Shown here: positions 1 to 64,000 of the stretch, piece by piece
Layout: each line of letters opens with the position of its first letter
Numbering within the stretch: the first letter of the stretch is position 1
Source of the DNA: Pyrinomonadaceae bacterium
GTDB lineage: Bacteria; Acidobacteriota; Blastocatellia; Pyrinomonadales; Pyrinomonadaceae
DNA: 64,000 bases
Assembly: GCA_019694395.1 (NCBI GenBank)
Contig: JAIBCC010000032.1
Span: 1-64,000, forward strand
Reading direction: 5' to 3'
Notes under the pieces: generated by a model
The model's input: only the letters and a program-made list of their open reading frames with translations
Databases searched by the model: none
What the model was told of the DNA's origin: nothing
Position numbers and translations under genes: made by a program

Positions 1-274
1 TACTCTCAGTTTTGGATTCCGTTCCGTCAAGGTTATAAGCAAACTCCATTTTGACAAGCTCAGGTTGTCCGTCTTTTATTTCAACTGCTACCTGCAAAGT
101 CTTTTCGCTCTGTGTAATAGCGAGTTTGTGGCTTTGCACATTGTCGTAAAAAAATGGTAGATCTTTGCTTTTTGCCTTATCAAGCGTCCAATTTCCCGAA
201 AAATCCGTTGGTTTAGCAAAAGTAAATGTTAACGCCGAAAATATAACAACAGCGATCAGAATAAGTTTTTTCAT
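1..274 (-). CDS. Secreted hypothetical protein, 3' part beyond window edge
   Basis: The coding sequence starts at an ATG at 274, preceded by GGGAGA, and runs off the left edge after about 91 codons. The N-terminus is a clear signal peptide: MKKLILIAVVIFSALTFTFA is followed by KPTDFSGNWTLDKAKSKD. The 'FSGNWTLDKAKS' stretch resembles the opening strand of small lipocalin-like or beta-barrel secreted proteins that are common in Acidobacteriota. The visible part is otherwise charged and has no catalytic motif. Function is unknown. It is on the same strand as the acetyltransferase gene upstream, but a 190-base gap with a hairpin separates them, so it is probably transcribed separately. Confidence 0.75.
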   Translation of the reverse strand, partial: MKKLILIAVVIFSALTFTFAKPTDFSGNWTLDKAKSKDLPFFYDNVQSHKLAITQSEKTLQVAVEIKDGQPELVKMEFAYNLDGTESKTES

Positions 275-407
275 TTTTGTATAATTCTCCCAAAAAGATT
301 TAGTAAATCATATTTTCGGACGAATTTTCGGATCGAATTGTTTCGCGGTAAACATCGGTTTTACAAAGTCTTAACAAATGATTAACAAATACTTTACGAA
401 ACCAGCA

Positions 408-458
408 ATTCGTAATCCATAAGTTGTAATTAGCTAAAACAACTTGCGAATTACGAAT
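408..458. repeat. Imperfect hairpin downstream of the acetyltransferase gene
   Basis: ATTCGTAAT (408-416) pairs with ATTACGAAT (450-458), and AAGTTGT (421-427) pairs with ACAACTT (439-445), giving a two-part stem. It lies just past the 3' end of the gene ending at 465. It may act as a weak terminator or be a dispersed intergenic repeat. There is no convincing U-tract in the minus-strand direction. Confidence 0.5.
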
Positions 459-464
459 CGCAAA

Positions 465-1325
465 TTAATACAAAACCGACGGAAACCAAGTGCCTTTCGG
501 CTCGTGATATTCACCCATTGTCATCAAAGTCAGCGGTTGTGTCATTCGCAAACCCGATTGCAAAGCCCAGCGATGAAAACTTGCCTGACGCGTTGGTAAA
601 AGGAAGGCAACAGTTTGTCCAAGCTGTTCAGCCGCACCGATCAGCAAATTCTGCATATCGCTTTCGGTTTCAGCCACGCCGTGATTCAAATGCCACATTG
701 AAACGGTTGAAGCATAAGCCGCAATTCTGCCGTTACGAATAGCAACGAAAGGCTTAAACCCTTGTAAGCAAAGACTTAATTCACCTGTGCGAGTGAAGCC
801 ATGAACTTTTTTGTGAAGCTCGGCGCACTCTGCTAAATCATCAGTTGTCATCGGACGCACTGTTATTTCTTTGGAAACTTCGCCTTTCAAATTGCCTTCC
901 ATCAATGCCAAAGGCTCTTTGACCTCAAAACCGAGCGAAGCGTAAAGCGACATTGATTTAGTGTTATAAGCAGATTGAACCAAACGAATTCCTGGCGCAT
1001 CTTTTCCGCGTTCGATAACTGCTTGCATTAATTTTCGTCCTGTTCCGCGTGATTGAACTGTCGTATCAACTGTAATCGGTCCGACTCCGCGAATTTCGTC
1101 ATATTCGGTCAGGAAATTTGAGCCGATGAACTTGCCGTTTTCCGCCGCTACGCCATAGATCTGGGGATGATTGATCCACATTCTGACAAAGCCCTGAGCG
1201 GCTTCGACCGAAGGAAAATCGAACGGAAAATTATGTTGTTCGGCAATTCCTTTGAAAGCCTCAAAACCAATTTTCCCTGCTTCTTCTACATCATTGATAT
1301 TAATTTCACGAATAATTACACTCAT
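465..1325 (-). CDS. GNAT family N-acetyltransferase (tandem GNAT fold)
   Basis: This is a 286-residue cytoplasmic protein. Residues about 1-150 form a GNAT domain with the acetyl-CoA binding segment VQSRGTGRKLMQAVIERG (the R/Q-x-x-G-x-G/A loop), followed by an N-x-x-S-x-x-L-Y-x-x-L-G-F motif (NTKSMSLYASLGF) typical of the family. Residues about 155-275 begin with a second GNAT-like N-terminal strand (ITVRPMTTDDLAECAELH), so this is a two-domain GNAT protein. The acceptor substrate cannot be inferred. The ATG start at 1325 has a good GAGG ribosome site. The gene follows the CPBP protease gene by 75 bases on the same strand. That gap holds one copy of the TGATACG/TCCGCGTT element. Confidence 0.85.
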   Translation of the reverse strand: MSVIIREININDVEEAGKIGFEAFKGIAEQHNFPFDFPSVEAAQGFVRMWINHPQIYGVAAENGKFIGSNFLTEYDEIRGVGPITVDTTVQSRGTGRKLMQAVIERGKDAPGIRLVQSAYNTKSMSLYASLGFEVKEPLALMEGNLKGEVSKEITVRPMTTDDLAECAELHKKVHGFTRTGELSLCLQGFKPFVAIRNGRIAAYASTVSMWHLNHGVAETESDMQNLLIGAAEQLGQTVAFLLPTRQASFHRWALQSGLRMTQPLTLMTMGEYHEPKGTWFPSVLY

Positions 1326-1363
1326 ATTTTTTACCTCATAATTTTGGGCAAAATCGAATTTGT

Positions 1364-1403
1364 CTCCAATTTGGAACGCGGATTTGGCTGAAAATTCGTA
1401 TCA
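1364..1403 (-). promoter_or_regulatory. Bipartite promoter-like element, copy 1 (TGATACG-N14-TCCGCGTT-N5-TTGGAG)
   Basis: Read on the minus strand, TGATACG (1403-1397), 14 bases, TCCGCGTT (1382-1375), 5 bases, then TTGGAG (1369-1364). The same words with the same spacing occur at 8041-8080 and 8514-8553, each time just upstream of a gene in the same orientation. Here the downstream gene is the acetyltransferase starting at 1325. The layout suggests an alternative-sigma (ECF-like) promoter, which is inference. The upstream edge touches the stop codon of the CPBP gene. Confidence 0.5.
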
Positions 1404-2153
1404 GCGTCTTTTGAAAAAATACGGTGCGGCAAATCCCCCAAAAGGAATTATTGCGGAAATCATTATCCAAAAAAGCGGGAAAATTTGCGCGGATTCGTCC
1501 GACACGACCAAAACTTTAACTGTGCCTTGCACGATAAAATGAAGAATTGCCGGAGACCAGATGCTGTTGCCGTCCAATTCAAACAGACGGCAAAAAGGAA
1601 ACGACATCACCACCGCCAAAATTATCGAAGCCAACGCGATTGGAAAAGGCTGTGAATAAAACATAATCAGATGCACGAGGATAAAAGGAATTGCGGCGAG
1701 CAAGGCGGCTTTCCAAAAAGAATATTTTTGCCGGAAATGTCCGAAAAGATAACCGCGAAATAGCGTTTCTTCGGCGATTCCGGCTTGGAAAAACAAACCC
1801 AAAATTAAAAATTGCCAATTTGGGTAAAAACTGAAAGTCGAACTTGTCGCAAAGGCAAAAAGGGGAATGGTCAAGAGCATCAAAACACAGATTGCAATGC
1901 CGGTCAGAAGCCCGGTTTTGGTCGGATTTTTTAAGCCGATTGTTTTGATGGATTCGTTAAATGATTTCTTGAAAAGCAGTTTTTCGGCAAAGATTGTCGC
2001 GGCAACCACAATCACGCCAACAATTACGCCGAATTCTCCACGATAGCTTTTGAGCGTTTCGGCGAGCCATTGAAACAGAGCGAAAACTACAATCAATCCG
2101 ACTAATAATCTCAGCCATTGAACGGAATTTTGTTTTAATAAATCGGATTTCAT
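1401..2153 (-). CDS. CPBP family intramembrane glutamic endopeptidase
   Basis: This 250-residue membrane protein has about seven hydrophobic segments. The CPBP (CAAX protease/Abi) signature is visible: EETLFRG with Glu128-Glu129 and Arg133, then a conserved His161 (FILVHLIMF) and His205 (PAILHFIV). Together these form the presumed intramembrane active site. In other bacteria the family processes prenylated or small secreted peptides, or gives bacteriocin self-immunity. No partner peptide gene is visible here. The ATG start at 2153 is divergent from the membrane protein gene at 2207. The acetyltransferase gene follows downstream. Confidence 0.88.
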   Translation of the reverse strand: MKSDLLKQNSVQWLRLLVGLIVVFALFQWLAETLKSYRGEFGVIVGVIVVAATIFAEKLLFKKSFNESIKTIGLKNPTKTGLLTGIAICVLMLLTIPLFAFATSSTFSFYPNWQFLILGLFFQAGIAEETLFRGYLFGHFRQKYSFWKAALLAAIPFILVHLIMFYSQPFPIALASIILAVVMSFPFCRLFELDGNSIWSPAILHFIVQGTVKVLVVSDESAQIFPLFWIMISAIIPFGGFAAPYFFKRR

Positions 2154-2206
2154 AAGTTTCTTTTAAAGTTATGCCATTCTGAAAGTATAATAAGCACGGA
2201 TATAAA

Positions 2207-2771
2207 ATGACAAAAAATTTGTGTCGGATTATCGCTGTTACGGCAATCATTGCTCCGACCTTACATCTGATTTCGGATGCTATGGAATGGGGCAGCGGCG
2301 GTTTTTCGCGTATCCAACTGCTGATTAACTACGCCGGATTTCTTCCGATGCCGTTTATGATGATTGGATTGTATGCCGCACAACGTCCGAAAATCGGCTG
2401 GATTGGTCTCATCGGCGCGATTCTTTACGGAATTGCCTTTATCTATTTTGCTCACACGACGCTTTTGGCACTCGAAGAATCATTACCAAATTACGAAATT
2501 CTATGGCAAAAACTCGGCGCGGTTTATACGTTTCACGGCGGTGGTTGTCGGCGGTTTGATGTTTGGATTCTCTGCCTTTAAAGCCGGAGTTTTATGGCGA
2601 AAAGGCGTAATCCTTTTTATTTTTGGGCTTCTGCTAAATTTATCAATTACCTTCCTTCCATTGCCGGATATTTTTCAAACAATCGGCAGTTCAATCCGAA
2701 ACCTTGGGTTGATTGGAATCGGATTCGGATTGATGCGAACACAGGATAAATCACTGCCGATTTCAAACTGA
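2207..2771 (+). pseudogene. Small integral membrane protein gene interrupted by a one-base frameshift
   Basis: Reading frame 2207-2581 encodes four hydrophobic segments. It ends in an unnatural tail (CRRFDVWILCL) straight after GAVYTFHG. From about 2538 the next frame carries on smoothly as VVVGGLMFGFSAFKAGVLWRKG to a stop at 2771, adding two or three more membrane helices. Joining the frames near 2537-2541 gives a coherent protein of about 187 residues. One extra base, or a programmed shift, in the GGCGGTGG run would explain it. No slippery heptamer is evident, so mutation or sequencing error is more likely. Start: ATG 2207, with TATAAT at 2186 and almost no leader. No family was recognised. 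Confidence 0.6.
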
Positions 2772-2772
2772 C

Positions 2773-3939
2773 TCAGTTCTGAGTTGACGTTGCTTTCAGT
2801 TTGTTTTGTCCAATTTCCGCCAGACATTCGTAAACGGTTTTCACCAATCGTTGATAGCGGATAAATTCATACGGAGCGCCTTCAATCCAGCGATTCATCA
2901 CAAAACTGATGGTCATTCGTTCATCCAAATCAACATAGCCGAGCGAACCGCCGTTGCCGCCCCAATAAGAGAGGCGATGACCAAGTTCATTGGCAAAAAG
3001 CGGTGATTCGAGACAAAACCCCATTCCCCAGCGAATCGGAATGCCAAGCAGGAGGTCAACGCCGTTTGATTGTTCTTCCAAAACCCGCAAGCGTCCTTTT
3101 TCCGACAAAAGATTGACACCATTGACTTTTTCAGCCACCAAAGCAGAATGAATCGTGGCAACTGCGCGGGCGTTTCCGTGTCCGTTTGCGGCACCGATTT
3201 CGGCACGCCGCCAGGGAATGCTTGATGAATTGACCGGATTCAGATTCGGGTTGTAGGCAATGCGGTCGAGCATCGGATTGCCGCTCAAACCGACTTCGGG
3301 AATTGCCTGCACAAATGGGGCAACACGGTCATCGCATTCGGCGGGTGTGCCGATGTGATAATCTGCACCAAGCGGTTTAGCGATTTCGTCCGCAAAAAAT
3401 TGTCCGAGCGTTTTGCCCGTAATCCGCTGAATCACACCGCTGACGAGATGCCCCTGCGTAACGCCGTGATAACCGCTTGCCGTTCCCGGCTCCCACCACG
3501 GAGCTTGTTTTGCCAGCATATCGCTTGATTTTTCAAGGTCGTAAACATCTTCCCAAGTTACATCTTCCGTCCATCCGGCAAGCCCCGAAGTATGTCCGAG
3601 CAGATGTCTGACCAAGATGTTTTCCTTGCCGTTTTGGGCAAATTCCGTCCAATATTTTGCTACGGGTGCGTTCAAATCCAATTCGCCCCGGTCTGCCAAA
3701 ACGAGTGCCGCCATTGCTGTCATCGTTTTCGTGGTTGAATGATTGCAGATAATCGTGTCGCGTTCCCATTTGCGGGTAAAAGTCCCGTCAAAATATCCGC
3801 CCCAAATGTCCACCACCGGCTCGCCTTCGATAAAAACAGCCACGGACGCGCCAATGTCGTCGCCGCAATCCAGACTGTAGTTCAACATTTCGCTCATGCG
3901 AGCAAATTTTTTATCACATTTTCCGTTAATTTCCGCCAT
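2773..3939 (-). CDS. Serine hydrolase, class C beta-lactamase/esterase (EstB-like) family
   Basis: This 388-residue protein has the Ser-x-x-Lys catalytic motif at Ser68-Thr-Thr-Lys71 (NHSTTKTMTAMA), a Tyr157 in the second motif position (ASGYHGV), and a C-terminal Gly-rich strand (SYWGGNGGSLGYVD) in place of the KTG triad. This matches family VIII esterases and penicillin-binding-protein-like hydrolases, such as EstB. No signal peptide is visible, so it is probably cytoplasmic. The substrate is unknown, likely short-chain esters or beta-lactam-like amides. ATG 3939 has a strong GGAG site. The STAS gene lies 21 bases upstream, so the two are probably co-transcribed. Confidence 0.87.
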   Translation of the reverse strand: MAEINGKCDKKFARMSEMLNYSLDCGDDIGASVAVFIEGEPVVDIWGGYFDGTFTRKWERDTIICNHSTTKTMTAMAALVLADRGELDLNAPVAKYWTEFAQNGKENILVRHLLGHTSGLAGWTEDVTWEDVYDLEKSSDMLAKQAPWWEPGTASGYHGVTQGHLVSGVIQRITGKTLGQFFADEIAKPLGADYHIGTPAECDDRVAPFVQAIPEVGLSGNPMLDRIAYNPNLNPVNSSSIPWRRAEIGAANGHGNARAVATIHSALVAEKVNGVNLLSEKGRLRVLEEQSNGVDLLLGIPIRWGMGFCLESPLFANELGHRLSYWGGNGGSLGYVDLDERMTISFVMNRWIEGAPYEFIRYQRLVKTVYECLAEIGQNKLKATSTQN

Positions 3940-3960
3940 AAAATTTCTCCTTTTCGTTTT

Positions 3961-4233
3961 TTATTCGTGCGTTTCGATGACTTGCCGGATAAAAAAATCC
4001 AACCCTGTCAGCACCGCGCCGCGTTTTTCGATTCGCCGCAAAACCGCTGCGCTGTCGTCGCTGATAAACGAAATCGCCTTCAAATCAATTTCGATTGTTT
4101 GACCGTTTCGTTGGTGAATATTTTCAAACGCTTGTTCGACAATTTCAGCCTCTGCCGGATGCAATTTTCCTTCAACACGCAAAATTGTCGTCTGGCGTTT
4201 TTCGTTTTCAATTTGGGTAATCCGAATAGTCAT
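3961..4233 (-). CDS. STAS-domain-like small protein (anti-sigma antagonist type fold)
   Basis: With the ATG at 4233 the product is 90 residues, beginning MTIRITQIENEKRQTTILRVEGKL. The pattern fits a STAS domain: a beta strand with G-K-L, a helix PAEAEIVEQAFENI, then IEIDLKAISFISDDSAAVLRRIEKRG, where the D-x-x-x-x-x-x-S-D-D-S/A-A segment matches the STAS phosphorylation-loop region. The open frame extends to a TTG at 4272, but that start would sit inside the sigma-54-like element, so the inner ATG is preferred. It lies 21 bases from the serine hydrolase gene and 168 bases from the sigma-54 activator gene. It may be a regulatory partner, but no kinase partner is adjacent. Confidence 0.7.
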   Translation of the reverse strand: MTIRITQIENEKRQTTILRVEGKLHPAEAEIVEQAFENIHQRNGQTIEIDLKAISFISDDSAAVLRRIEKRGAVLTGLDFFIRQVIETHE

Positions 4234-4256
4234 CACTTTCGCCGCCGACATTAAGC

Positions 4257-4271
4257 GCAAGGATGATGCCA
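4257..4271 (-). promoter_or_regulatory. Sigma-54 -24/-12 type promoter in front of the STAS/serine hydrolase pair
   Basis: On the minus strand TGGCAT, five bases, TTGC: the GG and GC pairs have exact sigma-54 spacing (consensus TGGCAC-N5-TTGC), with one mismatch in the first block. The predicted start is near 4245, giving a leader of about 12 bases before the ATG at 4233. The adjacent gene upstream is a sigma-54 enhancer-binding protein, and a palindrome lies 100-145 bases upstream. Assignment as a promoter is inference from sequence. Confidence 0.55.
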
Positions 4272-4351
4272 AAATTGAAAAGATTGGGTAATTGTTGAAA
4301 TAATGAGAGAAAGCAGATTTAGACGAAAGAATGAAACCGTAAAAAACATCA

Positions 4352-4390
4352 ATTTGGTCGCCAAATATGACGAGCAGAAGCCATATTTGG
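4352..4390. promoter_or_regulatory. Candidate upstream activator site: CCAAATATG/CATATTTGG palindrome
   Basis: CCAAATATG (4361-4369) and CATATTTGG (4382-4390) form a perfect 9-base inverted repeat. A further ATTTGG (4352-4357) pairs with the first CCAAAT. The site sits between the sigma-54 activator gene and the sigma-54-like element at 4257-4271, centred about 125 bases upstream of the predicted start, which is where enhancer sites for such activators normally lie. There is no U-tract after the stem, so a terminator is less likely. Confidence 0.45.
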
Positions 4391-4401
4391 TTAGTTTGAT
4401 T

Positions 4402-5943
4402 TTATTTCAAACCAAGTTTTTTCATCCGGTGGCGCAAGGTTGAAACGGGCAGATTGAGAATTTCCGCCGCGCCGTCTTTTCCGGCGATTTTGCCGTTGGT
4501 GCGTTTCAAAACTTCGGCGATGTGATTTTTTTCGACATCTTCGAGCGAAGAATTTACGGGCGCATCATTTTTCGCTTGAAAACCCGAATTCAATTCGGAA
4601 ATCGGAAGTTGAAGTTCCTTTCCGCGTGTCAAAATGACGGCTCGCTCGATAAAATTTTCGAGTTCGCGGACATTGCCGGGAAAATCGTAATTGCACAAAG
4701 CGTCAATCGCTTCACGCGGAATTGATTCGATGCCTTTGTTCATCCGCAACGAGTGTTTTTTGGTGAAATAACCCGTCAGAAGCGGAATATCTTCGCGCCG
4801 TTCACGAAGCGGCGGAATCGTAATCGGAAAAACATTCAAACGATAAAAAAGGTCGCGGCGAAAGGTTTTTTCCTCGACCATTTCGGGCAGATTACAATTT
4901 GTCGCGGCAATCAGCCGGACATTTGTTTTAATCGTCCGCGAACTGCCGAGCCGTTCAAATTCATTTTCCTGCAAAACCCGCAACAATTTCGGCTGTAATT
5001 CAAGCGGAATATCACCGATTTCGTCCAGCAAAAGTGTGCCGCGATGCGCCAGTTCAAATCGTCCGATACGCGGCGCAATCGCGCCCGTGAATGCGCCTTT
5101 TTCGTGTCCGAAAAGTTCCGATTCGAGCAATCCCGTCGGAATCGCCGAACAGTTTAATTTAACCATTGTCCGTTCGCGCCGATGGCTCAAATTATGAATC
5201 GCCCGCGAAAATAACTCTTTTCCCGTGCCTGTTTCGCCGTAAAGCAAAACGCAGGAATCAGTCGGTGCGACCGTTTCAATTTGGCGCAGAACATTTTTCA
5301 AAGCCGCGCTTTTTCCGACAATTTCGGCAAAATTATATTCGCTCTGAATTTCTTCTTCGAGATAAAGTTTTTCACTTTTCAGTTGATTTTTGAGACGCTC
5401 GATTTCGGCAAATTGCAGTGCATTGTCCATTGCAATCGCAACTTGGTTTGCAATTAGCTGAAGCATTTCGGCAACGTCTTCCGTAATCGAAGACTCTCTT
5501 TGACTGCCCACGCCGAGAACGCCAATCAGTTTATCGCGGGAAATCAGAGGGACTGAGCAGCCCGACCTCATTCCCGCATCGAAAGCCTTTTTGACTGTCG
5601 GCGAGGGAAATTCGTTGGGGTCAATACACTCCCGCCAAACGGGTTTTCGGGTTTTGAACGCGAGACCGTCCGGCGTTCCTTCAATCGGAATCAAATCACC
5701 CTCTTCCAAATATTCCGGCGGATTATCAAGTGCCAGAAGGCGAAACATTGCGCTTTCTTTGTCGTGCAGCAACATACCCGCAAAGTCGTGATTTATATAC
5801 CGCCGAAGAACAATCGAAACATCTCGTAACAATTCTGCCAGATTCAGACTGGCTGAAACTGCCTTGCTGACCTCTACCAACATTTCAAAACGGGCTTTTT
5901 CGCGTTGGTAAAGCAGCAACTTTTCTCTGTCGCCATTCTGCAA
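4402..5943 (-). CDS. Sigma-54-dependent transcriptional activator (GAF-AAA+-Fis HTH)
   Basis: This 513-residue activator has three domains. An N-terminal GAF sensor spans about residues 20-185, with no phospho-acceptor receiver domain. A linker coiled coil covers 180-205. The AAA+ sigma-54 interaction domain has Walker A GETGTGKE (236-243) and the sigma-54-contacting GAFTGA loop at 283-288, with Walker B in LLLDEIGDI. A Fis-type helix-turn-helix lies at about 475-513 (AAEILNLPVSTLRHRMKKLG). It should drive transcription from -24/-12 promoters in response to a small molecule or redox signal bound by GAF. The start is uncertain: the full frame opens at a TTG (5943) and the next in-frame ATG is at 5883, which would shorten the N-terminus by 20 residues. 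Candidate targets in the window are at 4257, 30874 and 56235. Confidence 0.93.
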   Translation of the reverse strand: MQNGDREKLLLYQREKARFEMLVEVSKAVSASLNLAELLRDVSIVLRRYINHDFAGMLLHDKESAMFRLLALDNPPEYLEEGDLIPIEGTPDGLAFKTRKPVWRECIDPNEFPSPTVKKAFDAGMRSGCSVPLISRDKLIGVLGVGSQRESSITEDVAEMLQLIANQVAIAMDNALQFAEIERLKNQLKSEKLYLEEEIQSEYNFAEIVGKSAALKNVLRQIETVAPTDSCVLLYGETGTGKELFSRAIHNLSHRRERTMVKLNCSAIPTGLLESELFGHEKGAFTGAIAPRIGRFELAHRGTLLLDEIGDIPLELQPKLLRVLQENEFERLGSSRTIKTNVRLIAATNCNLPEMVEEKTFRRDLFYRLNVFPITIPPLRERREDIPLLTGYFTKKHSLRMNKGIESIPREAIDALCNYDFPGNVRELENFIERAVILTRGKELQLPISELNSGFQAKNDAPVNSSLEDVEKNHIAEVLKRTNGKIAGKDGAAEILNLPVSTLRHRMKKLGLK

Positions 5944-6071
5944 TGCTTCCGATGTTTTTTTGTCTGATTTGATAGTTTTTCCGCTCCGTTTTCATCATAC
6001 AAAAGAAACAAAAGTAAGAGAAGTTTTCCCGGCGATTGCGTCAATTTCGGCAGATGTTTTATCAAAAGTTT

Positions 6072-8030
6072 TTAGTTTCCTACTGTTGTTCTGCCATCTT
6101 TTCCTCCTTCTTCCGATTTGACAGGAAGCGGATAAGTTCCGCGCGGTCCGGTAACAACGTGCGGTTTGATGAATTCGCCAAAATGAATTGGTTCGAGCAA
6201 ATCGGGATGCGAATCTTTGGTCAAAGCAAAATCTTCTACGCCATATTTTGCCGATTCAACCGAAACAAAACCGTCGCTTTTTTCAATGCTTGCACAGAGC
6301 AAAGAAGAACCATTTCCAACCAAAGCCGAAAATTCCGTTCCTTTGCGCTGATTGACGAATTGATTAAAACGAGCGATTTCGTCAGGCATAATTTCTTTGG
6401 CGGTGGTCATCACTCCGTCAAAAGCATCATTGAATTTCATCGAATCCGCACAGGGAATTCCTAGATTCGGCGTTCCGAGCATCATCAAATGCTTCACAAC
6501 AGGATAATTGTCGGGCAAAACCTGCATTTGTTTGTGAACATAAAGCCGCGCCACCAATCCGCCGGTTGAATGCGCGACCATATCAACGTGCCACGCATTA
6601 TTAGATTTTTGGATGCTTTCGACATACTTGGTCAAATCGTCGGCTTTGTCAAAAACGGATTTTCCTCCTTTGGTTGGTGCAGTTTGCCCTTCGACGGTAA
6701 TCGTCCCGCTTGAAACAGATTCTTTGCCGATTGCAGCTTTCCATCCGTAACTATGCGAAAGGGTAAGCAGATTTTGATAGAGTTCCAAAATTTTCGGACT
6801 CGTCCAGATTCCGGGAACAAAAACTATCGGTTTCGGGCTGATTTTCAGGTTTTTAGTCATCGCGTCTTTGAGTTTATATTCTTCCCAGGCTTCAGCCTTA
6901 ATTCGCTGCAAAAGACGCGGACGACCATCATCAAACCACGCATAGCCTTGCGAATTCCAGAGAATTTCTACCTCGCGCACTTCGCCTGCCTCCAATCGCA
7001 CGGAAACCGAACTGTCTTTCAACGGGTAATCAGGTTTTGCTCCGTCCCATTTATCGCCTTTGTAGGTTTCTTTGAAAGTGATTTCGGCAAATTTTGTTTC
7101 GTTTGAAAGATTGGCAACGGTTGCCTTGATTTTGACCAGATTTCCGTCAATCGTGCCGACCTGTTCGGTAATTTCCTGCCAATCGTTCCATTTCGGGAAC
7201 TTCATATCTTCAAAATGCAAATCTGTAATAATCAACTTTTGCGGACAGCGGGTAAAAGTCCAGGTGACAGTGTAAACAAAAGTTCTGACCGCACCTTTGC
7301 CATCGTCGCCCCAACTCTTTGAACCGCTCAATTTATCGGGACTATTCGGATCAATTTTCTGCCCGTTGATCGAAAAACTTTCGCCATCCATTTTGTAAGA
7401 CTCATTGGTCGAACGGTCATAAGGTTCGTTGTTTTTCGGTTGGCAATGACCGCTTCGTTTGACGTGTTCTTCACGTTTGAAAGTTCCCGTGGCATTAGGA
7501 AATCTGAGATTAAAACTGTAATTTCCACTCATTTCGTCAACGCTCAGATAAAAATCACGCGCCGAGCCTGTCGCTTTGGCTTCGGTAAAACGATTGTCAG
7601 TTCCTTCGATGATGAACCAATGCCCGTTTTCGCGCGAATTGCAGGTGTCAAAAACTCTTTCCTCGCCCCATTTTTTATCATCATCGGTAAAATTAACTTT
7701 TGCATTGACCGTTGGATTCTGCGGATTTGTCGAAGAATCAATGACTGCCGTTGCATTGTATTGATAATCGCGCGAATCTTTATGTTTAATGCGGTCAATA
7801 TTTTTACGAATGCCGGGTTCGTCCGAATCAAGCGAATCTTTCAAAGTCTTTTTGAACGAAACGACACCGCTCCAACCGCCCGCACATTTTGGGACAGATT
7901 GTTTGGTTGAAACAGGTTGCGAAGTTGGTTTGGCAGTTGCGCGCCGGGTTTGTCCAAAGGTTGTAATCAGACTGCTGAAAATAATTCCTAAAGCGATAAG
8001 TTGTTTGAAAAATAAGTTTCCGCGTTGCAT
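6072..8030 (-). CDS. Secreted alpha/beta-hydrolase (lipase/esterase-like) with N-terminal beta-rich region
   Basis: This 652-residue exported protein has a signal peptide at residues 1-25 (LIALGIIFSSLITTFG). Residues about 40-400 are beta-rich and hydrophilic with no recognised domain. The C-terminal third is an alpha/beta-hydrolase: PIVFVPGIWTSP gives the oxyanion strand, and VDMVAHSTGGLVARLYV holds the nucleophile Ser488 in an H-S-x-G-G elbow. Candidate acid and His residues lie further on, in a region resembling PGAP1/LCAT-like lipases. The likely role is hydrolysis of an ester in the periplasm or outside the cell. The ATG at 8030 has GGAGG. A TGATACG/TCCGCGTT element lies directly upstream, with the ribosome site right next to it. 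Confidence 0.8.
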   Translation of the reverse strand: MQRGNLFFKQLIALGIIFSSLITTFGQTRRATAKPTSQPVSTKQSVPKCAGGWSGVVSFKKTLKDSLDSDEPGIRKNIDRIKHKDSRDYQYNATAVIDSSTNPQNPTVNAKVNFTDDDKKWGEERVFDTCNSRENGHWFIIEGTDNRFTEAKATGSARDFYLSVDEMSGNYSFNLRFPNATGTFKREEHVKRSGHCQPKNNEPYDRSTNESYKMDGESFSINGQKIDPNSPDKLSGSKSWGDDGKGAVRTFVYTVTWTFTRCPQKLIITDLHFEDMKFPKWNDWQEITEQVGTIDGNLVKIKATVANLSNETKFAEITFKETYKGDKWDGAKPDYPLKDSSVSVRLEAGEVREVEILWNSQGYAWFDDGRPRLLQRIKAEAWEEYKLKDAMTKNLKISPKPIVFVPGIWTSPKILELYQNLLTLSHSYGWKAAIGKESVSSGTITVEGQTAPTKGGKSVFDKADDLTKYVESIQKSNNAWHVDMVAHSTGGLVARLYVHKQMQVLPDNYPVVKHLMMLGTPNLGIPCADSMKFNDAFDGVMTTAKEIMPDEIARFNQFVNQRKGTEFSALVGNGSSLLCASIEKSDGFVSVESAKYGVEDFALTKDSHPDLLEPIHFGEFIKPHVVTGPRGTYPLPVKSEEGGKDGRTTVGN

Positions 8031-8040
8031 TTTGAATTGC

Positions 8041-8080
8041 CTCCAAAATCTAACGCGGATAATTTTAGAAAAACGTATCA
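8041..8080 (-). promoter_or_regulatory. Bipartite promoter-like element, copy 2
   Basis: On the minus strand TGATACG (8080-8074), 14 bases, TCCGCGTT (8059-8052), 5 bases, TTGGAG (8046-8041). Spacing is identical to the copies at 1364 and 8514. It ends 11 bases upstream of the esterase ATG, and its TTGGAG doubles as the Shine-Dalgarno sequence, so transcription would start almost at the ribosome site. Confidence 0.5.
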
Positions 8081-8087
8081 GAACTGA

Positions 8088-8480
8088 TTAGGTTGTTTGA
8101 GGTAAGACATTCTTAGTTTTTTGTATTTGTAAATAAGCCAAAACGAAAAATAATCCGAAAATCGCATCAATTATTGCAAAAACAATCATCAAATTAGGAA
8201 CCCGACCATTAAAGAATAAAACTGTCGCTTCCAGTGAATAAACAAATTTGCCCAATGCCGCCGGTAGCATCAGCATCTGATATTTTTGCGGATTGCTGCC
8301 GATCAAAAAGAACGCCAAATGCCAGGTCAAAACCGCGCCAATAAATCCGTAATAATATTCAGGATGTGTTATTGCCGGCGGATAATCTGCGCCGATTTGT
8401 CCTTCAAAAAAATACATCGGAAAGACTACCAGCATTCCGTAAATTCCGATTGCCCAAAAAGTGTATTTTGCAAATTTCAT
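8088..8480 (-). CDS. Four-helix integral membrane protein of unknown function
   Basis: This 130-residue protein has four hydrophobic segments (about 7-26, 45-62, 72-90 and 98-117) and short loops, and it ends in a charged tail (QIQKTKNVLPQTT). No conserved catalytic residues stand out. It resembles small DoxX-like or uncharacterised inner-membrane proteins only in size and topology. ATG 8480 lies 34 bases downstream of a TGATACG/TCCGCGTT element. The esterase gene follows 57 bases downstream with its own copy of that element, so the two genes may be co-regulated without being a single transcript. Confidence 0.75.
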   Translation of the reverse strand: MKFAKYTFWAIGIYGMLVVFPMYFFEGQIGADYPPAITHPEYYYGFIGAVLTWHLAFFLIGSNPQKYQMLMLPAALGKFVYSLEATVLFFNGRVPNLMIVFAIIDAIFGLFFVLAYLQIQKTKNVLPQTT

Positions 8481-8513
8481 AGTTTTAATAAAAGTAAATT
8501 GAAACTACTTTTC

Positions 8514-8553
8514 CTCCAATTTCGAACGCGGAAAGTTTTTGCAAATCGTATCA
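8514..8553 (-). promoter_or_regulatory. Bipartite promoter-like element, copy 3
   Basis: On the minus strand TGATACG (8553-8547), 14 bases, TCCGCGTT (8532-8525), 5 bases, TTGGAG (8519-8514). It precedes the 130-residue membrane protein gene that starts at 8480. Word content and spacing match copies 1 and 2 exactly, while the spacer bases differ. Confidence 0.5.
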
Positions 8554-8587
8554 ACCGAGCCCATTTTGATTTTAAAATTGAAATAGA

Positions 8588-9406
8588 TTACTCAAAAGTT
8601 TTATCAGATTTTATCGTTTTACGAACAGACATTCGTTCGATTAATTCTTGGCGCGGACGACTCATTTTTAGCTTTTTTCCGTTCTGTAAAATAACCACGC
8701 TTTTGTTTTGAAAATCCGTTTGAATTTGTTTAATGAGGCTTAGATTAACGATGATCGAGCGATGAATTCTTTGAAATTGGTTTGGGTCGAGAGATTTTTC
8801 CAATTCATTCATTGATTCGCGCAAAAGATGACTTTGCTCAGCGGTATGAATTTTGACGTAGTAATCGTCGGCTTCGATCCATTCGATTTCGCTGACGGGT
8901 AAAAATAATACCTTTCCGATTGATTTAATAACGATTCGCTCTAAAAATATCGGCTGAGTTTTTGGAGGAGTTTTATTATTTTCGAGCAGGGAAATCAGAC
9001 GTTGGCTAAGCGAACTCAAATCACGTTGTTGTAGAAAAAATTTCGCCTGTCCGACTGCTTTTTGGAAACGGGATTCTTCGACGGGTTTGAGCAAATAATC
9101 GAGTGCACTAAACTCAAAGGCTTTAATGGCATATTGATCGTAAGCCGTAACAAAGATCAATGCCGGAATTTTACTCAAATCAACTTGTTCCAAAACCTGA
9201 AATCCGTTTATTTCCGGCATTTGCACGTCGAGGAAGACAATATCAGGTGCAAGCGTTTCAATTGCCGAAATCGCTTCGTAACCGTTTTCGCATTCTTTGA
9301 TGATTTCGAGTTCGTCGTCTTTTTTTATCAAAGCACACAGATTGAGCCGCGCCAAAGGCTCATCATCAACCACGATTACCCGATAATTTTGTTTTGCTTC
9401 GCTCAT
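8588..9406 (-). CDS. LytR/AlgR-type response regulator (receiver + LytTR)
   Basis: This 272-residue response regulator has a CheY-like receiver at residues 7-125 with the acidic pocket Asp14-Asp15, phospho-acceptor Asp60 (IVFLDVQMP) and the conserved Lys in LLKPVEE. The LytTR DNA-binding domain covers about 155-265 (ERIVIKSIGKVLFLPVSEI ... QRIHRSIIVNLSLIKQI). LytTR proteins bind direct repeats upstream of cell-surface, autolysis or virulence genes in other bacteria; the targets here are unknown. The start ATG overlaps the stop of the sensor kinase gene by four bases (ATGA), so the pair is translationally coupled. Confidence 0.94.
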   Translation of the reverse strand: MSEAKQNYRVIVVDDEPLARLNLCALIKKDDELEIIKECENGYEAISAIETLAPDIVFLDVQMPEINGFQVLEQVDLSKIPALIFVTAYDQYAIKAFEFSALDYLLKPVEESRFQKAVGQAKFFLQQRDLSSLSQRLISLLENNKTPPKTQPIFLERIVIKSIGKVLFLPVSEIEWIEADDYYVKIHTAEQSHLLRESMNELEKSLDPNQFQRIHRSIIVNLSLIKQIQTDFQNKSVVILQNGKKLKMSRPRQELIERMSVRKTIKSDKTFE

Positions 9407-10506
9407 ATTTCCGACATTTCGAGAGGCAGATTCAATTCGGCAATAACGCTATTATTTAAATTTTTAATCTCCAGACTAAAATCATTTTGATAAGTTTTTT
9501 CCAATCTCGCAAAAGTGTTAGTTAAACCGATTCCTTTTCTCAACTCCCAATTTTCGGGCAAATTTGTTCCATCGTTTTGAATCAGAATATTCAAATGATT
9601 ATTAACGATTTTAGTCTCAATTGAAATCGTTTGAGCAGCCAGACTTTTGGAAATTCCGTGAACAATCGCATTTTCAACCAAAGGCTGCAAGATCAAATTT
9701 GGAATTTTCAAAGGTAAAGTTTCGGATGCAATATTCATTTCCACATTGAGCCGATTAGAAAATCTTTTTTGATGCAAATCCAGATAAAGTTTGGTAAATC
9801 CTACTTCTTCTTTTAATTCGACCATTTCTTTTCCGGCATTTTCGGTGACATAACGCAATAATTCACTCAGTTCGATAATGTTTTCAATTGCCGCTTGATT
9901 CTCATTATTGCGAATCAGTCCAACAATTCCGTTGAGCGTATTAAACAGAAAATGCGGCTGTAATTGTGCTTTAAGAGTTTGCAGTTGCGAATGCGCGAGC
10001 TGGGCTTCGAGCTGCGATTCACGAAGAGCCCGTTCCTGAAATTTTCCGTAATAATTTAAGCCGATTCCGATTCCTAAAATTGCGGAATAAGTCAAAATCA
10101 TCGTCGGCAAATCATACAAAGAGCGAAATAAAACAACACTTAAAAAACTATATTTCGTCTGCATTTCGGGATACAGAGGATACATCATTGATGTTGTCCA
10201 TAAACCTTGAATGAAGGCAAGAATCAAAAAAAATGAAAACTGCACGAATAAAGATTTAAGAATCTCTTTATTAGCAAAAGAAAATCTTTTTTCCAGAAAC
10301 CAAATGAAATGAGTTGTAATAGCCCAAAAAACTATACCCAAAGCAATTAAAACTGACAGCCTAATCCATATTTCGCTAATTTGAGAAAGACGATTTTCTA
10401 TCAAAAAAGGGATGCTGTTAAGTATTCCCAAAAACGCGGCGAAACCCAAACTCAGGTAAATTTTTAGTTTCCGATTAATATTTTTGATATAAACTTCGTT
10501 GGTCAT
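9403..10506 (-). CDS. LytS/YehU-type sensor histidine kinase
   Basis: This 367-residue membrane kinase has about four transmembrane helices within residues 15-155. A short coiled coil is followed by the His_kinase domain of the LytS/YehU family: LQPHFLFNTLNGIVGLI with phospho-acceptor His185. The HATPase region includes LILQPLVENAIVHGI (N box) and RKGIGLTNTFARLE (G box). There is no extracellular sensor domain, so it probably senses membrane state or a small ligand. It is the partner of the LytTR regulator whose start it overlaps. The DNA downstream of the PD40 gene upstream of it contains a terminator-like hairpin, so this pair has its own promoter. Confidence 0.93.
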   Translation of the reverse strand: MTNEVYIKNINRKLKIYLSLGFAAFLGILNSIPFLIENRLSQISEIWIRLSVLIALGIVFWAITTHFIWFLEKRFSFANKEILKSLFVQFSFFLILAFIQGLWTTSMMYPLYPEMQTKYSFLSVVLFRSLYDLPTMILTYSAILGIGIGLNYYGKFQERALRESQLEAQLAHSQLQTLKAQLQPHFLFNTLNGIVGLIRNNENQAAIENIIELSELLRYVTENAGKEMVELKEEVGFTKLYLDLHQKRFSNRLNVEMNIASETLPLKIPNLILQPLVENAIVHGISKSLAAQTISIETKIVNNHLNILIQNDGTNLPENWELRKGIGLTNTFARLEKTYQNDFSLEIKNLNNSVIAELNLPLEMSEI

Positions 10507-10529
10507 AAAAGTTATTCAAAATAAAATTA

Positions 10530-10566
10530 CCGCGAAAACATTTCTGACGATTAATGTTTTTCGCGG
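10530..10566 (-). terminator. Rho-independent terminator after the PD40 protein gene
   Basis: CCGCGAAAACATT (10530-10542) pairs with AATGTTTTTCGCGG (10553-10566) with one bulged base. In the minus-strand direction the stem is followed by TAATTTTATTTTG. It lies downstream of the gene ending at 10626 and upstream of the kinase start at 10506. Confidence 0.65.
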
Positions 10567-10625
10567 AATAAGTTTAATCTTTATAAAACTTATTTGAAAT
10601 AACAGAATATTGATTAACCGATAAT

Positions 10626-11552
10626 TTATTTTCCGACAAGTTTTGTTACTTCTGTTCCATCAACATTAGCAATGTAAATGCTCGACTCAGGCGGTTTACC
10701 GGGTTGAAATGGTTTAGGTGAAACAAAAGCGATTTTCTTTCCATCCGGCGAAAATTTAATCATACTGCCATTTACATTTGGAATTTGAGCTAAATTTTTC
10801 CCATCTAAATCAATTGTATAAAATGCGCTTTCTTCGTTGCCGTCACGTTTTGAGGTAAAGACAATTTTTTTACCATTTGGCAGCCACGACGGGTAAAAAT
10901 TATGTCCGATATTATTGGTCAGCAAAGTTTGATTAGTCCCATCGGCATTCATCGTCCAAATCTGGTCTTTGTTATCACCTTTTTCCACATAATAAACAAT
11001 CGTTTTACCGTCCGGCGACCAGTGCGGATCGTAATAGGCGAGTTCCGAATCCGTCGTTAAACGTGTAATATTTGTGCCGTCAAAATTCATCAAATAAATT
11101 TGCGGCTTCCTCGGATTTTTGCTGTCGCGCGAAGAGGTAAATAGTATCTTTTCACCGTCAGGAGATAATGACGGCGTGGAATAACCGCCTGTTGTTTTTG
11201 AGATTTGAACAACCTTGGAGCCATCTCTTTTAGCAAGGTAAATATCGGAATTCCCAAAATCTCCCCTGACACCAGCAATAAACATAAAACTTTTACCGTC
11301 TTTCAACCAATTTGAACCAAATTCATTTTTTTCTTCGGAAGTGAGTTTTTTCAAATCCGAGCCGTCAACTTTGATTGTATAAATATCTGCCTGAAAATCT
11401 TTTGGATTCGAGCCGCTAATCATTGTAAAGCTCAAATATTCTCCGTCCGGCAGCCATTCCACCTCCGGATAAAAGGTCACATTGGCTTGTTGGGGAAAAC
11501 CCGCAAGAGCAAAGGTTAAAACTACTAAAAAGGCATACATAAAATTTCTCAT
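10626..11552 (-). CDS. Periplasmic PD40/TolB-like beta-propeller protein
   Basis: This 308-residue exported protein has a signal peptide at residues 1-21 (FLVVLTFALAGFPQQ). The remainder consists of about six WD40-like PD40 repeats with the SPDGEKILFTSSRDG type signature (for example SPDGKTIVYYVE, LPNGKKIVFTSKRDG, SPDGKKIAFVSP) and 'IYLMNFDGTN' type strands. The fold should be a TolB-like propeller covering the full length. Such proteins in Acidobacteriota often act as periplasmic scaffolds, and enzyme activity is not expected. The ATG at 11552 has GAGGAG. The gene is a single unit bounded by a terminator downstream. Confidence 0.87.
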   Translation of the reverse strand: MRNFMYAFLVVLTFALAGFPQQANVTFYPEVEWLPDGEYLSFTMISGSNPKDFQADIYTIKVDGSDLKKLTSEEKNEFGSNWLKDGKSFMFIAGVRGDFGNSDIYLAKRDGSKVVQISKTTGGYSTPSLSPDGEKILFTSSRDSKNPRKPQIYLMNFDGTNITRLTTDSELAYYDPHWSPDGKTIVYYVEKGDNKDQIWTMNADGTNQTLLTNNIGHNFYPSWLPNGKKIVFTSKRDGNEESAFYTIDLDGKNLAQIPNVNGSMIKFSPDGKKIAFVSPKPFQPGKPPESSIYIANVDGTEVTKLVGK

Positions 11553-11711
11553 TCTTTCTCCTCAATCTGAAAATTTTTAGTCGAATAATTACAGTTAAAC
11601 TTTAATTTTTAATTACTTATCCGAAAATACTTTTGCAGTGAAAAGGTGATTCTATGCAGTAAAACGATGGATTAAAGAAAGAAAGTAATTGTTTTAGTAA
11701 AAGCCGGATGA

Positions 11712-11743
11712 AAATAGAAAAACCGTCCGCAATTGCAGACGGT
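11712..11743 (-). terminator. Rho-independent terminator of dnaJ
   Basis: ACCGTCCGC (11722-11730) and GCAGACGGT (11735-11743) form a stem with one wobble pair and a four-base loop. On the minus strand it is followed by a run of T-rich bases (TTTTTCTATTTT). It begins 24 bases after the dnaJ stop. Confidence 0.8.
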
Positions 11744-11766
11744 CTTGAAAAAAAATGTCAGTTTTT

Positions 11767-12882
11767 CTAACTGAAAATGTTACGAACTTTGTCTATAAAT
11801 GACTCGTCTTTGAACTCGGTATCTTCGATTTCGGCGAGCTGTTCAAATAATTGACGCTGTTCTTTGCTCAGATGTTTCGGAGTTACCAAAGTCACCGCGA
11901 CAAACAAATCGCCTTTACCGCGTCCGCCAAGAATCGGCATTCCTTGTTCCTTTAAACGAAAGACCGTCCCGGTTTGTGTGCCGTGCGGAATTTTCAAATC
12001 CTGTTCGCCATCTAAAGTTTTAACCTTGATTTCTGCTCCGAGTGCGGCTTGGGAAAAACTAATCGGGGCAGATGAATAAAGATTTGCGCCCTGACGTTCA
12101 AAATCTTTATGGTCGGCAACGTGAATAACCACAAACAAATCGCCGGATTGTCCGCCGCTGGTTCCGGCTTCGCCTTCGCCGTTGACGCGCAAACGCGAGC
12201 CTGTTTCAACGCCCGCCGGAATCTTGATTTCAAGAGTTTTTTCTTTTTCGATGCGTCCGGCTCCGCGACAATTTTTACAAGGATTTTTGATGATTTGTCC
12301 GCGTCCGCCGCAGTTTGAACAGGTTCGCATTACCGAGAAAAATCCTTGTTGATAACGCACTTGTCCTTGTCCCTGACAGGTAATACAGGTTTCGGGCGAA
12401 GTTCCTTTTTCCGTTCCTTTGCCTTCACATTCGCCGCATTTTTCGAGTCGCGGAATATGCAACGTTTCGGCTTTTCCGGTGGCGGCTTCTTCTAAAGTAA
12501 TTTCCAGATCGTAGCGTAAATCCGAACCGCGCTGCGCCGAAGTGCGTCGGGTGCGTCCGCCTCCGCCGAACATATCGCCGAAGCCGAACATATCGAAAAT
12601 GTCTTCGATGTTGGTAAATCCTGCACCGTCGAATCCGCCGAAACCGCTGCCTGCACCGCCTACACCCTGATGACCGAACCGATCATAACTGGCGCGTTTT
12701 TGCGAATCGGAAAGCACCGAATAAGCTTCAGCCGCTTCTTTGAATTTTTCCTCAGCCGCCGGATTGTCAGGGTTTTTGTCAGGATGGTATTGAATCGCCA
12801 ATTTTCGATAGGCTGATTTAATTTCGGCATCGCTTGCCGTTTTGCTAACACCTAAAATTTCGTAATAATCTCTTTTACTCAT
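11767..12882 (-). CDS. dnaJ: Chaperone DnaJ (type I Hsp40)
   Basis: This 371-residue co-chaperone stimulates the DnaK ATPase and delivers unfolded clients. The J domain at residues 4-70 carries His33-Pro34-Asp35. A Gly/Phe-rich linker follows ([15 protein letters not shown]). The zinc-finger region has all four CxxCxGxG repeats ([32 protein letters not shown]), followed by two C-terminal client-binding barrels and a dimerisation tail. Length is normal for the family. The gene follows dnaK but is separated by 238 bases containing a terminator and a candidate promoter, so it is probably transcribed on its own as well. Confidence 0.98.
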
Positions 12883-12980
12883 AGGATGATTTGATTAGTT
12901 TTGGGGTTTAGGTTTTTGGGTTTCTTAGTTAAAGATTAAAATTTTCCCTAATGATTTTTTATAATTTATGATTTCGGGGT

Positions 12981-13010
12981 TCTATAGAATTATTGCTTAA
13001 ACAAATTCAA
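12981..13010 (-). promoter_or_regulatory. Candidate housekeeping promoter for dnaJ
   Basis: On the minus strand TTGAAT (13010-13005), an 18-base spacer and TATAGA (12986-12981). It lies about 100 bases upstream of the dnaJ ATG, downstream of the dnaK terminator. The intergenic stretch also carries word repeats of the CCAAAAACCAAAAGCC type at 13011-13040. Confidence 0.4.
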
Positions 13011-13047
13011 AGACCAAAAACCAAAAGCCAAAGACCAAAATAAAAGT

Positions 13048-13078
13048 AACGTCAGCCCAATTTAACGGAACTGACGTT
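13048..13078. terminator. Terminator hairpin between dnaK and dnaJ
   Basis: AACGTCAG (13048-13055) and CTGACGTT (13071-13078) form a perfect 8-base stem with a 15-base loop. On the minus strand the stem is followed by ACTTTTATTTT. The other side is also T-rich, so it could act in both directions. It lies 43 bases past the dnaK stop. Confidence 0.65.
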
Positions 13079-13120
13079 TTTTAATTTTGCGATATTCGCT
13101 CGTTTTGTTCAAGTCTGAGT

Positions 13121-14929
13121 TTAAGCAACTGTAGCCATCAGAGTTTCGGTAAGTTTATTGGCAGTCGCTTCAACTTTTTCAATTGTGGCGCGAATTGCGT
13201 CTAAACTATCCGATTTGAGAAATTCTTCGGCTTCGTTCAGAACTCCATTGATTTCGGTTTGCTGATCTGGAGGCAATCCGCGACCAAATTCATTCATTGC
13301 ATTTCTGGTGTTGGTCAGAATTGATTCAAGATTATTGCGGGCTAAAATCAACTGTTTCGTTTCTTTATCTTTTTCCACCGAAGTTTCGGCTTCCATAATC
13401 AAACGGTCAATTTCATCCGGCGCAAGTCCCGAAGACGGAGTAATTTGCATGGCTTGTTCCAATCCGGTCATTTTATCACGGGCAGAAACGTTGACAATGC
13501 CGTTCGGATCAACTTCAAACATAACTTCGATTTGCGGAACCCCTCTGGCTGCCGGTGGAATACCGACTAATTCAAATTTACCCAAGGAACGGTTAGCCGC
13601 TGCCAATTCGCGTTCGCCTTGCAAAATGTGAATTTCGACCGATTGCTGATTATCAACGACAGTTGTAAATGTCATTGCGTTTTTCAAAGGAATTGTTGAG
13701 TTACGTCCAATTAGTTTGACGAAAAGTCCGCCGCGTGTTTCCAAACCGAGACTTAACGGCAGAACGTCTAACAGCACAATGTCTTTGACATCGCCGGTCA
13801 AGACTCCGCCTTGAATTCCTGCGCCCATCGCCACAACTTCATCAGGATTGATTTCAGACGAAGGTTCTTTTCCGAAAAGTTCGGTAACGGTTTTAGCAAT
13901 GATCGGCGAACGGGTTTGTCCGCCAACCAAAATAACTTTATCAATGTCACTGGCTTGCAATTTAGCATCCCAGAGAGCTTTTTGGCAGGGTTCAACTGAC
14001 AGTTCAACTAAATCTTTGACTAATTCTTCAAATTTTGCACGAGTCAAAACACTGTTGATGTGTTTCGGTCCGGTTGCGTCCGCCGCGATAAACGGCAGAT
14101 TAATAGTGGTTTCGGTAACCGAAGAAAGTTCGCATTTGGCACGTTCAGCAGCTTCTTTCAAACGCTGCAAAGCCAAACGGTCTTCTTTTAAATCAATGCC
14201 GTTTTCGAGTTTGAATTTTTCGACTACCCAATTGATGATGCGTTGGTCAAAATCTTCACCGCCTAAAAATGTATTGCCGGAGGTTGAAAGAACTTCAAAA
14301 ACTCCGTCGTTGATTTCCAGAATGGTAACGTCGAACGTTCCGCCGCCGAGGTCATAAACCACGATTCTTTCAGAGCGATTTTTGCCGAATCCGTAGGCAA
14401 GTGCAGCAGCCGTCGGCTCGTTGATGATACGTTCAACTTCCAACCCTGCAATTTTTCCCGCATCGCGGGTTGCCTGACGTTGAAAATCGTCAAAATATGC
14501 CGGAACCGTAATAATTGCCTCAGTTACAGTCGTTCCGAGAAATTCTTCGGCAGATTGTTTCAATCTTTGCAAAACGATTGCCGAAATTTCGGGCGGGCTG
14601 TAAGTGCGGTCAAGCACACGGATATGTGCGTCGCCGTTTGGGGCTTCGACAATTTCAAATGGTGCGGTTTCACGCATTTTATCGGCTTCCAGCGAGTTAA
14701 ACTTTCGTCCGATCAAACGCTTCACGGCAAATAAAGTATTATTCGGATTAGTTACGGCTTGGCGTTTGGCGATTTGCCCGACGAGCCGTTCACCTTTTTC
14801 GGTAAAACCGACCACAGACGGTGTGGTTCGACCGCCTTCTTTGTTTGGAATAATTTGAATTGTTCCGCCTTCGAGAACCGAAACGCAACAGTTCGTTGTG
14901 CCCAAGTCTATTCCAATTACTTTGCCCAT
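13121..14929 (-). CDS. dnaK: Molecular chaperone DnaK (Hsp70), short C-terminus
   Basis: This 602-residue ATP-dependent chaperone begins MGKVIGIDLGTTNCCVSVLEGG. It shows the Hsp70 phosphate loops IVVYDLGGGTFDVTILEI and VILVGGQTRSPII, the linker/substrate-domain start VLLDVLPLSLGLETRGG, and the substrate-binding strands. The helical lid is present (LILARNNLESIL...), but the protein ends at ETLMATVA. It lacks the disordered tail and terminal acidic motif found in the roughly 635-residue enterobacterial form. Context hrcA-grpE-dnaK identifies it as the housekeeping DnaK rather than HscA. The gap to the grpE stop is 18 bases, consistent with one operon. Confidence 0.97.
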   Translation of the reverse strand: MGKVIGIDLGTTNCCVSVLEGGTIQIIPNKEGGRTTPSVVGFTEKGERLVGQIAKRQAVTNPNNTLFAVKRLIGRKFNSLEADKMRETAPFEIVEAPNGDAHIRVLDRTYSPPEISAIVLQRLKQSAEEFLGTTVTEAIITVPAYFDDFQRQATRDAGKIAGLEVERIINEPTAAALAYGFGKNRSERIVVYDLGGGTFDVTILEINDGVFEVLSTSGNTFLGGEDFDQRIINWVVEKFKLENGIDLKEDRLALQRLKEAAERAKCELSSVTETTINLPFIAADATGPKHINSVLTRAKFEELVKDLVELSVEPCQKALWDAKLQASDIDKVILVGGQTRSPIIAKTVTELFGKEPSSEINPDEVVAMGAGIQGGVLTGDVKDIVLLDVLPLSLGLETRGGLFVKLIGRNSTIPLKNAMTFTTVVDNQQSVEIHILQGERELAAANRSLGKFELVGIPPAARGVPQIEVMFEVDPNGIVNVSARDKMTGLEQAMQITPSSGLAPDEIDRLIMEAETSVEKDKETKQLILARNNLESILTNTRNAMNEFGRGLPPDQQTEINGVLNEAEEFLKSDSLDAIRATIEKVEATANKLTETLMATVA

Positions 14930-14947
14930 ATTTTTTTTGAGTCCTTA

Positions 14948-15784
14948 TTATTCAATTTCTAGAGATACATCCGAAGATGTCGAGGGTTGGGAGTTGGCTG
15001 AAACTTTAACCATTGACGGACGAATGACTTTATCATCGATCTTGTATCCGCGCAATAGTTCTGCAACTACGGTGTTATGTGGAACCTGATTGGTCTGCAC
15101 CGTTGCTACGGCTTCGTGAAAATGCGGATTAAATGGTTTGCCAACCGCAGTAATCGGCTGGATTCCCATTTCTTCTAAAACCACGCTTAATTGATGATTA
15201 ATAAGACCAACACCATCAATAAATTGCTGAAAGTCAGGGGATTTTTCCTCGGTGTGATTATTTGCCGAACTTAAAGCTCGTTCCAAATTGTCAATTACAG
15301 GAAAAACCTTGGCTGCTAAATTGCTCAAAACGCTGCGAAATATTTCGGCGCGCTCGCGTTCCGTCCGATTTTTGAAATTTTCAAAATCCGTGCTTCGTCG
15401 GCGCATTGTTTCAGCCATTTCCTGACGTTCGGCATTAATTTTTGAAACTTCTGAGTTAAGTTTTTTAATTTCCGCTTCGAGATCAGAAAAAGTTCGACTG
15501 TCTGGAATTACCGGATTGCCTGGTGCGAAATTACTCTTAACTTGCGGGGTAAATTCTTCTAATTTTTTATTGGGTTCGATGGTGGCAAGCAGCTTTTCGA
15601 GTTGAGCAATTTCGTCGTCATCTTCTTCAATATTATATTCTTCAATTTCAACCACAAACTCAGAAGACATATCAAGGTCTTTTTCTCTGGCTTCTAATTC
15701 CTTAAGAAAAGCATCCAGTGAGCCGGAAGAATTCAGGTCGTTGGTCATCTTTGGTTTGTTGATTGAATCGTAATCAGGGTTCAT
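14948..15784 (-). CDS. grpE: Nucleotide exchange factor GrpE with long acidic N-terminus
   Basis: This 278-residue co-chaperone releases ADP from DnaK. Residues about 1-95 form an acidic low-complexity extension (EIEEYNIEEDDDEIAQLEKLL), longer than in typical GrpE of about 200 residues. A long coiled-coil helix follows (about 100-160, KLNSEVSKINAERQEMAETMRRRSTDFENFKNR split by breaks). The C-terminal beta-wing carries the conserved GIQPITAVGKPFNPHFHEAV segment and ends VIRPSMVKVS. The gene lies between hrcA and dnaK. The 158-base gap upstream is filled with AT-rich word repeats and no clear promoter. Confidence 0.96.
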   Translation of the reverse strand: MNPDYDSINKPKMTNDLNSSGSLDAFLKELEAREKDLDMSSEFVVEIEEYNIEEDDDEIAQLEKLLATIEPNKKLEEFTPQVKSNFAPGNPVIPDSRTFSDLEAEIKKLNSEVSKINAERQEMAETMRRRSTDFENFKNRTERERAEIFRSVLSNLAAKVFPVIDNLERALSSANNHTEEKSPDFQQFIDGVGLINHQLSVVLEEMGIQPITAVGKPFNPHFHEAVATVQTNQVPHNTVVAELLRGYKIDDKVIRPSMVKVSANSQPSTSSDVSLEIE

Positions 15785-15789
15785 CGTAT

Positions 15790-15930
15790 TGGTTGATTTT
15801 TGATTTTTGATGTTTGATTTTTGGCTATTTCTAAATAACGACTTTCAGTTATCTTAGAAATTAGAAATATTAGTTAGATAGTTCAACCAAAAAAATCAAA
15901 GGTCATAGGTCAAAAGTCAAAGATCATAGT
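15790..15930. repeat. Intergenic AT-rich word repeats between hrcA and grpE
   Basis: The spacer holds TGATTTTTGATTTTTGATG-like words at 15794-15822 and the inverse-sense words TCAAAGGTCATAGGTC, CAAAAGTCAAAGATC at 15895-15927. The two blocks are roughly inverted copies, each made of 7-8 base degenerate units. Similar blocks occur at 13011-13040, 41041-41090 and 46391-46428. No protein or RNA gene is apparent. Confidence 0.6.
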
Positions 15931-15942
15931 TTTTTGTAGGCT

Positions 15943-17067
15943 TTACTTTGAAGAGTATTCATCAAGCATCATTTTTTCAAGAATTTTGGAAATATAGCTG
16001 ACAATCGCAATCATTCGCGGGTATTCGATCCGGGTTGGACCCAAGACACTCAGAGTTCCGAAAGCGTCGCCTTTTCCAATTCGGTAAGGAGCAGTTATCA
16101 AAGTGCAATTTTGGAGCGAAGAAGTTGAATTTTCGCTTCCGATGACGACCTGAACATTTCCTTTGGCGGTTAAATCGCGTCCGAGGCATTCATTCAAGAT
16201 TTGCATCAGACGTGATTTTTCTTCGATAGTGCGAAGTAATTCACGCAATTTCTCAAAGTTGGAAAAATCAGGCTTAGTGAGAATGTTCGATGTTCCATCC
16301 ACATAAATCTCGCCGATGGTATCTTTTTCACTCTCAATACTTTGCGAACAAAGTATCATTGCCGTTTGCAATAATTTGTCAAAAAGTGCTTTTTCCTCGT
16401 GCATCAATTTCAAAATTTCAACCCGAATCATTGCCAGACTTTTTCCCGCAAATTCAGCGTTGATATAACGCGAAGTGCGGTCAAGTTCTTCCTGGGTAAA
16501 GGTTTCTTCGAGCCGAATAATTTTGTTATGCACAATATTCGGAGCGGAAACCATCACTACCAAAATTCGTTTATCGGACAAATTTGCAAACTGAATGTGC
16601 TGCAAATAATCGTTTGCCAGATTTGGCGAAACGACAATTCCGACATTTTTTGAAAGAGCCGAAAGCAACTGTGAAGTGCGTTCCATTAGGTGATCAGACT
16701 TATCGGAAATTTCCAATTCGCTTAAACCTAACTCTCGATTTATCAATTTCAAATCTTCGGTGGAAAGACTTAAAACCCCAAGCAGATTATCTACATAAAA
16801 CCGATAACCTTTATCAGTCGGCACGCGTCCGGCTGATGTATGCGGCTGCTCAACAAATCCGGCTTCTTCCAACTCGCTCATAACATTGCGAATTGTTGCC
16901 GGACTCCAACCTGCTGAATGTGCAAACCTTTCTGCGACAACTTTTGAGCCGACCGGCTCACCGGAGATAAGATGTTCGCTGATAATGGCAGAGAGGATGA
17001 TCTGCCCGCGTGCGTCGGGAATTGTTGAATCGTTTTTGAAACTCAAATTCGAGTCACGAACAGGCAT
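15943..17067 (-). CDS. hrcA: Heat-inducible transcription repressor HrcA
   Basis: This 374-residue repressor of class I heat-shock genes has an N-terminal winged helix at about residues 20-90 (ILSAIISEHLISGEPVGSKVVAERF ... SPATIRNVMSELEEAGFVEQPHTSAGRVPTDKGYRFYVD split here), which contains the diagnostic 'SAGRVPTDKGYR' signature. A GAF-like core follows and the C-terminus has the conserved GPTRIEYPRMIAIVSYIS motif. It normally binds the CIRCE operator. No CIRCE sequence is visible upstream of hrcA here, nor elsewhere in the window. The gene is first in the hrcA-grpE-dnaK operon. Confidence 0.96.
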   Translation of the reverse strand: MPVRDSNLSFKNDSTIPDARGQIILSAIISEHLISGEPVGSKVVAERFAHSAGWSPATIRNVMSELEEAGFVEQPHTSAGRVPTDKGYRFYVDNLLGVLSLSTEDLKLINRELGLSELEISDKSDHLMERTSQLLSALSKNVGIVVSPNLANDYLQHIQFANLSDKRILVVMVSAPNIVHNKIIRLEETFTQEELDRTSRYINAEFAGKSLAMIRVEILKLMHEEKALFDKLLQTAMILCSQSIESEKDTIGEIYVDGTSNILTKPDFSNFEKLRELLRTIEEKSRLMQILNECLGRDLTAKGNVQVVIGSENSTSSLQNCTLITAPYRIGKGDAFGTLSVLGPTRIEYPRMIAIVSYISKILEKMMLDEYSSK

Positions 17068-17119
17068 TTTGTTTAATTGATTTGAAGCAGACGCGAAAGG
17101 GCGATATGCTCCTAATAAT

Positions 17120-17149
17120 TGAATATCATTTTAAGTAATGAAATGTCAA
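17120..17149 (-). promoter_or_regulatory. Housekeeping-type promoter of the hrcA operon
   Basis: On the minus strand a perfect TTGACA (17149-17144), an 18-base spacer and TATTCA (17125-17120), about 53 bases upstream of the hrcA ATG. It is divergent from the metalloprotease gene at 17194. No CIRCE operator overlaps it. Confidence 0.55.
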
Positions 17150-17193
17150 GGTTTTATCGTTAAAAAATGATTAACAATGACTAACTTTTCTAA

Positions 17194-17961
17194 ATGAGTA
17201 TTGAAATAGAAGAACTCCGAAGAATTTACAAAGATTTAATCGTTTCCATCAAAAATCCGCGTCCCCTCCCGAATTTAAAGATTGAGTTTTATCCGTATGT
17301 CGGTATTAACAATCGAATTCGTCTGCGCGACGATTTAATTCACGTTAAAATTTCTGATCTTTTAAGAGATGCTCCAATTGAATTACATCACGCACTTGCC
17401 GAAATTTTGTTGCGAAAACTGTATCGAAAAAGAGTTCCGGCATCCGTTTCGCAAATTTTTCAGGACTATATCAAACAAACCGAAATTCGCCAAAAATCCA
17501 TCGAAACACGCAAAACACGCGGACGCAAAATTTTGCGCGGTTCGGAAGGCACACATTACGATCTAGCGGAAATTTTTAATCTCCTTAACCAAATTTATTT
17601 TGAAGGCAAAATTCCGAAACCAACTCTAACCTGGTCTAATACCAACACTTCACGGATTTTGGGACATCATGATTCAGCGCACAATTCAATCACGATCAGC
17701 AAATCTTTGGATGATAATCGGGTCCCGCGTTTTGTGGTGGAATGTGTAATGTTTCACGAAATGCTTCATATCAAACATCCGACCAAATATATTAACGGAA
17801 GACGCTACAGTCACACACCCGCGTTTCGTCAGGATGAAAAAGAATTTGCCTTTTTTGAAGAATCCGAAGCGTGGATCGAAAAACATTGGGCGGAGTTTTC
17901 CAAAGGTAAAAAGAAAGTAAAAGGCAAAAAAGGATTTTTGCAGAGATTATTGGATTTTTAG
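17194..17961 (+). CDS. YgjP/SprT-like zinc metallopeptidase
   Basis: This 255-residue cytoplasmic protein has a zinc-binding HEMLH motif at residues 188-192 (VVECVMFHEMLHIKHP). A third ligand candidate lies in the downstream YSHTPAFRQDEKEF segment, as in SprT/YgjP-type peptidases (H-x-x-x-F spacing). The central region YFEGKIPKPTLTWSNTNTSRILGHHD matches the strand pattern that precedes the active site in that group. The C-terminus is Lys-rich (KGKKKVKGKKGF). The N-terminal half is basic and unrecognised. No ribosome-binding site precedes the ATG, so translation may be leaderless. It stands alone, divergent from hrcA. Confidence 0.8.
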   Translation: MSIEIEELRRIYKDLIVSIKNPRPLPNLKIEFYPYVGINNRIRLRDDLIHVKISDLLRDAPIELHHALAEILLRKLYRKRVPASVSQIFQDYIKQTEIRQKSIETRKTRGRKILRGSEGTHYDLAEIFNLLNQIYFEGKIPKPTLTWSNTNTSRILGHHDSAHNSITISKSLDDNRVPRFVVECVMFHEMLHIKHPTKYINGRRYSHTPAFRQDEKEFAFFEESEAWIEKHWAEFSKGKKKVKGKKGFLQRLLDF

Positions 17962-18047
17962 GTTTTCATTTTCAAAAACACTACTAAATTCCGGCAAAGT
18001 ATGAGAGAATACAATAACTTAAAATAATCAACAACAAGGAAACCTCG

Positions 18048-21000
18048 ATGCCTAGACTCAAATTTTCTTTGCCGATTGTAGTTTTATTGCTTTTGACACA
18101 TAGTCTTCTTGCCCAAAACAAAAAACTACAACCACACGAAATTTTGACGGGCAGAAGCAACGCCGCCACACAGTCATTTGTTATTGAAGCAAAAAAAGAT
18201 CAAGTTATCTCGCTCGAAATAAAACAGAATGGTATTGATATAGAAACAAAACTGTTTAGTCCAGAAAATTCTCTACTTGCCGAATCCGACAATCCGTTTA
18301 GCGAACAAGATACTGAAAGAGTTTTTGTGATTGCTGATGAAACGGGAAATTACCGGCTTGAAATAAAATCAAAATTTCCTGATGAAAAAGGAACTTTTAA
18401 CCTTAAATTAAATGATTTGCACCTTGCAACGCCCAATGATTTCAAACGCGCCGAAGCCGAAAAATTGTTTTCCAAAGCACAAATTCTCCGCACCACAGGG
18501 AAAACCGCGGACCGTAAAGCTGCTCTGCAAATGTTTGAGCAATCACTAGCGTTATGGCAAGAAGCAAAAGATGAATTTGGCGAGATTCGGACGCTTATAA
18601 ATGTATCTTATTTGAACCGGATATTGGGAAATAATGAAAAATCGGCGGAACTTGCAAATCTGATATTGAAATCACCGAACTTGCCTGAATACACTACTTA
18701 CAAAGCCGATGCGCTTTATCAAATTGCTCAAACTTACAGCGCAAGCAGCAAAATGTCCAAAGCGATAAAAACGCTTGAAGAATTATTAGCACTTTATCCA
18801 AATCCTGCGCCTGAAAAATCAATTCCGCTGGCAACTTTAGCCTTTTATCACCAAAGATTTGATGATACTGAAAAGGCGCAAAGTTTGTATTATCAATCGT
18901 TTGAAAATATCAAAAAATTCCCCGATATTTACAGCGAAGCTCAAGCCAGACACCAATTTGCGTTATTCAATTTTGATTACAATGAATTAGAAGAAGCGGT
19001 CAAAAATTTTAAATTAGCCGGAGAGTTACGCAAAAAAGGTGGATATATCAGAGGTTATGCGATTTCAATGACATTTTTGGCGATGACTTATCAACGAATG
19101 GAACGGTTTCCCGAATCGTTGGAGTTGTTGGAAAAGGCGTTTCAAATCAGCGTTGAATTTGGTGACGTCACAAATCAATTAGATACGTTAATTTATCTCG
19201 CCCGCGCCTATCGTGAAGCCGGAAATTACCAAAAAGCCTTGGAAATGTATCAAAAAGCGGAATCGCTTAATGGGCAAACCTCTAATAGTTTGTATTTAAG
19301 TTTAGCCACGACTTATCTTCTAATGTCCAATTTTACTGAGTCTCGGAAGAATTTTGAACTCGCCTTGGCTCTTTATCGGCAGAAAAAAGATGTGGGTGGT
19401 GAATCTTTGACTCTTTTTCAGTATGCTGCACTTGAAAGAGCCGAAAACAATCTTGATGCCGCCAAAGCAAAAATTGAGAGGTCATTGAAAATTGTTGAAG
19501 ATGAGCAGACTTCGTTTAGAAACAGCCGCCAATTAACAAGTTTTTTAGTCAATCGAAGAGGCTATTTTGATTTGTATATTGACGTTTTAATGCGTCTTGA
19601 CGAACAGCGTCCTAATGAAAATTTTGCCTTCAAAGCCTTGCAAGCGAGCGAAAACGCGAGAATGAGAACGCTGATTTGGCAACTGCGCGAGGCTCTTAAA
19701 AATTCTCCGCAATCGGTTGATTATCAATTATTTACGCAGATTCAAAAAAATCAGCAGCAACTTGGCGAGCAATTATCGCAACTTGCCAAAGCCCAAAGCA
19801 CTCCGAATAAAAATGCGAATATTTCGGAAATTGAAAATTCCATTGCGGAACTCAATAAACAAAACGAATTGCTCAAAGCACAGCTTCGCAAATCAAATCC
19901 GAATTTTGCTAATCTGGCGCAGCCGCCAACGATTTCGCTGGAGCAAATGCAAACGGAACTTGATGACGACGCGGCTTTGGTCGAATATTCGCTTGGCGAA
20001 CAGCGCAGTTATTTATGGATTGTGACAAAAAACAATTTTCAATCGTTTGTCTTGCCGAAAGGAAATGAAATTGAGGCACAAGCCCGAAATTTTTACGAAA
20101 CTTTAATTCAATCCGATAATTCTTCGAGGGTGCGTCCGCTTGATAAAAAGCAGGAAACTAAACAGCCCCCAATCAAGAATTTTAAGGAAGAAGCGGAAAA
20201 ATTGAGTCATATGATTCGGATTGAAAAATTAGCGAATCTTTCGGCAAAAAGATTGATTTTTGTGGCGGATGGCGCGTTAAATTTGATTCCTTTTTCAAGT
20301 TTAACTTTATCCGAAACCAATCCAACGATCATCGCAGATAAATTTGAAACATCGCAACTGCCGTCGTTGACCACGCTTCAAATAATTCGCCAGCAAAATA
20401 TTAAACCGTTTGCACCTAATTCTTTAGCAATTATCGCCGATCCTGTTTTTTCGATGAGTGATGAGCGATTAGCAAAAAAACGGAACAAACAAAATACGGT
20501 TGAAAATGATTTAGCCGCCACGCTTCGGGATTTTAGTTTAACCTCCATTCCGCGTCTGCCTTTTTCACGCATTGAGGCTCAGAAAATTGCTGACAGTTTG
20601 CCAAACAATTCTGTTTTGAATCTTGATTTTAAGGCAAGCCGTGAGCGATTGTTGAACGGCGAGTTTGACGGATACGACATTTTGCATTTTGCGACACACG
20701 GATTTTTGAATAATGAGCACCCCGAACTTTCCGGCTTGGTTTTGTCGCTGGTGGACGAAAAAGGTAACCAGCAAAACGGCTTTTTGCGGACTCAAGATTT
20801 ATATCTGCTCAAAATCAACCCGCAAATGGTCGTCCTTTCGGCGTGTCAAACTGGACTTGGCAAACAGGTCGAAAATGAAGGTTTGATTGGACTTACACGC
20901 GGATTTTTGGCAAATGGCACGCCTCGAATAATTTCGACTTTGTGGAAAGTTGACGATTCCGCCACCGCCGAATTTATGAGCCGTTTTTATCGCGCTTTGC

Positions 21001-21122
21001 TCAAAGAAAATCAAGTTCCTTCGGCAGCACTCAAAACGGCTCAAAATGAATTAAAGGCAATTCCGCGTTACGCACACCCGCGTTATTGGGCGGGGTTTGT
21101 GTTGACGGGGGAATGGAGGTAA
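18048..21122 (+). CDS. Exported TPR-CHAT domain protein (caspase-like peptidase fold)
   Basis: This 1024-residue protein has an N-terminal signal peptide (LPIVVLLLLTHSLLAQ). Residues about 25-130 form a beta-sandwich-like domain (VISLEIKQNGIDIETKLFSP), seen in other acidobacterial CHAT proteins. Roughly ten tetratricopeptide repeats span 140-500. A coiled coil covers about 570-625. The C-terminal CHAT domain spans about 640-1020 and has an intact catalytic pair: His884 in FATHGFLNNEHPELSG and Cys933 in VVLSACQTGLGKQVENEG. It ends WAGFVLTGEWR, a common CHAT terminus. CHAT proteases act in separase-like and defence (Craspase, gasdermin) systems. No such partner is adjacent here, so the role is open. 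AAGGAA precedes the ATG. Confidence 0.92.
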   Translation: MPRLKFSLPIVVLLLLTHSLLAQNKKLQPHEILTGRSNAATQSFVIEAKKDQVISLEIKQNGIDIETKLFSPENSLLAESDNPFSEQDTERVFVIADETGNYRLEIKSKFPDEKGTFNLKLNDLHLATPNDFKRAEAEKLFSKAQILRTTGKTADRKAALQMFEQSLALWQEAKDEFGEIRTLINVSYLNRILGNNEKSAELANLILKSPNLPEYTTYKADALYQIAQTYSASSKMSKAIKTLEELLALYPNPAPEKSIPLATLAFYHQRFDDTEKAQSLYYQSFENIKKFPDIYSEAQARHQFALFNFDYNELEEAVKNFKLAGELRKKGGYIRGYAISMTFLAMTYQRMERFPESLELLEKAFQISVEFGDVTNQLDTLIYLARAYREAGNYQKALEMYQKAESLNGQTSNSLYLSLATTYLLMSNFTESRKNFELALALYRQKKDVGGESLTLFQYAALERAENNLDAAKAKIERSLKIVEDEQTSFRNSRQLTSFLVNRRGYFDLYIDVLMRLDEQRPNENFAFKALQASENARMRTLIWQLREALKNSPQSVDYQLFTQIQKNQQQLGEQLSQLAKAQSTPNKNANISEIENSIAELNKQNELLKAQLRKSNPNFANLAQPPTISLEQMQTELDDDAALVEYSLGEQRSYLWIVTKNNFQSFVLPKGNEIEAQARNFYETLIQSDNSSRVRPLDKKQETKQPPIKNFKEEAEKLSHMIRIEKLANLSAKRLIFVADGALNLIPFSSLTLSETNPTIIADKFETSQLPSLTTLQIIRQQNIKPFAPNSLAIIADPVFSMSDERLAKKRNKQNTVENDLAATLRDFSLTSIPRLPFSRIEAQKIADSLPNNSVLNLDFKASRERLLNGEFDGYDILHFATHGFLNNEHPELSGLVLSLVDEKGNQQNGFLRTQDLYLLKINPQMVVLSACQTGLGKQVENEGLIGLTRGFLANGTPRIISTLWKVDDSATAEFMSRFYRALLKENQVPSAALKTAQNELKAIPRYAHPRYWAGFVLTGEWR

Positions 21123-21150
21123 ATAAAACCAAATACTGCGTTTAACGAAA

Positions 21151-22128
21151 CTAACGTGGCGGAAATAAATCAAAGACCGTATTTATCATTTCTCGTTGAC
21201 GGTCTTTTCCTACATCATGTTGTGCTTCAATATTTATGTAGTTTATCTTTTTTAATCCACAAAATATTGACAATGCTCCATCGTCAGGCTTCGGGTCTTG
21301 TTTTTGAATCGCAATGTTAAATGTTCTGTCTCTTTGGAATAATTTATCAAACAACCTCCTTTTTGAAACAATAAAAAAGTTGTCCAAGTCTTGTTCATTA
21401 AAAATATAAACCGCTTCTGTTTGTTTAGCATCGCCTCCCCTGCCTTGCACAAATTCTTTAATGCTTATTGAGGTGTCTGACCACAAAGCCGCAGTATTCG
21501 TATTATTGTGAACTGCTACTACAATTTCGTCATTGCGACGAGGCAAAAAAACTGCTTTCAGGTTCTCCGAAAAATTTTTGATTTCAGTGAGAACTTGTTT
21601 CGTTATCGGATTATTTTGATCTCTAAACTCGGATATTGTTTTATTTTCACATTTGCTTGTGCTGAAAGAGCCGTCACTTAATCTTGAACCATTTTCAGTG
21701 TCAGTTTGATGGTCTTTTTTGAGCGTTTCCCAATCTCCAACTTCACTAAAAATTCGGTTTGGGTCAACGCAAATTGTCTTCTCATTAAATTTGAAAAACA
21801 AATACCTTTGGGGCTTATCTTCCATTTTAGAAACTAACTCAACTAACCGCCCGCTACGACGCTGCTTAATTATATCTTTGACAAGATTTAGACCTGTTTG
21901 CTCAAAGTGATGCAAAACAATAAATGTTATAGGACTTTTTTTAGCACCGTTTTGTTGCTCGTAAGTGTTGACCACAAACGGGGTATCAAAGATCCTCAGT
22001 TCGGTGCTTCGAGTTGGAGTTATTGCTGGCTGTCCTAAACCGCTATTTTGATTTTGCGAATATGTTTGAATCAAACTCACAAAAAGAATAATTACTGCAT
22101 AACACGCTTTTTTACTAAAATATTTCAT
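21151..22128 (-). CDS. Secreted protein with DPNRIF and HNN motifs, putative hydrolase
   Basis: Starting at ATG 22128 (AGAGAGA upstream), the product is 325 residues with a signal peptide (KKACYAVIILFVSLIQTYSQ). An upstream TTG-type extension overlapping the previous gene is rejected. Three motifs stand out: FIVLHHFEQTGLN, ICVDPNRIFSEVGDW and VVAVHNNTNTAALWSD. Their order resembles secreted proteins with H-x-x-E, D-P-N-R and H-N-N motifs that look like zinc peptidase or amidase active sites, but I cannot place it in a named family with certainty. It is last of three tightly spaced secreted-protein genes (23907 to 21151) and converges with the CHAT gene. Confidence 0.65.
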   Translation of the reverse strand: MKYFSKKACYAVIILFVSLIQTYSQNQNSGLGQPAITPTRSTELRIFDTPFVVNTYEQQNGAKKSPITFIVLHHFEQTGLNLVKDIIKQRRSGRLVELVSKMEDKPQRYLFFKFNEKTICVDPNRIFSEVGDWETLKKDHQTDTENGSRLSDGSFSTSKCENKTISEFRDQNNPITKQVLTEIKNFSENLKAVFLPRRNDEIVVAVHNNTNTAALWSDTSISIKEFVQGRGGDAKQTEAVYIFNEQDLDNFFIVSKRRLFDKLFQRDRTFNIAIQKQDPKPDDGALSIFCGLKKINYINIEAQHDVGKDRQREMINTVFDLFPPR

Positions 22129-22160
22129 TTTGTCTCTCTTTAACCTATTTTTTGAAACCT

Positions 22161-22898
22161 TTACTCTGGAAATCTCTTGCGTTCCTTTCCTTTCATTTTG
22201 GCAAGTTTGGGAAGCCATTCTGTTACTGTTCCATAAGTGTCAGAATTACTAAAACTGCTTTCAGAAATTACAACAATGTTACCTTTTGAAATAATCGGTT
22301 CGGGAAATGAGCCAATCGTATTTCCATTTGGATTTGTTGTAGCAGTTGCCCATTTTTTTAAGCCACTCAAATTTGTATTATCTGAAACCGAAACCAGATA
22401 ATAAAAGCCATGATCGTCTTCATCATTTTCAGCCCAAAGTATTAAATTGCCGTTTCCCCTTTTATCAACGTCCAACCGAATCAATCGTCCACCACCCGAA
22501 AGTGAAGGATTGAATCCTTGACCAGACGAATTCCACGTTTTGCCGCCATCAGGACTGTAGCTCAAATCGTATTGATAGATGCACTGTCCATCAACAAGGC
22601 GGGAAGAAACCACCCAAATCTTGCCATCATTTGACAACGAAACTCCGTGTAGGCAATCAAACTTTCGTTTTTTCCAATCGTTCGTCTCTTTCACCAACAG
22701 ATAAGCTTGATTTGAAACATTCTTTGGCAACACGATTGCCAATGGTGGGAAATTCCCAACGCCAGTGTAGCCACTTGAGAATGCGAGATTTGCCATCTCT
22801 TGTTTTGTTAGAATTTGTGCATCGGCAACAAAACAAAACACACTCAAAATAACTAAATTAATCAAGATATTTTTTTGTAAAACTTTTCTATCAATCAC
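22161..22898 (-). CDS. Secreted Asp-box (BNR/sialidase-like) repeat protein
   Basis: This 245-residue exported protein starts with GTG at 22898, preceded by AAGGAG. The signal peptide is LINLVILSVFCFVADA. A classical Asp-box, SPDGGKTW (S-x-D-x-G-x-T-W), is visible at about residue 115, and a second weaker one (SLSNDGKIWVVSS) lies before it. This suggests a partial beta-propeller of the sialidase/BNR type. At 245 residues it is too short for a complete six-bladed sialidase and lacks the Arg triad, so it is probably a binding or structural protein. It sits 10 bases from the gene upstream and 32 from the gene downstream. Confidence 0.7.
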   Translation of the reverse strand: MIDRKVLQKNILINLVILSVFCFVADAQILTKQEMANLAFSSGYTGVGNFPPLAIVLPKNVSNQAYLLVKETNDWKKRKFDCLHGVSLSNDGKIWVVSSRLVDGQCIYQYDLSYSPDGGKTWNSSGQGFNPSLSGGGRLIRLDVDKRGNGNLILWAENDEDDHGFYYLVSVSDNTNLSGLKKWATATTNPNGNTIGSFPEPIISKGNIVVISESSFSNSDTYGTVTEWLPKLAKMKGKERKRFPE

Positions 22899-22908
22899 CT
22901 TCTGCTCC

Positions 22909-23907
22909 TTAAAGTTTTGACTGAAAACTTTTCATCATTTGAATAAAACTTTCAGGGGTAGTAAAGCCAACGCTTTGTTGCCATTGTTTGATCCTGTCAG
23001 CAATGTTTTCGGCGGTAAAAGGCTTTTGAATTTTGTAGTTAGCTGATGCGGGGATAATCGCAATCAAAATTCCCTTTCCACCGATGGTATAGTCACGATA
23101 GATTTCTTTTTTCGTTTTAGGCGGTGTAGTTTTTCCTAATAACGTCATATTCATAAAAACAGAGCCTTCGCCCAAATTATTCGCCGGACCTGTATCACCA
23201 ATAATGGCAAAAGACATTTGGTTATTTTTTGGATTAAAAGCCACAACCAAATCACCTACGATTGCACCAAAAGCCCTAACGGGATTTGCGCCTCCGGCTA
23301 AAACAAGATGTGGAAGATGTAAAGCATCCAGTTGATTTTTAGCTTCACATTCGCCCCTTTCATTGAGTGGCAAATCATTTTTTCTGGCAGTTAATGATCC
23401 AAAAAAACCTCTGTAATCTTTATACTCCTCTGATTTGAAGATACAAGGAACTTTATTTCCATTGTTATCAGTGGTTTTTGCAAGGACGTTTTCCCAGCTA
23501 ATTCGATAACCCTCTGGAACTTTCAAATAACCGCTGTCCCGCCATTTCTCAAAAACACCGATTGCTTCGCTATACCGACCACTGCATAAACTCTTTCCGT
23601 TCACTTCTGAAGTTTTGTAAACAGCAATCGCATTACAAACAGTGTTAATTGCCTTTGTTTCACCCTTCGGGTCCTGTGGGTTATATGACGTTGGTGAACC
23701 ATCAGTATTCACAGCCAATGGGGTTTTGAATAAAATCAGTTTTCGTTGCGGATCGCTGTTGTCTTGTAACAGCAATATCTTTTTGTTTTGGTCTGGAATA
23801 TTGGGCTGAAATATATCAGTTTTTTCAACCTTGTAGCTTTGAGCATTAGTTAAAGCGGCAAAAGCCACCGAAATAAAAATAATCGTCAGAAATTTGTTAA
23901 TTTGCAT
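22909..23907 (-). CDS. Secreted glycoside hydrolase family 75 (chitosanase)-like protein
   Basis: This 332-residue exported protein has a signal peptide (LTIIFISVAFAALTNAQ). The segment PHLVLAGGANPVRAFGAIVGDLVVAF is followed by MSFAIIGDTGPANNLGEGSVFMN. It matches the pattern around the catalytic Asp of GH75 chitosanase-like proteins (G-D-x-G-P ... G-E-G/A-S). The long N-terminal half is unrecognised. Chitosanase activity is inference from this short signature, and a non-catalytic relative is possible. It is first of three secreted-protein genes. A copy of the AATGAAATTT-N12-CGCCA element lies 40 bases upstream of its ATG, which has GGAG. Confidence 0.6.
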   Translation of the reverse strand: MQINKFLTIIFISVAFAALTNAQSYKVEKTDIFQPNIPDQNKKILLLQDNSDPQRKLILFKTPLAVNTDGSPTSYNPQDPKGETKAINTVCNAIAVYKTSEVNGKSLCSGRYSEAIGVFEKWRDSGYLKVPEGYRISWENVLAKTTDNNGNKVPCIFKSEEYKDYRGFFGSLTARKNDLPLNERGECEAKNQLDALHLPHLVLAGGANPVRAFGAIVGDLVVAFNPKNNQMSFAIIGDTGPANNLGEGSVFMNMTLLGKTTPPKTKKEIYRDYTIGGKGILIAIIPASANYKIQKPFTAENIADRIKQWQQSVGFTTPESFIQMMKSFQSKL

Positions 23908-23940
23908 GGTTTTATCTCCAATAAATGTTTGTTTTCATTT

Positions 23941-23972
23941 ACAAATGGCGAAAATTTTCTAGAAATTACATT
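23941..23972 (-). promoter_or_regulatory. ECF-type promoter-like element, copy A
   Basis: On the minus strand AATGTAATTT, 12 bases, CGCCATTTG. It precedes the operon of three secreted proteins beginning at 23907. Two further copies with the same 12-base spacing lie at 27514 and 28503, the latter in front of the anti-sigma gene. This suggests a promoter recognised by the ECF sigma factor encoded at 28546-29100. The flanking 23973-24072 stretch is T/C-rich with nothing else recognised. Confidence 0.5.
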
Positions 23973-24072
23973 TTTTTTCTTTTTTTTCTTTTTTTCGTTT
24001 GAGTATTGTCTTGCTTCAATCCTCAACATTTGTATTACTTCCAATTAAACTCTCTAAATGATTGACTTACGG

Positions 24073-24975
24073 TTAAGCCGCATTTTGATTTATTTGCCTT
24101 ATCCTATTCCGTTGATGAGTTTTAGCTTGCTTAATGTGTTCCGCAAAAAAGGCGACATCTTCTTGACAAGTTATTTTTGTTTTGGCAGGAATTGTAATTC
24201 CGGCGGGAATGACTAAATCGGGGGCAATGGTGACCATTGGACCTATGTAACTCATTGAGCCGATTATTGTTCTTGCTCCAATTCTAGTAAAACTATCAAT
24301 GCCAGAATACGCTTTTACTTTGACTCCATCATCCAAAAATGTATGTAATCCAATGATGCACCCCGGATTTACTTCGACATCTTTTCCCATTTCTACGCCC
24401 GGACCAATCATTGTCAGATGCCCAACTACTGATCTATCTCCGATTTTTATTGCCTCAACTATAATTGTGCCATCGTGTTGAACTATATTTGTTCCAATAG
24501 TTGCTTTGTTTGATAAATATGCTCCGTTTCCAATTTGCAAGAGAGCAACATCTCTAATCCAAGTGTCTGGATAAGTAACGAAATCCATACTCCCTTGATA
24601 CCCCCAAAGGCGAAACAACATTTTTTTCAAGGTTGAAAAAGAAAGGACGATAAAAAAGATTGGCGTAAAATAATAAATTGTGGTCAAACACAATCCATAT
24701 AAACGACGATGAAAATAAACTTTATTTCCGAGTTTACGGGGAAAACGTCCGGCAATGATGTATTTTCGATGCGGTAAGCAGAGCAATCCGGCAAAAAAGA
24801 TGAAACATAAAACGTAAACTATTGGGGATAGTAATGTTATACAGATTTGCAAAATAAAATTGGGCATTGACAGATACAACCCAAAGCAAATGCCTAAAGG
24901 CACGCAACAAATTATAAATAGGTAAATTGGAGCTAAAAACTTGAATAAAATTTCGCGTGTTTTTGAGATATTCAT
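24073..24975 (-). CDS. Membrane-anchored left-handed beta-helix (hexapeptide) acyltransferase
   Basis: The ATG at 24975 (GAGGGTGA directly upstream) gives 300 residues; a start at 24993 is less likely because its codons form that ribosome site. Residues about 10-80 and 95-120 hold four hydrophobic segments. Residues about 135-275 are hexapeptide repeats ([LIV]-G-x-x-x-x type: IGNGAYLSNKATIG, IGDRSVVGHLTMIGPGVEMG, IGARTIIGSMSYIGP) forming a left-handed beta-helix. The layout resembles membrane-associated acyltransferases found at the end of polyketide, peptide or lipid pathways. It lies four bases downstream of the desaturase stop, so the two are co-translated, and the operon also contains histidine ammonia-lyase. 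Confidence 0.8.
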   Translation of the reverse strand: MNISKTREILFKFLAPIYLFIICCVPLGICFGLYLSMPNFILQICITLLSPIVYVLCFIFFAGLLCLPHRKYIIAGRFPRKLGNKVYFHRRLYGLCLTTIYYFTPIFFIVLSFSTLKKMLFRLWGYQGSMDFVTYPDTWIRDVALLQIGNGAYLSNKATIGTNIVQHDGTIIVEAIKIGDRSVVGHLTMIGPGVEMGKDVEVNPGCIIGLHTFLDDGVKVKAYSGIDSFTRIGARTIIGSMSYIGPMVTIAPDLVIPAGITIPAKTKITCQEDVAFFAEHIKQAKTHQRNRIRQINQNAA

Positions 24976-24979
24976 AAAT

Positions 24980-25840
24980 TCACCCTCTTTCAATGTTTTG
25001 AAATTCTAATTGTCTTTTTTCGATACTCTTTTGTGTGGGAACTTTAACATTTTTGACAATACCTAATTTTTCAAATAGTTTGATTTGCAGATAACTTAAA
25101 TCAAGTTCATACCAAACTAAGCCATGGCGAGCGGAGGTCGGAAAAGCGTGATGATTATTGTGCCAGCCTTCACCAAAAGCCAAAATCCCTAGAACGGCGT
25201 TATTCCGTGAGTTTTCGCCGGTCTTGAATCTTTGACTGCCAAATTTATGAGCAAAAGAATTTATGCCCCACGTTATATGCCAGCTAATCACGGTTCTCAC
25301 CCCAACTCCCCAAGCCAACATTCCCCACCCGCCTAAACAATACAGTAAAATAGCGACAATTATTGCAGGGACTAGATTTATCCTTTCAAAATGAAAATAA
25401 AATTTATCTTGGAGGAGGTCACGCGAATATTTTTGACAAACTTCAATTGAATAATTCTGACTGATACCAAAAAGCATCCAACCCGTATGCGACCAGAAAA
25501 AACCTTTGTCGGGTGAATGCGGGTCTTCCTCTTTTTCAGTAAAAGCGTGATGAATTCGATGAGTTGTTACCCAACTAATTGCCCCTTTTTGCAAGGTTAG
25601 GCTGCCCAAAATTGCCAATAGATATTCAAACCATTTAGGCGATTCAAAAGAACGATGGGTTAATAATCGGTGATACCCGATTCCAATCCCCCAACCAACC
25701 GAAAACCACAATAAAATGAAGGCAACAATAAAATTAGTCCAGGTAAAAGAGAATATCGCCGTTAATGCAAGCGCGTGAATGGTTATGAATATGAGGAGAT
25801 TTTGCCAATTAGTTTGATTTTCTTTAACTTTATTTTCCAT
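24980..25840 (-). CDS. Acyl-CoA desaturase (stearoyl delta-9 type), di-iron membrane enzyme
   Basis: This 286-residue integral membrane enzyme inserts a cis double bond into an acyl chain using O2 and a di-iron centre. The three histidine boxes are complete: HRLLTHRSF (57-65), HRIHHAFTEKEEDPHSP (94 on) and HNNHHAFP near residue 245. Four or more hydrophobic helices flank them. The HRxxTH/HRxHH/HNxHH pattern is that of the stearoyl-CoA desaturase branch rather than the DesA phospholipid type. It lies between the lyase gene (22 bases upstream) and the acyltransferase gene, which suggests a fatty-acyl product or a membrane-lipid role for the operon. Confidence 0.94.
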   Translation of the reverse strand: MENKVKENQTNWQNLLIFITIHALALTAIFSFTWTNFIVAFILLWFSVGWGIGIGYHRLLTHRSFESPKWFEYLLAILGSLTLQKGAISWVTTHRIHHAFTEKEEDPHSPDKGFFWSHTGWMLFGISQNYSIEVCQKYSRDLLQDKFYFHFERINLVPAIIVAILLYCLGGWGMLAWGVGVRTVISWHITWGINSFAHKFGSQRFKTGENSRNNAVLGILAFGEGWHNNHHAFPTSARHGLVWYELDLSYLQIKLFEKLGIVKNVKVPTQKSIEKRQLEFQNIERG

Positions 25841-25861
25841 TTTCTAAAATCTTTTTAACCC

Positions 25862-27415
25862 TTAATAATTGATAGCAATTATCTTGTTCAAATTTTTCGA
25901 TAGTTCTTCAATCAGCGGTGAAAAAGGCGCATCTTCCAGCATTGGCGGCACAATTTCTCTGATTTTTCGGTAAATTTCGCGTAAAGGTTTTCCCGGTTGC
26001 ATGGGTTTGGCAAACTCTAAGGCTTGAGCGGCAGCAAGCATTTCTATCGCCAAAATGTTTTTTAAGTTTTCCGTAATCGTCCGCAGTTTTAAGGCAGAAG
26101 TCATTCCCATTGAAACGTGGTCTTCCGTTCCGGCTGAGGTCGGCAACGAATCGGTTGAAGCCGGATGCGCCAGAACTTTGTTTTCGCCGCAAAGCGCAAC
26201 CGCCGTAACGTGGGCAATCATAAAGCCCGAATTTATACCCGATTCTTTGACCAAAAATGCCGGCAACCCCGACAAATCAGGGTTGACCAATCTTTCAATC
26301 CGCCGTTCGCTGATTGCTCCAAGTTCCGAAGCCGCAATTGCCGCATAGTCAAACGCCATTGCCAACGCTTCGCCGTGAAAATTCCCGCCCGATAAAACTT
26401 TGTCTTCATCAGGAAAAATCAGCGGATTGTCAGTAGCGGAATTAAATTCTATTTCGCACAAATGCTCAACGTGCGCCAGCGCATCACGCACCGCACCGTG
26501 AACTTGCGGCATACAACGCAAACTGTATGCGTCCTGCACTCTCGCCTGAGCCTTTTCGGAAACCAAAATTTCGCTGCCTTCGGTTAAATTCAAAAGATTT
26601 TCGGCAACCGCAATTTGTCCGTTAAAAGGTCGCATCTGATGAATCAAAGCATTGAAAGCATCCTTTTTGCCGTAAAGTGCTTCAAGCGTCATTGCGCCGC
26701 AAATATCCGCTAATTGACAGAGAAATTTCAGTTCTTTCAAAGCGATTGCGCCAACAGCAGTTAAAGCCTCTGTGCCGTTAATCAACGCTAATCCTTCTTT
26801 AGCCTCTAAGGTCAAAGGCTTAATTTCCGCCCGTTTTAATGCTTCGCCGCCCGGCATTATTTCCCCTTGATAAAACGCTGCGCCTTCACCAATCAGAACG
26901 GATGCAGCGTGTGCCAATGGCGATAAATCTCCCGATGCACCAACCGAACCTTTTTCGGGAATCACAGGCGTAACTCCGCGATTAAGCATTTCGAGTAAAG
27001 TTTCAACCACGACAGGACGTGCGCCTGAATGCCCTTTGGCTAAAACATTGGCACGAAGCAAAAGAACCGTGCGGGCTTCGGTAATTGATAAAGGTTTCCC
27101 GATTCCGCAACAATGTGATCGGACTAGATTTAGCTGTAATTTTGTCAATTCTTTATTTGAAATCGAAACATTCGCCAATCTGCCGAACCCGGTATTGATT
27201 CCATAAACAACTGCGCCGCTTTTTAATTTTTCGGTCAAAAAACAATAAGATTTTTCGACCTTTTGCTTTGCTGTTGCTGATAACAAAAATTGTGTTCGAT
27301 TGTTTTCTAATTGGCTCAGATGTTCAAAAGTCAAATTCTTACCGTCAACGAAAACAGCTGATTTGGAGCAACTGAAATCCGTTTTTAGCGAAGTAATTTT
27401 TTTTGTGTTGACCAT
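25862..27415 (-). CDS. hutH: Histidine ammonia-lyase
   Basis: This enzyme of the aromatic amino acid lyase family converts L-histidine to urocanate and ammonia. The self-made MIO cofactor derives from Ala150-Ser-Gly152 in GSVGASGDLSPLAHA. The catalytic Tyr region is YGINTGFGRLANV. The C-terminal TEDHVSMG carries the Glu typical of histidine lyases rather than phenylalanine or tyrosine lyases. The ATG at 27415 gives 517 residues, the normal length; the open frame reaches a TTG at 27496, which would add 27 atypical residues. No hutU, hutI or hutG is nearby. Instead it leads an operon with a desaturase and an acyltransferase, so a biosynthetic or regulatory use of urocanate is conceivable. Confidence 0.93.
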   Translation of the reverse strand: MVNTKKITSLKTDFSCSKSAVFVDGKNLTFEHLSQLENNRTQFLLSATAKQKVEKSYCFLTEKLKSGAVVYGINTGFGRLANVSISNKELTKLQLNLVRSHCCGIGKPLSITEARTVLLLRANVLAKGHSGARPVVVETLLEMLNRGVTPVIPEKGSVGASGDLSPLAHAASVLIGEGAAFYQGEIMPGGEALKRAEIKPLTLEAKEGLALINGTEALTAVGAIALKELKFLCQLADICGAMTLEALYGKKDAFNALIHQMRPFNGQIAVAENLLNLTEGSEILVSEKAQARVQDAYSLRCMPQVHGAVRDALAHVEHLCEIEFNSATDNPLIFPDEDKVLSGGNFHGEALAMAFDYAAIAASELGAISERRIERLVNPDLSGLPAFLVKESGINSGFMIAHVTAVALCGENKVLAHPASTDSLPTSAGTEDHVSMGMTSALKLRTITENLKNILAIEMLAAAQALEFAKPMQPGKPLREIYRKIREIVPPMLEDAPFSPLIEELSKNLNKIIAINY

Positions 27416-27513
27416 ATAATTTTCAGTTTTAAAAGCCAACAAGTTGAGCAAATATTTCGCTTTTTTGCGCCATAAAATTTCTTCAAATATTTCCAAAAAC
27501 TTGTCGTTTCAAT

Positions 27514-27546
27514 TACAAGTGGCGAAAAAATTCCAGAAATTTCATT
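27514..27546 (-). promoter_or_regulatory. ECF-type promoter-like element, copy B
   Basis: On the minus strand AATGAAATTT, 12 bases, CGCCACTTG. It lies about 100 bases upstream of the hutH ATG at 27415 and just upstream of the alternative TTG at 27496. Downstream genes are hutH, the desaturase and the acyltransferase. Confidence 0.5.
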
Positions 27547-27572
27547 TGGAAAAAAATATTTTTTGATTTTTT

Positions 27573-28487
27573 TTAGCGGCGAACTCTAAAAGTATATTCA
27601 GCAATAGATTCGGCAGGTTTTTCGGGCGATTTTCCTTCCAGAAAAATGATGTAAGTTTGATTTGAAAGTTTATCGGCGGGTAAATTTAGATTGAGTGATT
27701 TGAGATTGGAAGTTGTAAAAATAGTTTCTCCGTCAGCGGTTTTGACGGTAGCTTGGTAAGTAGCGTATTTGGCGGAGTCTTTTGGCAAACTCAAATTAAG
27801 ATTGATTTTGCCAACATTTGGTGTAATTTTGAGAAATTGTTCGCCGTTGCTCCGCAGAGTTCCGGGGAAAAGGGTGAAAGTTGCTAAAGTCGGTTTAATC
27901 GGCTCGGTAGTTTTCGGAGTTGGTGTCGGCGTAGGTGTTGACGGCGTAGGAGTTTTGACTGCTACATTTTTATTCGGCTGATTAATATTTTCACTAATTG
28001 GGCTGGGCGATTCCGTTTTGTCTGCGATAATCGGAGTTGGCGATCCGGTTGGCGTAATTTGAACCGTTTCCTCTTTTTTGTTTTGCCGATTCAGCCAAAG
28101 AACAAAAACGCCGCCGAGCAATAAAACGGCTAAAGCGGTGAAAGCTAAGGCTTTAGATAAACTGAAACTGCCGAGAAGTTTCTGCCAAAACGGAATTTTC
28201 GATTCTGCTCCGATAATTTCGACAGGTTTGGCTTGGACATTTTTCAGAAAGATTTGAGCAGATTTCAGTTTTTCGTATCTTGCTGGAGTCAGCAAATAAT
28301 TCTTTTCAAAATGCAAGCGTTCATTTGCCGAAAGTCCGCCTTGTAAATAAGCGTAAATCAGTTCATCTTCAATAATTTGGGCGGATTCAGTTAGCTCTGC
28401 GCTGACGGCTAATTCTTCTTCCAAATCATTTGCCTCAATTTCGCCTAATTCACCTAAATAATATTTTTTTATCTTTGTTTCAATCAT
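27573..28487 (-). CDS. Putative anti-sigma factor, single-pass membrane protein
   Basis: This 304-residue protein has a cytoplasmic N-terminal helical region at about 1-85 (YYLGELGEIEANDLEEELAV... ANERLHFEKNYLLTPARYEKL split here). A single transmembrane helix follows (about 112-132, ALAFTALAVLLLGGVFVLWL), then a Pro/Thr-rich linker (TPTPSTPTPTPTPK) and a C-terminal beta-rich periplasmic domain (TFTLFPGTLRSNGEQFLKI ... YTFRVRR). The topology is that of acidobacterial anti-sigma factors, but the zinc-binding HxxxCxxC motif is absent. It lies 58 bases downstream of the ECF sigma gene. A copy of the putative ECF promoter is right in front of its ATG, suggesting autoregulation. Confidence 0.7.
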   Translation of the reverse strand: MIETKIKKYYLGELGEIEANDLEEELAVSAELTESAQIIEDELIYAYLQGGLSANERLHFEKNYLLTPARYEKLKSAQIFLKNVQAKPVEIIGAESKIPFWQKLLGSFSLSKALAFTALAVLLLGGVFVLWLNRQNKKEETVQITPTGSPTPIIADKTESPSPISENINQPNKNVAVKTPTPSTPTPTPTPKTTEPIKPTLATFTLFPGTLRSNGEQFLKITPNVGKINLNLSLPKDSAKYATYQATVKTADGETIFTTSNLKSLNLNLPADKLSNQTYIIFLEGKSPEKPAESIAEYTFRVRR

Positions 28488-28502
28488 TGTCGTCGGTTAT
28501 CT

Positions 28503-28534
28503 TTAAATGGCGAAAATCACGCACAAATTTCATT
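28503..28534 (-). promoter_or_regulatory. ECF-type promoter-like element, copy C (anti-sigma gene)
   Basis: On the minus strand AATGAAATTT, 12 bases, CGCCATTTA, ending 16 bases before the ATG at 28487. The predicted start would give a leader of only about 10-15 bases. It lies in the gap between the ECF sigma gene and its presumed anti-sigma gene, the usual place for an autoregulated promoter. Confidence 0.55.
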
Positions 28535-28545
28535 CGGCTGAAAAA

Positions 28546-29100
28546 TTATTTTAATTTATTTTTGACGCAATTTTCCAACCTTTGCCTGAGTCGAAAAATT
28601 TTCAGTCTCAAATTGTTGGTTGAAATATCAAGTTTTGCTGCCAAGATTTCCCGATGTTCGATTGATTTTTCAAAAGGCAAATCGGCAAAATAATCGCGTA
28701 AAAATTCTTTTTCTTCCGCCTTTAGATTTTCAAAACATTCACGTTGCAACGCATAATCATCCGTCTCCTCTTTAATTTCAAAACGCGTTTTTTCTGCATA
28801 AAATCCGTCCACCGCGATTCTTTCTTTCTCTGTTTTCTTTAATCTTTCCAAAAAAACAAATCTGGCAACCCCAAAGCTATATTTGGTTAAATCATCAATT
28901 TGCACATTGTTTGAGACTTTAACGGCAACCCGGTCAAGTGTTTCATCCGCCGCCATTTCAGGTTCGTCATCGCCTTTGATCTGGAAAAAACGGATTAAGG
29001 ATGCGCGTAATTTTGTATAAGAAACGGCTGAACTTTCCTTTACGGGTGAAAGGTCATTGAGTAATTTAGCAAAAGATTCAGTTGTCAGCGGTTCAGCCAT
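28546..29100 (-). CDS. ECF-type sigma-70 family factor (diverged)
   Basis: Starting at ATG 29100, the product is 184 residues. Region 2-like helices span about 20-95, with DDLTKYSFGVARFVFLERLKK resembling the core-binding and -10 recognition helices. The C-terminal helix-turn-helix (EHREILAAKLDISTNNLRLKIFRLRQRLENCV split by sense) matches sigma region 4, ending in the typical R-x-x-x-R-L-x-x-C pattern. The sequence is far from the classic RpoE group, so confidence rests on architecture and on the membrane anti-sigma gene directly downstream. Its probable targets are the AATGAAATTT-N12-CGCCA elements. Confidence 0.75.
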   Translation of the reverse strand: MAEPLTTESFAKLLNDLSPVKESSAVSYTKLRASLIRFFQIKGDDEPEMAADETLDRVAVKVSNNVQIDDLTKYSFGVARFVFLERLKKTEKERIAVDGFYAEKTRFEIKEETDDYALQRECFENLKAEEKEFLRDYFADLPFEKSIEHREILAAKLDISTNNLRLKIFRLRQRLENCVKNKLK

Positions 29101-29203
29101 CTTCAAAAATAGTTGAATTTAAGGATTTGGGGGGATAGGTTTTAGAAAACTAATTGATGATACAGATTTTTCAGGAATTTTGAAATAAAACCCCCAAAAA
29201 TCT

Positions 29204-30814
29204 CTAATTATCTTTCTCAAACTGTTCGATTATCATTCCAATCAAGCCAAAATCCGAAACAGTTTTTCGCTCAATTCCGTTGCCGTCAAAACGTGTTTCA
29301 GTTAAATAAAATGAATCCGCGTTTTTATTTTCGTCTTTCAATTCGCTTAAAGTTTCGACGATTTTTTCGGCTGAATCCGAATCTTTGGCAAAAGTTATAC
29401 TGATCGCATTATTTTTGGCAAATCGTTGAAAATATTCACTTTTAGTAAAATTATTTCCGTCTTTGGCTTGTAAGCATTTTGTCACACTTTCCGAATCGCC
29501 CAAAATTAAATAGTTTTCAATAATTGCCGCCGAAAGAGTTTTGTCGTTCGATTGCCAAAGATTTGGGTTGACCTGCGCCTTAAAATTGATTTCTTTGGTA
29601 ATTGATTTTTTTACTGCTTCTTCATCTTTAATCTCTGCAATAACAACACTTTTATCGCCTTCTTCGTCGAATCTGACCGTCACAATTTCCGACCCGACCG
29701 CACCTAAGAAAGTTTCGATATTTTCCACGCCGTAAGGTTGAAAGAAATTGCCGGAAACGGTTGTCAAAATCTTTCCGCTCATCGCATCAACCTGTTTGGA
29801 GGTCGTCAACAAAATACTTCGCCAAGCCACATTCGGATTTTGCAAATTATATCTGGTAAAGGAGTTAATATCATTCGGTAAAAATTTTGCGGCTTGAAAA
29901 TTAGAATCGTTTTTAGCAATCAGAGTTTCTTTCCAAACACTAGAAACTTCTGCCTCGGTTTTGATGAAAATTTTGTCCTCAATTCCTTGTTCGGTTTTTC
30001 GGGCAATCCAGCTCGCTTCTTTGGCGGTTTTTTGGACAATAACCGGCAAAATTTTAGCGATAAACGAGCGCACCAGATCTTCTTCCGACGCATTAATGGC
30101 AGTTGAAACGCCGGCTAAATTTGCAAGCTGCGCGATTCCGTCCGGTGAAATATAACCGATTGCCAAACTTCCTTCGCCTGCACTTTCACGAACTCGCGCA
30201 AGGCTTTCATTTTTCAAAAGATTGTCGCCTTCGCCTTTTTTAACCGCTAAACATTTGTCAATAATTGTTTCGTCATTACCAACGTAAATTATACTGCCCG
30301 TGATACTTGCAAAAATTTTCTGTCCGTTTTTACTTGTCCAGTTAAAGAATTTGACACCGTTTTTTTCGCCTTTGTCGAGTTTGACATCATCGCCGTAATT
30401 TTCTTTGGCAAAACGTCCGATTTGGTTTTCGACCAATGAAACTGCGGTGGACTCCCAGGTGTGTGTGTCCGCAATTAAGGCAAAACGCGGCTTAAAATTC
30501 AAAATTGCCGATTCATCCGTAATTTGTTTTTCCGAAGTTTCAAAACCTGTCACAACTACTGCGACTTGTGTGTTTTTGAGCGAAGAAAAATTTGGGATAG
30601 TTTTGGCAAACTGCTGAAAAGATTTACTTTGCGTCAATGCCTGCAAAGTTTCGCCTAAATCGTTGGTTTCCAGATAAATTAACGTTTCAGCCGGAGCAAG
30701 AGTGCGTAAATCCGTTTTTTTAACTGAGCTGCAAGAGGAAAGTAAAAAATAAGAAGTAAAAAGTAAAAAACAGAAAGGTAATGATCTAATAAAATTTAAT
30801 AACGGCTGTTTCAT
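29204..30814 (-). CDS. Lipoprotein of unknown function, DUF3352-like
   Basis: This 536-residue exported protein has a hydrophobic signal (FCFLLFTSYFLLSSC) and a lipobox LLSSC at about residue 28, so it is probably a lipoprotein. The mature region starts TLAPAETLIYLETNDLGETLQALTQSKSFQQF. It contains alternating alpha/beta segments and DNFxxG-like strands (FALIADTHTWESTAVSLVE, IIYVGNDETIIDKCL, ISITFAKDSDSAEKIVETL) seen in DUF3352-type secreted proteins. No catalytic motif is visible. The signal peptide is encoded by word-repeat DNA (TTTTTACTTTTTACTTC at 30739-30775). It lies upstream of the ECF sigma gene on the same strand, with a 100-base gap. Confidence 0.65.
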   Translation of the reverse strand: MKQPLLNFIRSLPFCFLLFTSYFLLSSCSSVKKTDLRTLAPAETLIYLETNDLGETLQALTQSKSFQQFAKTIPNFSSLKNTQVAVVVTGFETSEKQITDESAILNFKPRFALIADTHTWESTAVSLVENQIGRFAKENYGDDVKLDKGEKNGVKFFNWTSKNGQKIFASITGSIIYVGNDETIIDKCLAVKKGEGDNLLKNESLARVRESAGEGSLAIGYISPDGIAQLANLAGVSTAINASEEDLVRSFIAKILPVIVQKTAKEASWIARKTEQGIEDKIFIKTEAEVSSVWKETLIAKNDSNFQAAKFLPNDINSFTRYNLQNPNVAWRSILLTTSKQVDAMSGKILTTVSGNFFQPYGVENIETFLGAVGSEIVTVRFDEEGDKSVVIAEIKDEEAVKKSITKEINFKAQVNPNLWQSNDKTLSAAIIENYLILGDSESVTKCLQAKDGNNFTKSEYFQRFAKNNAISITFAKDSDSAEKIVETLSELKDENKNADSFYLTETRFDGNGIERKTVSDFGLIGMIIEQFEKDN

Positions 30815-30873
30815 TTCACTAAAATTATGAACGAAAACAGTTTACAAGGCAAAAAAATCTTTTCACCTAAGTT

Positions 30874-30888
30874 TGGAACGCTGTTTGC
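30874..30888 (+). promoter_or_regulatory. Sigma-54 -24/-12 promoter of the 39-residue peptide gene
   Basis: TGGAACG, four bases, TTGC, followed by A: 10 of 11 consensus positions of TGGCACG-N4-TTGC are matched with exact GG/GC spacing. The predicted start near 30900 leaves a leader of about 50 bases that holds a strong AAGGAG site. The leader also contains ATACATT/AATGTAT (30903-30920), a 7-base inverted repeat. Confidence 0.65.
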
Positions 30889-30950
30889 AGTAGGTAGGTT
30901 AAATACATTTTGGAATGTATGAAAAGATTACATCAAGGAGAAATAAGGTT

Positions 30951-31070
30951 ATGGGATTACTAAGAGGTGGTTTAGCAGGATTAGGAGCTTGGAAATTAGG
31001 CGGCGGTATTATCAGCACGATCATTATTTTTGTTGTCTTGTATTGGCTGCTCGGATTTTTCATGCGCTAA
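30951..31070 (+). CDS. 39-residue glycine-rich single-pass membrane peptide
   Basis: The reading frame MGLLRGGLAGLGAWKLGGG + IISTIIIFVVLYWLLGFFMR has a strong AAGGAG (30935-30940) upstream, a sigma-54-type promoter at 30874 and a Rho-independent terminator 25 bases after the stop, so a complete transcription unit supports it despite its size. The first half is Gly-rich with two basic residues. The second half is one transmembrane helix ending in Arg. No family was recognised. Similar architecture is seen in small membrane stress peptides and in holin or toxin peptides, but nothing here distinguishes these. The gene is flanked by a divergent lipoprotein gene and an SDR gene. Confidence 0.75.
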   Translation: MGLLRGGLAGLGAWKLGGGIISTIIIFVVLYWLLGFFMR

Positions 31071-31095
31071 AAATTTTACAATTTATAAACAAATC

Positions 31096-31122
31096 AAAGG
31101 CACAAATTTCGTGCCTTTTTTG
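31096..31122 (+). terminator. Rho-independent terminator of the 39-residue peptide gene
   Basis: AAAGGCAC, a seven-base loop and GTGCCTTTTTTG: a perfect 8-base stem followed by a T-run. It begins 26 bases after the peptide stop codon and isolates this unit from the SDR gene. Confidence 0.9.
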
Positions 31123-31176
31123 TTATTTAAAGTCTTTTAGAAATCTACGGTTTTTTTATGTTAATATTTTGTCACT

Positions 31177-31962
31177 ATGAGCGAAAATATTTTCAAAGAC
31201 AATATTTTACAAGGCAAAGTTGCCTTTGTAACAGGCGGCGGAACAGGGATCACGGGCGGCGTGGCACGCGCCTTGGCAGAAGCCGGAGCAAAACTGGCAA
31301 TCACTTCCCGAAAAATCGAAAATCTGGAAGCTGCGGCAAAAATAATTACAGATAACGGCGGAGAATGTTTGCCGGTTGTTTGTGATGTGCGCGATTACGA
31401 AGCAGTTGAAAAAGCGATTGCCGCCACGGTCGAAAAATACGGCAAAATTGATATTGTCGTCAATGGTGCGGCAGGCAATTTTTTGTGCAAGGCGAACGAG
31501 CTTTCAACCAACGGTTTCGGAACGGTAGTTGATATTGATACCAAAGGAACTTTTAATGTTTGCCGCGCCGCTTTTGAAGAATTAAAAAAATCACGCGGAC
31601 AGATTTTGAATATCAGTGCAACTTTGCATTATCTGGCAACACCGATGCAGATTCACGTTTCGGCGGCAAAAGCCGGAGTAGATGCAATTACGCGTAATCT
31701 TTCAGTGGAATGGGGGCGTTATGGGATTCGCGTTAACGGAATCGCACCGGGACCGATTGAAGATACCGAAGGAATGAAACGGCTTTTGTTGCCGGAATTA
31801 AAAGACAAATTGGTCAAACGAATTCCGGTCGGAAGATTCGGACGTATTAAAGACATCGAAAATTCCGCCCTTTTCCTTTGTTCCGATGCCGCAAGTTATA
31901 TCAATGGTGTGACGCTTGTAGTTGACGGCGGACAATGGTTATTGGGAACGAGTTTAGGGTAA
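31177..31962 (+). CDS. SDR oxidoreductase, peroxisomal-type 2,4-dienoyl-CoA reductase-like
   Basis: This 261-residue short-chain dehydrogenase has the Rossmann motif VTGGGTGITGGVARALAEAG near residue 17, NGAAGNFL as the NNAG-equivalent, and an atypical active site with ISATLHYLATPMQIHVSAAKAGVDAITR. The pairing of NGAAGNFL with a Tyr-less 'ATLHY...SAAKA' site is the pattern of mammalian peroxisomal DECR2 and its bacterial relatives, which reduce 2,4-dienoyl-CoA with NADPH during unsaturated fatty acid beta-oxidation. No ribosome site precedes the ATG and a TTAATATT lies 12-20 bases upstream, so the message may be leaderless. The 3' end overlaps the convergent gene by nine bases. Confidence 0.9.
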   Translation: MSENIFKDNILQGKVAFVTGGGTGITGGVARALAEAGAKLAITSRKIENLEAAAKIITDNGGECLPVVCDVRDYEAVEKAIAATVEKYGKIDIVVNGAAGNFLCKANELSTNGFGTVVDIDTKGTFNVCRAAFEELKKSRGQILNISATLHYLATPMQIHVSAAKAGVDAITRNLSVEWGRYGIRVNGIAPGPIEDTEGMKRLLLPELKDKLVKRIPVGRFGRIKDIENSALFLCSDAASYINGVTLVVDGGQWLLGTSLG

Positions 31963-33687
31963 TGAGAAAACTCTCTCATTACTAATTTCAATTTCATAGC
32001 GTTCGTCAAGAAGGTTATCCAAGATAAAAACTTTTGCTAACAATCTAATTTCCAAACGGTCAAAATTATTTGCTAAAGATACAGTTCGAGAGAAATCGTT
32101 TTCTGCTAAATTCTTGATGACAAAATTGGAATTGTTTAAGTTTTTAAAGAGAGAGTCACCAATTCCGTCGCCAAATCCCATAGCAAGTTTGATTTCACCA
32201 TTTGCATAGGCATCTTCCCGTTTATCTTTATCTTTAACCAAATTAACAAAACTTTCTATCAGACGGCTAAATTTCGGAGCGGTTTTCTCAAGAATAGAAA
32301 ACGATTTTGCAAGATCAAGGAAAGAATAACCTCTTGCTATTTGCCAGCTTGAAGAATAATCCTCTTCGCTTTTCGTTAGTTCTTTATCTAATGTTTCGGC
32401 GACATTTATTAGTTCTGCACTTAGTTCTTTATCTCTACTTATCAAAACTAAATCTATAATATTTTTGGTCAGTTCATATCTTTCTTTGTTGGATAGCTTT
32501 TCTGAGGCTAATCTTTTTGTTCTTTCGATAATCTGTCGTTTTTCTTTTTCGTTTAATCTGTCTTGATGTAGTTTTTCAAAAAGATTTTCTATTTCTTGCT
32601 CTCGTTTTTCTGCAATGTTTAATTGTTCTTTGAAAGAATTATGCGATTTTTTGAATTGGTCTTTGACAGAAGCAGATAGTTCTTCTTCATATTTAACTTC
32701 CTCAGCGTTAGCGGGATTTTTTTTATCAAACTTTTGTCGGATTAGTTCGGCTTCTTGTGGGGCATATTTTTCAATCAAATCAGCAATCTCAAATCCGTCA
32801 TCAAGACCATAACTAATTTTTTTAATCGCTAAAACCTGTTTTCCTAAGAACTTTGCTAAATCAATAATTGAATCATCCTTTAAGAGTTGTGGATTTTTAC
32901 CTTTTTGTTTACTTTCGATTGCAGCTTCTAAAAACTGACGAATAATATAATTCTGATTTGTATTAAGTTTCGCAGATTTTATGGTTTGCAAAGTTTCTTC
33001 TGCAAAAATACTTGCTTTTGTGGAATCATTCTCATAAATCATCTTAATTTCTCTAACCAATTCATCGGAAAAATCCTCTTTCAACATTCCACGAGCAACA
33101 TTGATTGCCTTATCAATCTCATCTCGAATGATGAATTCGAAAATAATTTGGTCTTCAAGTTTGTAGAAACTATCTCTAAAACTTAAATCTCCTTCAAATT
33201 GAGGAGTCATTTTCGAGGTTTCATTTAATAATTCAAACGCTAAATCAGGCTCGACTGTTGCCAAATTCCTAATTAAATGCGAACGTAAAGACTTGATTTG
33301 CCAAAACTTAAAGAAATACTGCGTTTCTAAACGATGGTAATTTTCCCCGATAACATTTTTTATGTAATTTGGCGATGCTTCCGTTACTATTTGAGAAATG
33401 TTTTTCTTGAGATTTGTTATTTCACCTTGAAACATGACACGAGCTTGAGGTTCATCGTATTTCCACAAAAGACATGCGGTTTTACTCATAAAATATTGCC
33501 GATTTTCCTCTGCTTTCAGATTCGGAATTTCTTTAATTGTCTGACGTAAAAATTCAACCGCATTTTTTCGTAATTCAGGTGAAATTTCGGGCGGTTTTGG
33601 TGTAGAAACAACGGCTTGTTGCGCGAATATGTTTCCAAAAGGCAATAAACCGATGAGTATTGCCGACAAGGTCTTGTTTATGAGCAT
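31954..33687 (-). CDS. Secreted all-helical protein of unknown function
   Basis: This 577-residue exported protein has a signal peptide (LSAILIGLLPFGNIFAQ). Apart from a short Pro segment (VSTPKPPEISPEL) it is almost wholly alpha-helical, rich in Glu and Lys, with TPR-like or solenoid helix pairs (SHLIRNLATVEPDLAFELLNE, FIIRDEIDKAINVARGML) and a long coiled coil at about 345-395 (KREQEIENLFEKLHQDRL, NEKEKRQIIERTKRLASEKL). No catalytic motif is visible. Acidobacterial genomes carry many such secreted helical repeat proteins. GGAGG precedes the ATG. It is divergent from trpE and convergent with the SDR gene. Confidence 0.7.
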   Translation of the reverse strand: MLINKTLSAILIGLLPFGNIFAQQAVVSTPKPPEISPELRKNAVEFLRQTIKEIPNLKAEENRQYFMSKTACLLWKYDEPQARVMFQGEITNLKKNISQIVTEASPNYIKNVIGENYHRLETQYFFKFWQIKSLRSHLIRNLATVEPDLAFELLNETSKMTPQFEGDLSFRDSFYKLEDQIIFEFIIRDEIDKAINVARGMLKEDFSDELVREIKMIYENDSTKASIFAEETLQTIKSAKLNTNQNYIIRQFLEAAIESKQKGKNPQLLKDDSIIDLAKFLGKQVLAIKKISYGLDDGFEIADLIEKYAPQEAELIRQKFDKKNPANAEEVKYEEELSASVKDQFKKSHNSFKEQLNIAEKREQEIENLFEKLHQDRLNEKEKRQIIERTKRLASEKLSNKERYELTKNIIDLVLISRDKELSAELINVAETLDKELTKSEEDYSSSWQIARGYSFLDLAKSFSILEKTAPKFSRLIESFVNLVKDKDKREDAYANGEIKLAMGFGDGIGDSLFKNLNNSNFVIKNLAENDFSRTVSLANNFDRLEIRLLAKVFILDNLLDERYEIEISNERVFSLP

Positions 33688-33804
33688 TTTAAACCTCCAA
33701 ATTGTGATGGGTGAATCTTACTCTTTTGTTATGTTGGGAGCAAGCTCATTTCAAAAAAATCAAGGCTTTACCAAAAATGGATTAACGATTACCATTGAAA
33801 AAGA

Positions 33805-35304
33805 ATGTTAGAAATCAGTCCCCGAAATTTTGATGAATTTGTTGCCGAAATGAAAAACGGCAATGTTGTGCCGATTGTGCGGAGCGTTTTGGCGGATTTG
33901 CACACGCCTGTCAGTGCGTTTATGCGTGTCTGCGGAGATGCCAAGCAGTCTTTTTTGCTCGAATCAGTCGAAGGCGGAGAACGCCTGGCTCGGTATTCTT
34001 TTCTCGCAGCGAATCCTATGATGACGATTCGCGCTCATAACCGTGATCTTTCGATTGAAAAAAGCGGCACGACTAAAGCCTTAAAAGATGTAAGTTTGTT
34101 TGAATATTTTCGTGAATATTTTGAACAAAACAAGCTGGCTCACCGGGAAAATCTGCCGCCTCTTTGCGGTGGTGCGGTCGGCTTTTTGACGTATGATGCA
34201 GTGCGTTGGTTTGAACCGATTTTGGACGATAACAAATATTTTGAGCGTGACGATGCCGTTTGGATGTTTTTCAAAACAATTCTGGCATTTGATCGCCTCA
34301 AGCAACGCATCGAAATTGTTTCCGTAGTTTTCACGGACGAAGCGCAAGGCGACGAAGTAAAACTGAAAGAGCTTTATAATGAAGCGGTTGCAGAAACGGA
34401 ACGCATTGAAATTTTGTTGTCTGAAACAGCTAAATTTCCTTCTAATCCGCCTCAAAACGGTGAAAAGCCAAAAGGTTTTGAATCCAACTGGACGAAAAAA
34501 GGTTTTATGGAAAGCGTCCAAAAGATTCAGGAACATATTTTGGCGGGCGATGCTTATCAAGTTGTTTTGTCGCAAAGGTTCAGCCGCAAAATTTCATCCG
34601 CGCCGGTCAATATTTATCGGGCTTTACGGACGACAAATCCTTCGCCTTATATGTTTTACCTCAAATTTGGCGATGAAATTTTAATCGGCGCATCACCCGA
34701 AATGTTGGTGCGGTGTCGCGGCACAAAATTAGATTATCGCCCGATTGCCGGAACTCGTCCGCGTGGAATCAATGAAACCGAAGACTGGATTTTGGGCGAA
34801 GATATGCGTTCGGACGAAAAAGAGATTTCCGAACACGTAATGCTGGTAGATTTAGGGCGCAACGATTTGGGACGAATTGCCGAATATGGTTCGGTCACGG
34901 TCGAAGATTTGATGACGATTGAGCGTTACAGTCACGTTCAGCATCTTGTGACGAGTTTGTCAGCAACTTTGCGGGAAGGTTTTGACCGTTTTGATGCGCT
35001 TGCCTCTTGTTTCCCTGCCGGAACGGTTTCGGGTGCGCCGAAGGTTAGCGCAATGCACATTATCAAAGAACTTGAGCCAACTCATCGCGGCGTTTATGCG
35101 GGTGCAGTCGGTTACATTGATTACGATGATAATTTGGACACTTGCATTGCAATTCGGACGCTTCAACTACGCAACGGAATGGCTTATCTCCAAGCCGGCG
35201 CAGGTGTAGTCGCCGATTCAGTTCCCGAAAAAGAATACGAAGAAACCATCAACAAAGCCCGCGCTTTAGTTAAAGCTATTGAGATTGCGGAAAAAGGTTT
35301 ATAG
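33805..35304 (+). CDS. trpE: Anthranilate synthase component I
   Basis: This 499-residue enzyme converts chorismate and glutamine-derived ammonia to anthranilate, the first step of tryptophan synthesis. The N-terminal domain contains the Trp-inhibition LLES motif (SFLLESVEGGERLARYSFL). The catalytic chorismate-binding domain has RPIAGTRPRG, DEKEISEHVMLVDLGRNDLGRI, SYSHVQHL-like YSHVQHLVTSL and FPAGTVSGAPKVSAM, all conserved. Length is standard. No trpG or other trp gene is visible within the window. It is followed by a small membrane-protein gene rather than by trpG. No Trp-rich leader peptide was seen upstream. Confidence 0.96.
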   Translation: MLEISPRNFDEFVAEMKNGNVVPIVRSVLADLHTPVSAFMRVCGDAKQSFLLESVEGGERLARYSFLAANPMMTIRAHNRDLSIEKSGTTKALKDVSLFEYFREYFEQNKLAHRENLPPLCGGAVGFLTYDAVRWFEPILDDNKYFERDDAVWMFFKTILAFDRLKQRIEIVSVVFTDEAQGDEVKLKELYNEAVAETERIEILLSETAKFPSNPPQNGEKPKGFESNWTKKGFMESVQKIQEHILAGDAYQVVLSQRFSRKISSAPVNIYRALRTTNPSPYMFYLKFGDEILIGASPEMLVRCRGTKLDYRPIAGTRPRGINETEDWILGEDMRSDEKEISEHVMLVDLGRNDLGRIAEYGSVTVEDLMTIERYSHVQHLVTSLSATLREGFDRFDALASCFPAGTVSGAPKVSAMHIIKELEPTHRGVYAGAVGYIDYDDNLDTCIAIRTLQLRNGMAYLQAGAGVVADSVPEKEYEETINKARALVKAIEIAEKGL

Positions 35305-35417
35305 ACCTTCTACAATTTCGATAATTATCTTTTTTCTGTATAATTTACGCTGTCGGAATTTTCTGGCAACGGAACGAAAGTTTCGTATCTTTGATAAGTA
35401 AAAGGAGGGTTAAAAAT

Positions 35418-35591
35418 ATGGATTCCAAAATCCTGTTTTTAGTTCTCAAGGTTCTCTGGATTGGATTTGGAATAGTTCGCTATTTTCAGATACGAAAAAG
35501 AGAAAAGGCATTGATTGAAGAAGTCCAAAACTGCAAGCAACGCCTTGATAACCTTGAGAATGCTGAGAAAACTAAGAAATTAGATTCTTAG
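35418..35591 (+). CDS. 57-residue single-pass membrane protein with coiled-coil tail
   Basis: The ATG at 35418 follows a textbook AAAGGAGG, so this start is chosen over an upstream frame extension. Residues about 4-22 form a transmembrane helix (ILFLVLKVLWIGFGIVRYF). The remainder is a charged amphipathic helix (KREKALIEEVQNCKQRLDNL). TATAAT at 35339 may serve as the -10. A degenerate AACGGA/CGTATC motif lies at 35364-35383. A strong hairpin follows the stop. No function is assigned. Confidence 0.7.
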   Translation: MDSKILFLVLKVLWIGFGIVRYFQIRKREKALIEEVQNCKQRLDNLENAEKTKKLDS

Positions 35592-35599
35592 CAAACTCT

Positions 35600-35626
35600 G
35601 CTCTGGGAGCTACCAACTCCCAGAGC
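35600..35626 (+). terminator. Perfect 10-base hairpin after the 57-residue protein gene
   Basis: GCTCTGGGAG (35600-35609), a seven-base loop and CTCCCAGAGC (35617-35626). The tail CTTATCTT is only moderately T-rich, so it may be an inefficient terminator or attenuator ahead of recX. Confidence 0.65.
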
Positions 35627-35668
35627 CTTATCTTAGATAAATCAAATACAAATAGCAAGAAAAAAATC

Positions 35669-36220
35669 GTGTTCAAAAGAAAATGGAACAAAAAGGCTCG
35701 CACCGAATCCGACGAAGAAATTCCGCGAGAAATAAATCCCGAAAAAGCACGGCAAAAAACTTTTGATCGGGCGGTTAATCTTCTCACTTATAAAGCCCGT
35801 TCCATCAAAGAGTTGCGCGAAAGATTATTGGAAAAAAACTGGACAAATGAACAAATAGTTGATGAAGTGATCGAAAAATTAAAATTCTACGGCTATTTGA
35901 ACGATGAAGTTTTTGCCAAAAGTGTCGCATCCTCTCAACTTCGGCAAAAACCAATTGGCAAACGCCTTTTGCAGCAAAAACTTTCGCAGAAAAAACTTGA
36001 CAAAGAAACGGTTGAAACTGCGTTGGAAAAAGCGTTTGAGGAAACGCCAGAAGACGAATTGATTGATCGTGCGATTGCCAAACGCCTTCGTCTAAAAGGT
36101 AAGCCCGAAACACGCGAAGATGCTAAAAAATTTTATGATTATCTCTTGCGTCAAGGTTTCTCATACGATCTGGTCAGCAATAAAATGCGGGAGTTGGCAA
36201 AACTTGAGGATGAATTTTAG
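35669..36220 (+). CDS. recX: Regulatory protein RecX
   Basis: This 183-residue protein belongs to the RecX family, which binds RecA filaments and modulates recombination. Three-helix repeats are visible: ARQKTFDRAVNLLTYKARSIKELRERL (RAL..L..R..S..EL...L signature), then EQIVDEVIEKLKFYGYLNDEVFAKSVA (V..L...GYLND..FA), then a C-terminal repeat with RQGFSYDLVSNKMREL. The start is a GTG at 35669. recA is not in the window, so the usual recA-recX pairing is broken. SD is weak (AAGAAAAAAATC region). Confidence 0.9.
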   Translation: MFKRKWNKKARTESDEEIPREINPEKARQKTFDRAVNLLTYKARSIKELRERLLEKNWTNEQIVDEVIEKLKFYGYLNDEVFAKSVASSQLRQKPIGKRLLQQKLSQKKLDKETVETALEKAFEETPEDELIDRAIAKRLRLKGKPETREDAKKFYDYLLRQGFSYDLVSNKMRELAKLEDEF

Positions 36221-36271
36221 TTTTGAATTTGAAACGAATTTGGACTATTCTAATCACAAAATTTTAACACT

Positions 36272-36982
36272 ATGAAGCAATGTCCGGTTTGCAAAACAAC
36301 TTATACCGATCCGACTTTGAGTTTTTGTCTGGAAGATGGCGCAGCACTGACCTCTCCTGCAACTGAAGCTCCAACTCAGCAATTTCAAGGTGGAACGAGT
36401 CCGATTCGGGTAAATATCGCACAGGACACCTCACCAACGATTGTTGCTCCGCCAAAAATTCAACCTCCGGCTCCCGAAAAAAAAGGCGGAAGCGGTTTGA
36501 TAATCGGTTTGCTGGCTGCACTTTTGCTTTTGGTCGTGGTCGGAAGCGGGTTGGTTATCGGTTGGCTCTTGCTAAAAGATAATGGAAAACCGGAAGTTGT
36601 TTCTAATAAAACTCCAAATCAGCCTCCGGTAAATTTATCAAACACCACAGACGAAGCAAATAAACTGAAGGACAAAATTGCCAATCTCGAAAAACAAGTT
36701 CAGCAACAAAAAAACGCCAGAGATTCTGTTCCTACTGTTTCAAATACAACTCCGCAATCAACCAAAATAACGGCGCGGGTTAATTCGCCCAATGACGGCT
36801 TTTTAGCTCTCCGAACTGCTCCGAGTGCGGAAGACGGTGAAAGAATTTTGCAGATTCCACACGGTGCAACCGTAACGGTTCTCGCTTGTCTGCCTGCCGC
36901 CAAAGGTAAAAAAGGTCGTTGGTGCCGGGTAGATTATGACGGGAGTTCAGGCTGGGCTTTTGATGGTTTTTTGGTTTATTAG
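36272..36982 (+). CDS. Membrane protein with zinc-ribbon-like N-terminus and SH3 domain
   Basis: This 236-residue protein starts MKQCPVCKTTYTDPTLSFCLEDGAAL, a CxxC...C segment like the zinc-ribbon found at the N-terminus of many acidobacterial regulatory proteins. A Pro-rich linker leads to a transmembrane helix at about 72-95 (LIIGLLAALLLLVVVGSGLVIG). A coiled coil spans about 122-150, and a C-terminal bacterial SH3 domain covers about 165-236 (LALRTAPSAEDGERILQIPHG ... WCRVDYDGSSGWAFDGFL). The SH3 part should bind peptidoglycan or peptides in the periplasm. No ribosome site is obvious upstream. It converges with the next gene, 10 bases away. Confidence 0.8.
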   Translation: MKQCPVCKTTYTDPTLSFCLEDGAALTSPATEAPTQQFQGGTSPIRVNIAQDTSPTIVAPPKIQPPAPEKKGGSGLIIGLLAALLLLVVVGSGLVIGWLLLKDNGKPEVVSNKTPNQPPVNLSNTTDEANKLKDKIANLEKQVQQQKNARDSVPTVSNTTPQSTKITARVNSPNDGFLALRTAPSAEDGERILQIPHGATVTVLACLPAAKGKKGRWCRVDYDGSSGWAFDGFLVY

Positions 36983-36991
36983 ATTTTTCTA

Positions 36992-37936
36992 TTATTGTTC
37001 AGTAACTTGATTCTTTACAGGAACTCCGCCTGATGCCACAATTGCAGTTTTTACCGCTGTTACAAGTCTTCCTTTTGGAGCAGTTCCTTTGATAAGTAAA
37101 TACGAATTTCCCTTTTCGACCTGAACATTCTTAAACCCTTTTTTTCGTAAAGCTTTAGTAACTTTTGCCACTAATTTTTCATCAATCGTTATAGTTTTTG
37201 AAGGCGTATCACTTGCCGAAGGTCGAAGCAGTTTTGGAGGCGTAAAAGTTTTGATGGTTTTGAGGAAAATAATTATGCTTCCGTCTGTATCTTTTCGATG
37301 AGTTTTGATGGCGAAAATTCCATCGCCTTGATCGTAACTAATCGCCCGCAAAAGATAAGTTTCTCCAATTTTAACCGGCACAGTTTGATAAAAATTTAAT
37401 CCGTTCGCGGAGAATTCATTTTTTATATCGCTTATTTTGTCAGGCGGTTGATACTTAGCAAGGGCAATAAATTCCGCACTATTTTCGTTGATTTTTTCAA
37501 TTGGCAACTCTCCAATATCAGCGATTAGTCCGTGATTTTCTTTAACCGTAAAATTTCGCTGCATAATAAACGAATTTTTCTTTAATTCAAGTAAGGGAGC
37601 AAAATAATAGTTTGAGATTTCGGTAAAAGGATAAATTGATCCTCCAAAGCTGTCTGGGTTATCTAAAGGTTTATCAATCATCCCGTCAGGAAAAAGTCTA
37701 AATGCCTTTACTCCGATTTTGTCAGCTTCGGCAGAATCTTCCTTACTTACAGAAACCACTTCTTCCATCAATTTTTGCCAATACTCCTGAACTTTATCCG
37801 AAGAATAGTGGGTCCGTTTCATTTGGCTCGTAACCTTTCGCCATTTGCTAATTTTTTCCAGACGCAATAAATCCTGACTATAAATAAAATTGGTTAGCAG
37901 AAAGATAAAAAAAGATAGTTTGAGAAAAGTTTTCAT
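36992..37936 (-). CDS. Secreted protein with C-terminal BON-like domain
   Basis: The ATG at 37936 (GGAGA upstream) begins the signal peptide MKTFLKLSFFIFLLTNFIYS; the in-frame extension to 37954 is not needed. Product 314 residues. Residues about 20-240 are unrecognised, with several Phe/Tyr-rich strands. The last 65 residues (ITIDEKLVAKVTKALRKKGF ... GTAPKGRLVTAVKTAIVASG) align closely with the C-terminal BON domain of the lipoprotein at 38456-38935, including the ending PVKNxVTEx. The two proteins therefore share a domain by duplication. BON domains bind phospholipid or peptidoglycan. Confidence 0.7.
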   Translation of the reverse strand: MKTFLKLSFFIFLLTNFIYSQDLLRLEKISKWRKVTSQMKRTHYSSDKVQEYWQKLMEEVVSVSKEDSAEADKIGVKAFRLFPDGMIDKPLDNPDSFGGSIYPFTEISNYYFAPLLELKKNSFIMQRNFTVKENHGLIADIGELPIEKINENSAEFIALAKYQPPDKISDIKNEFSANGLNFYQTVPVKIGETYLLRAISYDQGDGIFAIKTHRKDTDGSIIIFLKTIKTFTPPKLLRPSASDTPSKTITIDEKLVAKVTKALRKKGFKNVQVEKGNSYLLIKGTAPKGRLVTAVKTAIVASGGVPVKNQVTEQ

Positions 37937-37990
37937 AAGGTCTCCGTTTTCCAACCTAAATGTATCAAATTTCTAAGATTTATTAAAAAC

Positions 37991-38024
37991 AAAAAAGTCC
38001 GTCAGCATTCAACTGACAGACCTT
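37991..38024 (-). terminator. Rho-independent terminator of the BON-LysM gene
   Basis: On the minus strand AAGGTCTGTCAG, a seven-base loop, CTGACGGACTT and then TTTTG: an 11-base stem with one wobble pair followed by a T-run. It lies 27 bases past the stop of the gene at 38051. Confidence 0.85.
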
Positions 38025-38050
38025 CTTGTTTATTCAATTGTGGTGAACGG

Positions 38051-38422
38051 TTATGCTTCTGGGATAACCAATTCTTGTCCCGGGAAAATTCTGTCCGGGT
38101 CATCCAATTTATCGCGGTTAGCTTCAAAAATTGCATTCCAGCTAACGCCGTATTTTTTACCGATTTTGCTCAGATTGTCGCCTGATTGAACGGTGTAAGT
38201 GTTGGACGCGGCTTCGGGTGCTGAAATATTCAGAACCAAATCGCCTGAACGATAATCAGGATCAATTTCGTTATATTTGTCCCAGAGAACTTTCTTTGAT
38301 TCTGCGCTGTCGGCTGAACCTTCGATAGTTAAAAAGCCTTCGCCTTCTGAAACGTTGAGTCCTGCAACACCAAGACTGGTGGCTAAGTCAATAAGTGATT
38401 GATATTTTTCTACCAATGACAT
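38051..38422 (-). CDS. BON-LysM protein (Kbp/YgaU-like)
   Basis: This 123-residue protein has no signal peptide. Residues about 10-65 form a BON domain (LNVSEGEGFLTIEGSADSAE SKKVLWDKYNEIDPDY). Residues about 73-121 form a LysM domain (TYTVQSGDNLSKIGKKYGVS ... PDRIFPGQELVIP). The same order and size are found in Escherichia coli Kbp (YgaU), a cytoplasmic K+-binding protein. The role may be K+ sensing or wall binding, and homology is inferred from domain order. AAGGAG precedes the ATG. The BON lipoprotein gene lies 33 bases upstream and a terminator follows. Confidence 0.88.
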   Translation of the reverse strand: MSLVEKYQSLIDLATSLGVAGLNVSEGEGFLTIEGSADSAESKKVLWDKYNEIDPDYRSGDLVLNISAPEAASNTYTVQSGDNLSKIGKKYGVSWNAIFEANRDKLDDPDRIFPGQELVIPEA

Positions 38423-38455
38423 TGTTTTTTACTCCTTACTTAAAACTACCCAAAA

Positions 38456-38935
38456 CTACTTTTCAGTAACTTCGTTTTTAACCGGTTTTCCGGCTGCTTC
38501 TTGTGCAACTTTTACTGCTTCGGCTAATTTTCCTTTTGGAACTGTTCCGCGGATGGTAGCCGGAGTGGTGGTTGTGTCAACTTTTACATCGTTGAATCCT
38601 TTTGCTTTCAGAGCATCTTCGATTTTCTTTTGATCGGCAGATGTTGCAGCAGCAGGAGTTGGTGTCGGGGTAGGTTTAACGGTCAATTTGCTTGAATCAA
38701 CAGATTTAGCTCCGTCAACTTTAGCAGCGGTTTCAACCGCAGTTTTGGTAGCGGCATCAGCAACTTCGCCTGATACGGTAACAACGCCGTCTTTAACGGC
38801 AACAGTTACACCAGCAGGTGCTTTAGCTTTAACGGCTGCATCAGCGGCTTTTTGCAAATCTGCATCACTTTTGCCCCAGCAAGCAGACAAAGTTAATGCT
38901 GCTGCCAAACATAAAATAGTCAAAATCTTTTTCAT
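38456..38935 (-). CDS. Lipoprotein with two BON domains
   Basis: This 159-residue protein has a short signal peptide and lipobox (AALTLSACWG, Cys19), so it is probably membrane-anchored. BON domain 1 spans about 24-85 (AVKAKAPAGVTVAVKDGVVT VSGEVADAATKTAVE). A PTPTPTPAAA linker follows. BON domain 2 covers about 98-159 (KIEDALKAKGFNDVKVDTTT ... PKGKLAEAVKV). The second BON domain is the one shared with the protein at 36992. GGAGGG precedes the ATG. The 5' leader is about 140 bases long, starting from the TTGACA promoter at 39087-39114. Confidence 0.87.
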   Translation of the reverse strand: MKKILTILCLAAALTLSACWGKSDADLQKAADAAVKAKAPAGVTVAVKDGVVTVSGEVADAATKTAVETAAKVDGAKSVDSSKLTVKPTPTPTPAAATSADQKKIEDALKAKGFNDVKVDTTTTPATIRGTVPKGKLAEAVKVAQEAAGKPVKNEVTEK

Positions 38936-39086
38936 TCTTTCCCTCCAGAAAAACTGTCTATACTAATTAAATTTGAACCTCAAGTCTCGTGCACACCTTC
39001 AATCAGCAGAAAGCGTTAATCGCCTCTGGGGGCTGACCGCTTTTTGAAACTTTCACTGAGAGACTTCATTGAAAATTCTTGATGAA

Positions 39087-39114
39087 GTTATACGGAATTT
39101 AACTTCTTGTCAAT
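39087..39114 (-). promoter_or_regulatory. Strong housekeeping promoter of the BON operon, with long leader
   Basis: On the minus strand TTGACA (39114-39109), 16 bases, TATAAC (39092-39087). The predicted start near 39080 gives a leader of about 145 bases before the ATG at 38935. The leader includes a hairpin (AAAGCG/CGCTTT around 39016-39045) enclosing a G/C-rich loop. The leader matches no riboswitch I recognise. Confidence 0.6.
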
Positions 39115-39154
39115 CCCAAAATGAACTTTTTCATCAAAATTTTTAAATATTTTA

Positions 39155-39670
39155 TCACAAAATTTCTTCGGCTATAAAACGGGCTAAATCAAAAGACGTA
39201 AGTTCAGGTTTGACAACAAGATGCCAGTCCGCCAGACAATAAACTTTATTGCGTTCATCAAAGAGTTTTTTGACCGTCGTTTTGTCTTTGGCAAGGGGGC
39301 GGACAGTTCTTGAAAAAGTAATATTGCGCCAACAATGTTCAAAGTCTGATTCCAGCCAAATCGAAGTGCATTTGTGATTTTTGATAAGCTCACGATTTGT
39401 TTCGGAAACCCAGGTTCCACCGCCTAGAGAAATGATCTGTGTATCGTTTTTGGTTAAAACTTCTTGCAAACTTTCGGTTTCGACTCCGCGAAAATACGGC
39501 TCACCTTTTTGTTCGACCAACTCGGCGATAGAAAGTTCTTCTTTTCTTTCGATATAATCGTCAAGATCAACGGTTTCGGTTCGCAAAATATGAGACAGAC
39601 ATTTAGCTACGGTCGACTTTCCAACTCCCATAAATCCTGTCAAAACTATACGATTTTTACCGTTATTCAT
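39155..39670 (-). CDS. aroK: Shikimate kinase
   Basis: This 171-residue P-loop enzyme phosphorylates shikimate with ATP, step five of the chorismate pathway. Walker A is GFMGVGKSTVAKCL (residues 12-25). The shikimate-binding DLDDYIER, the GEPYFRGVETESL segment (E-x-x-F-R), SLGGGTW (G-G-G) and a lid arginine in FSRTVRPLA are all present. Length is standard. It lies 24 bases downstream of aroA, so the two chorismate-pathway genes form an operon that also feeds TrpE. Confidence 0.95.
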   Translation of the reverse strand: MNNGKNRIVLTGFMGVGKSTVAKCLSHILRTETVDLDDYIERKEELSIAELVEQKGEPYFRGVETESLQEVLTKNDTQIISLGGGTWVSETNRELIKNHKCTSIWLESDFEHCWRNITFSRTVRPLAKDKTTVKKLFDERNKVYCLADWHLVVKPELTSFDLARFIAEEIL

Positions 39671-39694
39671 TTTTTGTTTCTATAGGATTAAAAT

Positions 39695-41023
39695 TTATCT
39701 TTTTAGTCTTTCTAAAGTCTCAAAAAACGCCGGAAATGAAACGCTTGCCCATTCTGCATCGTTGATCGTGGTTTCGCCTTCGGCAAAAAGTCCGGCAATT
39801 GCAAAAGCCATTGCAATTCGATGATCGTGATAAACATCAATTGTTGCACCTTTCAGTTTTGATTTCTCGACACGCAATCCATCAGAAAATTCTTCGACTG
39901 TAGCTCCCATTCTCCGCAAATTTTCAACTACAGCACTAATTCTGTCAGATTCTTTGACTCGTAGTTCTTCCGCCTCGCGGATTTCCAAACCGTTTTCTAG
40001 TTGTGTTCCAAAAACCGCCAGAACCGGAATTTCATCAATAATATTGGAAATCACATCACCTTTGAGGACATTTGATTCCGGTTTTGAAGTCAGACTCGCG
40101 CTTCCGATCACGCGCAAATCGCCGACTTTTTCGTTACAAACTTCCCTTTCATCCAGAATCTCAATTTCTGCGCCGAGATTTTGTAAAACATCTACGATTC
40201 CGCGCCGTGACGGATTCAAACCGACATTTTTCAGAGTAATTTCCGAATTTGGCAAACACGCACCTGCCACCAAGAAAAATGCTGCCGAAGAAATATCCGA
40301 AGGCACATTCAAATCCCGCGCGGTCAATTCGGAATTGCCGTCAATCGTGATTTTATGAATAAAGTCAGTGCCGTCAACGAGGTATTGCTCTTCCAGTTCA
40401 ACGCCCAAATATTTGAGCATTAATTCGGTATGATTTCTTGAATTCGGGGTTGGTTTCTTTGATCTTGGATTAAGAACCGCAGTTTTTCCGTCGGCAAAAA
40501 GTCCGGCTAACAAAATGCAGGATTTAACCTGTGCGCTAGCGACTTTTGAACCATAAGTAATTGCCCGTAAAGGATTTTTACCCGTAATCCGAAGCGGTGC
40601 GTGATTTTCTTCGGAAGCAATTTCTGCATCCATCAACTGCAATGGCAAAATTACACGCTGCATCGGACGCTTTGAAAGCGATTCATCACCAACCAGAACA
40701 GAGTTAAAATTTTGTCCCGCCAAAATTCCGGCTAACATCCGCATCGTTGTTCCGCTGTTGCCGCAGTCCAAATCTTCGGTCGGCGCGGTAAATCCTGTTT
40801 TTCCAACGCCCTGCACATAAACCGTTGAGCCTTCGCGTTTAATTTCTACCCCAAGTTTTTCCAAACAAGAAAGAGTCGACGCACAATCTGCGCTGGTCGC
40901 AAAATTTTCGATCTTGGTCGAGCCGTTGGCTAATGTCGCAAACATTGCCGCTCGATGCGAAATTGATTTATCTCCCGGAAGTTCTATAGTTCCCTGCAAG
41001 TAATTTGCCGATTTGATTTTCAT
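39695..41023 (-). CDS. aroA: 3-phosphoshikimate 1-carboxyvinyltransferase (EPSP synthase)
   Basis: This 442-residue enzyme transfers enolpyruvate from PEP to shikimate 3-phosphate. Signatures include PGDKSISHRAAMFATLA near residue 17, LDCGNSGTTMRMLAGIL near 85, and RVKESDRISAVVENLRRMG and DHRIAMAFAIAGL near the C-terminus. The LDCGNSGTTMR sequence places it with the bacterial class in which Gly-Asn-Ser-Gly-Thr forms the PEP site. It is followed by aroK. The 114-base gap upstream of it carries GTCTCAA tandem words (41041-41090). Confidence 0.97.
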   Translation of the reverse strand: MKIKSANYLQGTIELPGDKSISHRAAMFATLANGSTKIENFATSADCASTLSCLEKLGVEIKREGSTVYVQGVGKTGFTAPTEDLDCGNSGTTMRMLAGILAGQNFNSVLVGDESLSKRPMQRVILPLQLMDAEIASEENHAPLRITGKNPLRAITYGSKVASAQVKSCILLAGLFADGKTAVLNPRSKKPTPNSRNHTELMLKYLGVELEEQYLVDGTDFIHKITIDGNSELTARDLNVPSDISSAAFFLVAGACLPNSEITLKNVGLNPSRRGIVDVLQNLGAEIEILDEREVCNEKVGDLRVIGSASLTSKPESNVLKGDVISNIIDEIPVLAVFGTQLENGLEIREAEELRVKESDRISAVVENLRRMGATVEEFSDGLRVEKSKLKGATIDVYHDHRIAMAFAIAGLFAEGETTINDAEWASVSFPAFFETLERLKR

Positions 41024-41040
41024 TTGGAATATTTTAGATT

Positions 41041-41090
41041 GTCAAAGGTCGAAAGTCTAATGTCTCAAGTCTCAAGTCTCAAGTCTCAGG
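41041..41090. repeat. Tandem GTCTCAA word repeat upstream of aroA
   Basis: The segment has GTCAAAGGTCGAAAGTCTAA followed by TGTCTCAA and three GTCTCAA-type units. Unit length is 7 bases. The AAAGTCTAATGTC word recurs on the other strand at 46391-46428. It is not a CRISPR array: no 25-base or longer repeat and no unique spacers. Confidence 0.7.
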
Positions 41091-41137
41091 TAATTTGAGT
41101 TTCGAGCTTTCCTCTACGTTCTTTGAGTCTCTGCGTT

Positions 41138-42517
41138 TTATTTTTTCTCTAAAATCTTGGCTTTTAAATTCCCGTTTGCTAATCGAATTTTCACATTTTC
41201 GTCTATTTTAACCTGGTCAATGTTGTGCAAAATTTTTCCATTTTCGCTTTCCACTATTGAGTAACCGCGTTTTAGAACCGAAAGCGGAGAAAGCGCGTCC
41301 AAAGAAGCCATTTTGATTTTTAATTTTTCGTCCTGTCCATCAATAACATCTTTAATTGCAGAGAGTTGACGCTGTTTCAATAAAGCCAGACGAGTTTGAT
41401 TTTCCGAAACTTTGGCGGCTAATTTGATGGGGGAAAGCCGATTTCGCAGCAATTCCAAACACTTTTCACTTTGACGTAATTTTTCTTCAAAAACGGTTTC
41501 CATCCGGTCTTGAAAATCTTCGATCTCATATTTCCAATCTTTTATTTGGTTGGGAAATTCGTGAAAAACGGATGAATAAGCCAATTCCTGCAATGAATTA
41601 CGCGCCTGCAAAATCTTATAGTTGACGATCTGAAAAAGATCGTTTGTTCGCTGAAAGAGAAAATTTTCCAGATTTTCTTCGTTTTCCGCTACGATTTCAG
41701 CCGCCGCAGACGGTGTTGCGGCGCGAACATCCGCCACAAAATCCGCAATTGTCCAATCAATTTCGTGACCAACCGCAGAAATAACCGGAATTTTGGAATT
41801 GCGAATCGCGCGGGCAACCCGTTCTTCGTTAAAAGCCCACAAGTCTTCACTCGAACCGCCGCCCCGTCCAACAATCAGCACATCAATCTTCTCGTCCGAA
41901 ATTTCGTTAAATTTATTGGCTAATTTTATGGCTTTTTCGATTTCTTCCCCCGCAGTTTCGCCCTGCACACGAGTTGGGATGAGCGTGATATGAACCGTTT
42001 TTGTGCGTCGCCCTAAAACATTCAAAATATCGTGAAAAGCCGCTCCGTTCGGCGAAGTGACGACACCGACTCGCTTGGGAAAATACGGCAAAGGTCGTTT
42101 TAATTCAACATCAAACAAGCCTTCTTTAGCGAGCTTGGCTTTGATCTGCTCAAACGCGACTTTTAACGCGCCTTCGCCGACCGGTTCGAGCGATTCGACC
42201 AAAATCTGATATTCACCTTTCGGTTCATAAACGGAAAGCTTCCCGCGCACACGCACTTGTAAACCATCAAACGGCTTAAACCGAATTCTCAGATTATTGC
42301 GAATATAACAAGCCGCCTTTAATTGCGAAAAGCCATCGTGCAAGGTGAAATACCAATGCCCCGAATTTGCCGAAATGAAATTAACGATCTCACCTTCGAG
42401 CCAGACAGACGAAAAGCCTTTCTCCAACGCTTTTTTGACACTTTCGTTTAATTCCGAAACGGTCATTGGGCGGCGTTCTTCTTCGTCGAAAAGTGATTCT
42501 AGTAAAGAGGATTTCAT
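41138..42517 (-). CDS. xseA: Exodeoxyribonuclease VII large subunit
   Basis: This 459-residue catalytic/DNA-binding subunit degrades single-stranded DNA. The N-terminal OB fold spans about 17-115 (MTVSELNESVKKALEKGFSS ... GHWYFTLHDGFSQLKAACY). The catalytic domain carries RVGVVTSPNGAAFHDIL and DVLIVGRGGGSSEDLWAFNEERVARAI, then PVISAVGHEIDWTIADFVADVRAATPSAAAE split by sense, all typical of XseA. A coiled coil and C-terminal barrel follow. No xseB is downstream in the window. The start overlaps the stop of the VWA gene by four bases (ATGA), so it is translationally coupled to a surface-protein operon, an unusual context. Confidence 0.96.
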   Translation of the reverse strand: MKSSLLESLFDEEERRPMTVSELNESVKKALEKGFSSVWLEGEIVNFISANSGHWYFTLHDGFSQLKAACYIRNNLRIRFKPFDGLQVRVRGKLSVYEPKGEYQILVESLEPVGEGALKVAFEQIKAKLAKEGLFDVELKRPLPYFPKRVGVVTSPNGAAFHDILNVLGRRTKTVHITLIPTRVQGETAGEEIEKAIKLANKFNEISDEKIDVLIVGRGGGSSEDLWAFNEERVARAIRNSKIPVISAVGHEIDWTIADFVADVRAATPSAAAEIVAENEENLENFLFQRTNDLFQIVNYKILQARNSLQELAYSSVFHEFPNQIKDWKYEIEDFQDRMETVFEEKLRQSEKCLELLRNRLSPIKLAAKVSENQTRLALLKQRQLSAIKDVIDGQDEKLKIKMASLDALSPLSVLKRGYSIVESENGKILHNIDQVKIDENVKIRLANGNLKAKILEKK

Positions 42518-43404
42518 TTTGAAGATAAAAAGTAAAAGCCTTTTGGTTGAACAATTCTTAATTTTGCCTTTTTTAAGTCTTGATTAACAATCGAAATTTC
42601 AGTTTTTTGAATTTTATCATTTGGATTTAGGTTATTTGCTAGGAATGTAACCTTAAAATTTTGTCTCAAGAATTGTCCAATTTGTAAGGTGGCATTTTGT
42701 AATTCTTTTTCATTGTTCGGAAAAAAAGGAAATCCGCCTGTTTGTCTTGAAATCAAATCTAAATTTAGTTCTCCTTCAATCCCTAAAAAATCTCCACGAT
42801 TACCAATGGAATAAACAGGAATTTGCATCTTTACCAAATATTTAGCAACATCATCCAATTGCGTTTTGCTTGCATTTTCAACTCCATCAGAAATTAAAAC
42901 AATCACTTTTTTGTTACTGCTTGATAGTTTCTCCAAAGTCTCTGTTACTGTTTGGAGGGAATCCCAAAGTGATGTATTTCTTTTTCCAAGTTTTTGAAGT
43001 TTAACTGATTTAATTGTATTTACCGATTTTGAAAAATCACTCGAAAAATCTTGTTCTACATCAACGGACTGAGCAAATTTAACGATTGCTAAACGGTCTT
43101 TATCTTTTTTTATGACATTTTCGACAAACTTGATGGCAATCAGTTTTTCTGCTTCAAGTGTTTTCTCTTGCGAACCGCTGGCATCAATCATTAAAACAAT
43201 ATCAAGCGTTTCGTTTACAACTTTATCAACTGAAACGATTTGTAATTTGTCTTTACCTTGTTTAATTTCAATGTCAGAATTTTTCAATTCACCATCGAAA
43301 CTTCTATTTTTATCCCAAACTGAGAAATTCATCGTAACTTTCTGCTGTTGAGCAAAAAGTTGAAAGGAAAAAAGGAAAATAAAGAGTAAAGTTAATTTTT
43401 TCAT
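42514..43404 (-). CDS. Secreted von Willebrand factor A domain protein
   Basis: This 296-residue exported protein has a signal peptide (LTLLFIFLFSFQLFAQ). An N-terminal strand region (KVTMNFSVWDKNRSF...LKNSDIEIKQG) leads to a VWA domain with the MIDAS motif DASGS (LDIVLMIDASGSQEKTL) near residue 72, and downstream Thr/Asp positions (NTSLWDSLQ, VLISDGVENASKT). This is the 'VWFA-related' layout common in Acidobacteriota. The domain binds a divalent cation and usually mediates protein interactions. It overlaps both neighbours by four bases (ATGA at each end), so it is tightly coupled within the kinase-VWA-VWA-xseA operon. Confidence 0.88.
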   Translation of the reverse strand: MKKLTLLFIFLFSFQLFAQQQKVTMNFSVWDKNRSFDGELKNSDIEIKQGKDKLQIVSVDKVVNETLDIVLMIDASGSQEKTLEAEKLIAIKFVENVIKKDKDRLAIVKFAQSVDVEQDFSSDFSKSVNTIKSVKLQKLGKRNTSLWDSLQTVTETLEKLSSSNKKVIVLISDGVENASKTQLDDVAKYLVKMQIPVYSIGNRGDFLGIEGELNLDLISRQTGGFPFFPNNEKELQNATLQIGQFLRQNFKVTFLANNLNPNDKIQKTEISIVNQDLKKAKLRIVQPKGFYFLSSK

Positions 43405-46400
43405 TGAGTTTCTCCGTGTTCCAAAATTATCTCAAAATTATTTGTCCGCGCCTCTTCAAATAGTTTTTTAACAAACCCGATTTGAGTTTTTGAGAAATTA
43501 TTAGCCTGCAAAAATTCATCAACCATTTGCCCGTCGGCGTTAGAAGAAATCGAGCCTTCCAGTTTGTTTGAAGTTAGTTTCAGCGCAACTTTTAAGGCGA
43601 AATTTTCACCGCCGACTTTAACATTTTTGAGGTTGGTGTAGAGCATCATTTTTAAAAGACCATCTTTGATGTCGGAGGCAGAAGGCATTTTGGCGCGGAC
43701 AGTGTGTTTGGCTTCCATCAAGGTCAAAGTTTTGCCTTCGATCTTGGTTTCGTCACAGGTGAAATAATACAAGCCGCCGTCTTTATCCCGAATCGTGACG
43801 CGGGCTTTTGTGTCGCTTGATAACGCCTCTTTCGGCTGAATTGTGGCAAATTCGCGTCCTTGGGCTTTCTGCGATTTTTGACGGGAAAGGGCGCGGAATT
43901 CGTCTAAATTTTTCGAGATTTTTTCAACAAAATTATCAATCCCTTTTTCATCGTGGAGCGTGACATTGGTTCGCGTTGCAATTTCTGCGTAAGATGTTTT
44001 GGCTTTTTCGGCAATTTGGGAAATTTGGTTGAGTTCTTTTAAGTTCCATTCGGCGGCAGTTCCTTTGAAATTGTTTAGTTCATTTAATTTGTGAACAATA
44101 AATGTGTTATCAAACTGCTGTTCGGTCAATTCTTCTTTCGCATCGCGGGTGGCATCGTTGTAATAGCCCAAAATCACATACACATCCAGCAAATTCATCA
44201 GCGAAAATGTATCGAACTGCAAAAAATCGCGTTCGCCGCTTTTGCCTTCGTCTTTGATGATTGGAATGATTGTAACTTTTCGGGGGGCTGTTAATGTGTT
44301 GTAAATTCTTTCGTAGGGGTATGAGCGTGTGCGTTTGGGCGAAACCCAGCGGCTGACGGCGAAATCGCCGAGCAAAAATGACGGCGGAGATTTATTGACA
44401 TCAAAACCTTCCAAACTAGTTTTTTTTAGCGTATTGCCAAGTAAGGATTTGTAATGAACATCAGTGATTTCGCCGGTAATTTCTTTAGTTTGTTGGGGGA
44501 TAGAATACGAAACAGGAGAAAATTTAACGGGTTGCAATTCTTCTTTTCGCCAAAGGCTGACAGGTTTTTCAGTAATTGCACCGAGATTAACGAAAGTTCC
44601 GATAACATTGACTTTGACGCGTAAACGAGGTGAGGCAGAATCTCCGACATCTGAACTGTCCGAGCGGAAAGTAACGGTGTAAGCGGTTCGCAGCTGCACC
44701 ACAATATCGTCGTAAGCCTTTTGCAGATCGTCCATTCGATGAATCGGATAATAAACTCCGCCCGAAACTTTTGCCAATTTTTCGCCTTCACCTTCGGCTT
44801 TGGAGGTCAATCCCATATAACGCGTTCGCAACGGGTCAATTGTTTGGCTTGAACTGTTGGTTGCCGATGCCGCAACTAACGATGAGGGAACATAAAGCGT
44901 ATAGATCAATGCTCCGCTTTCCTGAATTGAACCGAGTAAGGATTCAAAAGGTAAAAATGAACGATTGTCGTCACCATCTGTCAAAGCAACTACGGCAGTT
45001 CGCTCACCTTTGAAAGGTTTCAAAGTATCCGCCAAAGTATAAGCAATCGCATCGTAATAAGCTGTTGCACCGCCTGCATCAAAAGTGTCAAGGGATTCGG
45101 AAAGCTGATTGCGGTTGGTCGTAAAAACCGAAATTTGTTTGACATCATCGCTGAAAATAACGATAGAAATTTTATCGTTCGGACTCATCGTATTGAGAAA
45201 ATTCCGAGCGGCTTTACGAATAAAATTGACGTAATTTTCGATACTGCCCGAAACGTCCAGCAGCAAGACCAAATTAAACGAAGTGGTGACGGGTTCAACC
45301 GATAAAATCTCACGTTCTTTGCCGTATTCGGTCACGACAAAATCTTTCTTTTCCAATCCGGCAACTGCCCGGTTATCCGAATCAACCACCCGCGCAATGA
45401 CTTGTTTGATTTTGGCAGTTCCTGTATTTTCAACTCGTGGTTTGTCAATTAAATTAGGATTAGTCCGTCGCGGCGGCAAGGTTTTCAGATAATCACCGAA
45501 ATATTTCGGACTGGTGCGGCGAATTGCCTCGCTCAATAAAGGATCCCCACTGCGGATAATGGCTTTAGCGGCTTCGGTCAGCGGGCGTTCGCGCAAATCG
45601 GAAGAAACTTCGGTTGGGCTGACATTTAATAAAACAATTCCGCGAGCAGTCGAAAATTTAAGTGCGATTAATCCTCCGTCAGTTTTCTTTTTCTCATCTT
45701 TCTTGTCTTTTCTGTCGTCTTTTTTATCTTTTTTGTCGTCTTCTTTCGTTGGTTCGGTAGTTTTATTTTCAGGCGATTCCGAGGTGTTTTCTTTTTCCTT
45801 TTCTTCGTTCTCTTTGGCTGCTTTTTCGGCTTTAGCTTTTATCGCTTCTTCATCTACATATTTACCTTTGATCTCAAAACGTCCGCCGGCTTTTTCTTTG
45901 ATTTCCTCAATTTTAATGTCGCTGACACAGCGCGGGCGAGATTGTGTCCAGGTGAATTCGTATTTCAGATTTTCCAAAGGAATATTTGTCGCAATTGTTC
46001 CGGTATCCGTGAAAACATCGGCAGAGGCAATGTTTCCGTCAATCGAAACTTCGCCTTCTTCGGTTTCAATTTTGAGATTAACTCTTTCGGGAACTTGCAA
46101 AGTTAAATCCAAGCGTGTTTTGGAACTTTGCGGTCGGACATTTATCTTAAGTTTGGTTTCGGAGGTGGTAATTTCAAAATCTTTTTCGGTAAAAGTTTTA
46201 GAGCCCTGAGTTGTCAATAAAACTTTAGAATCTTCGCCTTCTTTAAATTCTTTTGTTTCAATTTTGACGCGTCCGTAAAGATTGGTAATTTCAAGTGCAC
46301 CGTTTGATTTGAATTTAAAGTCTTTCTGAAAACCTTGCCCAAAAACTGCGGAAGTAGAAATCACCAACAAAATCACCAACAAACTGACCTTAAACCTTGG

Positions 46401-46433
46401 ACTTTGGACATTAGACTTTAGACTTTTTCTCAT
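43401..46433 (-). CDS. Large secreted von Willebrand factor A domain protein
   Basis: This 1010-residue exported protein has a signal peptide (VSLLVILLVISTSAVFG) following a 15-residue N-terminal stretch encoded by word-repeat DNA. Residues about 30-150 form a beta-helix-like adhesin domain (LEITNLYGRVKIETKEF ... KLKINVRPQSSKTRLDLTL). A Glu/Lys-rich low-complexity segment spans about 200-250. The VWA domain starts at about 385 with MIDAS Asp393-Val-Ser-Gly-Ser and VALTDGDDNRSF. The C-terminal 400 residues are unrecognised. It overlaps the kinase gene by 23 bases and the next VWA gene by four. It may be a surface receptor or effector linked to the kinase. Confidence 0.85.
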   Translation of the reverse strand: MRKSLKSNVQSPRFKVSLLVILLVISTSAVFGQGFQKDFKFKSNGALEITNLYGRVKIETKEFKEGEDSKVLLTTQGSKTFTEKDFEITTSETKLKINVRPQSSKTRLDLTLQVPERVNLKIETEEGEVSIDGNIASADVFTDTGTIATNIPLENLKYEFTWTQSRPRCVSDIKIEEIKEKAGGRFEIKGKYVDEEAIKAKAEKAAKENEEKEKENTSESPENKTTEPTKEDDKKDKKDDRKDKKDEKKKTDGGLIALKFSTARGIVLLNVSPTEVSSDLRERPLTEAAKAIIRSGDPLLSEAIRRTSPKYFGDYLKTLPPRRTNPNLIDKPRVENTGTAKIKQVIARVVDSDNRAVAGLEKKDFVVTEYGKEREILSVEPVTTSFNLVLLLDVSGSIENYVNFIRKAARNFLNTMSPNDKISIVIFSDDVKQISVFTTNRNQLSESLDTFDAGGATAYYDAIAYTLADTLKPFKGERTAVVALTDGDDNRSFLPFESLLGSIQESGALIYTLYVPSSLVAASATNSSSQTIDPLRTRYMGLTSKAEGEGEKLAKVSGGVYYPIHRMDDLQKAYDDIVVQLRTAYTVTFRSDSSDVGDSASPRLRVKVNVIGTFVNLGAITEKPVSLWRKEELQPVKFSPVSYSIPQQTKEITGEITDVHYKSLLGNTLKKTSLEGFDVNKSPPSFLLGDFAVSRWVSPKRTRSYPYERIYNTLTAPRKVTIIPIIKDEGKSGERDFLQFDTFSLMNLLDVYVILGYYNDATRDAKEELTEQQFDNTFIVHKLNELNNFKGTAAEWNLKELNQISQIAEKAKTSYAEIATRTNVTLHDEKGIDNFVEKISKNLDEFRALSRQKSQKAQGREFATIQPKEALSSDTKARVTIRDKDGGLYYFTCDETKIEGKTLTLMEAKHTVRAKMPSASDIKDGLLKMMLYTNLKNVKVGGENFALKVALKLTSNKLEGSISSNADGQMVDEFLQANNFSKTQIGFVKKLFEEARTNNFEIILEHGETQ
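46391..46428. repeat. Word repeat spanning the kinase stop and VWA start
   Basis: On the minus strand AAAAGTCTAAAGTCTAATG, TCCAAAGTCCAAGG, TTTAAGGTC: units of about seven bases ending in GTC. The block encodes both the kinase C-terminus (EKKSKV-stop) and, in another frame, residues 2-15 of the VWA protein (RKSLKSNVQSPRFK). It shares AAAGTCTAATGTC with the repeat at 41041-41090. Confidence 0.65.
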
Positions 46434-48699
46434 TTCTTTCTGTGCTGCTTATTCTGCCTGATTGAACTAGACGGTCACGGATTCGATGTTGCCATTTACT
46501 TTGCGGATGTTCGGAATCTTCAAATTTTTCCAATAGATCCTGCATTGATTCGCCGCCGGCTTGACGGGTTTTGAAATACATCAAAGAAGTAATAACAGCC
46601 GTAATTGAGGTTAGCAAAATCATTATCGGAGTTAAAAGCAGGTCTAGCAAAACCCGCGAAAAAGTTTCCCGACGCATTTTTGCCATATTTTTCTCTTTAT
46701 TACCCGATTCATCTACATTATTGTCGTCATCTTTTTCGTTTATTTCAACCTTGGTCGGCGTAACATTTATATCATAATTTCCTTCATTACTTTGAGTTTT
46801 GACTGATTTCTCCGACTTTTTATCTAATTTTTCTTCATAAAATGCAAGCTGTTTTGAAAATAAAGAGACTGTCACGCCGACTGCACCGCCAATCATCATG
46901 GGAATTAAAAAGATCAAAACAGCGATTGCCAGAGCAGTCCAAAATGATCTTTTGGTCAGTTCCCGTGATCTGCGGAAAGCGGCTCTGCCTTTAACGCCTT
47001 CCATAATGATTGCTGGCGTAACCAGCATATAAATGGTGGAAATATAAATTCCCGGAACTAAACAACAACCCATTCCGATAAATGAAATGAGTGATGTCAC
47101 TGTGACAGTAGTAAAAAGTGAACGTTTCTTTTCCCAGGAGGCTTTTAATGCGGATTTGAGACTAACCGGTTTTAACGGAAAGGCTAAAATATGTGCCACC
47201 AGCCAGGTTACTGTGCCGACCATTAAAGCGGCTGTGAAAATCTGCACAAAAAAATCAATAAATCCCGAAAATCCTGAAACTGCCATTGCAACATCAAGAT
47301 TTAAAACATTTGCCGAAGCCAAAATTCCGATGATTATGCGAAAAATTATCAACAGAATATGCGGAATTGAGAGCAAAATGGCAAGCCCGAGAAATTTAGG
47401 TAAATGTTCGGTGTAAAGAACCGAGGCGCGTTGCAGTAATTTGCCGAATCCTTCGGAATGCGAACGTAATTCGCTGGCAAAAGCCTCAGCCGTTGGCGGA
47501 CGTTCATCCACATTTTTTGCCAATGCCGAAAACAAAACTTTCTTCACATTGCGCGGAATTTTCTTGGCATCCAGCGGCGGCGGCGGCAATTCTTTGTGAG
47601 AATCCATGACCTGCGTAAAATCTCCGGTGAAAGGAGTTTTGCCCGAAAGCATTTGATAAACGATAACGGCTAAACTGTAAATGTCGGAGCGTGGCGATAA
47701 TTTTTCTCCACGACATTGTTCCGGCGACATATACAACGGCGTGCCGAGAACCGCGCCGACTCTGGTTAATTCCGCCGTTTTAGGAATTGCCAAAGATTTG
47801 TCGGTTTGATCTCCGGTGGCAATCAAACGTGTGCCTTTTTCATCTTTTTCAAGCAACTGAGTTCCCTTACTTGAACCAGGAAAAATTGCTGTTCCGTCCT
47901 CCGAAGAAATTTCGGCAGCAGGTAAAATCTGGGTTCCTTTTTCATCGCTGACCGATAAAATTGCCGTGCCTTTTTCGTCTCCGGTTTGAAAAATTGCGGT
48001 TCCTTTTTCGTCGTCGGTTGATTGAATCAAAGTTCCTTTTTCGCCAATCATTGTTGCTCCGCGATTTTCGGCGATGGTTTCGGCATTGGCTTGGTCGGTC
48101 AGAGTTTCGCCCTGATGAAAAGATTGAGTCGGAGTGGTGGTGGTCGGATTTGGATATTGATTTTCGCTTTCGCCGCTCATCGGTTCTTCGAGTTTGGCAA
48201 TTCCGAAATCCAAAACTTTGACCGTGTATCCGCCGCGCTGATTCGGTTCAAGCCAAATATTATCAGGCTTTAAATCGCGGTGAATGATGCCTTGTCCGTG
48301 CGCTTCGTGAACTGCGGAACAGACTTGTTCGACAATATCGAGCGTCCAGCCGAGAGGTAATTGCTTTTCTTCGTCCAGAATTTCGCCTAACGTGCAGCCG
48401 TCCAAATACTCCATCACGAGATACGCCACGCGCCCCTGTGAAGTCTCGGCAAAACCAAAATCGGTCACATCAACCACGTTTGGATGACGCAGCCGCCCCG
48501 CCGCCCGCGCTTCACGCCGGAATCGCTCAACAAACTCGGCTCGCTGCATAAATTGCGGAACGATTACTTTCAGCGCAACAGGTCTTTCCGTGCCAATGTG
48601 CGTCGCCAGATAAACCGCGCCCATTCCGCCGCGTCCAAGCTCTCTTTCAATCGAATATTTACTGTCAAGCGTTTGCCCAATCAGGCTTTCCAAATTCAT
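46411..48699 (-). CDS. Membrane serine/threonine protein kinase with long activation-loop insert
   Basis: The ATG at 48699 gives 762 residues; an upstream TTG is not needed. The N-terminal Hanks-type kinase has GRGGMGAVYLA (P-loop), ALKV lysine, IIHRDLKPDN (HRD 140-142), DFG at 164-166 and GTPLYMSPEQ near 319. The 150 residues between DFG and the APE-equivalent, normally 20-30, contain seven or eight E/D-K-G-T-x-[IL] repeats. C-terminal residues about 430-720 hold several transmembrane helices of a glycerophosphodiester phosphodiesterase-like or DUF-type membrane region. The kinase should signal to secreted VWA partners encoded in the same overlapping operon. Confidence 0.93.
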   Translation of the reverse strand: MNLESLIGQTLDSKYSIERELGRGGMGAVYLATHIGTERPVALKVIVPQFMQRAEFVERFRREARAAGRLRHPNVVDVTDFGFAETSQGRVAYLVMEYLDGCTLGEILDEEKQLPLGWTLDIVEQVCSAVHEAHGQGIIHRDLKPDNIWLEPNQRGGYTVKVLDFGIAKLEEPMSGESENQYPNPTTTTPTQSFHQGETLTDQANAETIAENRGATMIGEKGTLIQSTDDEKGTAIFQTGDEKGTAILSVSDEKGTQILPAAEISSEDGTAIFPGSSKGTQLLEKDEKGTRLIATGDQTDKSLAIPKTAELTRVGAVLGTPLYMSPEQCRGEKLSPRSDIYSLAVIVYQMLSGKTPFTGDFTQVMDSHKELPPPPLDAKKIPRNVKKVLFSALAKNVDERPPTAEAFASELRSHSEGFGKLLQRASVLYTEHLPKFLGLAILLSIPHILLIIFRIIIGILASANVLNLDVAMAVSGFSGFIDFFVQIFTAALMVGTVTWLVAHILAFPLKPVSLKSALKASWEKKRSLFTTVTVTSLISFIGMGCCLVPGIYISTIYMLVTPAIIMEGVKGRAAFRRSRELTKRSFWTALAIAVLIFLIPMMIGGAVGVTVSLFSKQLAFYEEKLDKKSEKSVKTQSNEGNYDINVTPTKVEINEKDDDNNVDESGNKEKNMAKMRRETFSRVLLDLLLTPIMILLTSITAVITSLMYFKTRQAGGESMQDLLEKFEDSEHPQSKWQHRIRDRLVQSGRISSTERNEKKSKV
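47799..48057 (-). repeat. Coding repeats: DEKGTAI-type units inside the kinase gene
   Basis: The region encodes GEKGTLIQSTD, DEKGTAIFQTG, DEKGTAILSVS, DEKGTQILPA, SEDGTAIFPGS, SKGTQLLEKD and EKGTRLIATGD in succession. Units are about 11-13 residues with invariant Gly-Thr. Codons differ between units, so the repeats are old or selected at protein level. The Thr residues are candidate autophosphorylation sites. Confidence 0.85.
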
Positions 48700-48814
48700 A
48701 AAACTTTTCAACGAAACTCTACCCGTTTTTTGATACGTTTCGCAAGTCCGTTTAGATTCATTTTTTGGATTTTGTTTGATAAATCGAAATCAGGGCAATT
48801 TAGATTGGTTTTTT

Positions 48815-48843
48815 ATTGTGACACTTTTAAAAACTGTCACAAT
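48815..48843. repeat. Palindrome ATTGTGACA-N11-TGTCACAAT, copy 1
   Basis: A perfect 9-base inverted repeat (48815-48823 with 48835-48843) in the divergent gap between the kinase gene and the first Sm-like gene. A second full copy is at 50942-50965 and a half copy (ATTGTGACACTTTA) at 49957-49970. The TGTGA/TCACA core resembles CRP/FNR-type operators, but spacing is larger. Confidence 0.6.
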
Positions 48844-48912
48844 GCCCAATTTTTCCTTTTTAAAGAGTGCTACCATCAGCTAATTTAGGAATTAAATTTT
48901 GAAAATTACAAA

Positions 48913-49008
48913 ATCTTTGCGACCTTTGCGAAAACCTTTGCGACCTTTGCGGTTAACCATTTCTTTGAACCGCAAAGAACGCAAAATCAGCGCAAAGAAC
49001 GCGAAGTA
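48913..49008. repeat. CTTTGCG word repeat forming a palindrome
   Basis: Four CTTTGCG words (48915, 48924, 48936, 48945) face two CGCAAAG words (48971, 48991) and a diverged third. CTTTGCGGTT (48945-48954) pairs perfectly with AACCGCAAAG (48968-48977). The block reads through in frame with the Sm-like gene as an Arg/Leu-rich extension, but a good ribosome site further on shows this is not coding. With the preceding palindrome it fills the gene-free stretch 48700-49036. Confidence 0.65.
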
Positions 49009-49036
49009 TGAAACAACAATTAACAGGAGAAAATCT

Positions 49037-49420
49037 ATGTTCAAAAAATATTTAAACCTAATCTTAGCCATTTTACTTATCAATCTTTCGTTGACGACCT
49101 TTGCTTTGGGAGAAACGACGGCAGAAAAAGAGGCTAAGTTTGCTGAGAAAGTAAAAACGCAAATTATCAAGCTCGGCACAGGCAAAGAGTCAAAAGTGGA
49201 AGTGAAGTTGAAAGATGGAACTAAATTGAAAGGTTATGTCAGTCAAGTAAATGAAAATAGTTTTATCGTTACAGATGAAAAAACAGGAACTTCAACAGAA
49301 GTTTCATATCCACAAGCAAAACAGGTGAAAGGTAATAATTTATCAACAGGAGTGAAAGTCACTATTGCTCTTGTAGTTGTCTTTGGACTAGCTATCCTAT
49401 GGGGGGCTGCCCATAATTGA
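49037..49420 (+). CDS. Secreted/membrane Sm-like fold protein, paralogue A
   Basis: ATG 49037 with AGGAG upstream is chosen; the longer frame to 48899 is repeat DNA. The product is 127 residues: a signal peptide (ILAILLINLSLTTFALG), a short basic helix, then an Sm/Hfq-like strand pattern KVEVKLKDGTKLKGYVSQVN ... SFIVTDEKTG ... EVSYPQAKQVKG, and a C-terminal transmembrane helix (VTIALVVVFGLAILWGA). The KL.DG..L.G.[IV]....SF.V.D..TG pattern is shared with many small acidobacterial proteins. A signal peptide on an Sm-like domain is unexpected, because classical Sm proteins bind RNA in the cytoplasm. Paralogue B follows 129 bases downstream. Confidence 0.8.
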   Translation: MFKKYLNLILAILLINLSLTTFALGETTAEKEAKFAEKVKTQIIKLGTGKESKVEVKLKDGTKLKGYVSQVNENSFIVTDEKTGTSTEVSYPQAKQVKGNNLSTGVKVTIALVVVFGLAILWGAAHN

Positions 49421-49549
49421 TGTCGAAGTCTTTAAGTAGACTTAGTTAATCGTTATGCTGAACAAGAAATTGTTTATTGAAATAGCCTAAAATACTCTGT
49501 TTAGTGCAAGATTTTCGGATATTTTTAAGCTGAAGCTTTGGAGAAAATT

Positions 49550-49939
49550 ATGTTCAAAAAATATTTAACCCTAATTTTAACGATTTTAGTTCTCAACCTA
49601 TCATTTTCAACTTTCGCACTTGCGGAAACAAAAGCCGAAAAAGAAGCGAAATTTACCCAAAAGGTGAAATCGGAAGTGACTAAACTCGGAGTTGGAAATG
49701 AATCAAAAGTTGAGATCAAACTCAAGGACGGCACAAAGTTGAAAGGCTACATCAGCAACATTAGCGAAGAAAGTTTCTCTGTCACGAATGACAAAACGGG
49801 CGCAATTACCGAAGTTCCTTATCCAAATGCAAAGCAAGTTAAAGGAAATAATTTGTCAACAGGAATGGAAATTGCGATTGGGCTTGGAATTTTTTTTGGC
49901 GCAATTTTTGCGTATGCTTTTTTTGCAAGCCGTTCCTAA
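49550..49939 (+). CDS. Secreted/membrane Sm-like fold protein, paralogue B
   Basis: ATG 49550 follows TTGGAGAAAATT. The 129-residue product is a tandem duplicate of the preceding gene: by hand count 76 of the first 105 residues are identical, with no gaps. The conserved block includes ESKVE[VI]KLKDGTKLKGY and AKQVKGNNLSTG. The C-terminal helix differs completely (MEIAIGLGIFFGAIFAYAFF), suggesting the anchor is under loose constraint. Each copy has its own ribosome site. A half copy of the TTGTGACA palindrome follows the stop. Confidence 0.8.
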   Translation: MFKKYLTLILTILVLNLSFSTFALAETKAEKEAKFTQKVKSEVTKLGVGNESKVEIKLKDGTKLKGYISNISEESFSVTNDKTGAITEVPYPNAKQVKGNNLSTGMEIAIGLGIFFGAIFAYAFFASRS

Positions 49940-50039
49940 TGTTGCCCAATAATTCCATTGTGACACTTTAATTACTCTAAAGTTGGATGCGTGCTGAAAA
50001 ACCTTGCGGGAAAAACTCGAAAAAGGAAAAACCGGATAA

Positions 50040-50074
50040 TTGAACTTCCTTCACAATATGACTATAATAGTCAT
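50040..50074 (+). promoter_or_regulatory. Promoter and operator of the Phd-PIN module
   Basis: TTGAAC (50040-50045), an exact 17-base spacer and TATAAT (50063-50068). The palindrome ATGACTAT-A-ATAGTCAT (50058-50074) covers the -10 box, which is the expected design for autorepression by the antitoxin. A GAGAGGTGG ribosome site follows before the ATG at 50093. Confidence 0.75.
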
Positions 50075-50092
50075 TAGAGAGGTGGTTGAAAT

Positions 50093-50380
50093 ATGCAAAC
50101 TGTCAATATCGCAGAATTAAAAAGTAATCTCAGCGCGTTTTTAGAGCAAGTTCGCAATGGGGAAGAACTTATTGTTAAAGACCGCAATCGTCCCATTGCC
50201 CGTCTGATGCCTTTGGCGGCTGGAGAAGATTTAGACGCAGAAGAAGAAATTTTAGTCGGGGCAGGTTTAATGCGTCTGCCGTTGGAGACAAAATCCGATG
50301 AGTTTTTCAATCTACCCGCACCCAATGTATCCGTCGAAACAATTAGACAAATTATCAGGGACGAAAGGGATGAAGACTAA
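50093..50380 (+). CDS. Phd/YefM-family antitoxin
   Basis: This 95-residue antitoxin begins MQTVNIAELKSNLSAFLEQV, the canonical Phd/YefM N-terminal fold (V-x-I-x-E-x-K-x-x-L-S-x-x-L). It continues GEELIVKDRNRPIARLMPL, which forms the DNA-binding dimer. The C-terminal half (LGAGLMRLPLETKSDEFFNL region) should wrap the toxin. It probably represses its own promoter through the palindrome at 50058-50074. The stop overlaps the toxin start by 11 bases, so translation is coupled. Confidence 0.92.
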   Translation: MQTVNIAELKSNLSAFLEQVRNGEELIVKDRNRPIARLMPLAAGEDLDAEEEILVGAGLMRLPLETKSDEFFNLPAPNVSVETIRQIIRDERDED

Positions 50381-50804
50381 CGCGGCTTTTTGGGATACAA
50401 GTGTAATTGTTCCGCTTTGTGTCCGGCAAGATATAAGTCAAGATGTGCGGCGGCTCTGGCGAAATACGAGCCGCATTATCGTCTGGTGGGGAACAAGCAT
50501 TGAAGTTAGAAGTGCTGTCAGTCGTCTGTATCAAGGCAATTTTATTGATGCACGAGGATTACAATTTGCGCTTGCTCGATTTGAAGTAATCCGGCGGAAA
50601 TGGGCAGAAATTGTGCCTTCTGAAAAAGTCCGTCAGATAGCCGAAACGCTGCCTGATGCTTATGGACTAAGGGCTTTAGATTCTTGCCAATTGGCAGCGG
50701 CTTTAGTCTGGTGTAATGAAAAACCGGCTGGACGGCTTTTTATCTGTGATGATGCAAAACTATCAGAAGCGGCGCGGAAATTAGGTTTTTCCATTAAGCC
50801 CTAG
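50370..50804 (+). CDS. PIN-domain toxin (VapC-like ribonuclease)
   Basis: Starting at ATG 50370 (AAAGGG upstream), 144 residues. The PIN fold shows AAFWDTSVIVPLCV with the first catalytic Asp, WWGTSIEVRSAVSRL with the conserved Glu, and a C-terminal LRALDSCQLAAALVW plus FICDDAKLSEAA, giving the remaining acidic residues of the Mg2+ site. Such toxins cleave tRNA or rRNA when the antitoxin is degraded. The longer open frame from 50298 overlaps the antitoxin in another frame and is rejected. No other toxin-antitoxin locus is nearby. Confidence 0.9.
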   Translation: MKTNAAFWDTSVIVPLCVRQDISQDVRRLWRNTSRIIVWWGTSIEVRSAVSRLYQGNFIDARGLQFALARFEVIRRKWAEIVPSEKVRQIAETLPDAYGLRALDSCQLAAALVWCNEKPAGRLFICDDAKLSEAARKLGFSIKP

Positions 50805-50832
50805 GTCGCTATTCCAACTCACCTTTTATCCA

Positions 50833-50866
50833 TTCGTTTAACTCCGAAATTGTCATTGAACGGTGT
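50833..50866 (-). other. Short sequence resembling the xseA 5' end (possible gene relic)
   Basis: On the minus strand the bases encode RSMTISELNEWIKGELE followed by a stop. This parallels RPMTVSELNESVKKALEKG of XseA in this window (42442-42478), and DNA similarity is also visible across about 31 bases. No longer open frame or ribosome site supports a gene. The rest of 50805-51030 shows only the TGTGACA palindrome (50942-50965) and nothing else recognisable. Confidence 0.3.
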
Positions 50867-50941
50867 TTTATTTCCTTTATCAAGGGTAAAGTTCATTAAC
50901 AGTTTTATCCGCCCCTATTTTGTTCTCAAATTAAAATCAAC

Positions 50942-50965
50942 TGTGACACTTTAAAAACTGTCACA
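50942..50965. repeat. Palindrome TGTGACA-N10-TGTCACA, copy 2
   Basis: Same arms and nearly the same loop (CTTTAAAAAC) as the copy at 48815-48843. It lies 138 bases downstream of the PIN toxin gene and about 225 bases upstream of the glycosyltransferase gene. Confidence 0.55.
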
Positions 50966-51030
50966 ATCCAATCTCACAATTCTTTAAAATTTATAGATAA
51001 TCAATACTGGTTATATGAAAATGAACTAAA

Positions 51031-51180
51031 AGATTGGAGCGCAAGCAGCTTGCTTGCCTGTGCGAGCGAAGCAATGCACAGTATCGCAGTTAAATTCAAA
51101 ATTCTGGAGTAATTCAAGGTGAGGTTCACATTCGAGCTAACGCCGAGTGAACTGCAAGCAAGCTGCTTGCGCTCCAGTCT
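51031..51180. repeat. MITE-like element with 23-base perfect terminal inverted repeats
   Basis: TGGAGCGCAAGCAGCTTGC(TTGC) at 51035-51057 is exactly inverted at 51154-51176. Allowing one mismatch the arms extend to 27 bases (51031-51180). The 96-base interior has a small hairpin (CTGTGC 51058-51063 with GCACAG 51076-51081) and no coding capacity. The size and structure are those of a miniature inverted-repeat element or a large palindromic repeat. No clear target-site duplication is visible. The right end is 11 bases from the glycosyltransferase ATG. Confidence 0.75.
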
Positions 51181-51190
51181 AATAAATTTT

Positions 51191-52390
51191 ATGCAAAATC
51201 TATTACAAAAATCTCTCAGAGTTGCGTTTTTCCCCGATTCGTATTTGGAAATCAACGGGGCGGCAATGACGTTTAGAAAATTTACGGATTTTGTCAAAAA
51301 ACGCGGCTATCCTTTTTTGTGCTTTTACGCGGGCGAAAAGACCGAAAAAAAGATTGACGGAAATTTTATGATGCAGTCTTTGAAACATTCCCCGCTTTCG
51401 ATTCCGGTGGACGAAGGTCTGAAATACGATCCGCTTTTCAATCGTCATCTCAAATTGATTCGCCAAAATCTCGAAGAATTTAAACCCGATATTATTCATT
51501 TGACGGGAGTTAATGATGTCAGCATCACCGCCGCCATTCTCTCGCATCAGATGAAAATTCCGCTGATCGGTTCGTGGCATACCAATCTGCACGAATTTGC
51601 TGCCCGCCGATTGGATAAAATGTTCCGCTTTTTGCCCGAAAGCTGGCGTAAATCATTGTCAGGATTAGCTGAAAGATTGATTTTGAACGGTGAGATTCTC
51701 TACTACAAAATCCCCAAAGTCGTCCTTGCACCAAATCAGGAATTGATTGATCTGATTCAAAAAGGTTCAGGCAGAGACGCATTTTTGATGACGCGCGGCG
51801 TTGATTCGGATTTTTTTTCTCCGGCAAAACGAACGGTTAATGACGGCATCTTACGCGTAGGTTTTGTCGGCAGATTGCGGGCGGAAAAAAATGTCGGATT
51901 ATTGCCGAAATTAGAACAGAGTTTGCTCAAACTCGGCAAGACAAATTTTAAGTTTTTGATTGTCGGTGAAGGCAATGAACGCGAGTTTTTGGAGCAATCT
52001 TTACAAAATGCCGAGTTCACCGGCTTTGTGACAGGTGACAAGTTAGCCCAAATGTATGCTAATATGGATGTCTTTGTCTTTCCCTCCGAAACAGACACTT
52101 TTGGTAATGTGGTGCAGGAAGCAAATTGTTCGGGAGTTCCGGCGATTGTCAGCAACTTTGGCGGACCAAAATTTGTGATAAAAGAGGGAGAAACAGGTTT
52201 TATCGCAAAAAGTTTCGACGATTTTGTTAAATACACTGTTGAGTTAATGGACAATTCGGAAAAATTAGCGACAATGAAAAAAGCATCACGCGATTTTGTC
52301 ATTTCAAATTCCTGGGATGCGGTTTTTGATGAAGTTTATCAAAACTACGAGAAAACCATAAAAATTGCCGCCGAATCCGAAAAAAATTAA
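51191..52390 (+). CDS. GT4-family glycosyltransferase A
   Basis: The ATG at 51191 gives 399 residues; the frame upstream is inside the inverted repeat. GT-B fold: an N-terminal acceptor domain (SLRVAFFPDSYLEINGAAMT, IIHLTGVNDVSITAAILSH) and a C-terminal Glycos_transf_1 domain with VGFVGRLRAEKNVGLLPKLE and the E-x7-E signature PSETDTFGNVVQEANCSGVP. The N-terminal VAFFPDSYLE..G and GVDSDFF motifs resemble the group containing PimB/MgtA and sulfoquinovosyltransferase-type lipid glycosyltransferases. It likely transfers a sugar to a lipid or wall precursor at the membrane. It is followed by a membrane protein gene and a second glycosyltransferase gene. Confidence 0.9.
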   Translation: MQNLLQKSLRVAFFPDSYLEINGAAMTFRKFTDFVKKRGYPFLCFYAGEKTEKKIDGNFMMQSLKHSPLSIPVDEGLKYDPLFNRHLKLIRQNLEEFKPDIIHLTGVNDVSITAAILSHQMKIPLIGSWHTNLHEFAARRLDKMFRFLPESWRKSLSGLAERLILNGEILYYKIPKVVLAPNQELIDLIQKGSGRDAFLMTRGVDSDFFSPAKRTVNDGILRVGFVGRLRAEKNVGLLPKLEQSLLKLGKTNFKFLIVGEGNEREFLEQSLQNAEFTGFVTGDKLAQMYANMDVFVFPSETDTFGNVVQEANCSGVPAIVSNFGGPKFVIKEGETGFIAKSFDDFVKYTVELMDNSEKLATMKKASRDFVISNSWDAVFDEVYQNYEKTIKIAAESEKN

Positions 52391-52517
52391 GTGATTGGAA
52401 AAGGTAAGTTAAGCAAAAATTTGTGTCATAAATTAATTTCGGAAATCATAATTATCAAATACCCGACACAAAAATAACGATTAAACGCCTTAATTTCTAA
52501 TCGCTTGCAGGTTAGTA

Positions 52518-53324
52518 ATGAGTAATTTAGAAACAAATCCGATGCACGATGAAACGACTTTTCGCGGAGTTTCGATGCACATTTTACGGCATCCGATTGA
52601 AACCGCGATTAAGCGTTGGCATTGGAAATCGGCACTTTTCAGCGGTTTGATCCGCATGTTCGTTTTTTTGATCGGTTATCACAATAAAGGCACGGAAATT
52701 ATGCTTGCCGCCGCCGGAATTCAGTTCGTTTACCGGACAGTTCTCGGCGGAATCGGCGGTTCGATCATCCAAAGATTCAGCAAGGTCGAACCACCCTGGC
52801 ACGCAACCATCACTGTTCCTTTGATAATTACGGTTATCACTCACATTTTTGAATACTTTATCCAGATAGCTTTTGACAACTATTACGGCACAAATTTAGC
52901 GACCAAAACGACTATTGCTTCAATCGTTATTTCGGTCATGTCGGCTGTTTTCAATTTATATTTGATGCGGCGCGGCGTGATGCTGGTCAAAGACGAGCAG
53001 GAAAAATCGCTGGGAAAAGATTTCGCCTACATTCCGGTTTTACTTTTTGATTTTATAATGATTCCGCCGCGAAATATTTACAAAAGAATTTGCCAAAAAC
53101 AATATTTGATGGCGATCTTTGTCTTTTTAATGACCGGATTGGGAACAGGTTTGATCGGAGCAATTCTGCGTTTCAGAGAATCCTGGGGCTATTGGACAGG
53201 CAGCATTGTGATGGGATTGATAATTATTACAGTAGCCATTATTGCTCTAGTAGATAGCCGCAAGGAAAAAAAAATTGAGCCGGTCAGCGAATTCCATACC
53301 GATCCGGGAGATTTGCGGGTTTAG
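52518..53324 (+). CDS. Polytopic membrane protein of unknown function
   Basis: This 268-residue protein has about six hydrophobic helices (roughly 40-57, 62-80, 98-122, 130-150, 185-230 as two). It has an N-terminal FRGVSMHILRHPIETAIKRWHWKSA stretch (broken here as FRGVSMHILRHPIE, TAIKRWHWKSA) and a hydrophilic C-terminus (DSRKEKKIEPVSEFHTDP). No transporter or enzyme motif is recognised. It lies between two glycosyltransferase genes on the same strand and may serve glycan or lipid export, which is only positional inference. A GC-rich hairpin separates it from the next gene. Confidence 0.7.
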   Translation: MSNLETNPMHDETTFRGVSMHILRHPIETAIKRWHWKSALFSGLIRMFVFLIGYHNKGTEIMLAAAGIQFVYRTVLGGIGGSIIQRFSKVEPPWHATITVPLIITVITHIFEYFIQIAFDNYYGTNLATKTTIASIVISVMSAVFNLYLMRRGVMLVKDEQEKSLGKDFAYIPVLLFDFIMIPPRNIYKRICQKQYLMAIFVFLMTGLGTGLIGAILRFRESWGYWTGSIVMGLIIITVAIIALVDSRKEKKIEPVSEFHTDPGDLRV

Positions 53325-53340
53325 ATTTGTAAATTTAGTC

Positions 53341-53420
53341 TGCCCGCGAAATACGCGAAACATACGAAAAAGGGAGTTTTTACCATTTTTTTTTCGTGTA
53401 ATTCGCGTATTTCGCGGGCA
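53341..53420. repeat. Large intergenic palindrome with 19-base perfect arms
   Basis: TGCCCGCGAAATACGCGAA (53341-53359) is exactly inverted at 53402-53420, and inner arms ACGAAAAA (53364-53371) and TTTTTCGT (53390-53397) extend the stem to about 31 pairs with two mismatches. The arms consist of CGCGAAATACGCGAA words. It sits between a membrane protein gene and a glycosyltransferase gene, ending 17 bases before the ATG at 53438. It could act as a terminator or be a dispersed repeat. Confidence 0.7.
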
Positions 53421-53437
53421 AAAGTTTTTATTGCAGT

Positions 53438-54757
53438 ATGACTAATCCGATAAAATCCGTTCACTTAACCAACTATTACCACAAAAATTCGGGCGGAATC
53501 AGCACTGCTTACAACGATCTGCTTGCCGCCGCCGAACGGCATCAACGCTTTGTTTCGCTGATCGTGCCGGGCGAAAAAGATGAGATCGAACAAATCAACG
53601 ATTTTGCCAAAATTTATTATCTCAAAGCTCCAAATTCACCGATTTTCGATAAACGTTACCGAATAATTTTGCCGTGGCAATTTTTGCCGAACGATTCAAA
53701 AGTGCGCCAAATTTTGTTACAGGAAAAGCCTGATCTGGTCGAAGTTTGCGACAAATATTCGCTTAGTTTGGTCGCCGCAATGATTCGGAAAGACAAATTT
53801 TCGCAGCTTGGCAGACCGATGCTGGTTAATCTCGTTTGCGAACGGATGGATGACAACCTTCGCGCGTATGTCACCAAAAGCAATTTCGGTAAATGGTTTT
53901 CCCAAAAATTTATCAGTTATTACAATTTTCTGCTTTACGATTTTCACATTGCCAATTCTGAATACACCGCTTCGGAATTTGCCGAATCGCTCAACGCTAA
54001 TCAAAAAGGTTGTTTTCTGGATTTCTGCCGTAAATTCTTTCGTGCTTCAAAAATTGCGGAAACAGAAAGAGTTTTTGTTTGTCCGTGTGGTGTAAATTTT
54101 GAATATTTTGCCCAAGACAGAAAATCCGACGCAGTAAAAAAAGGGATGCGCCAAAAAGCCGGAATTCCGCCGGATTCAATTGTTTTGCTCTATGCCGGAC
54201 GCATTTCTCCCGAAAAAAATATCGGTCTTTTGCTGGATTTGATGAAAGTTCTGGCGCAGGATGAGCGGCGCGATTTTCGTCTGTTAGTTGCAGGCGGCGG
54301 ACCAAAAACGGATTGGCTAAGATCTGAAACTGAAAGGCTTATTCCAAATAAAATCATTCAGTTAGGACATTTAGACAAAGAAACTTTGGCGAAATATTAC
54401 GCTAACGCTGATGTTTTTGTGCATCCGAATCCGCATGAACCTTTCGGCATCGGACCGCTTGAGGCAATGGCGGCGCGGGTTCCGGTGGTTGCTCCAAATT
54501 CAGGCGGCATTTTGTCTTACGCAAATGCTGAAAATGCTTGGTTATGCGAGCCAAACGGAGAAAATTTTGCCACTGCAATTCGTGAAATTATCGAAAACGA
54601 GGAATTGCGCGAAAGTAAAATTGAAAAAGCATTTGATACTGCCAAAGCCAATTCACGCGAACGCTCAACTGACTTTATCTTTGCCACTTATGATAAACTG
54701 TTTGCAGACTTTCGGAATCGAAAACAACTTTTTGTTGAGGATTTAACGAAAATCTAA
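53438..54757 (+). CDS. GT4-family glycosyltransferase B
   Basis: This 439-residue GT-B enzyme has an N-terminal domain with VHLTNYYHKNSGGISTAYNDLL (acceptor loop G-G-I-S), FHIANSEYTASEFAESL, and VCPCGVNFEYF. The C-terminal nucleotide-sugar domain has LLYAGRISPEKNIGLLLDLM, LLVAGGGPKTDWLRSETE, VFVHPNPHEPFGIGPLEAMA (E-x7-E) and PVVAPNSGG. It belongs to the GT4 retaining family; the sugar donor and acceptor are unknown. The ABC permease gene follows 12 bases downstream, so this forms a transcriptional unit with it. No ribosome site is clear; the start lies just after the large palindrome. Confidence 0.9.
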   Translation: MTNPIKSVHLTNYYHKNSGGISTAYNDLLAAAERHQRFVSLIVPGEKDEIEQINDFAKIYYLKAPNSPIFDKRYRIILPWQFLPNDSKVRQILLQEKPDLVEVCDKYSLSLVAAMIRKDKFSQLGRPMLVNLVCERMDDNLRAYVTKSNFGKWFSQKFISYYNFLLYDFHIANSEYTASEFAESLNANQKGCFLDFCRKFFRASKIAETERVFVCPCGVNFEYFAQDRKSDAVKKGMRQKAGIPPDSIVLLYAGRISPEKNIGLLLDLMKVLAQDERRDFRLLVAGGGPKTDWLRSETERLIPNKIIQLGHLDKETLAKYYANADVFVHPNPHEPFGIGPLEAMAARVPVVAPNSGGILSYANAENAWLCEPNGENFATAIREIIENEELRESKIEKAFDTAKANSRERSTDFIFATYDKLFADFRNRKQLFVEDLTKI

Positions 54758-54769
54758 CATAGACTCATT

Positions 54770-55870
54770 ATGCTCGAATTAGTTTTAGCAAATCTAAAAA
54801 CTCGTCCGCTTCGGACTTTGATCAGTATTGTCGGAGTTTCGCTGGGCGTAGTTTTGATCGTTCTTTTTACCGGATTGGCTCGCGGAATGGCAAATGATAT
54901 GGTCAAACGCGCCAACAATTGGAAAGCCGAAATCGTTTTCACGCGGGCAGGCGCAATGGACTTGACCAGCTCCAACGCGAATCTTTCCGTCACTTACACC
55001 AAAAAATTGTTGGAAATCGAAGGCGTAAAATCGGTCGTTCCCGTCATTCGTTACATCACTCCTTCGCAAAAATCAGCCTTAGGTTTTCGTCAGCTTGATG
55101 GGGTTGATTGGCAGCCTTTTGCGGAAATGAACGAAATGCAGATTTTAAGCGGACGCGCTCCGCAAGCGGTTGATGAGGTCATCGTGGACGAACGCCAAAT
55201 GCGTGATGATAAATTAAATTTGGGCGATACGATTGATCTTTTCGGCAACAAAAAATATAAAGTCGTTGGTGTTTTCAGTCCGCCGTCGGGTGCGCGAATC
55301 AAAATGTCTTTGGCTGGAATGCAGGACGCTCTGCAAGTTCCCGGGAAATGCACTTATATTTTAGTTAAATTAAAAGACGGAGCAGATGCCGAAACAGTAG
55401 CTAAAAGAATTAACGAAGTTTTACCCGGCAATAAAATCAATTTAACTAAAGAATTAATAACTGATGCTCAGGATCGGATCCCCGCTTTGAATTCATTTTT
55501 GCGTGTTTTGGTCGGACTTGGCGCATTTGTCAGCACAATTTTCGTCTTGCTTTCGATGTATACCACCATCACCGAGCGCCGCAAGGAAATCGGGATTTTG
55601 AAATCGCTCGGTGCATCAAAATCTTTTATCGTCACGGTTATCGAAAGCGAAGCCTTTTTTATTGGTGTATTAGGGGTTTTATTTGGCTACACAATTTCTT
55701 TGATTTCATCGTTTGCCATTCAAAAGATTTATGAACTTCCTTTTGAGTTTAGTTCAGGCTGGATTTTGGTTGCAATTTTGATTGCAATCGGCGGAAGCCT
55801 CTTTGGTGCGCTCTATCCGGCATGGAAGGCTTCGGGCATTGATCCGGTTGAGGTAATGGTCAATGAGTAG
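54770..55870 (+). CDS. MacB/FtsX-type ABC transporter permease
   Basis: This 366-residue permease has an N-terminal helix (LISIVGVSLGVVLIVLFTGLA). A MacB-like periplasmic core domain spans about 35-230 (VPVIRYITPSQKS, VDEVIVDERQMRDDKLNLGD). Three C-terminal helices of the FtsX domain follow, with TTITERRKEIGILKSLGAS (the FtsX signature after the first helix) and YPAWKASGIDPVEVMVNE at the end. It needs an ATPase partner, and none is encoded next to it. It may act with an unlinked LolD/MacB-like ATPase in lipoprotein or glycolipid transport. It is 12 bases downstream of glycosyltransferase B. Confidence 0.93.
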   Translation: MLELVLANLKTRPLRTLISIVGVSLGVVLIVLFTGLARGMANDMVKRANNWKAEIVFTRAGAMDLTSSNANLSVTYTKKLLEIEGVKSVVPVIRYITPSQKSALGFRQLDGVDWQPFAEMNEMQILSGRAPQAVDEVIVDERQMRDDKLNLGDTIDLFGNKKYKVVGVFSPPSGARIKMSLAGMQDALQVPGKCTYILVKLKDGADAETVAKRINEVLPGNKINLTKELITDAQDRIPALNSFLRVLVGLGAFVSTIFVLLSMYTTITERRKEIGILKSLGASKSFIVTVIESEAFFIGVLGVLFGYTISLISSFAIQKIYELPFEFSSGWILVAILIAIGGSLFGALYPAWKASGIDPVEVMVNE

Positions 55871-55911
55871 AGTGAGTCAAGAAAAAGAATCAGTAAGTGT
55901 ATTAAATATAA

Positions 55912-55936
55912 AGATAGAACCACGGAAGTTCTATCT
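55912..55936 (+). terminator. Hairpin terminator of the glycosyltransferase-permease operon
   Basis: AGATAGAAC (55912-55920), a seven-base loop and GTTCTATCT (55928-55936), followed by CATTTTGCC. The stem is perfect but the T-tract is short. It lies 42 bases past the permease stop. Confidence 0.6.
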
Positions 55937-56465
55937 CATTTTGCCTTACTAAAACTATATAAAGATAACTTTTTTGATTAGCATAATCTTTATTTATTTA
56001 TTCATATTGTTCAATATGAATTCATTTTTTTGGATTTCTCCTTTGATTAATACCACAAAAAGTCCATTTAAAATCAAAGAATTCTTAGAAAAATAAAAAA
56101 CATTATTTCTACAAAAATGTTTTTTATTAAGACCTCAAACCATCGAAAGTATCCGATTTATTAGATTTAATCCGAATAAACGAGATAGTTGAATTAATCT
56201 AAAAAAAAAATTTTTTTATTGAAAATCAATAATATGGCACATTTGTTGCCATAAAACAGTGCTTATTTTTCCTAAACAAATTCTTGACTGTTATTTGAAG
56301 TAAAAATGATTAAACAATTTATAATTCTAAATATCGCTTCCCAATAAGTGATTATTATAATTATTTATCATTATTGATAATAGGTCTGAGTGATTTTGCT
56401 CACTGCCAATACCAAAAGATTTTAATCAGGAATAATAAACCTATATTTTCTAAGGAGATAAAATA
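55937..56465. other. Gene-free AT-rich upstream region of the TonB receptor gene
   Basis: Nearly 530 bases with no credible reading frame. It contains long A/T tracts (56200-56220), the sigma-54-type element at 56235, an inverted repeat TTATCA/TGATAA at 56365-56380 and AGTGA/TCACT at 56389-56404, and the AAGGAGAT ribosome site at 56453-56460. Nothing else was recognised. The size and base composition suggest a regulatory region with possible activator sites upstream of the promoter. Confidence 0.6.
56235..56249 (+). promoter_or_regulatory. Sigma-54 -24/-12 promoter of the TonB receptor gene
   Basis: TGGCAC, five bases, TTGC: all ten core consensus positions match with exact spacing. The predicted start near 56261 leaves a leader of about 205 bases. 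The element is also part of a short palindrome (ATGGCA-N7-TGCCAT), so an operator reading is possible. Position in a long AT-rich region favours the promoter reading. Confidence 0.65.
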
Positions 56466-59400
56466 ATGAAGAAGTTTTCGTTAATAGGTTTGATTTTTAT
56501 TTTGTCAACTATATTAACTTATGCTCAATCCACTACCGGTCGTGTTGTCGGCACAGTTTCTGCTCCTGATGGAGCGGTTGCCGGTGCTGTTATTACAATA
56601 ACTGACAAACAGACCGGTAAAGTGCGAACTGTCACATCCAGTGATGACGGGACTTTTGAAATTTCCCAATTATCATTTGGAGACTACTCAGTTAAAATTA
56701 CAGCCAATGGATTTAAAACATACGTTTCAAACGACATTAAAATTGACGCAGGTCGTGAATTTCCATTAAATGCCGTTTTGGAAGTTGGACAAATTACTGA
56801 GGAAGTTACCGTAACAGCCGGAGCTGAAAATGTGAATTCAACGACCGGTGAAATTTCGACTACAGTTGGTGCCCAGCAAATCCGCGAATTACCGCTTAAT
56901 GGTCGCAACCCGTTAGCACTGTTAAATTTGCAAGCTGGTGTAAATGCCACCAGCAGTTCAATTAATGGTCAAAGAACTTCATCTGTAAACTATACACGTG
57001 ATGGAGTTAACGTCCAAGATAACTTTATTAGAAATGGTTTCGTTTCTGATGCTCCGACAGTTGATAATACCGGTGAATTTAACGTGGTAACACAAAATGC
57101 CGGTTCAGAACTTGGTTCAGGTTCAACTCAGGTGCAATTAGTAACTCCGCGCGGTGGTAAACAATATCACGGTGCGTTGTATGCTTTTAACCGCAACTCA
57201 ATCTTTGCGGCTAATAACTTTAGCAGCAATCAAAACAAACTTTCCCGTCCGTTTTTGAACAGAAATCAATTTGGTGGAAGTATCAGCGGACCTTTACCGA
57301 TCTTTAATTTTGGTGAAGGCGGACCGATGTTCAAGAAAGATAAAGCCTTCTTCTTTTTTAACTACGAAGGATTTCAATTAGCTCAACAGGTTCCAATTGC
57401 GGTCACTACTCTTTTGGCTTCTAATTATGACGGAACATTTTCTTATCAAGGAACAGACGGCATTAATAGAACAGTAAACGTTTTGACCGGAACTAACTTG
57501 AATACCGGAAGTGCCACCTGGACTAGTGCCGGAGGTGTTTTAGCAGTTGATCCTATCATTAAATCTCGTCTGCTCAATAAATTGCCTACTGCCGGAAACG
57601 GATTGCTTACCGGTTTGAACTATCAACAAACAGTAAACTTAAACCGTTCTGACCCGGAAACCAGAAAGGCTTATACCGGACGGGCAGATTTTGAAATCAA
57701 TGACCGAAGCTCATTAAATTTTGTTTATAAATACAACACAATTACGGATGCCAGAACTGATATTGCGGCTGGTTATTCAACTAAGACCTTTGCCAGCCAA
57801 GGTGGTCCGACTAAGTTGTTTGTCGGTGCTTGGCAATGGAGTCCGAAAAATAGCTTCACCAATGAAGTTCGGATTGGTTATCAACGTTCTGAACCTTTCT
57901 TTTTTGGAACCGAAACATTTCCAACCGGGTATTTAATTAGCGGAACGCCGTTCACTAATCCTGAGCCCAGCTTTTTTGACCAAGGTCGTAACACAGATTA
58001 CTACACCTATCAAGACAATGCGGTTTATACTTTTGGCAACCATTCATTTAGATTTGGTTTCAATTTACAAAAATATAAGATCGAATCATTGAACTATGCC
58101 GGAACGCTTCCGACCTATTCAATTTCGACTACTGGAAACTCACAAACACCTGCTTTAACCAGTGCATTGTTCCCCTTGACTGCTGCTAACACTGCTTCAA
58201 TCAGCACCACTGATTTAGCCAGAGCTAATACATTGCGATACACACTAGCCGGAATTATCGGAAGTGCTGCACAAACTATTTATTATCAGGGCGGAGCCGG
58301 ATATGTTGCTGGTGCTCCTTCAACCCGTAGATTTAACTTTGATACATACGCTGGATATTTTAGCGATCAGTGGAGAATAAGACCGAATTTAACCTTAAAT
58401 TTGGGAGCAAGATATGAACTTTATACTCCGCTCAATGACCCATTGTTGATCAACCTTGAACCTAAGGTTACAAATCCAAATGACATCGTAGGTAGTTTGC
58501 TTAGTGAAGATGTTTTGATTCAGGTTATTGGCGGTAATGCCGGTAAACCAGGGAACTACTTCAAGGCAGATAAAAACAATATAGGTCCAAATTTCAGTTT
58601 TGCATATTCACCAAAATTTGATAGCGGATTTTTAGGTTCAGCTACTAAAGATACTGTTATCCGGGGTGGTTTCAGAGTTAACTTTAATAACGACGAATAT
58701 GTTCGTTCAACTGATAACGCTGCTCAAAATAACGCCGGACTTGGCGCATTTACATCTAATGCTATAAGAACAGGCAGCAGCAGCACTTTACTGAAAAGCA
58801 GTTTGAGCAATGTTGCACCGTTCAATGTTGGATTTGCTTTCCAAACTCCAACAGTTGCTACATTCCCAGTTAAACTACAAGACCGCGCTACATCATTTAC
58901 TGAAACAATTTCTTTGATTGATCCAAATCTGAAAATCCAACAAACACTTGAATATAACTTAGGTATTCAACGTAATATCGGTTTCAAATCAGTTTTTGAA
59001 CTTCGTTATGTTGGCGGTTTAAGTAATGATCTGATTCGTTCTATTGACTATAACCAAGTCAATGTTCGTAGTAGTGGTTACTTTGCAGATTTCTTGAAAG
59101 CACAATCAAACTGTCGCGCTCAAGCAGTCGCTGCACCAGTAATTCAAACATTTGTTATTAATGGGGTTAATACTAATGTTAATGTAGGTGGACTTGGAAT
59201 TAATCCGGCAACTGTTTATGACCCAATTTTCTCCTGCACCAGTGCTGCCTATAATCCGAATATCCCGGGAAGTCAAGTTCTTACTGTTCTTAATGGAACT
59301 ATTCCAAACGGAGTTGCTAACGCCCAACAGGCTACGACTCCAGCGGCTATTTTAGACTTTGTTAGAGCGGGACAAGTAGGTGAATTGGCTTGGCAGGATG

Positions 59401-60368
59401 TTGCAACGGGAAGACTTGGTTACACAGAAAATGCCCTTCGCAATGCGTTATTGGCAAACTCAGCAGCCGGTGTTGCAAACTTAACCACCAATGGTGGTAA
59501 ATACCGCTACAATTCACTGCAAGCAGAAGTTCGTCGCCGCTTTAGCGATGGATTTATGTATCAAGTGAACTATACTTTCCAAAAGATTTTGGCAGACGTA
59601 GTTGATGACGGACAAACACGGGTTAATCCGTATTTGGATAATCTTAATATCAGACTTGACTATGCACGTCCTGACTATGACCGAACCCATACAATAAATG
59701 CTAACTTCATTTATGAATTACCTATTGGTAAAGGCAAAAAATTCATTAATGAAGGCGGATGGGTTGATAAATTAATCGGAGGATATCAATTAACCTCTAT
59801 TTTCAACTATAGTTCGGGTGTTCCTTTTGGTATTTTAGACACAAGCGGAACCTTGAATCGTTCAGGTCGTTCGGGAAGACAATCAGCTTATTCAACTTTG
59901 AGCAAAAAAGAATTACAAAAATTAATTGGCGAATATAGAACTCCAAATGGTGTTTTCTATATTGATCCAAAAGTAATTTTTGCTTTGGGTTCAAATGGGC
60001 AACGTGTTGATCTGACTCAGCCGCTTCCGACTGGTGTCACCATTACTGCTATTCGCGGCGCAAGTCCGCTTGATCAAGCTCCGTTTAGCGGACAAATTTT
60101 CTTCTTTAATAAACCGGGACAAACCGGAAATTTAGAAAGAAACTTGTTAAATGGTCCTAACTACTTTAACTGGGATGCCGGTTTAAGTAAGAGTTTCCGT
60201 ATTTCTGAAGGAATGAAATTACAGGTGCGTGGAGAAGTCTTTAATGTCTTGAACAACGCAAACTTCAGTGTTGGAGATTTGAACATTACCAATACGACCA
60301 GTTTTGGAAGAACCAGTTCAGTTCGTTCGCCAAGAATTGTTCAATTTGGTGCACGTTTTGACTTTTAA
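56466..60368 (+). CDS. TonB-dependent receptor with carboxypeptidase-regulatory N-terminal domain (Oar-like)
   Basis: This 1300-residue outer-membrane protein has a signal peptide (KFSLIGLIFILSTILTYAQ). A CarboxypepD_reg/Cna-B-like beta-sandwich spans about 24-105 (GRVVGTVSAPDGAVAGAVIT ... FGDYSVKITANGFKTYV). A plug domain covers about 115-230 (VGAQQIRELPLNGRNPLALL). A large 22-strand-type barrel extends to the end, which finishes in an aromatic residue (VQFGARFDF). This matches Oar/SusC-like receptors that are expanded in Acidobacteriota and take up peptides or glycans with TonB energy. Codon use is more A/T-ending than in its neighbours. Strong AAGGAGAT precedes the ATG. A terminator follows and then an M1 peptidase gene, suggesting peptide uptake. 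Confidence 0.93.
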   Translation: MKKFSLIGLIFILSTILTYAQSTTGRVVGTVSAPDGAVAGAVITITDKQTGKVRTVTSSDDGTFEISQLSFGDYSVKITANGFKTYVSNDIKIDAGREFPLNAVLEVGQITEEVTVTAGAENVNSTTGEISTTVGAQQIRELPLNGRNPLALLNLQAGVNATSSSINGQRTSSVNYTRDGVNVQDNFIRNGFVSDAPTVDNTGEFNVVTQNAGSELGSGSTQVQLVTPRGGKQYHGALYAFNRNSIFAANNFSSNQNKLSRPFLNRNQFGGSISGPLPIFNFGEGGPMFKKDKAFFFFNYEGFQLAQQVPIAVTTLLASNYDGTFSYQGTDGINRTVNVLTGTNLNTGSATWTSAGGVLAVDPIIKSRLLNKLPTAGNGLLTGLNYQQTVNLNRSDPETRKAYTGRADFEINDRSSLNFVYKYNTITDARTDIAAGYSTKTFASQGGPTKLFVGAWQWSPKNSFTNEVRIGYQRSEPFFFGTETFPTGYLISGTPFTNPEPSFFDQGRNTDYYTYQDNAVYTFGNHSFRFGFNLQKYKIESLNYAGTLPTYSISTTGNSQTPALTSALFPLTAANTASISTTDLARANTLRYTLAGIIGSAAQTIYYQGGAGYVAGAPSTRRFNFDTYAGYFSDQWRIRPNLTLNLGARYELYTPLNDPLLINLEPKVTNPNDIVGSLLSEDVLIQVIGGNAGKPGNYFKADKNNIGPNFSFAYSPKFDSGFLGSATKDTVIRGGFRVNFNNDEYVRSTDNAAQNNAGLGAFTSNAIRTGSSSTLLKSSLSNVAPFNVGFAFQTPTVATFPVKLQDRATSFTETISLIDPNLKIQQTLEYNLGIQRNIGFKSVFELRYVGGLSNDLIRSIDYNQVNVRSSGYFADFLKAQSNCRAQAVAAPVIQTFVINGVNTNVNVGGLGINPATVYDPIFSCTSAAYNPNIPGSQVLTVLNGTIPNGVANAQQATTPAAILDFVRAGQVGELAWQDVATGRLGYTENALRNALLANSAAGVANLTTNGGKYRYNSLQAEVRRRFSDGFMYQVNYTFQKILADVVDDGQTRVNPYLDNLNIRLDYARPDYDRTHTINANFIYELPIGKGKKFINEGGWVDKLIGGYQLTSIFNYSSGVPFGILDTSGTLNRSGRSGRQSAYSTLSKKELQKLIGEYRTPNGVFYIDPKVIFALGSNGQRVDLTQPLPTGVTITAIRGASPLDQAPFSGQIFFFNKPGQTGNLERNLLNGPNYFNWDAGLSKSFRISEGMKLQVRGEVFNVLNNANFSVGDLNITNTTSFGRTSSVRSPRIVQFGARFDF

Positions 60369-60392
60369 TAAATCGAAAGGTTTATTTTTGAG

Positions 60393-60421
60393 AGGTGGCT
60401 CTTTTGAGTCACCTTTTTTTA
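60393..60421 (+). terminator. Rho-independent terminator of the TonB receptor gene
   Basis: AGGTGGCTC (60393-60401), TTTT loop, GAGTCACCT (60406-60414) with one wobble pair, then seven T residues. A TATAAT at 60431-60436 right after it may be the -10 box of the peptidase gene. Confidence 0.92.
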
Positions 60422-60497
60422 TAATTAAGGTATAATCTGACAATATAAAACCAGCAAAAAAATTGGTTTAAGAGCAATTCAAAAATTGAGAGGGAAA

Positions 60498-63050
60498 ATG
60501 AAATTTATTGAAATTGTTAAACTTATCGCTTTAACTCTGTTCTTGGTTTATGTCTCGATCGGGCAAACACCTACTCCAACTCCATCACCGTCCCCGACTC
60601 CTGCAATAATTGGCGAAGTCAATGTAACTACCACTTTTGCCAATAGTGATCCTTTATATCAGGAAATCAGAAAATCTTTTGAGGCAAAAAAGTTTTCTGA
60701 ACAATGCAGTGTGGTCAATAATGTAATGTTACAAAAAGATAAAGGAACATTCTTGCTTAAAACCGGCGAAATATATTTCCTCGAACCGATACAGGGAAGA
60801 TATACAGGAGCTGTTTTTATTGGTGACGGAGAACTCAGTTTAACCCCTCCGATTGAATTGGAAAAGAATCATTTATCTCTTTTTACGGATGCTCCTGAAT
60901 TAAATGAAACCTATACCGAACTGGTGATGTATTTTACGGACAAAACCTTTGATGCCATCAAGAATTCTCCAAATGCAAAGACAACAACGGCTTGTCCTAA
61001 TGTGGACAAAGCTGCGTCTGCTCTAAAAGAAAAAGGAACCATTCTCAAGAAAAGATTCAATTTTAATATGTCTTCCCGCATTCTGGGTGATTTTCTTACA
61101 CCGAAAAGACGGGGTTTCTTTACTGCTTTTATCGAAGGTAAAAAATTTGGCGATATAGTTTATCAAATTGATCCGCTTGGAATTACCGAAGCCGGGGAGT
61201 TTGATGCTGCTGTTTATCCTGAACAGGTTGCAGTTTATGGATATGGTGCTACCAATAAAGGCATTTGGACATCTTTTCATCTGGATAGTGAATACAAAAA
61301 AGGAACTGCCAATAGTTGGACTGACCGGCGAATTTACGACATTATAAATCACAATATTGAGCTAGTAGTTGCCGGAGATAAAATTGTTGCTCAGGATACT
61401 CTTACCGTTCAGACCCGCGAACCTGATATCCGCTTTTTCCCGTTTGATCTTTATGAGACCTTAAAAGTTACCGGTGTCAGAGACGAAAACGGAAAAGAAC
61501 TCAGTTTTATTCAAGAAAAGAAAACCGATGATCCTGATTTTGGAGTCATTTTAGAGAAAGCTCCGGAGGTTGGAAAACCATTTAAGATCAGAGTTGAATA
61601 CGAAGGACAAAAGGTTTTATTAAATGTTGGTTCAGGGAATTATGCTCTGAATCCGAGTGCCCGTTCAAATTGGTATCCCAATAATCCATTTACCGCATTT
61701 GGAGATCGTGCAATTTTTGATGTTACTTACCGTTATCCTAAAAAATTAACAATGGTCAGCGGTGGCAGCAAAATTGGTGAAGATACAATAGATGGAGATG
61801 TAAAGGTTTCAAAATGGTCAACCGAAGGAATTGACTACGAAGTAATGGGATTTAACTACGGTGATTTTAAAACAGATAAATTTACTGATCCGGCATCCGG
61901 ATATGAACTTGAAGTTTTTGCCAATACTGAAATGCCTGATTTCTACAAAGATTTTCAAAAGCGGGTTGAAATTGCTGAAAGTGCTGGTGGCACAACCGGA
62001 TTGAATATTGCAACTACCAATACAACTTCCGGTATGAGCAAAGTTCTAACGGAAGCTCAAAACTCCGTGAGGCTTTATAATGCGTATTTTGGCAAGCTTC
62101 CGTATAAACGAATTGCAATGACCCAACAGCCTTTTGGAAATTTTGGGCAATCATGGACAACTCTTGTTTATATGCCGTTCATTGCGTATGTTGATAAAGC
62201 AACCCGTGCACAGCTTCTCGGCGTAAGAGGCGGAACTAATGATTTTTGGGATCAAGTCGGTCCACACGAAGTTGCTCATCAATGGTGGGGACATATCGTC
62301 GGTTGGACAAGTTACCGAGACCAATGGATGAGCGAAGGTTTTTCTGAATTTTCGGCTTCCCTTTACACTCAATTTGTTGATAAAGACATTGATCAATTTA
62401 TAGATTATTGGAACAAACAAAGAGAGTTAATCGTTACTCCAAGAGCTGCCACCAAAGGAATGAAACCTTATAAAGTAGGACCATTGGTGCAGGGATTTAA
62501 ATTAGTCAGCAGTAAAACAGGTAATGTTTATCGCTATTTGATTTATCCGAAGGGTGCTTTTGTTTTACATATGTTACGGATGATGATGTATGACTACAAA
62601 GAAGGCACCGGAGATGCCAGATTTAAGGCAATGATGAAAGACTTTATTAAAACCAATTTTAATAAACCTGTTTCAACTCAGGATTTTCAAGCTGCAGCCG
62701 AAAGGAATATTACACCCGAAATGGACATTGACAAAAATAAGACAATGAATTGGTTTTTCGATGAATGGGTTTATGGCACAGATGTTCCGTCTTATAAATT
62801 TGAGTATCATTTACAGGGAAATACCTTAACCGGCACCATTACCCAATCCAATGTTTCAAAGAATTTTGTAATGATAGTGCCGATTTATGCAGATTTTGGA
62901 ACTGGCTGGCAATATTTGGCTTCTGTCACTTTAGCAGGAAATGACACCCTTGATATTGGAAAAATTAATTTGCCGAAAGCACCTAAAAAAGTAGCAATAG
63001 CCGCTTTACAAGATATTCTGACTGAAAAAATTGAGAACGTAAGTAAGTAA
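60498..63050 (+). CDS. Secreted M1-family zinc metallopeptidase
   Basis: ATG 60498 (GAGAGGG upstream) gives 850 residues. Signal peptide (IVKLIALTLFLVYVSIGQ), then a Pro/Thr linker (TPTPTPSPSPTPA). Residues about 45-420 are beta-rich. The catalytic domain has HEVAHQWWGH with zinc ligands His590 and His594, catalytic Glu591, and the third ligand Glu613 (MSEGFSEFSA), exactly 18 residues on. The family's GAMEN exopeptidase motif is not conserved; the equivalent stretch reads MTQQPFGNFGQSWTTLVYM, so aminopeptidase activity is uncertain. The C-terminus ends in an Ig-like strand region. It follows the TonB receptor gene and could supply or trim imported peptides. Confidence 0.92.
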   Translation: MKFIEIVKLIALTLFLVYVSIGQTPTPTPSPSPTPAIIGEVNVTTTFANSDPLYQEIRKSFEAKKFSEQCSVVNNVMLQKDKGTFLLKTGEIYFLEPIQGRYTGAVFIGDGELSLTPPIELEKNHLSLFTDAPELNETYTELVMYFTDKTFDAIKNSPNAKTTTACPNVDKAASALKEKGTILKKRFNFNMSSRILGDFLTPKRRGFFTAFIEGKKFGDIVYQIDPLGITEAGEFDAAVYPEQVAVYGYGATNKGIWTSFHLDSEYKKGTANSWTDRRIYDIINHNIELVVAGDKIVAQDTLTVQTREPDIRFFPFDLYETLKVTGVRDENGKELSFIQEKKTDDPDFGVILEKAPEVGKPFKIRVEYEGQKVLLNVGSGNYALNPSARSNWYPNNPFTAFGDRAIFDVTYRYPKKLTMVSGGSKIGEDTIDGDVKVSKWSTEGIDYEVMGFNYGDFKTDKFTDPASGYELEVFANTEMPDFYKDFQKRVEIAESAGGTTGLNIATTNTTSGMSKVLTEAQNSVRLYNAYFGKLPYKRIAMTQQPFGNFGQSWTTLVYMPFIAYVDKATRAQLLGVRGGTNDFWDQVGPHEVAHQWWGHIVGWTSYRDQWMSEGFSEFSASLYTQFVDKDIDQFIDYWNKQRELIVTPRAATKGMKPYKVGPLVQGFKLVSSKTGNVYRYLIYPKGAFVLHMLRMMMYDYKEGTGDARFKAMMKDFIKTNFNKPVSTQDFQAAAERNITPEMDIDKNKTMNWFFDEWVYGTDVPSYKFEYHLQGNTLTGTITQSNVSKNFVMIVPIYADFGTGWQYLASVTLAGNDTLDIGKINLPKAPKKVAIAALQDILTEKIENVSK

Positions 63051-63103
63051 AATTTAGATATTTGTAACTTTTCCATAGTTGCATAAATCAGATTTCACTG
63101 CTT

Positions 63104-63138
63104 AAAATCAATTTTGTATCTTTCAAAATTGATTTTTT
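63104..63138 (+). terminator. 12-base hairpin terminator abutting the btaA start
   Basis: AAAATCAATTTT (63104-63115), a nine-base loop and AAAATTGATTTT (63125-63136), ending in a T-run that stops directly before the btaA ATG at 63139. It should terminate the peptidase transcript. It leaves no room for a Shine-Dalgarno site for btaA. Confidence 0.75.
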
Positions 63139-64000
63139 ATGAGTTCCAACGAAGCCACGCTCCAAAGTGCCGTTCAGCACAAAGCAACCGTCAGCAAACA
63201 AGGCATTTTGCAGAAAATGTTTGCCGTTTGGTTTGATGCTTTTGTTTATAACCAAATCTGGGAAGACCCGCGGGTTGATCTCCAAGCCCTAAAATTAGAC
63301 GAAAATTCACGGGTAATTACGATTTCTTCGGGTGGCTGTAATGCTTTAAATTATTTGGTTGAAAAACCCGAAAAAGTAACAGCCGTTGACCTCAATCGTC
63401 ATCATATTTTTCTGCTCCGTTTGAAACTCGCCGCGCTTGAATTTTTACCCACGCACGGAGATTTCTTTGCTTTTTTCGGTCACGGCAAAGGCGAGCAAAA
63501 TACGAAAAATTATCAACGATTCATTGCTCCGAATCTGGATGAAGAAACCCGTAATTTTTGGGATAAAAAAATCGGTATTTTCAATAAAGACGGGCTTTAC
63601 GAACATTCGCGCAACGGTTATTTTCTGCGCTTTTTTCATCGTTTTGCCAATTTAATCGGCTGTCAGCCGCATAAAGTTTTAGAAGCTAAAAATAAGGCTG
63701 AACAGCTTGAGCTCTACGAAAAATACGTCAATCCTTTTTTCGATAGTTTTTTTATCAAAACCGTCGGAAAATTGCCGATCACGATGTTTGGTTTAGGAAT
63801 TCCGCCGCAGCAATACGAGGAATTAAAAAAAGATCTAGCCGAAGGCGGAAGCATTATTGACATTTACCGTGAACGCACCAAACGCCTCGCGGTTGATTAT
63901 CCGATCAGCGAAAATTATTTTGCGTGGCAGGCTTTTGCCCGAAAATACGACACCGAAAAATTTCAAGCAGTTCCCGAATATTTAAAAGCGGAAAATTTTG
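63139..64000 (+). CDS. btaA: S-adenosylmethionine:diacylglycerol 3-amino-3-carboxypropyltransferase (BtaA), 3' end beyond window
   Basis: An uninterrupted frame of 287 codons runs from ATG 63139 to the window edge. Conserved BtaA (DUF3419) features are plain: VYNQIWEDPRVDLQALKLD, VITISSGGCNALNYLVEKP (AdoMet site), VTAVDLNRHHIFLLRLKLA, and FFGHGKGEQN, then RNFWDKKIG, ITMFGLGIPPQQYEEL and IIDIYRERTKRLAVDYP. The family moves the aminocarboxypropyl group of AdoMet to diacylglycerol, the first step to the betaine lipid DGTS; BtaB then N-methylates it. btaB would be expected beyond the window. Full length is about 410 residues, so about 120 are missing. It lacks a ribosome site, and a terminator hairpin directly precedes the ATG. 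Confidence 0.9.
   Translation, partial: MSSNEATLQSAVQHKATVSKQGILQKMFAVWFDAFVYNQIWEDPRVDLQALKLDENSRVITISSGGCNALNYLVEKPEKVTAVDLNRHHIFLLRLKLAALEFLPTHGDFFAFFGHGKGEQNTKNYQRFIAPNLDEETRNFWDKKIGIFNKDGLYEHSRNGYFLRFFHRFANLIGCQPHKVLEAKNKAEQLELYEKYVNPFFDSFFIKTVGKLPITMFGLGIPPQQYEELKKDLAEGGSIIDIYRERTKRLAVDYPISENYFAWQAFARKYDTEKFQAVPEYLKAENF

Follow-up and report, generated by a model that had tools for sequence, protein, structure and literature searches.

Predicted ECF-type promoters between sigma and anti-sigma genes in Blastocatellia

In a stretch of 64,000 nucleotides from a bacterium of the Pyrinomonadaceae (contig JAIBCC010000032.1; the whole stretch is called the window), three copies of a two-block sequence element are very probably promoters (P1, P2 and P3) of the ECF sigma factor whose gene lies at 28546-29106: P1 would feed the gene for a putative membrane anti-sigma factor, and P2 and P3 would serve the output. 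Because the same signal sits between the sigma gene and the inhibitor gene class-wide, sigma is read as feeding its inhibitor; thus, across Blastocatellia (Acidobacteriota), every sigma factor appears to activate its own inhibitor and not itself. The predicted junction promoter is an old, class-wide trait, and the new part is its class-wide architecture, i.e., a predicted promoter directly behind the sigma stop codon and ahead of the anti-sigma gene. The features of the window are, in order of position:

18048-21122, plus strand: TPR-CHAT protein, probable signalling partner of the module (PF12770, E 2.1e-62; signal-peptide-like start)
21151-22218, minus strand: open reading frame (ORF) for a probably exported protein, P3 operon (no family match)
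22161-22898, minus strand: probably exported protein, P3 operon (hydrophobic N-terminus; no family match)
22909-23907, minus strand: predicted exported protein, first gene of the P3 operon (signal-peptide-like start; weak likeness to GH75 chitosanase)
23941-23972, minus strand: P3, predicted ECF-type promoter 5' of the exported-protein operon (-35 TGTAATTT at 23970-23963; CGCCA at 23950-23946)
24073-24993, minus strand: membrane protein with a hexapeptide-repeat transferase domain, P2 operon (PF00132, E 2.1e-12)
24980-25840, minus strand: fatty acid desaturase, P2 operon (PF00487, E 1.6e-22)
25862-27496, minus strand: hutH, histidine ammonia-lyase-type, first gene of the P2 operon (likely start 27415; TIGR01225, 666 bits against a cut-off of 539)
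27515-27546, minus strand: P2, predicted ECF-type promoter 5' of the hutH-desaturase-transferase operon (-35 TGAAATTT at 27544-27537; CGCCA at 27524-27520)
27573-28487, minus strand: putative membrane anti-sigma factor (from synteny with sigma in relatives, alignment and a structure model)
28503-28534, minus strand: P1, predicted ECF-type promoter at the sigma/anti-sigma gene junction (-35 TGAAATTT at 28532-28525; -10 TTCGCCATTT, with CGCCA at 28512-28508)
28546-29106, minus strand: ECF-type sigma factor (probable ATG start 29100; ORF product of 186 amino acids)

The three copies reported in the original prediction were all found again, on the minus strand, and their common sequence is TGWAATTT-N10-TTCGCCAYTTR. 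With as many as three mismatches allowed, these are the only matches in the window, as had been claimed (0.38 expected), and three matches were reached in none of 100 shuffles. The sites had been placed correctly, but their starts were out by one or two bases (the copies were located at 23942-23972, 27516-27546 and 28504-28534); the first block, said to be common to all copies, is one base off in the first copy (AATGTAATTT). The spacer of 12 bases had been described as differing between copies, which holds in part, but the five bases preceding CGCCA are WTTTT in all three, and therefore the second block is longer than had been supposed (WTTTTCGCCAYTTR). Each copy lies upstream of a minus-strand gene, in sense orientation, as had been predicted, with A/T-rich, A-tract DNA immediately upstream of the -35. 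Downstream of P3 there is a GGAG and then an ATG; P1 is only about a dozen bases from the annotated ATG of the anti-sigma gene, and no clear ribosome site was seen in this gap.

The host is a soil Acidobacterium, and its genome as searched comprised 6.37 Mb in 101 contigs, 88.8% complete (the genomes of the relatives are likewise incomplete). TGWAATTT-N10-TTCGCCAYTTR occurs in this genome three times exactly (all at the locus), never with one mismatch and four times with two; the longer form of the motif gave the three exact copies and one match with three mismatches, and the reversed control gave none. Behind the four two-mismatch matches no clear sense gene start was seen in the ORF lists, with the possible exception of the match at C79:140027, and for this reason, together with the lack of one-mismatch copies, a genome-wide regulon in this genome was rejected. 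Three similar copies within 4.6 kb, with an ungapped similarity of 66-72% over 58 nt, might be relics of an intergenic repeat, mobile or duplicated; however, the identity beyond the blocks lies mostly in A/T tracts, the spacers differ, the genome has no other copy, and in relatives the element stands at the equivalent place with other bases. As the flanks beyond the blocks align mainly in A/T tracts, a mobile repeat was rejected, and a repeat origin is extremely improbable.

The identification of the gene adjoining P1 as that of an ECF sigma factor stands. Its product resembles TIGR02989 (E 1.8e-8) at 34.4 bits, which is under the curated cut-off of 124.55 bits and places it outside that subfamily; the likeness to NF041236 is weak, with 17 bits (E 0.0034) where the cut-off is 100. 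A Pfam search with the protein gave no match, nor did a PDB sequence search with the sigma profile. The AlphaFold model (183 amino acids, pLDDT 93) has two helical domains, and in Foldseek its 13 best matches are ECF sigma factors including RpoE, AlgU, SigH and SigW (E 0.02-0.5), the whole-chain TM scores being low because the domain arrangement differs. As modelled, the protein has the ECF (group IV) layout of sigma2 and sigma4 with a short linker and no sigma3. Those relatives that carry names are from Pyrinomonadaceae and other Acidobacteria. A cognate anti-sigma gene would adjoin an ECF sigma gene, and in the orthologous loci this place is taken by the syntenic membrane protein, the layout of which points to an anti-sigma role: a cytosolic helical domain (residues 1-85), a transmembrane (TM) helix (about 110-138), a Pro-rich linker and a beta-sandwich (200-303). 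In a fold search, only this outer part, an Ig/FN3-like sandwich, was matched, and no solved anti-sigma factor was among the matches.

The sigma/anti-sigma junction was compared among 93 relatives of the sigma factor from genomes of the same family. A two-block motif search in the DNA 3' of the sigma stop codon gave [TC]GAAAT-N10 (or N9)-TTYGTCAyTA, and a search from blind starts in the 93 sigma-gene 3' ends converged on TGAAATGT-N10-TTCGTCA; therefore, the junction motif is not imposed by the motif of the window. At a threshold of 9 bits, and with a model trained on the same junctions, 54% of junctions have a site, against 4% of stretches after other ORFs, 5% within sigma genes and 2% upstream of them; with two-fold cross-validation, the values are 38% for junctions and 3.6% for controls. 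Five other families of the class were held out of the training, and there 42% of 40 junctions have a site, against 3% of 423 controls (p = 7e-10). About half of the junctions are without a clear site, and since the sites are not universal (38-54% over the threshold), some sigma factors would use other sequences or have no site. A model trained without the window and run over both strands of the 64 kb ranked P1 first, P2 second and P3 fifth, with ranks 3 and 4 (26710 and 47083) lying within genes; with the junction-trained model, three of the top six window hits are within genes (26710, 37146 and 47083). A candidate site at 17827, upstream of the CHAT gene, was rejected, because it shares bases with the end of the gene before it and is a poor fit to the local variant.

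Of the 47 sigma genes with TGA as stop codon, 27 carry a site, and in 18 of these 27 the TGA is where the -35 starts; control ORFs ending in TGA have no such pattern (3.4% at 9 bits or more). An element in the short intergenic stretch of a probable operon, often overlapping a stop codon, could act in RNA, for instance in processing or as a leader structure between the sigma and anti-sigma transcripts. However, the element also recurs before other genes, away from sigma genes, and two blocks at a fixed spacing of 9-10 bases fit DNA recognition. An Rfam search of the window matched no family, and this, with the copies before unrelated genes, speaks against an RNA element, which we consider highly improbable.

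The original prediction held that both blocks are unlike the classic GGAAC/CGTC promoter, with CGCCA in place of CGTC, and that they may form a new recognition class of ECF promoter. This part had to be given up. ECF promoters have an AA-containing -35, a CGT-like -10 and a spacing of about 15-17 bases, a pattern which TGAAA-N15-CGCCA of the window fits as a predicted promoter. The -35 is of the SigW type, ATTGAAACCTTT (PMC8103513), with the same A-tract; the family-wide -10 is CGTCA, of which CGCCA is a common variant, and within the one family the variants form a continuum (CGTCA, CGCCA, TGTCA, GCCAGT). A new recognition class is thus unsupported, because the layout is that of ordinary ECF promoters with a SigW-like -35; it was rejected once blind motif discovery had returned the ECF consensus, and the claim in its full form is very unlikely.

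Whether the sigma factor reads the motif can be judged from the co-variation of 49 sigma/junction pairs, for which similarity matrices were used, since single-column mutual information is noisy at near-invariant motif positions. With the rest of the protein and sigma4 removed, the more alike two sigma factors are in region 2.4, the more alike are their -10 blocks (partial r 0.31, 0 of 1000 permutations); sigma4 has no such relation to the -10 (-0.11). Similarity of the -35 tracks the recognition helix of sigma4 (0.21, 2 of 1000 permutations) and, less so, sigma2 (0.14). Residue 168 (window numbering) is Asn or Ser where the -35 is of the CGACA type, and mostly Ile, Val, Leu or Met where it is of the TGAAA type; the sigma factor of the window has Leu at 168 and TGAAA in the -35. 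The permutations ignore phylogeny, and the co-variation is therefore support rather than proof. Conserved bipartite blocks can also be operators, and the tie between sigma and motif is drawn from sequence, so that the motif might be the operator of another regulator (e.g. a response regulator) co-regulating the three operons, with the sigma factor a bystander. This is very unlikely, given that the blocks have the geometry of an ECF promoter and were found as such in the blind search, that they lie behind the sigma gene across families, and that their variants track the DNA-contact regions of sigma. The local sigma regulon of the original prediction is supported on similar grounds: no copy lies away from the locus, an equivalent junction element is present in related loci, and its bases follow the sigma regions that contact DNA.

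If the elements are promoters of this sigma factor, sigma4 would contact TGAAATTT as the -35, and sigma2 would contact TTCGCCAYTT as the -10. What the computation shows is the sites, their restriction to the locus, the presence of the junction motif in other families and its co-variation with sigma; binding by sigma, the start of transcription and the direction of the feedback are what we infer. P1 would add transcription of the anti-sigma gene from directly behind the sigma gene, and active sigma would therefore raise its own inhibitor, i.e., negative feedback with a fast reset. For the sigma gene, transcription would start at a different promoter, upstream of it. The autoregulation that had been proposed thus stands for the anti-sigma gene but not for the sigma gene: positive autoregulation upstream of sigma is usual, if not universal, among ECF sigma factors, and here the element is not enriched there, being found at 9 bits or more in 2% of stretches in the training family and 4% in the held-out families, which is background. 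Because of this, the feedback is assigned to the anti-sigma gene, and the predicted loop is negative, without a positive arm. The response would come from P2 (the hutH-desaturase-transferase operon) and P3 (the operon of probably exported proteins). Thus, the module predicts negative feedback and a small regulon private to the sigma factor, in many cases of exported proteins.

Among the genes behind P2 and P3, the hutH, fatty acid desaturase and hexapeptide-repeat transferase assignments were confirmed by family searches, but that of a secreted GH75-like protein is weak (the product of 22909-23907 matches Pfam GH75 with E = 0.024, under the curated cut-off). In the related and orthologous loci fetched, no homologs were seen of hutH, of the desaturase and transferase genes or of the genes for exported proteins. 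A genome with an ortholog of the window sigma factor (G041) has, genome-wide, the junction copy only, and therefore the output operons are not conserved; P2 and P3, together with their operons, seem to have been added recently, as operons that carry the promoter. About ten other loci have a second copy of their own variant (control near zero), and the following gene, where it can be placed, is usually in sense orientation within about 200 bases. In the genome of one relative (G009) the search gave five exact copies and two near ones (control 0). Five copies lie outside its sigma locus: four of these stand a short way ahead of a gene in sense orientation, in most cases one for an exported protein, and the fifth is intergenic with no gene so placed. 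In a second relative (G015) there are two copies in all, both local.

A TPR-CHAT gene lies near the sigma gene in 47 of the 93 loci when detected by motif, and in 25 of the 41 loci with long flanks. The window genome has only twelve CHAT genes in total, and five of its seven sigma relatives are within about 8 kb of one; in the orthologous loci the CHAT gene is convergent to the anti-sigma gene. The TPR-CHAT protein of the window has an intact His (HFATHG) and Cys (SACQTG), and of the CHAT domains alignable at the active site, 96 in number, every one keeps both residues. Nine loci, including two of the window genome, have a single ORF of about 1200 residues that comprises the anti-sigma domain, one TM stretch, TPRs and CHAT. 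These fusions, the CHAT neighbours and the precedent of Csx29/Csx30/CASP-sigma (see below) suggest control of sigma by a protease, through CHAT acting on the anti-sigma factor, and CHAT proteolysis of the anti-sigma factor is therefore hypothesised. With rather less than an even chance, the ECF switches of Blastocatellia may be gated by an extracytoplasmic caspase-like CHAT protease, as a non-CRISPR counterpart of that system. The TPR repeats would then sense an envelope or extracellular cue, and CHAT, whether exported on its own or forming the outer portion of an anti-sigma-TM-TPR-CHAT polypeptide, would cleave the membrane anti-sigma factor or trigger its cleavage; the sigma factor so freed would have exported proteins made, and the junction promoter would remake the inhibitor.

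If these readings are true, the promoter and private regulon of many uncharacterised Acidobacteriota sigma factors could be read directly from the DNA that separates the sigma gene from the anti-sigma gene, and a protein-DNA code would go with it (e.g. a mostly hydrophobic residue 168 with TGAAA, and Asn or Ser with CGACA). The class as a whole would share a circuit by which sigma feeds its inhibitor instead of itself, and CHAT proteases would be possible controllers of membrane anti-sigma factors.

The predicted -10, CGCCA or CGTCA and then CTT or TTA, differs in form from that of SigW. The likeness to the SigW promoters of Bacillus subtilis (PMC8103513) lies in the TGAAA-type -35, the A-tract and the ECF spacing. 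A positive autoregulatory arm has been described as typical of ECF sigma factors (PMC8103513), which activate their own gene, whereas here activation is predicted for the anti-sigma gene only. In the open-licence literature, the single close precedent found is the SigH-dependent rshA promoter of Corynebacterium glutamicum, which is ECF-type, lies in the 3' part of the sigma region and drives the anti-sigma gene only, sigH itself being read from housekeeping promoters (PMC3489674). However, that is one actinobacterial case within sigH, whereas here the predicted promoter is at the gene junction, is spread over a class of Acidobacteriota, frequently takes in the stop codon as part of its -35, and has a separate variant for each sigma factor. 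Members of the ECF54 group are described as having CHAT-domain proteins in their neighbourhood and no anti-sigma factor (reviewed in PMC8999054); CHAT-domain genes are nearby here too, but so is a candidate membrane anti-sigma factor. The Csx29/Csx30/CASP-sigma system of type III-E CRISPR, defined by Cas7-11 and Csx29 in the same locus, has an ECF-like sigma factor, an inhibitor, a TPR-CHAT protease and sigma sites inside the locus (PMC10028731). The loci described here are alike in having an ECF-like sigma factor, a putative inhibitor, TPR-CHAT and predicted sigma sites within the locus, with proteolysis hypothetical, and they differ in that no Cas7-11 is among the genes identified here, the putative inhibitor is a membrane protein and CHAT is exported or fused to the anti-sigma factor.

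The anti-sigma domain, one transmembrane stretch, TPR repeats and the caspase-like CHAT protease domain are joined in single open reading frames at nine loci of sigma relatives (L124, L075, L074, L121, L203, L108, L118, L107 and L195), two of which, L074 and L075, belong to the window's own genome. The CHAT domain of these fusions retains both its His and its Cys. The window carries a separate TPR-CHAT gene, the proposed partner of the sigma/anti-sigma module.

L124:1904-5431, anti-sigma-transmembrane-TPR-CHAT fusion reading frame
Window 18048-21122, TPR-CHAT protein whose N-terminus resembles a signal peptide

In orthologous loci, the TPR-CHAT and anti-sigma genes lie next to each other in convergent orientation; in the window, the operons behind the predicted promoters P2 (hutH-desaturase-transferase) and P3 (exported protein) stand between the two. 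At L079, the ECF-type junction element downstream of sigma is followed by a short extra copy of an anti-sigma N-terminus that looks degenerate (about 5980-6125), and then by the intact anti-sigma gene.

The hutH reading frame behind P2 is listed as starting at TTG 27496, and family matches begin about 47 residues further in. Translation probably begins at ATG 27415, which would leave a leader of roughly 100 bases behind P2.

Window 27415-27496, stretch between the listed and probable hutH starts

Predicted target genes of a locus's own promoter variant include, in one relative each, a trypsin-family protease (L123:1911-2789; PF00089, E 6.7e-24) and a product resembling an exported di-haem c-type protein (L257:1849-3591; motifs CSTCH and CAQCH). 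In genome G009 (L266-L270), the variant of one sigma occurs about seven times genome-wide, mostly 40-60 bases upstream of exported-protein genes; these copies are a predicted dispersed regulon, readable by exact pattern.
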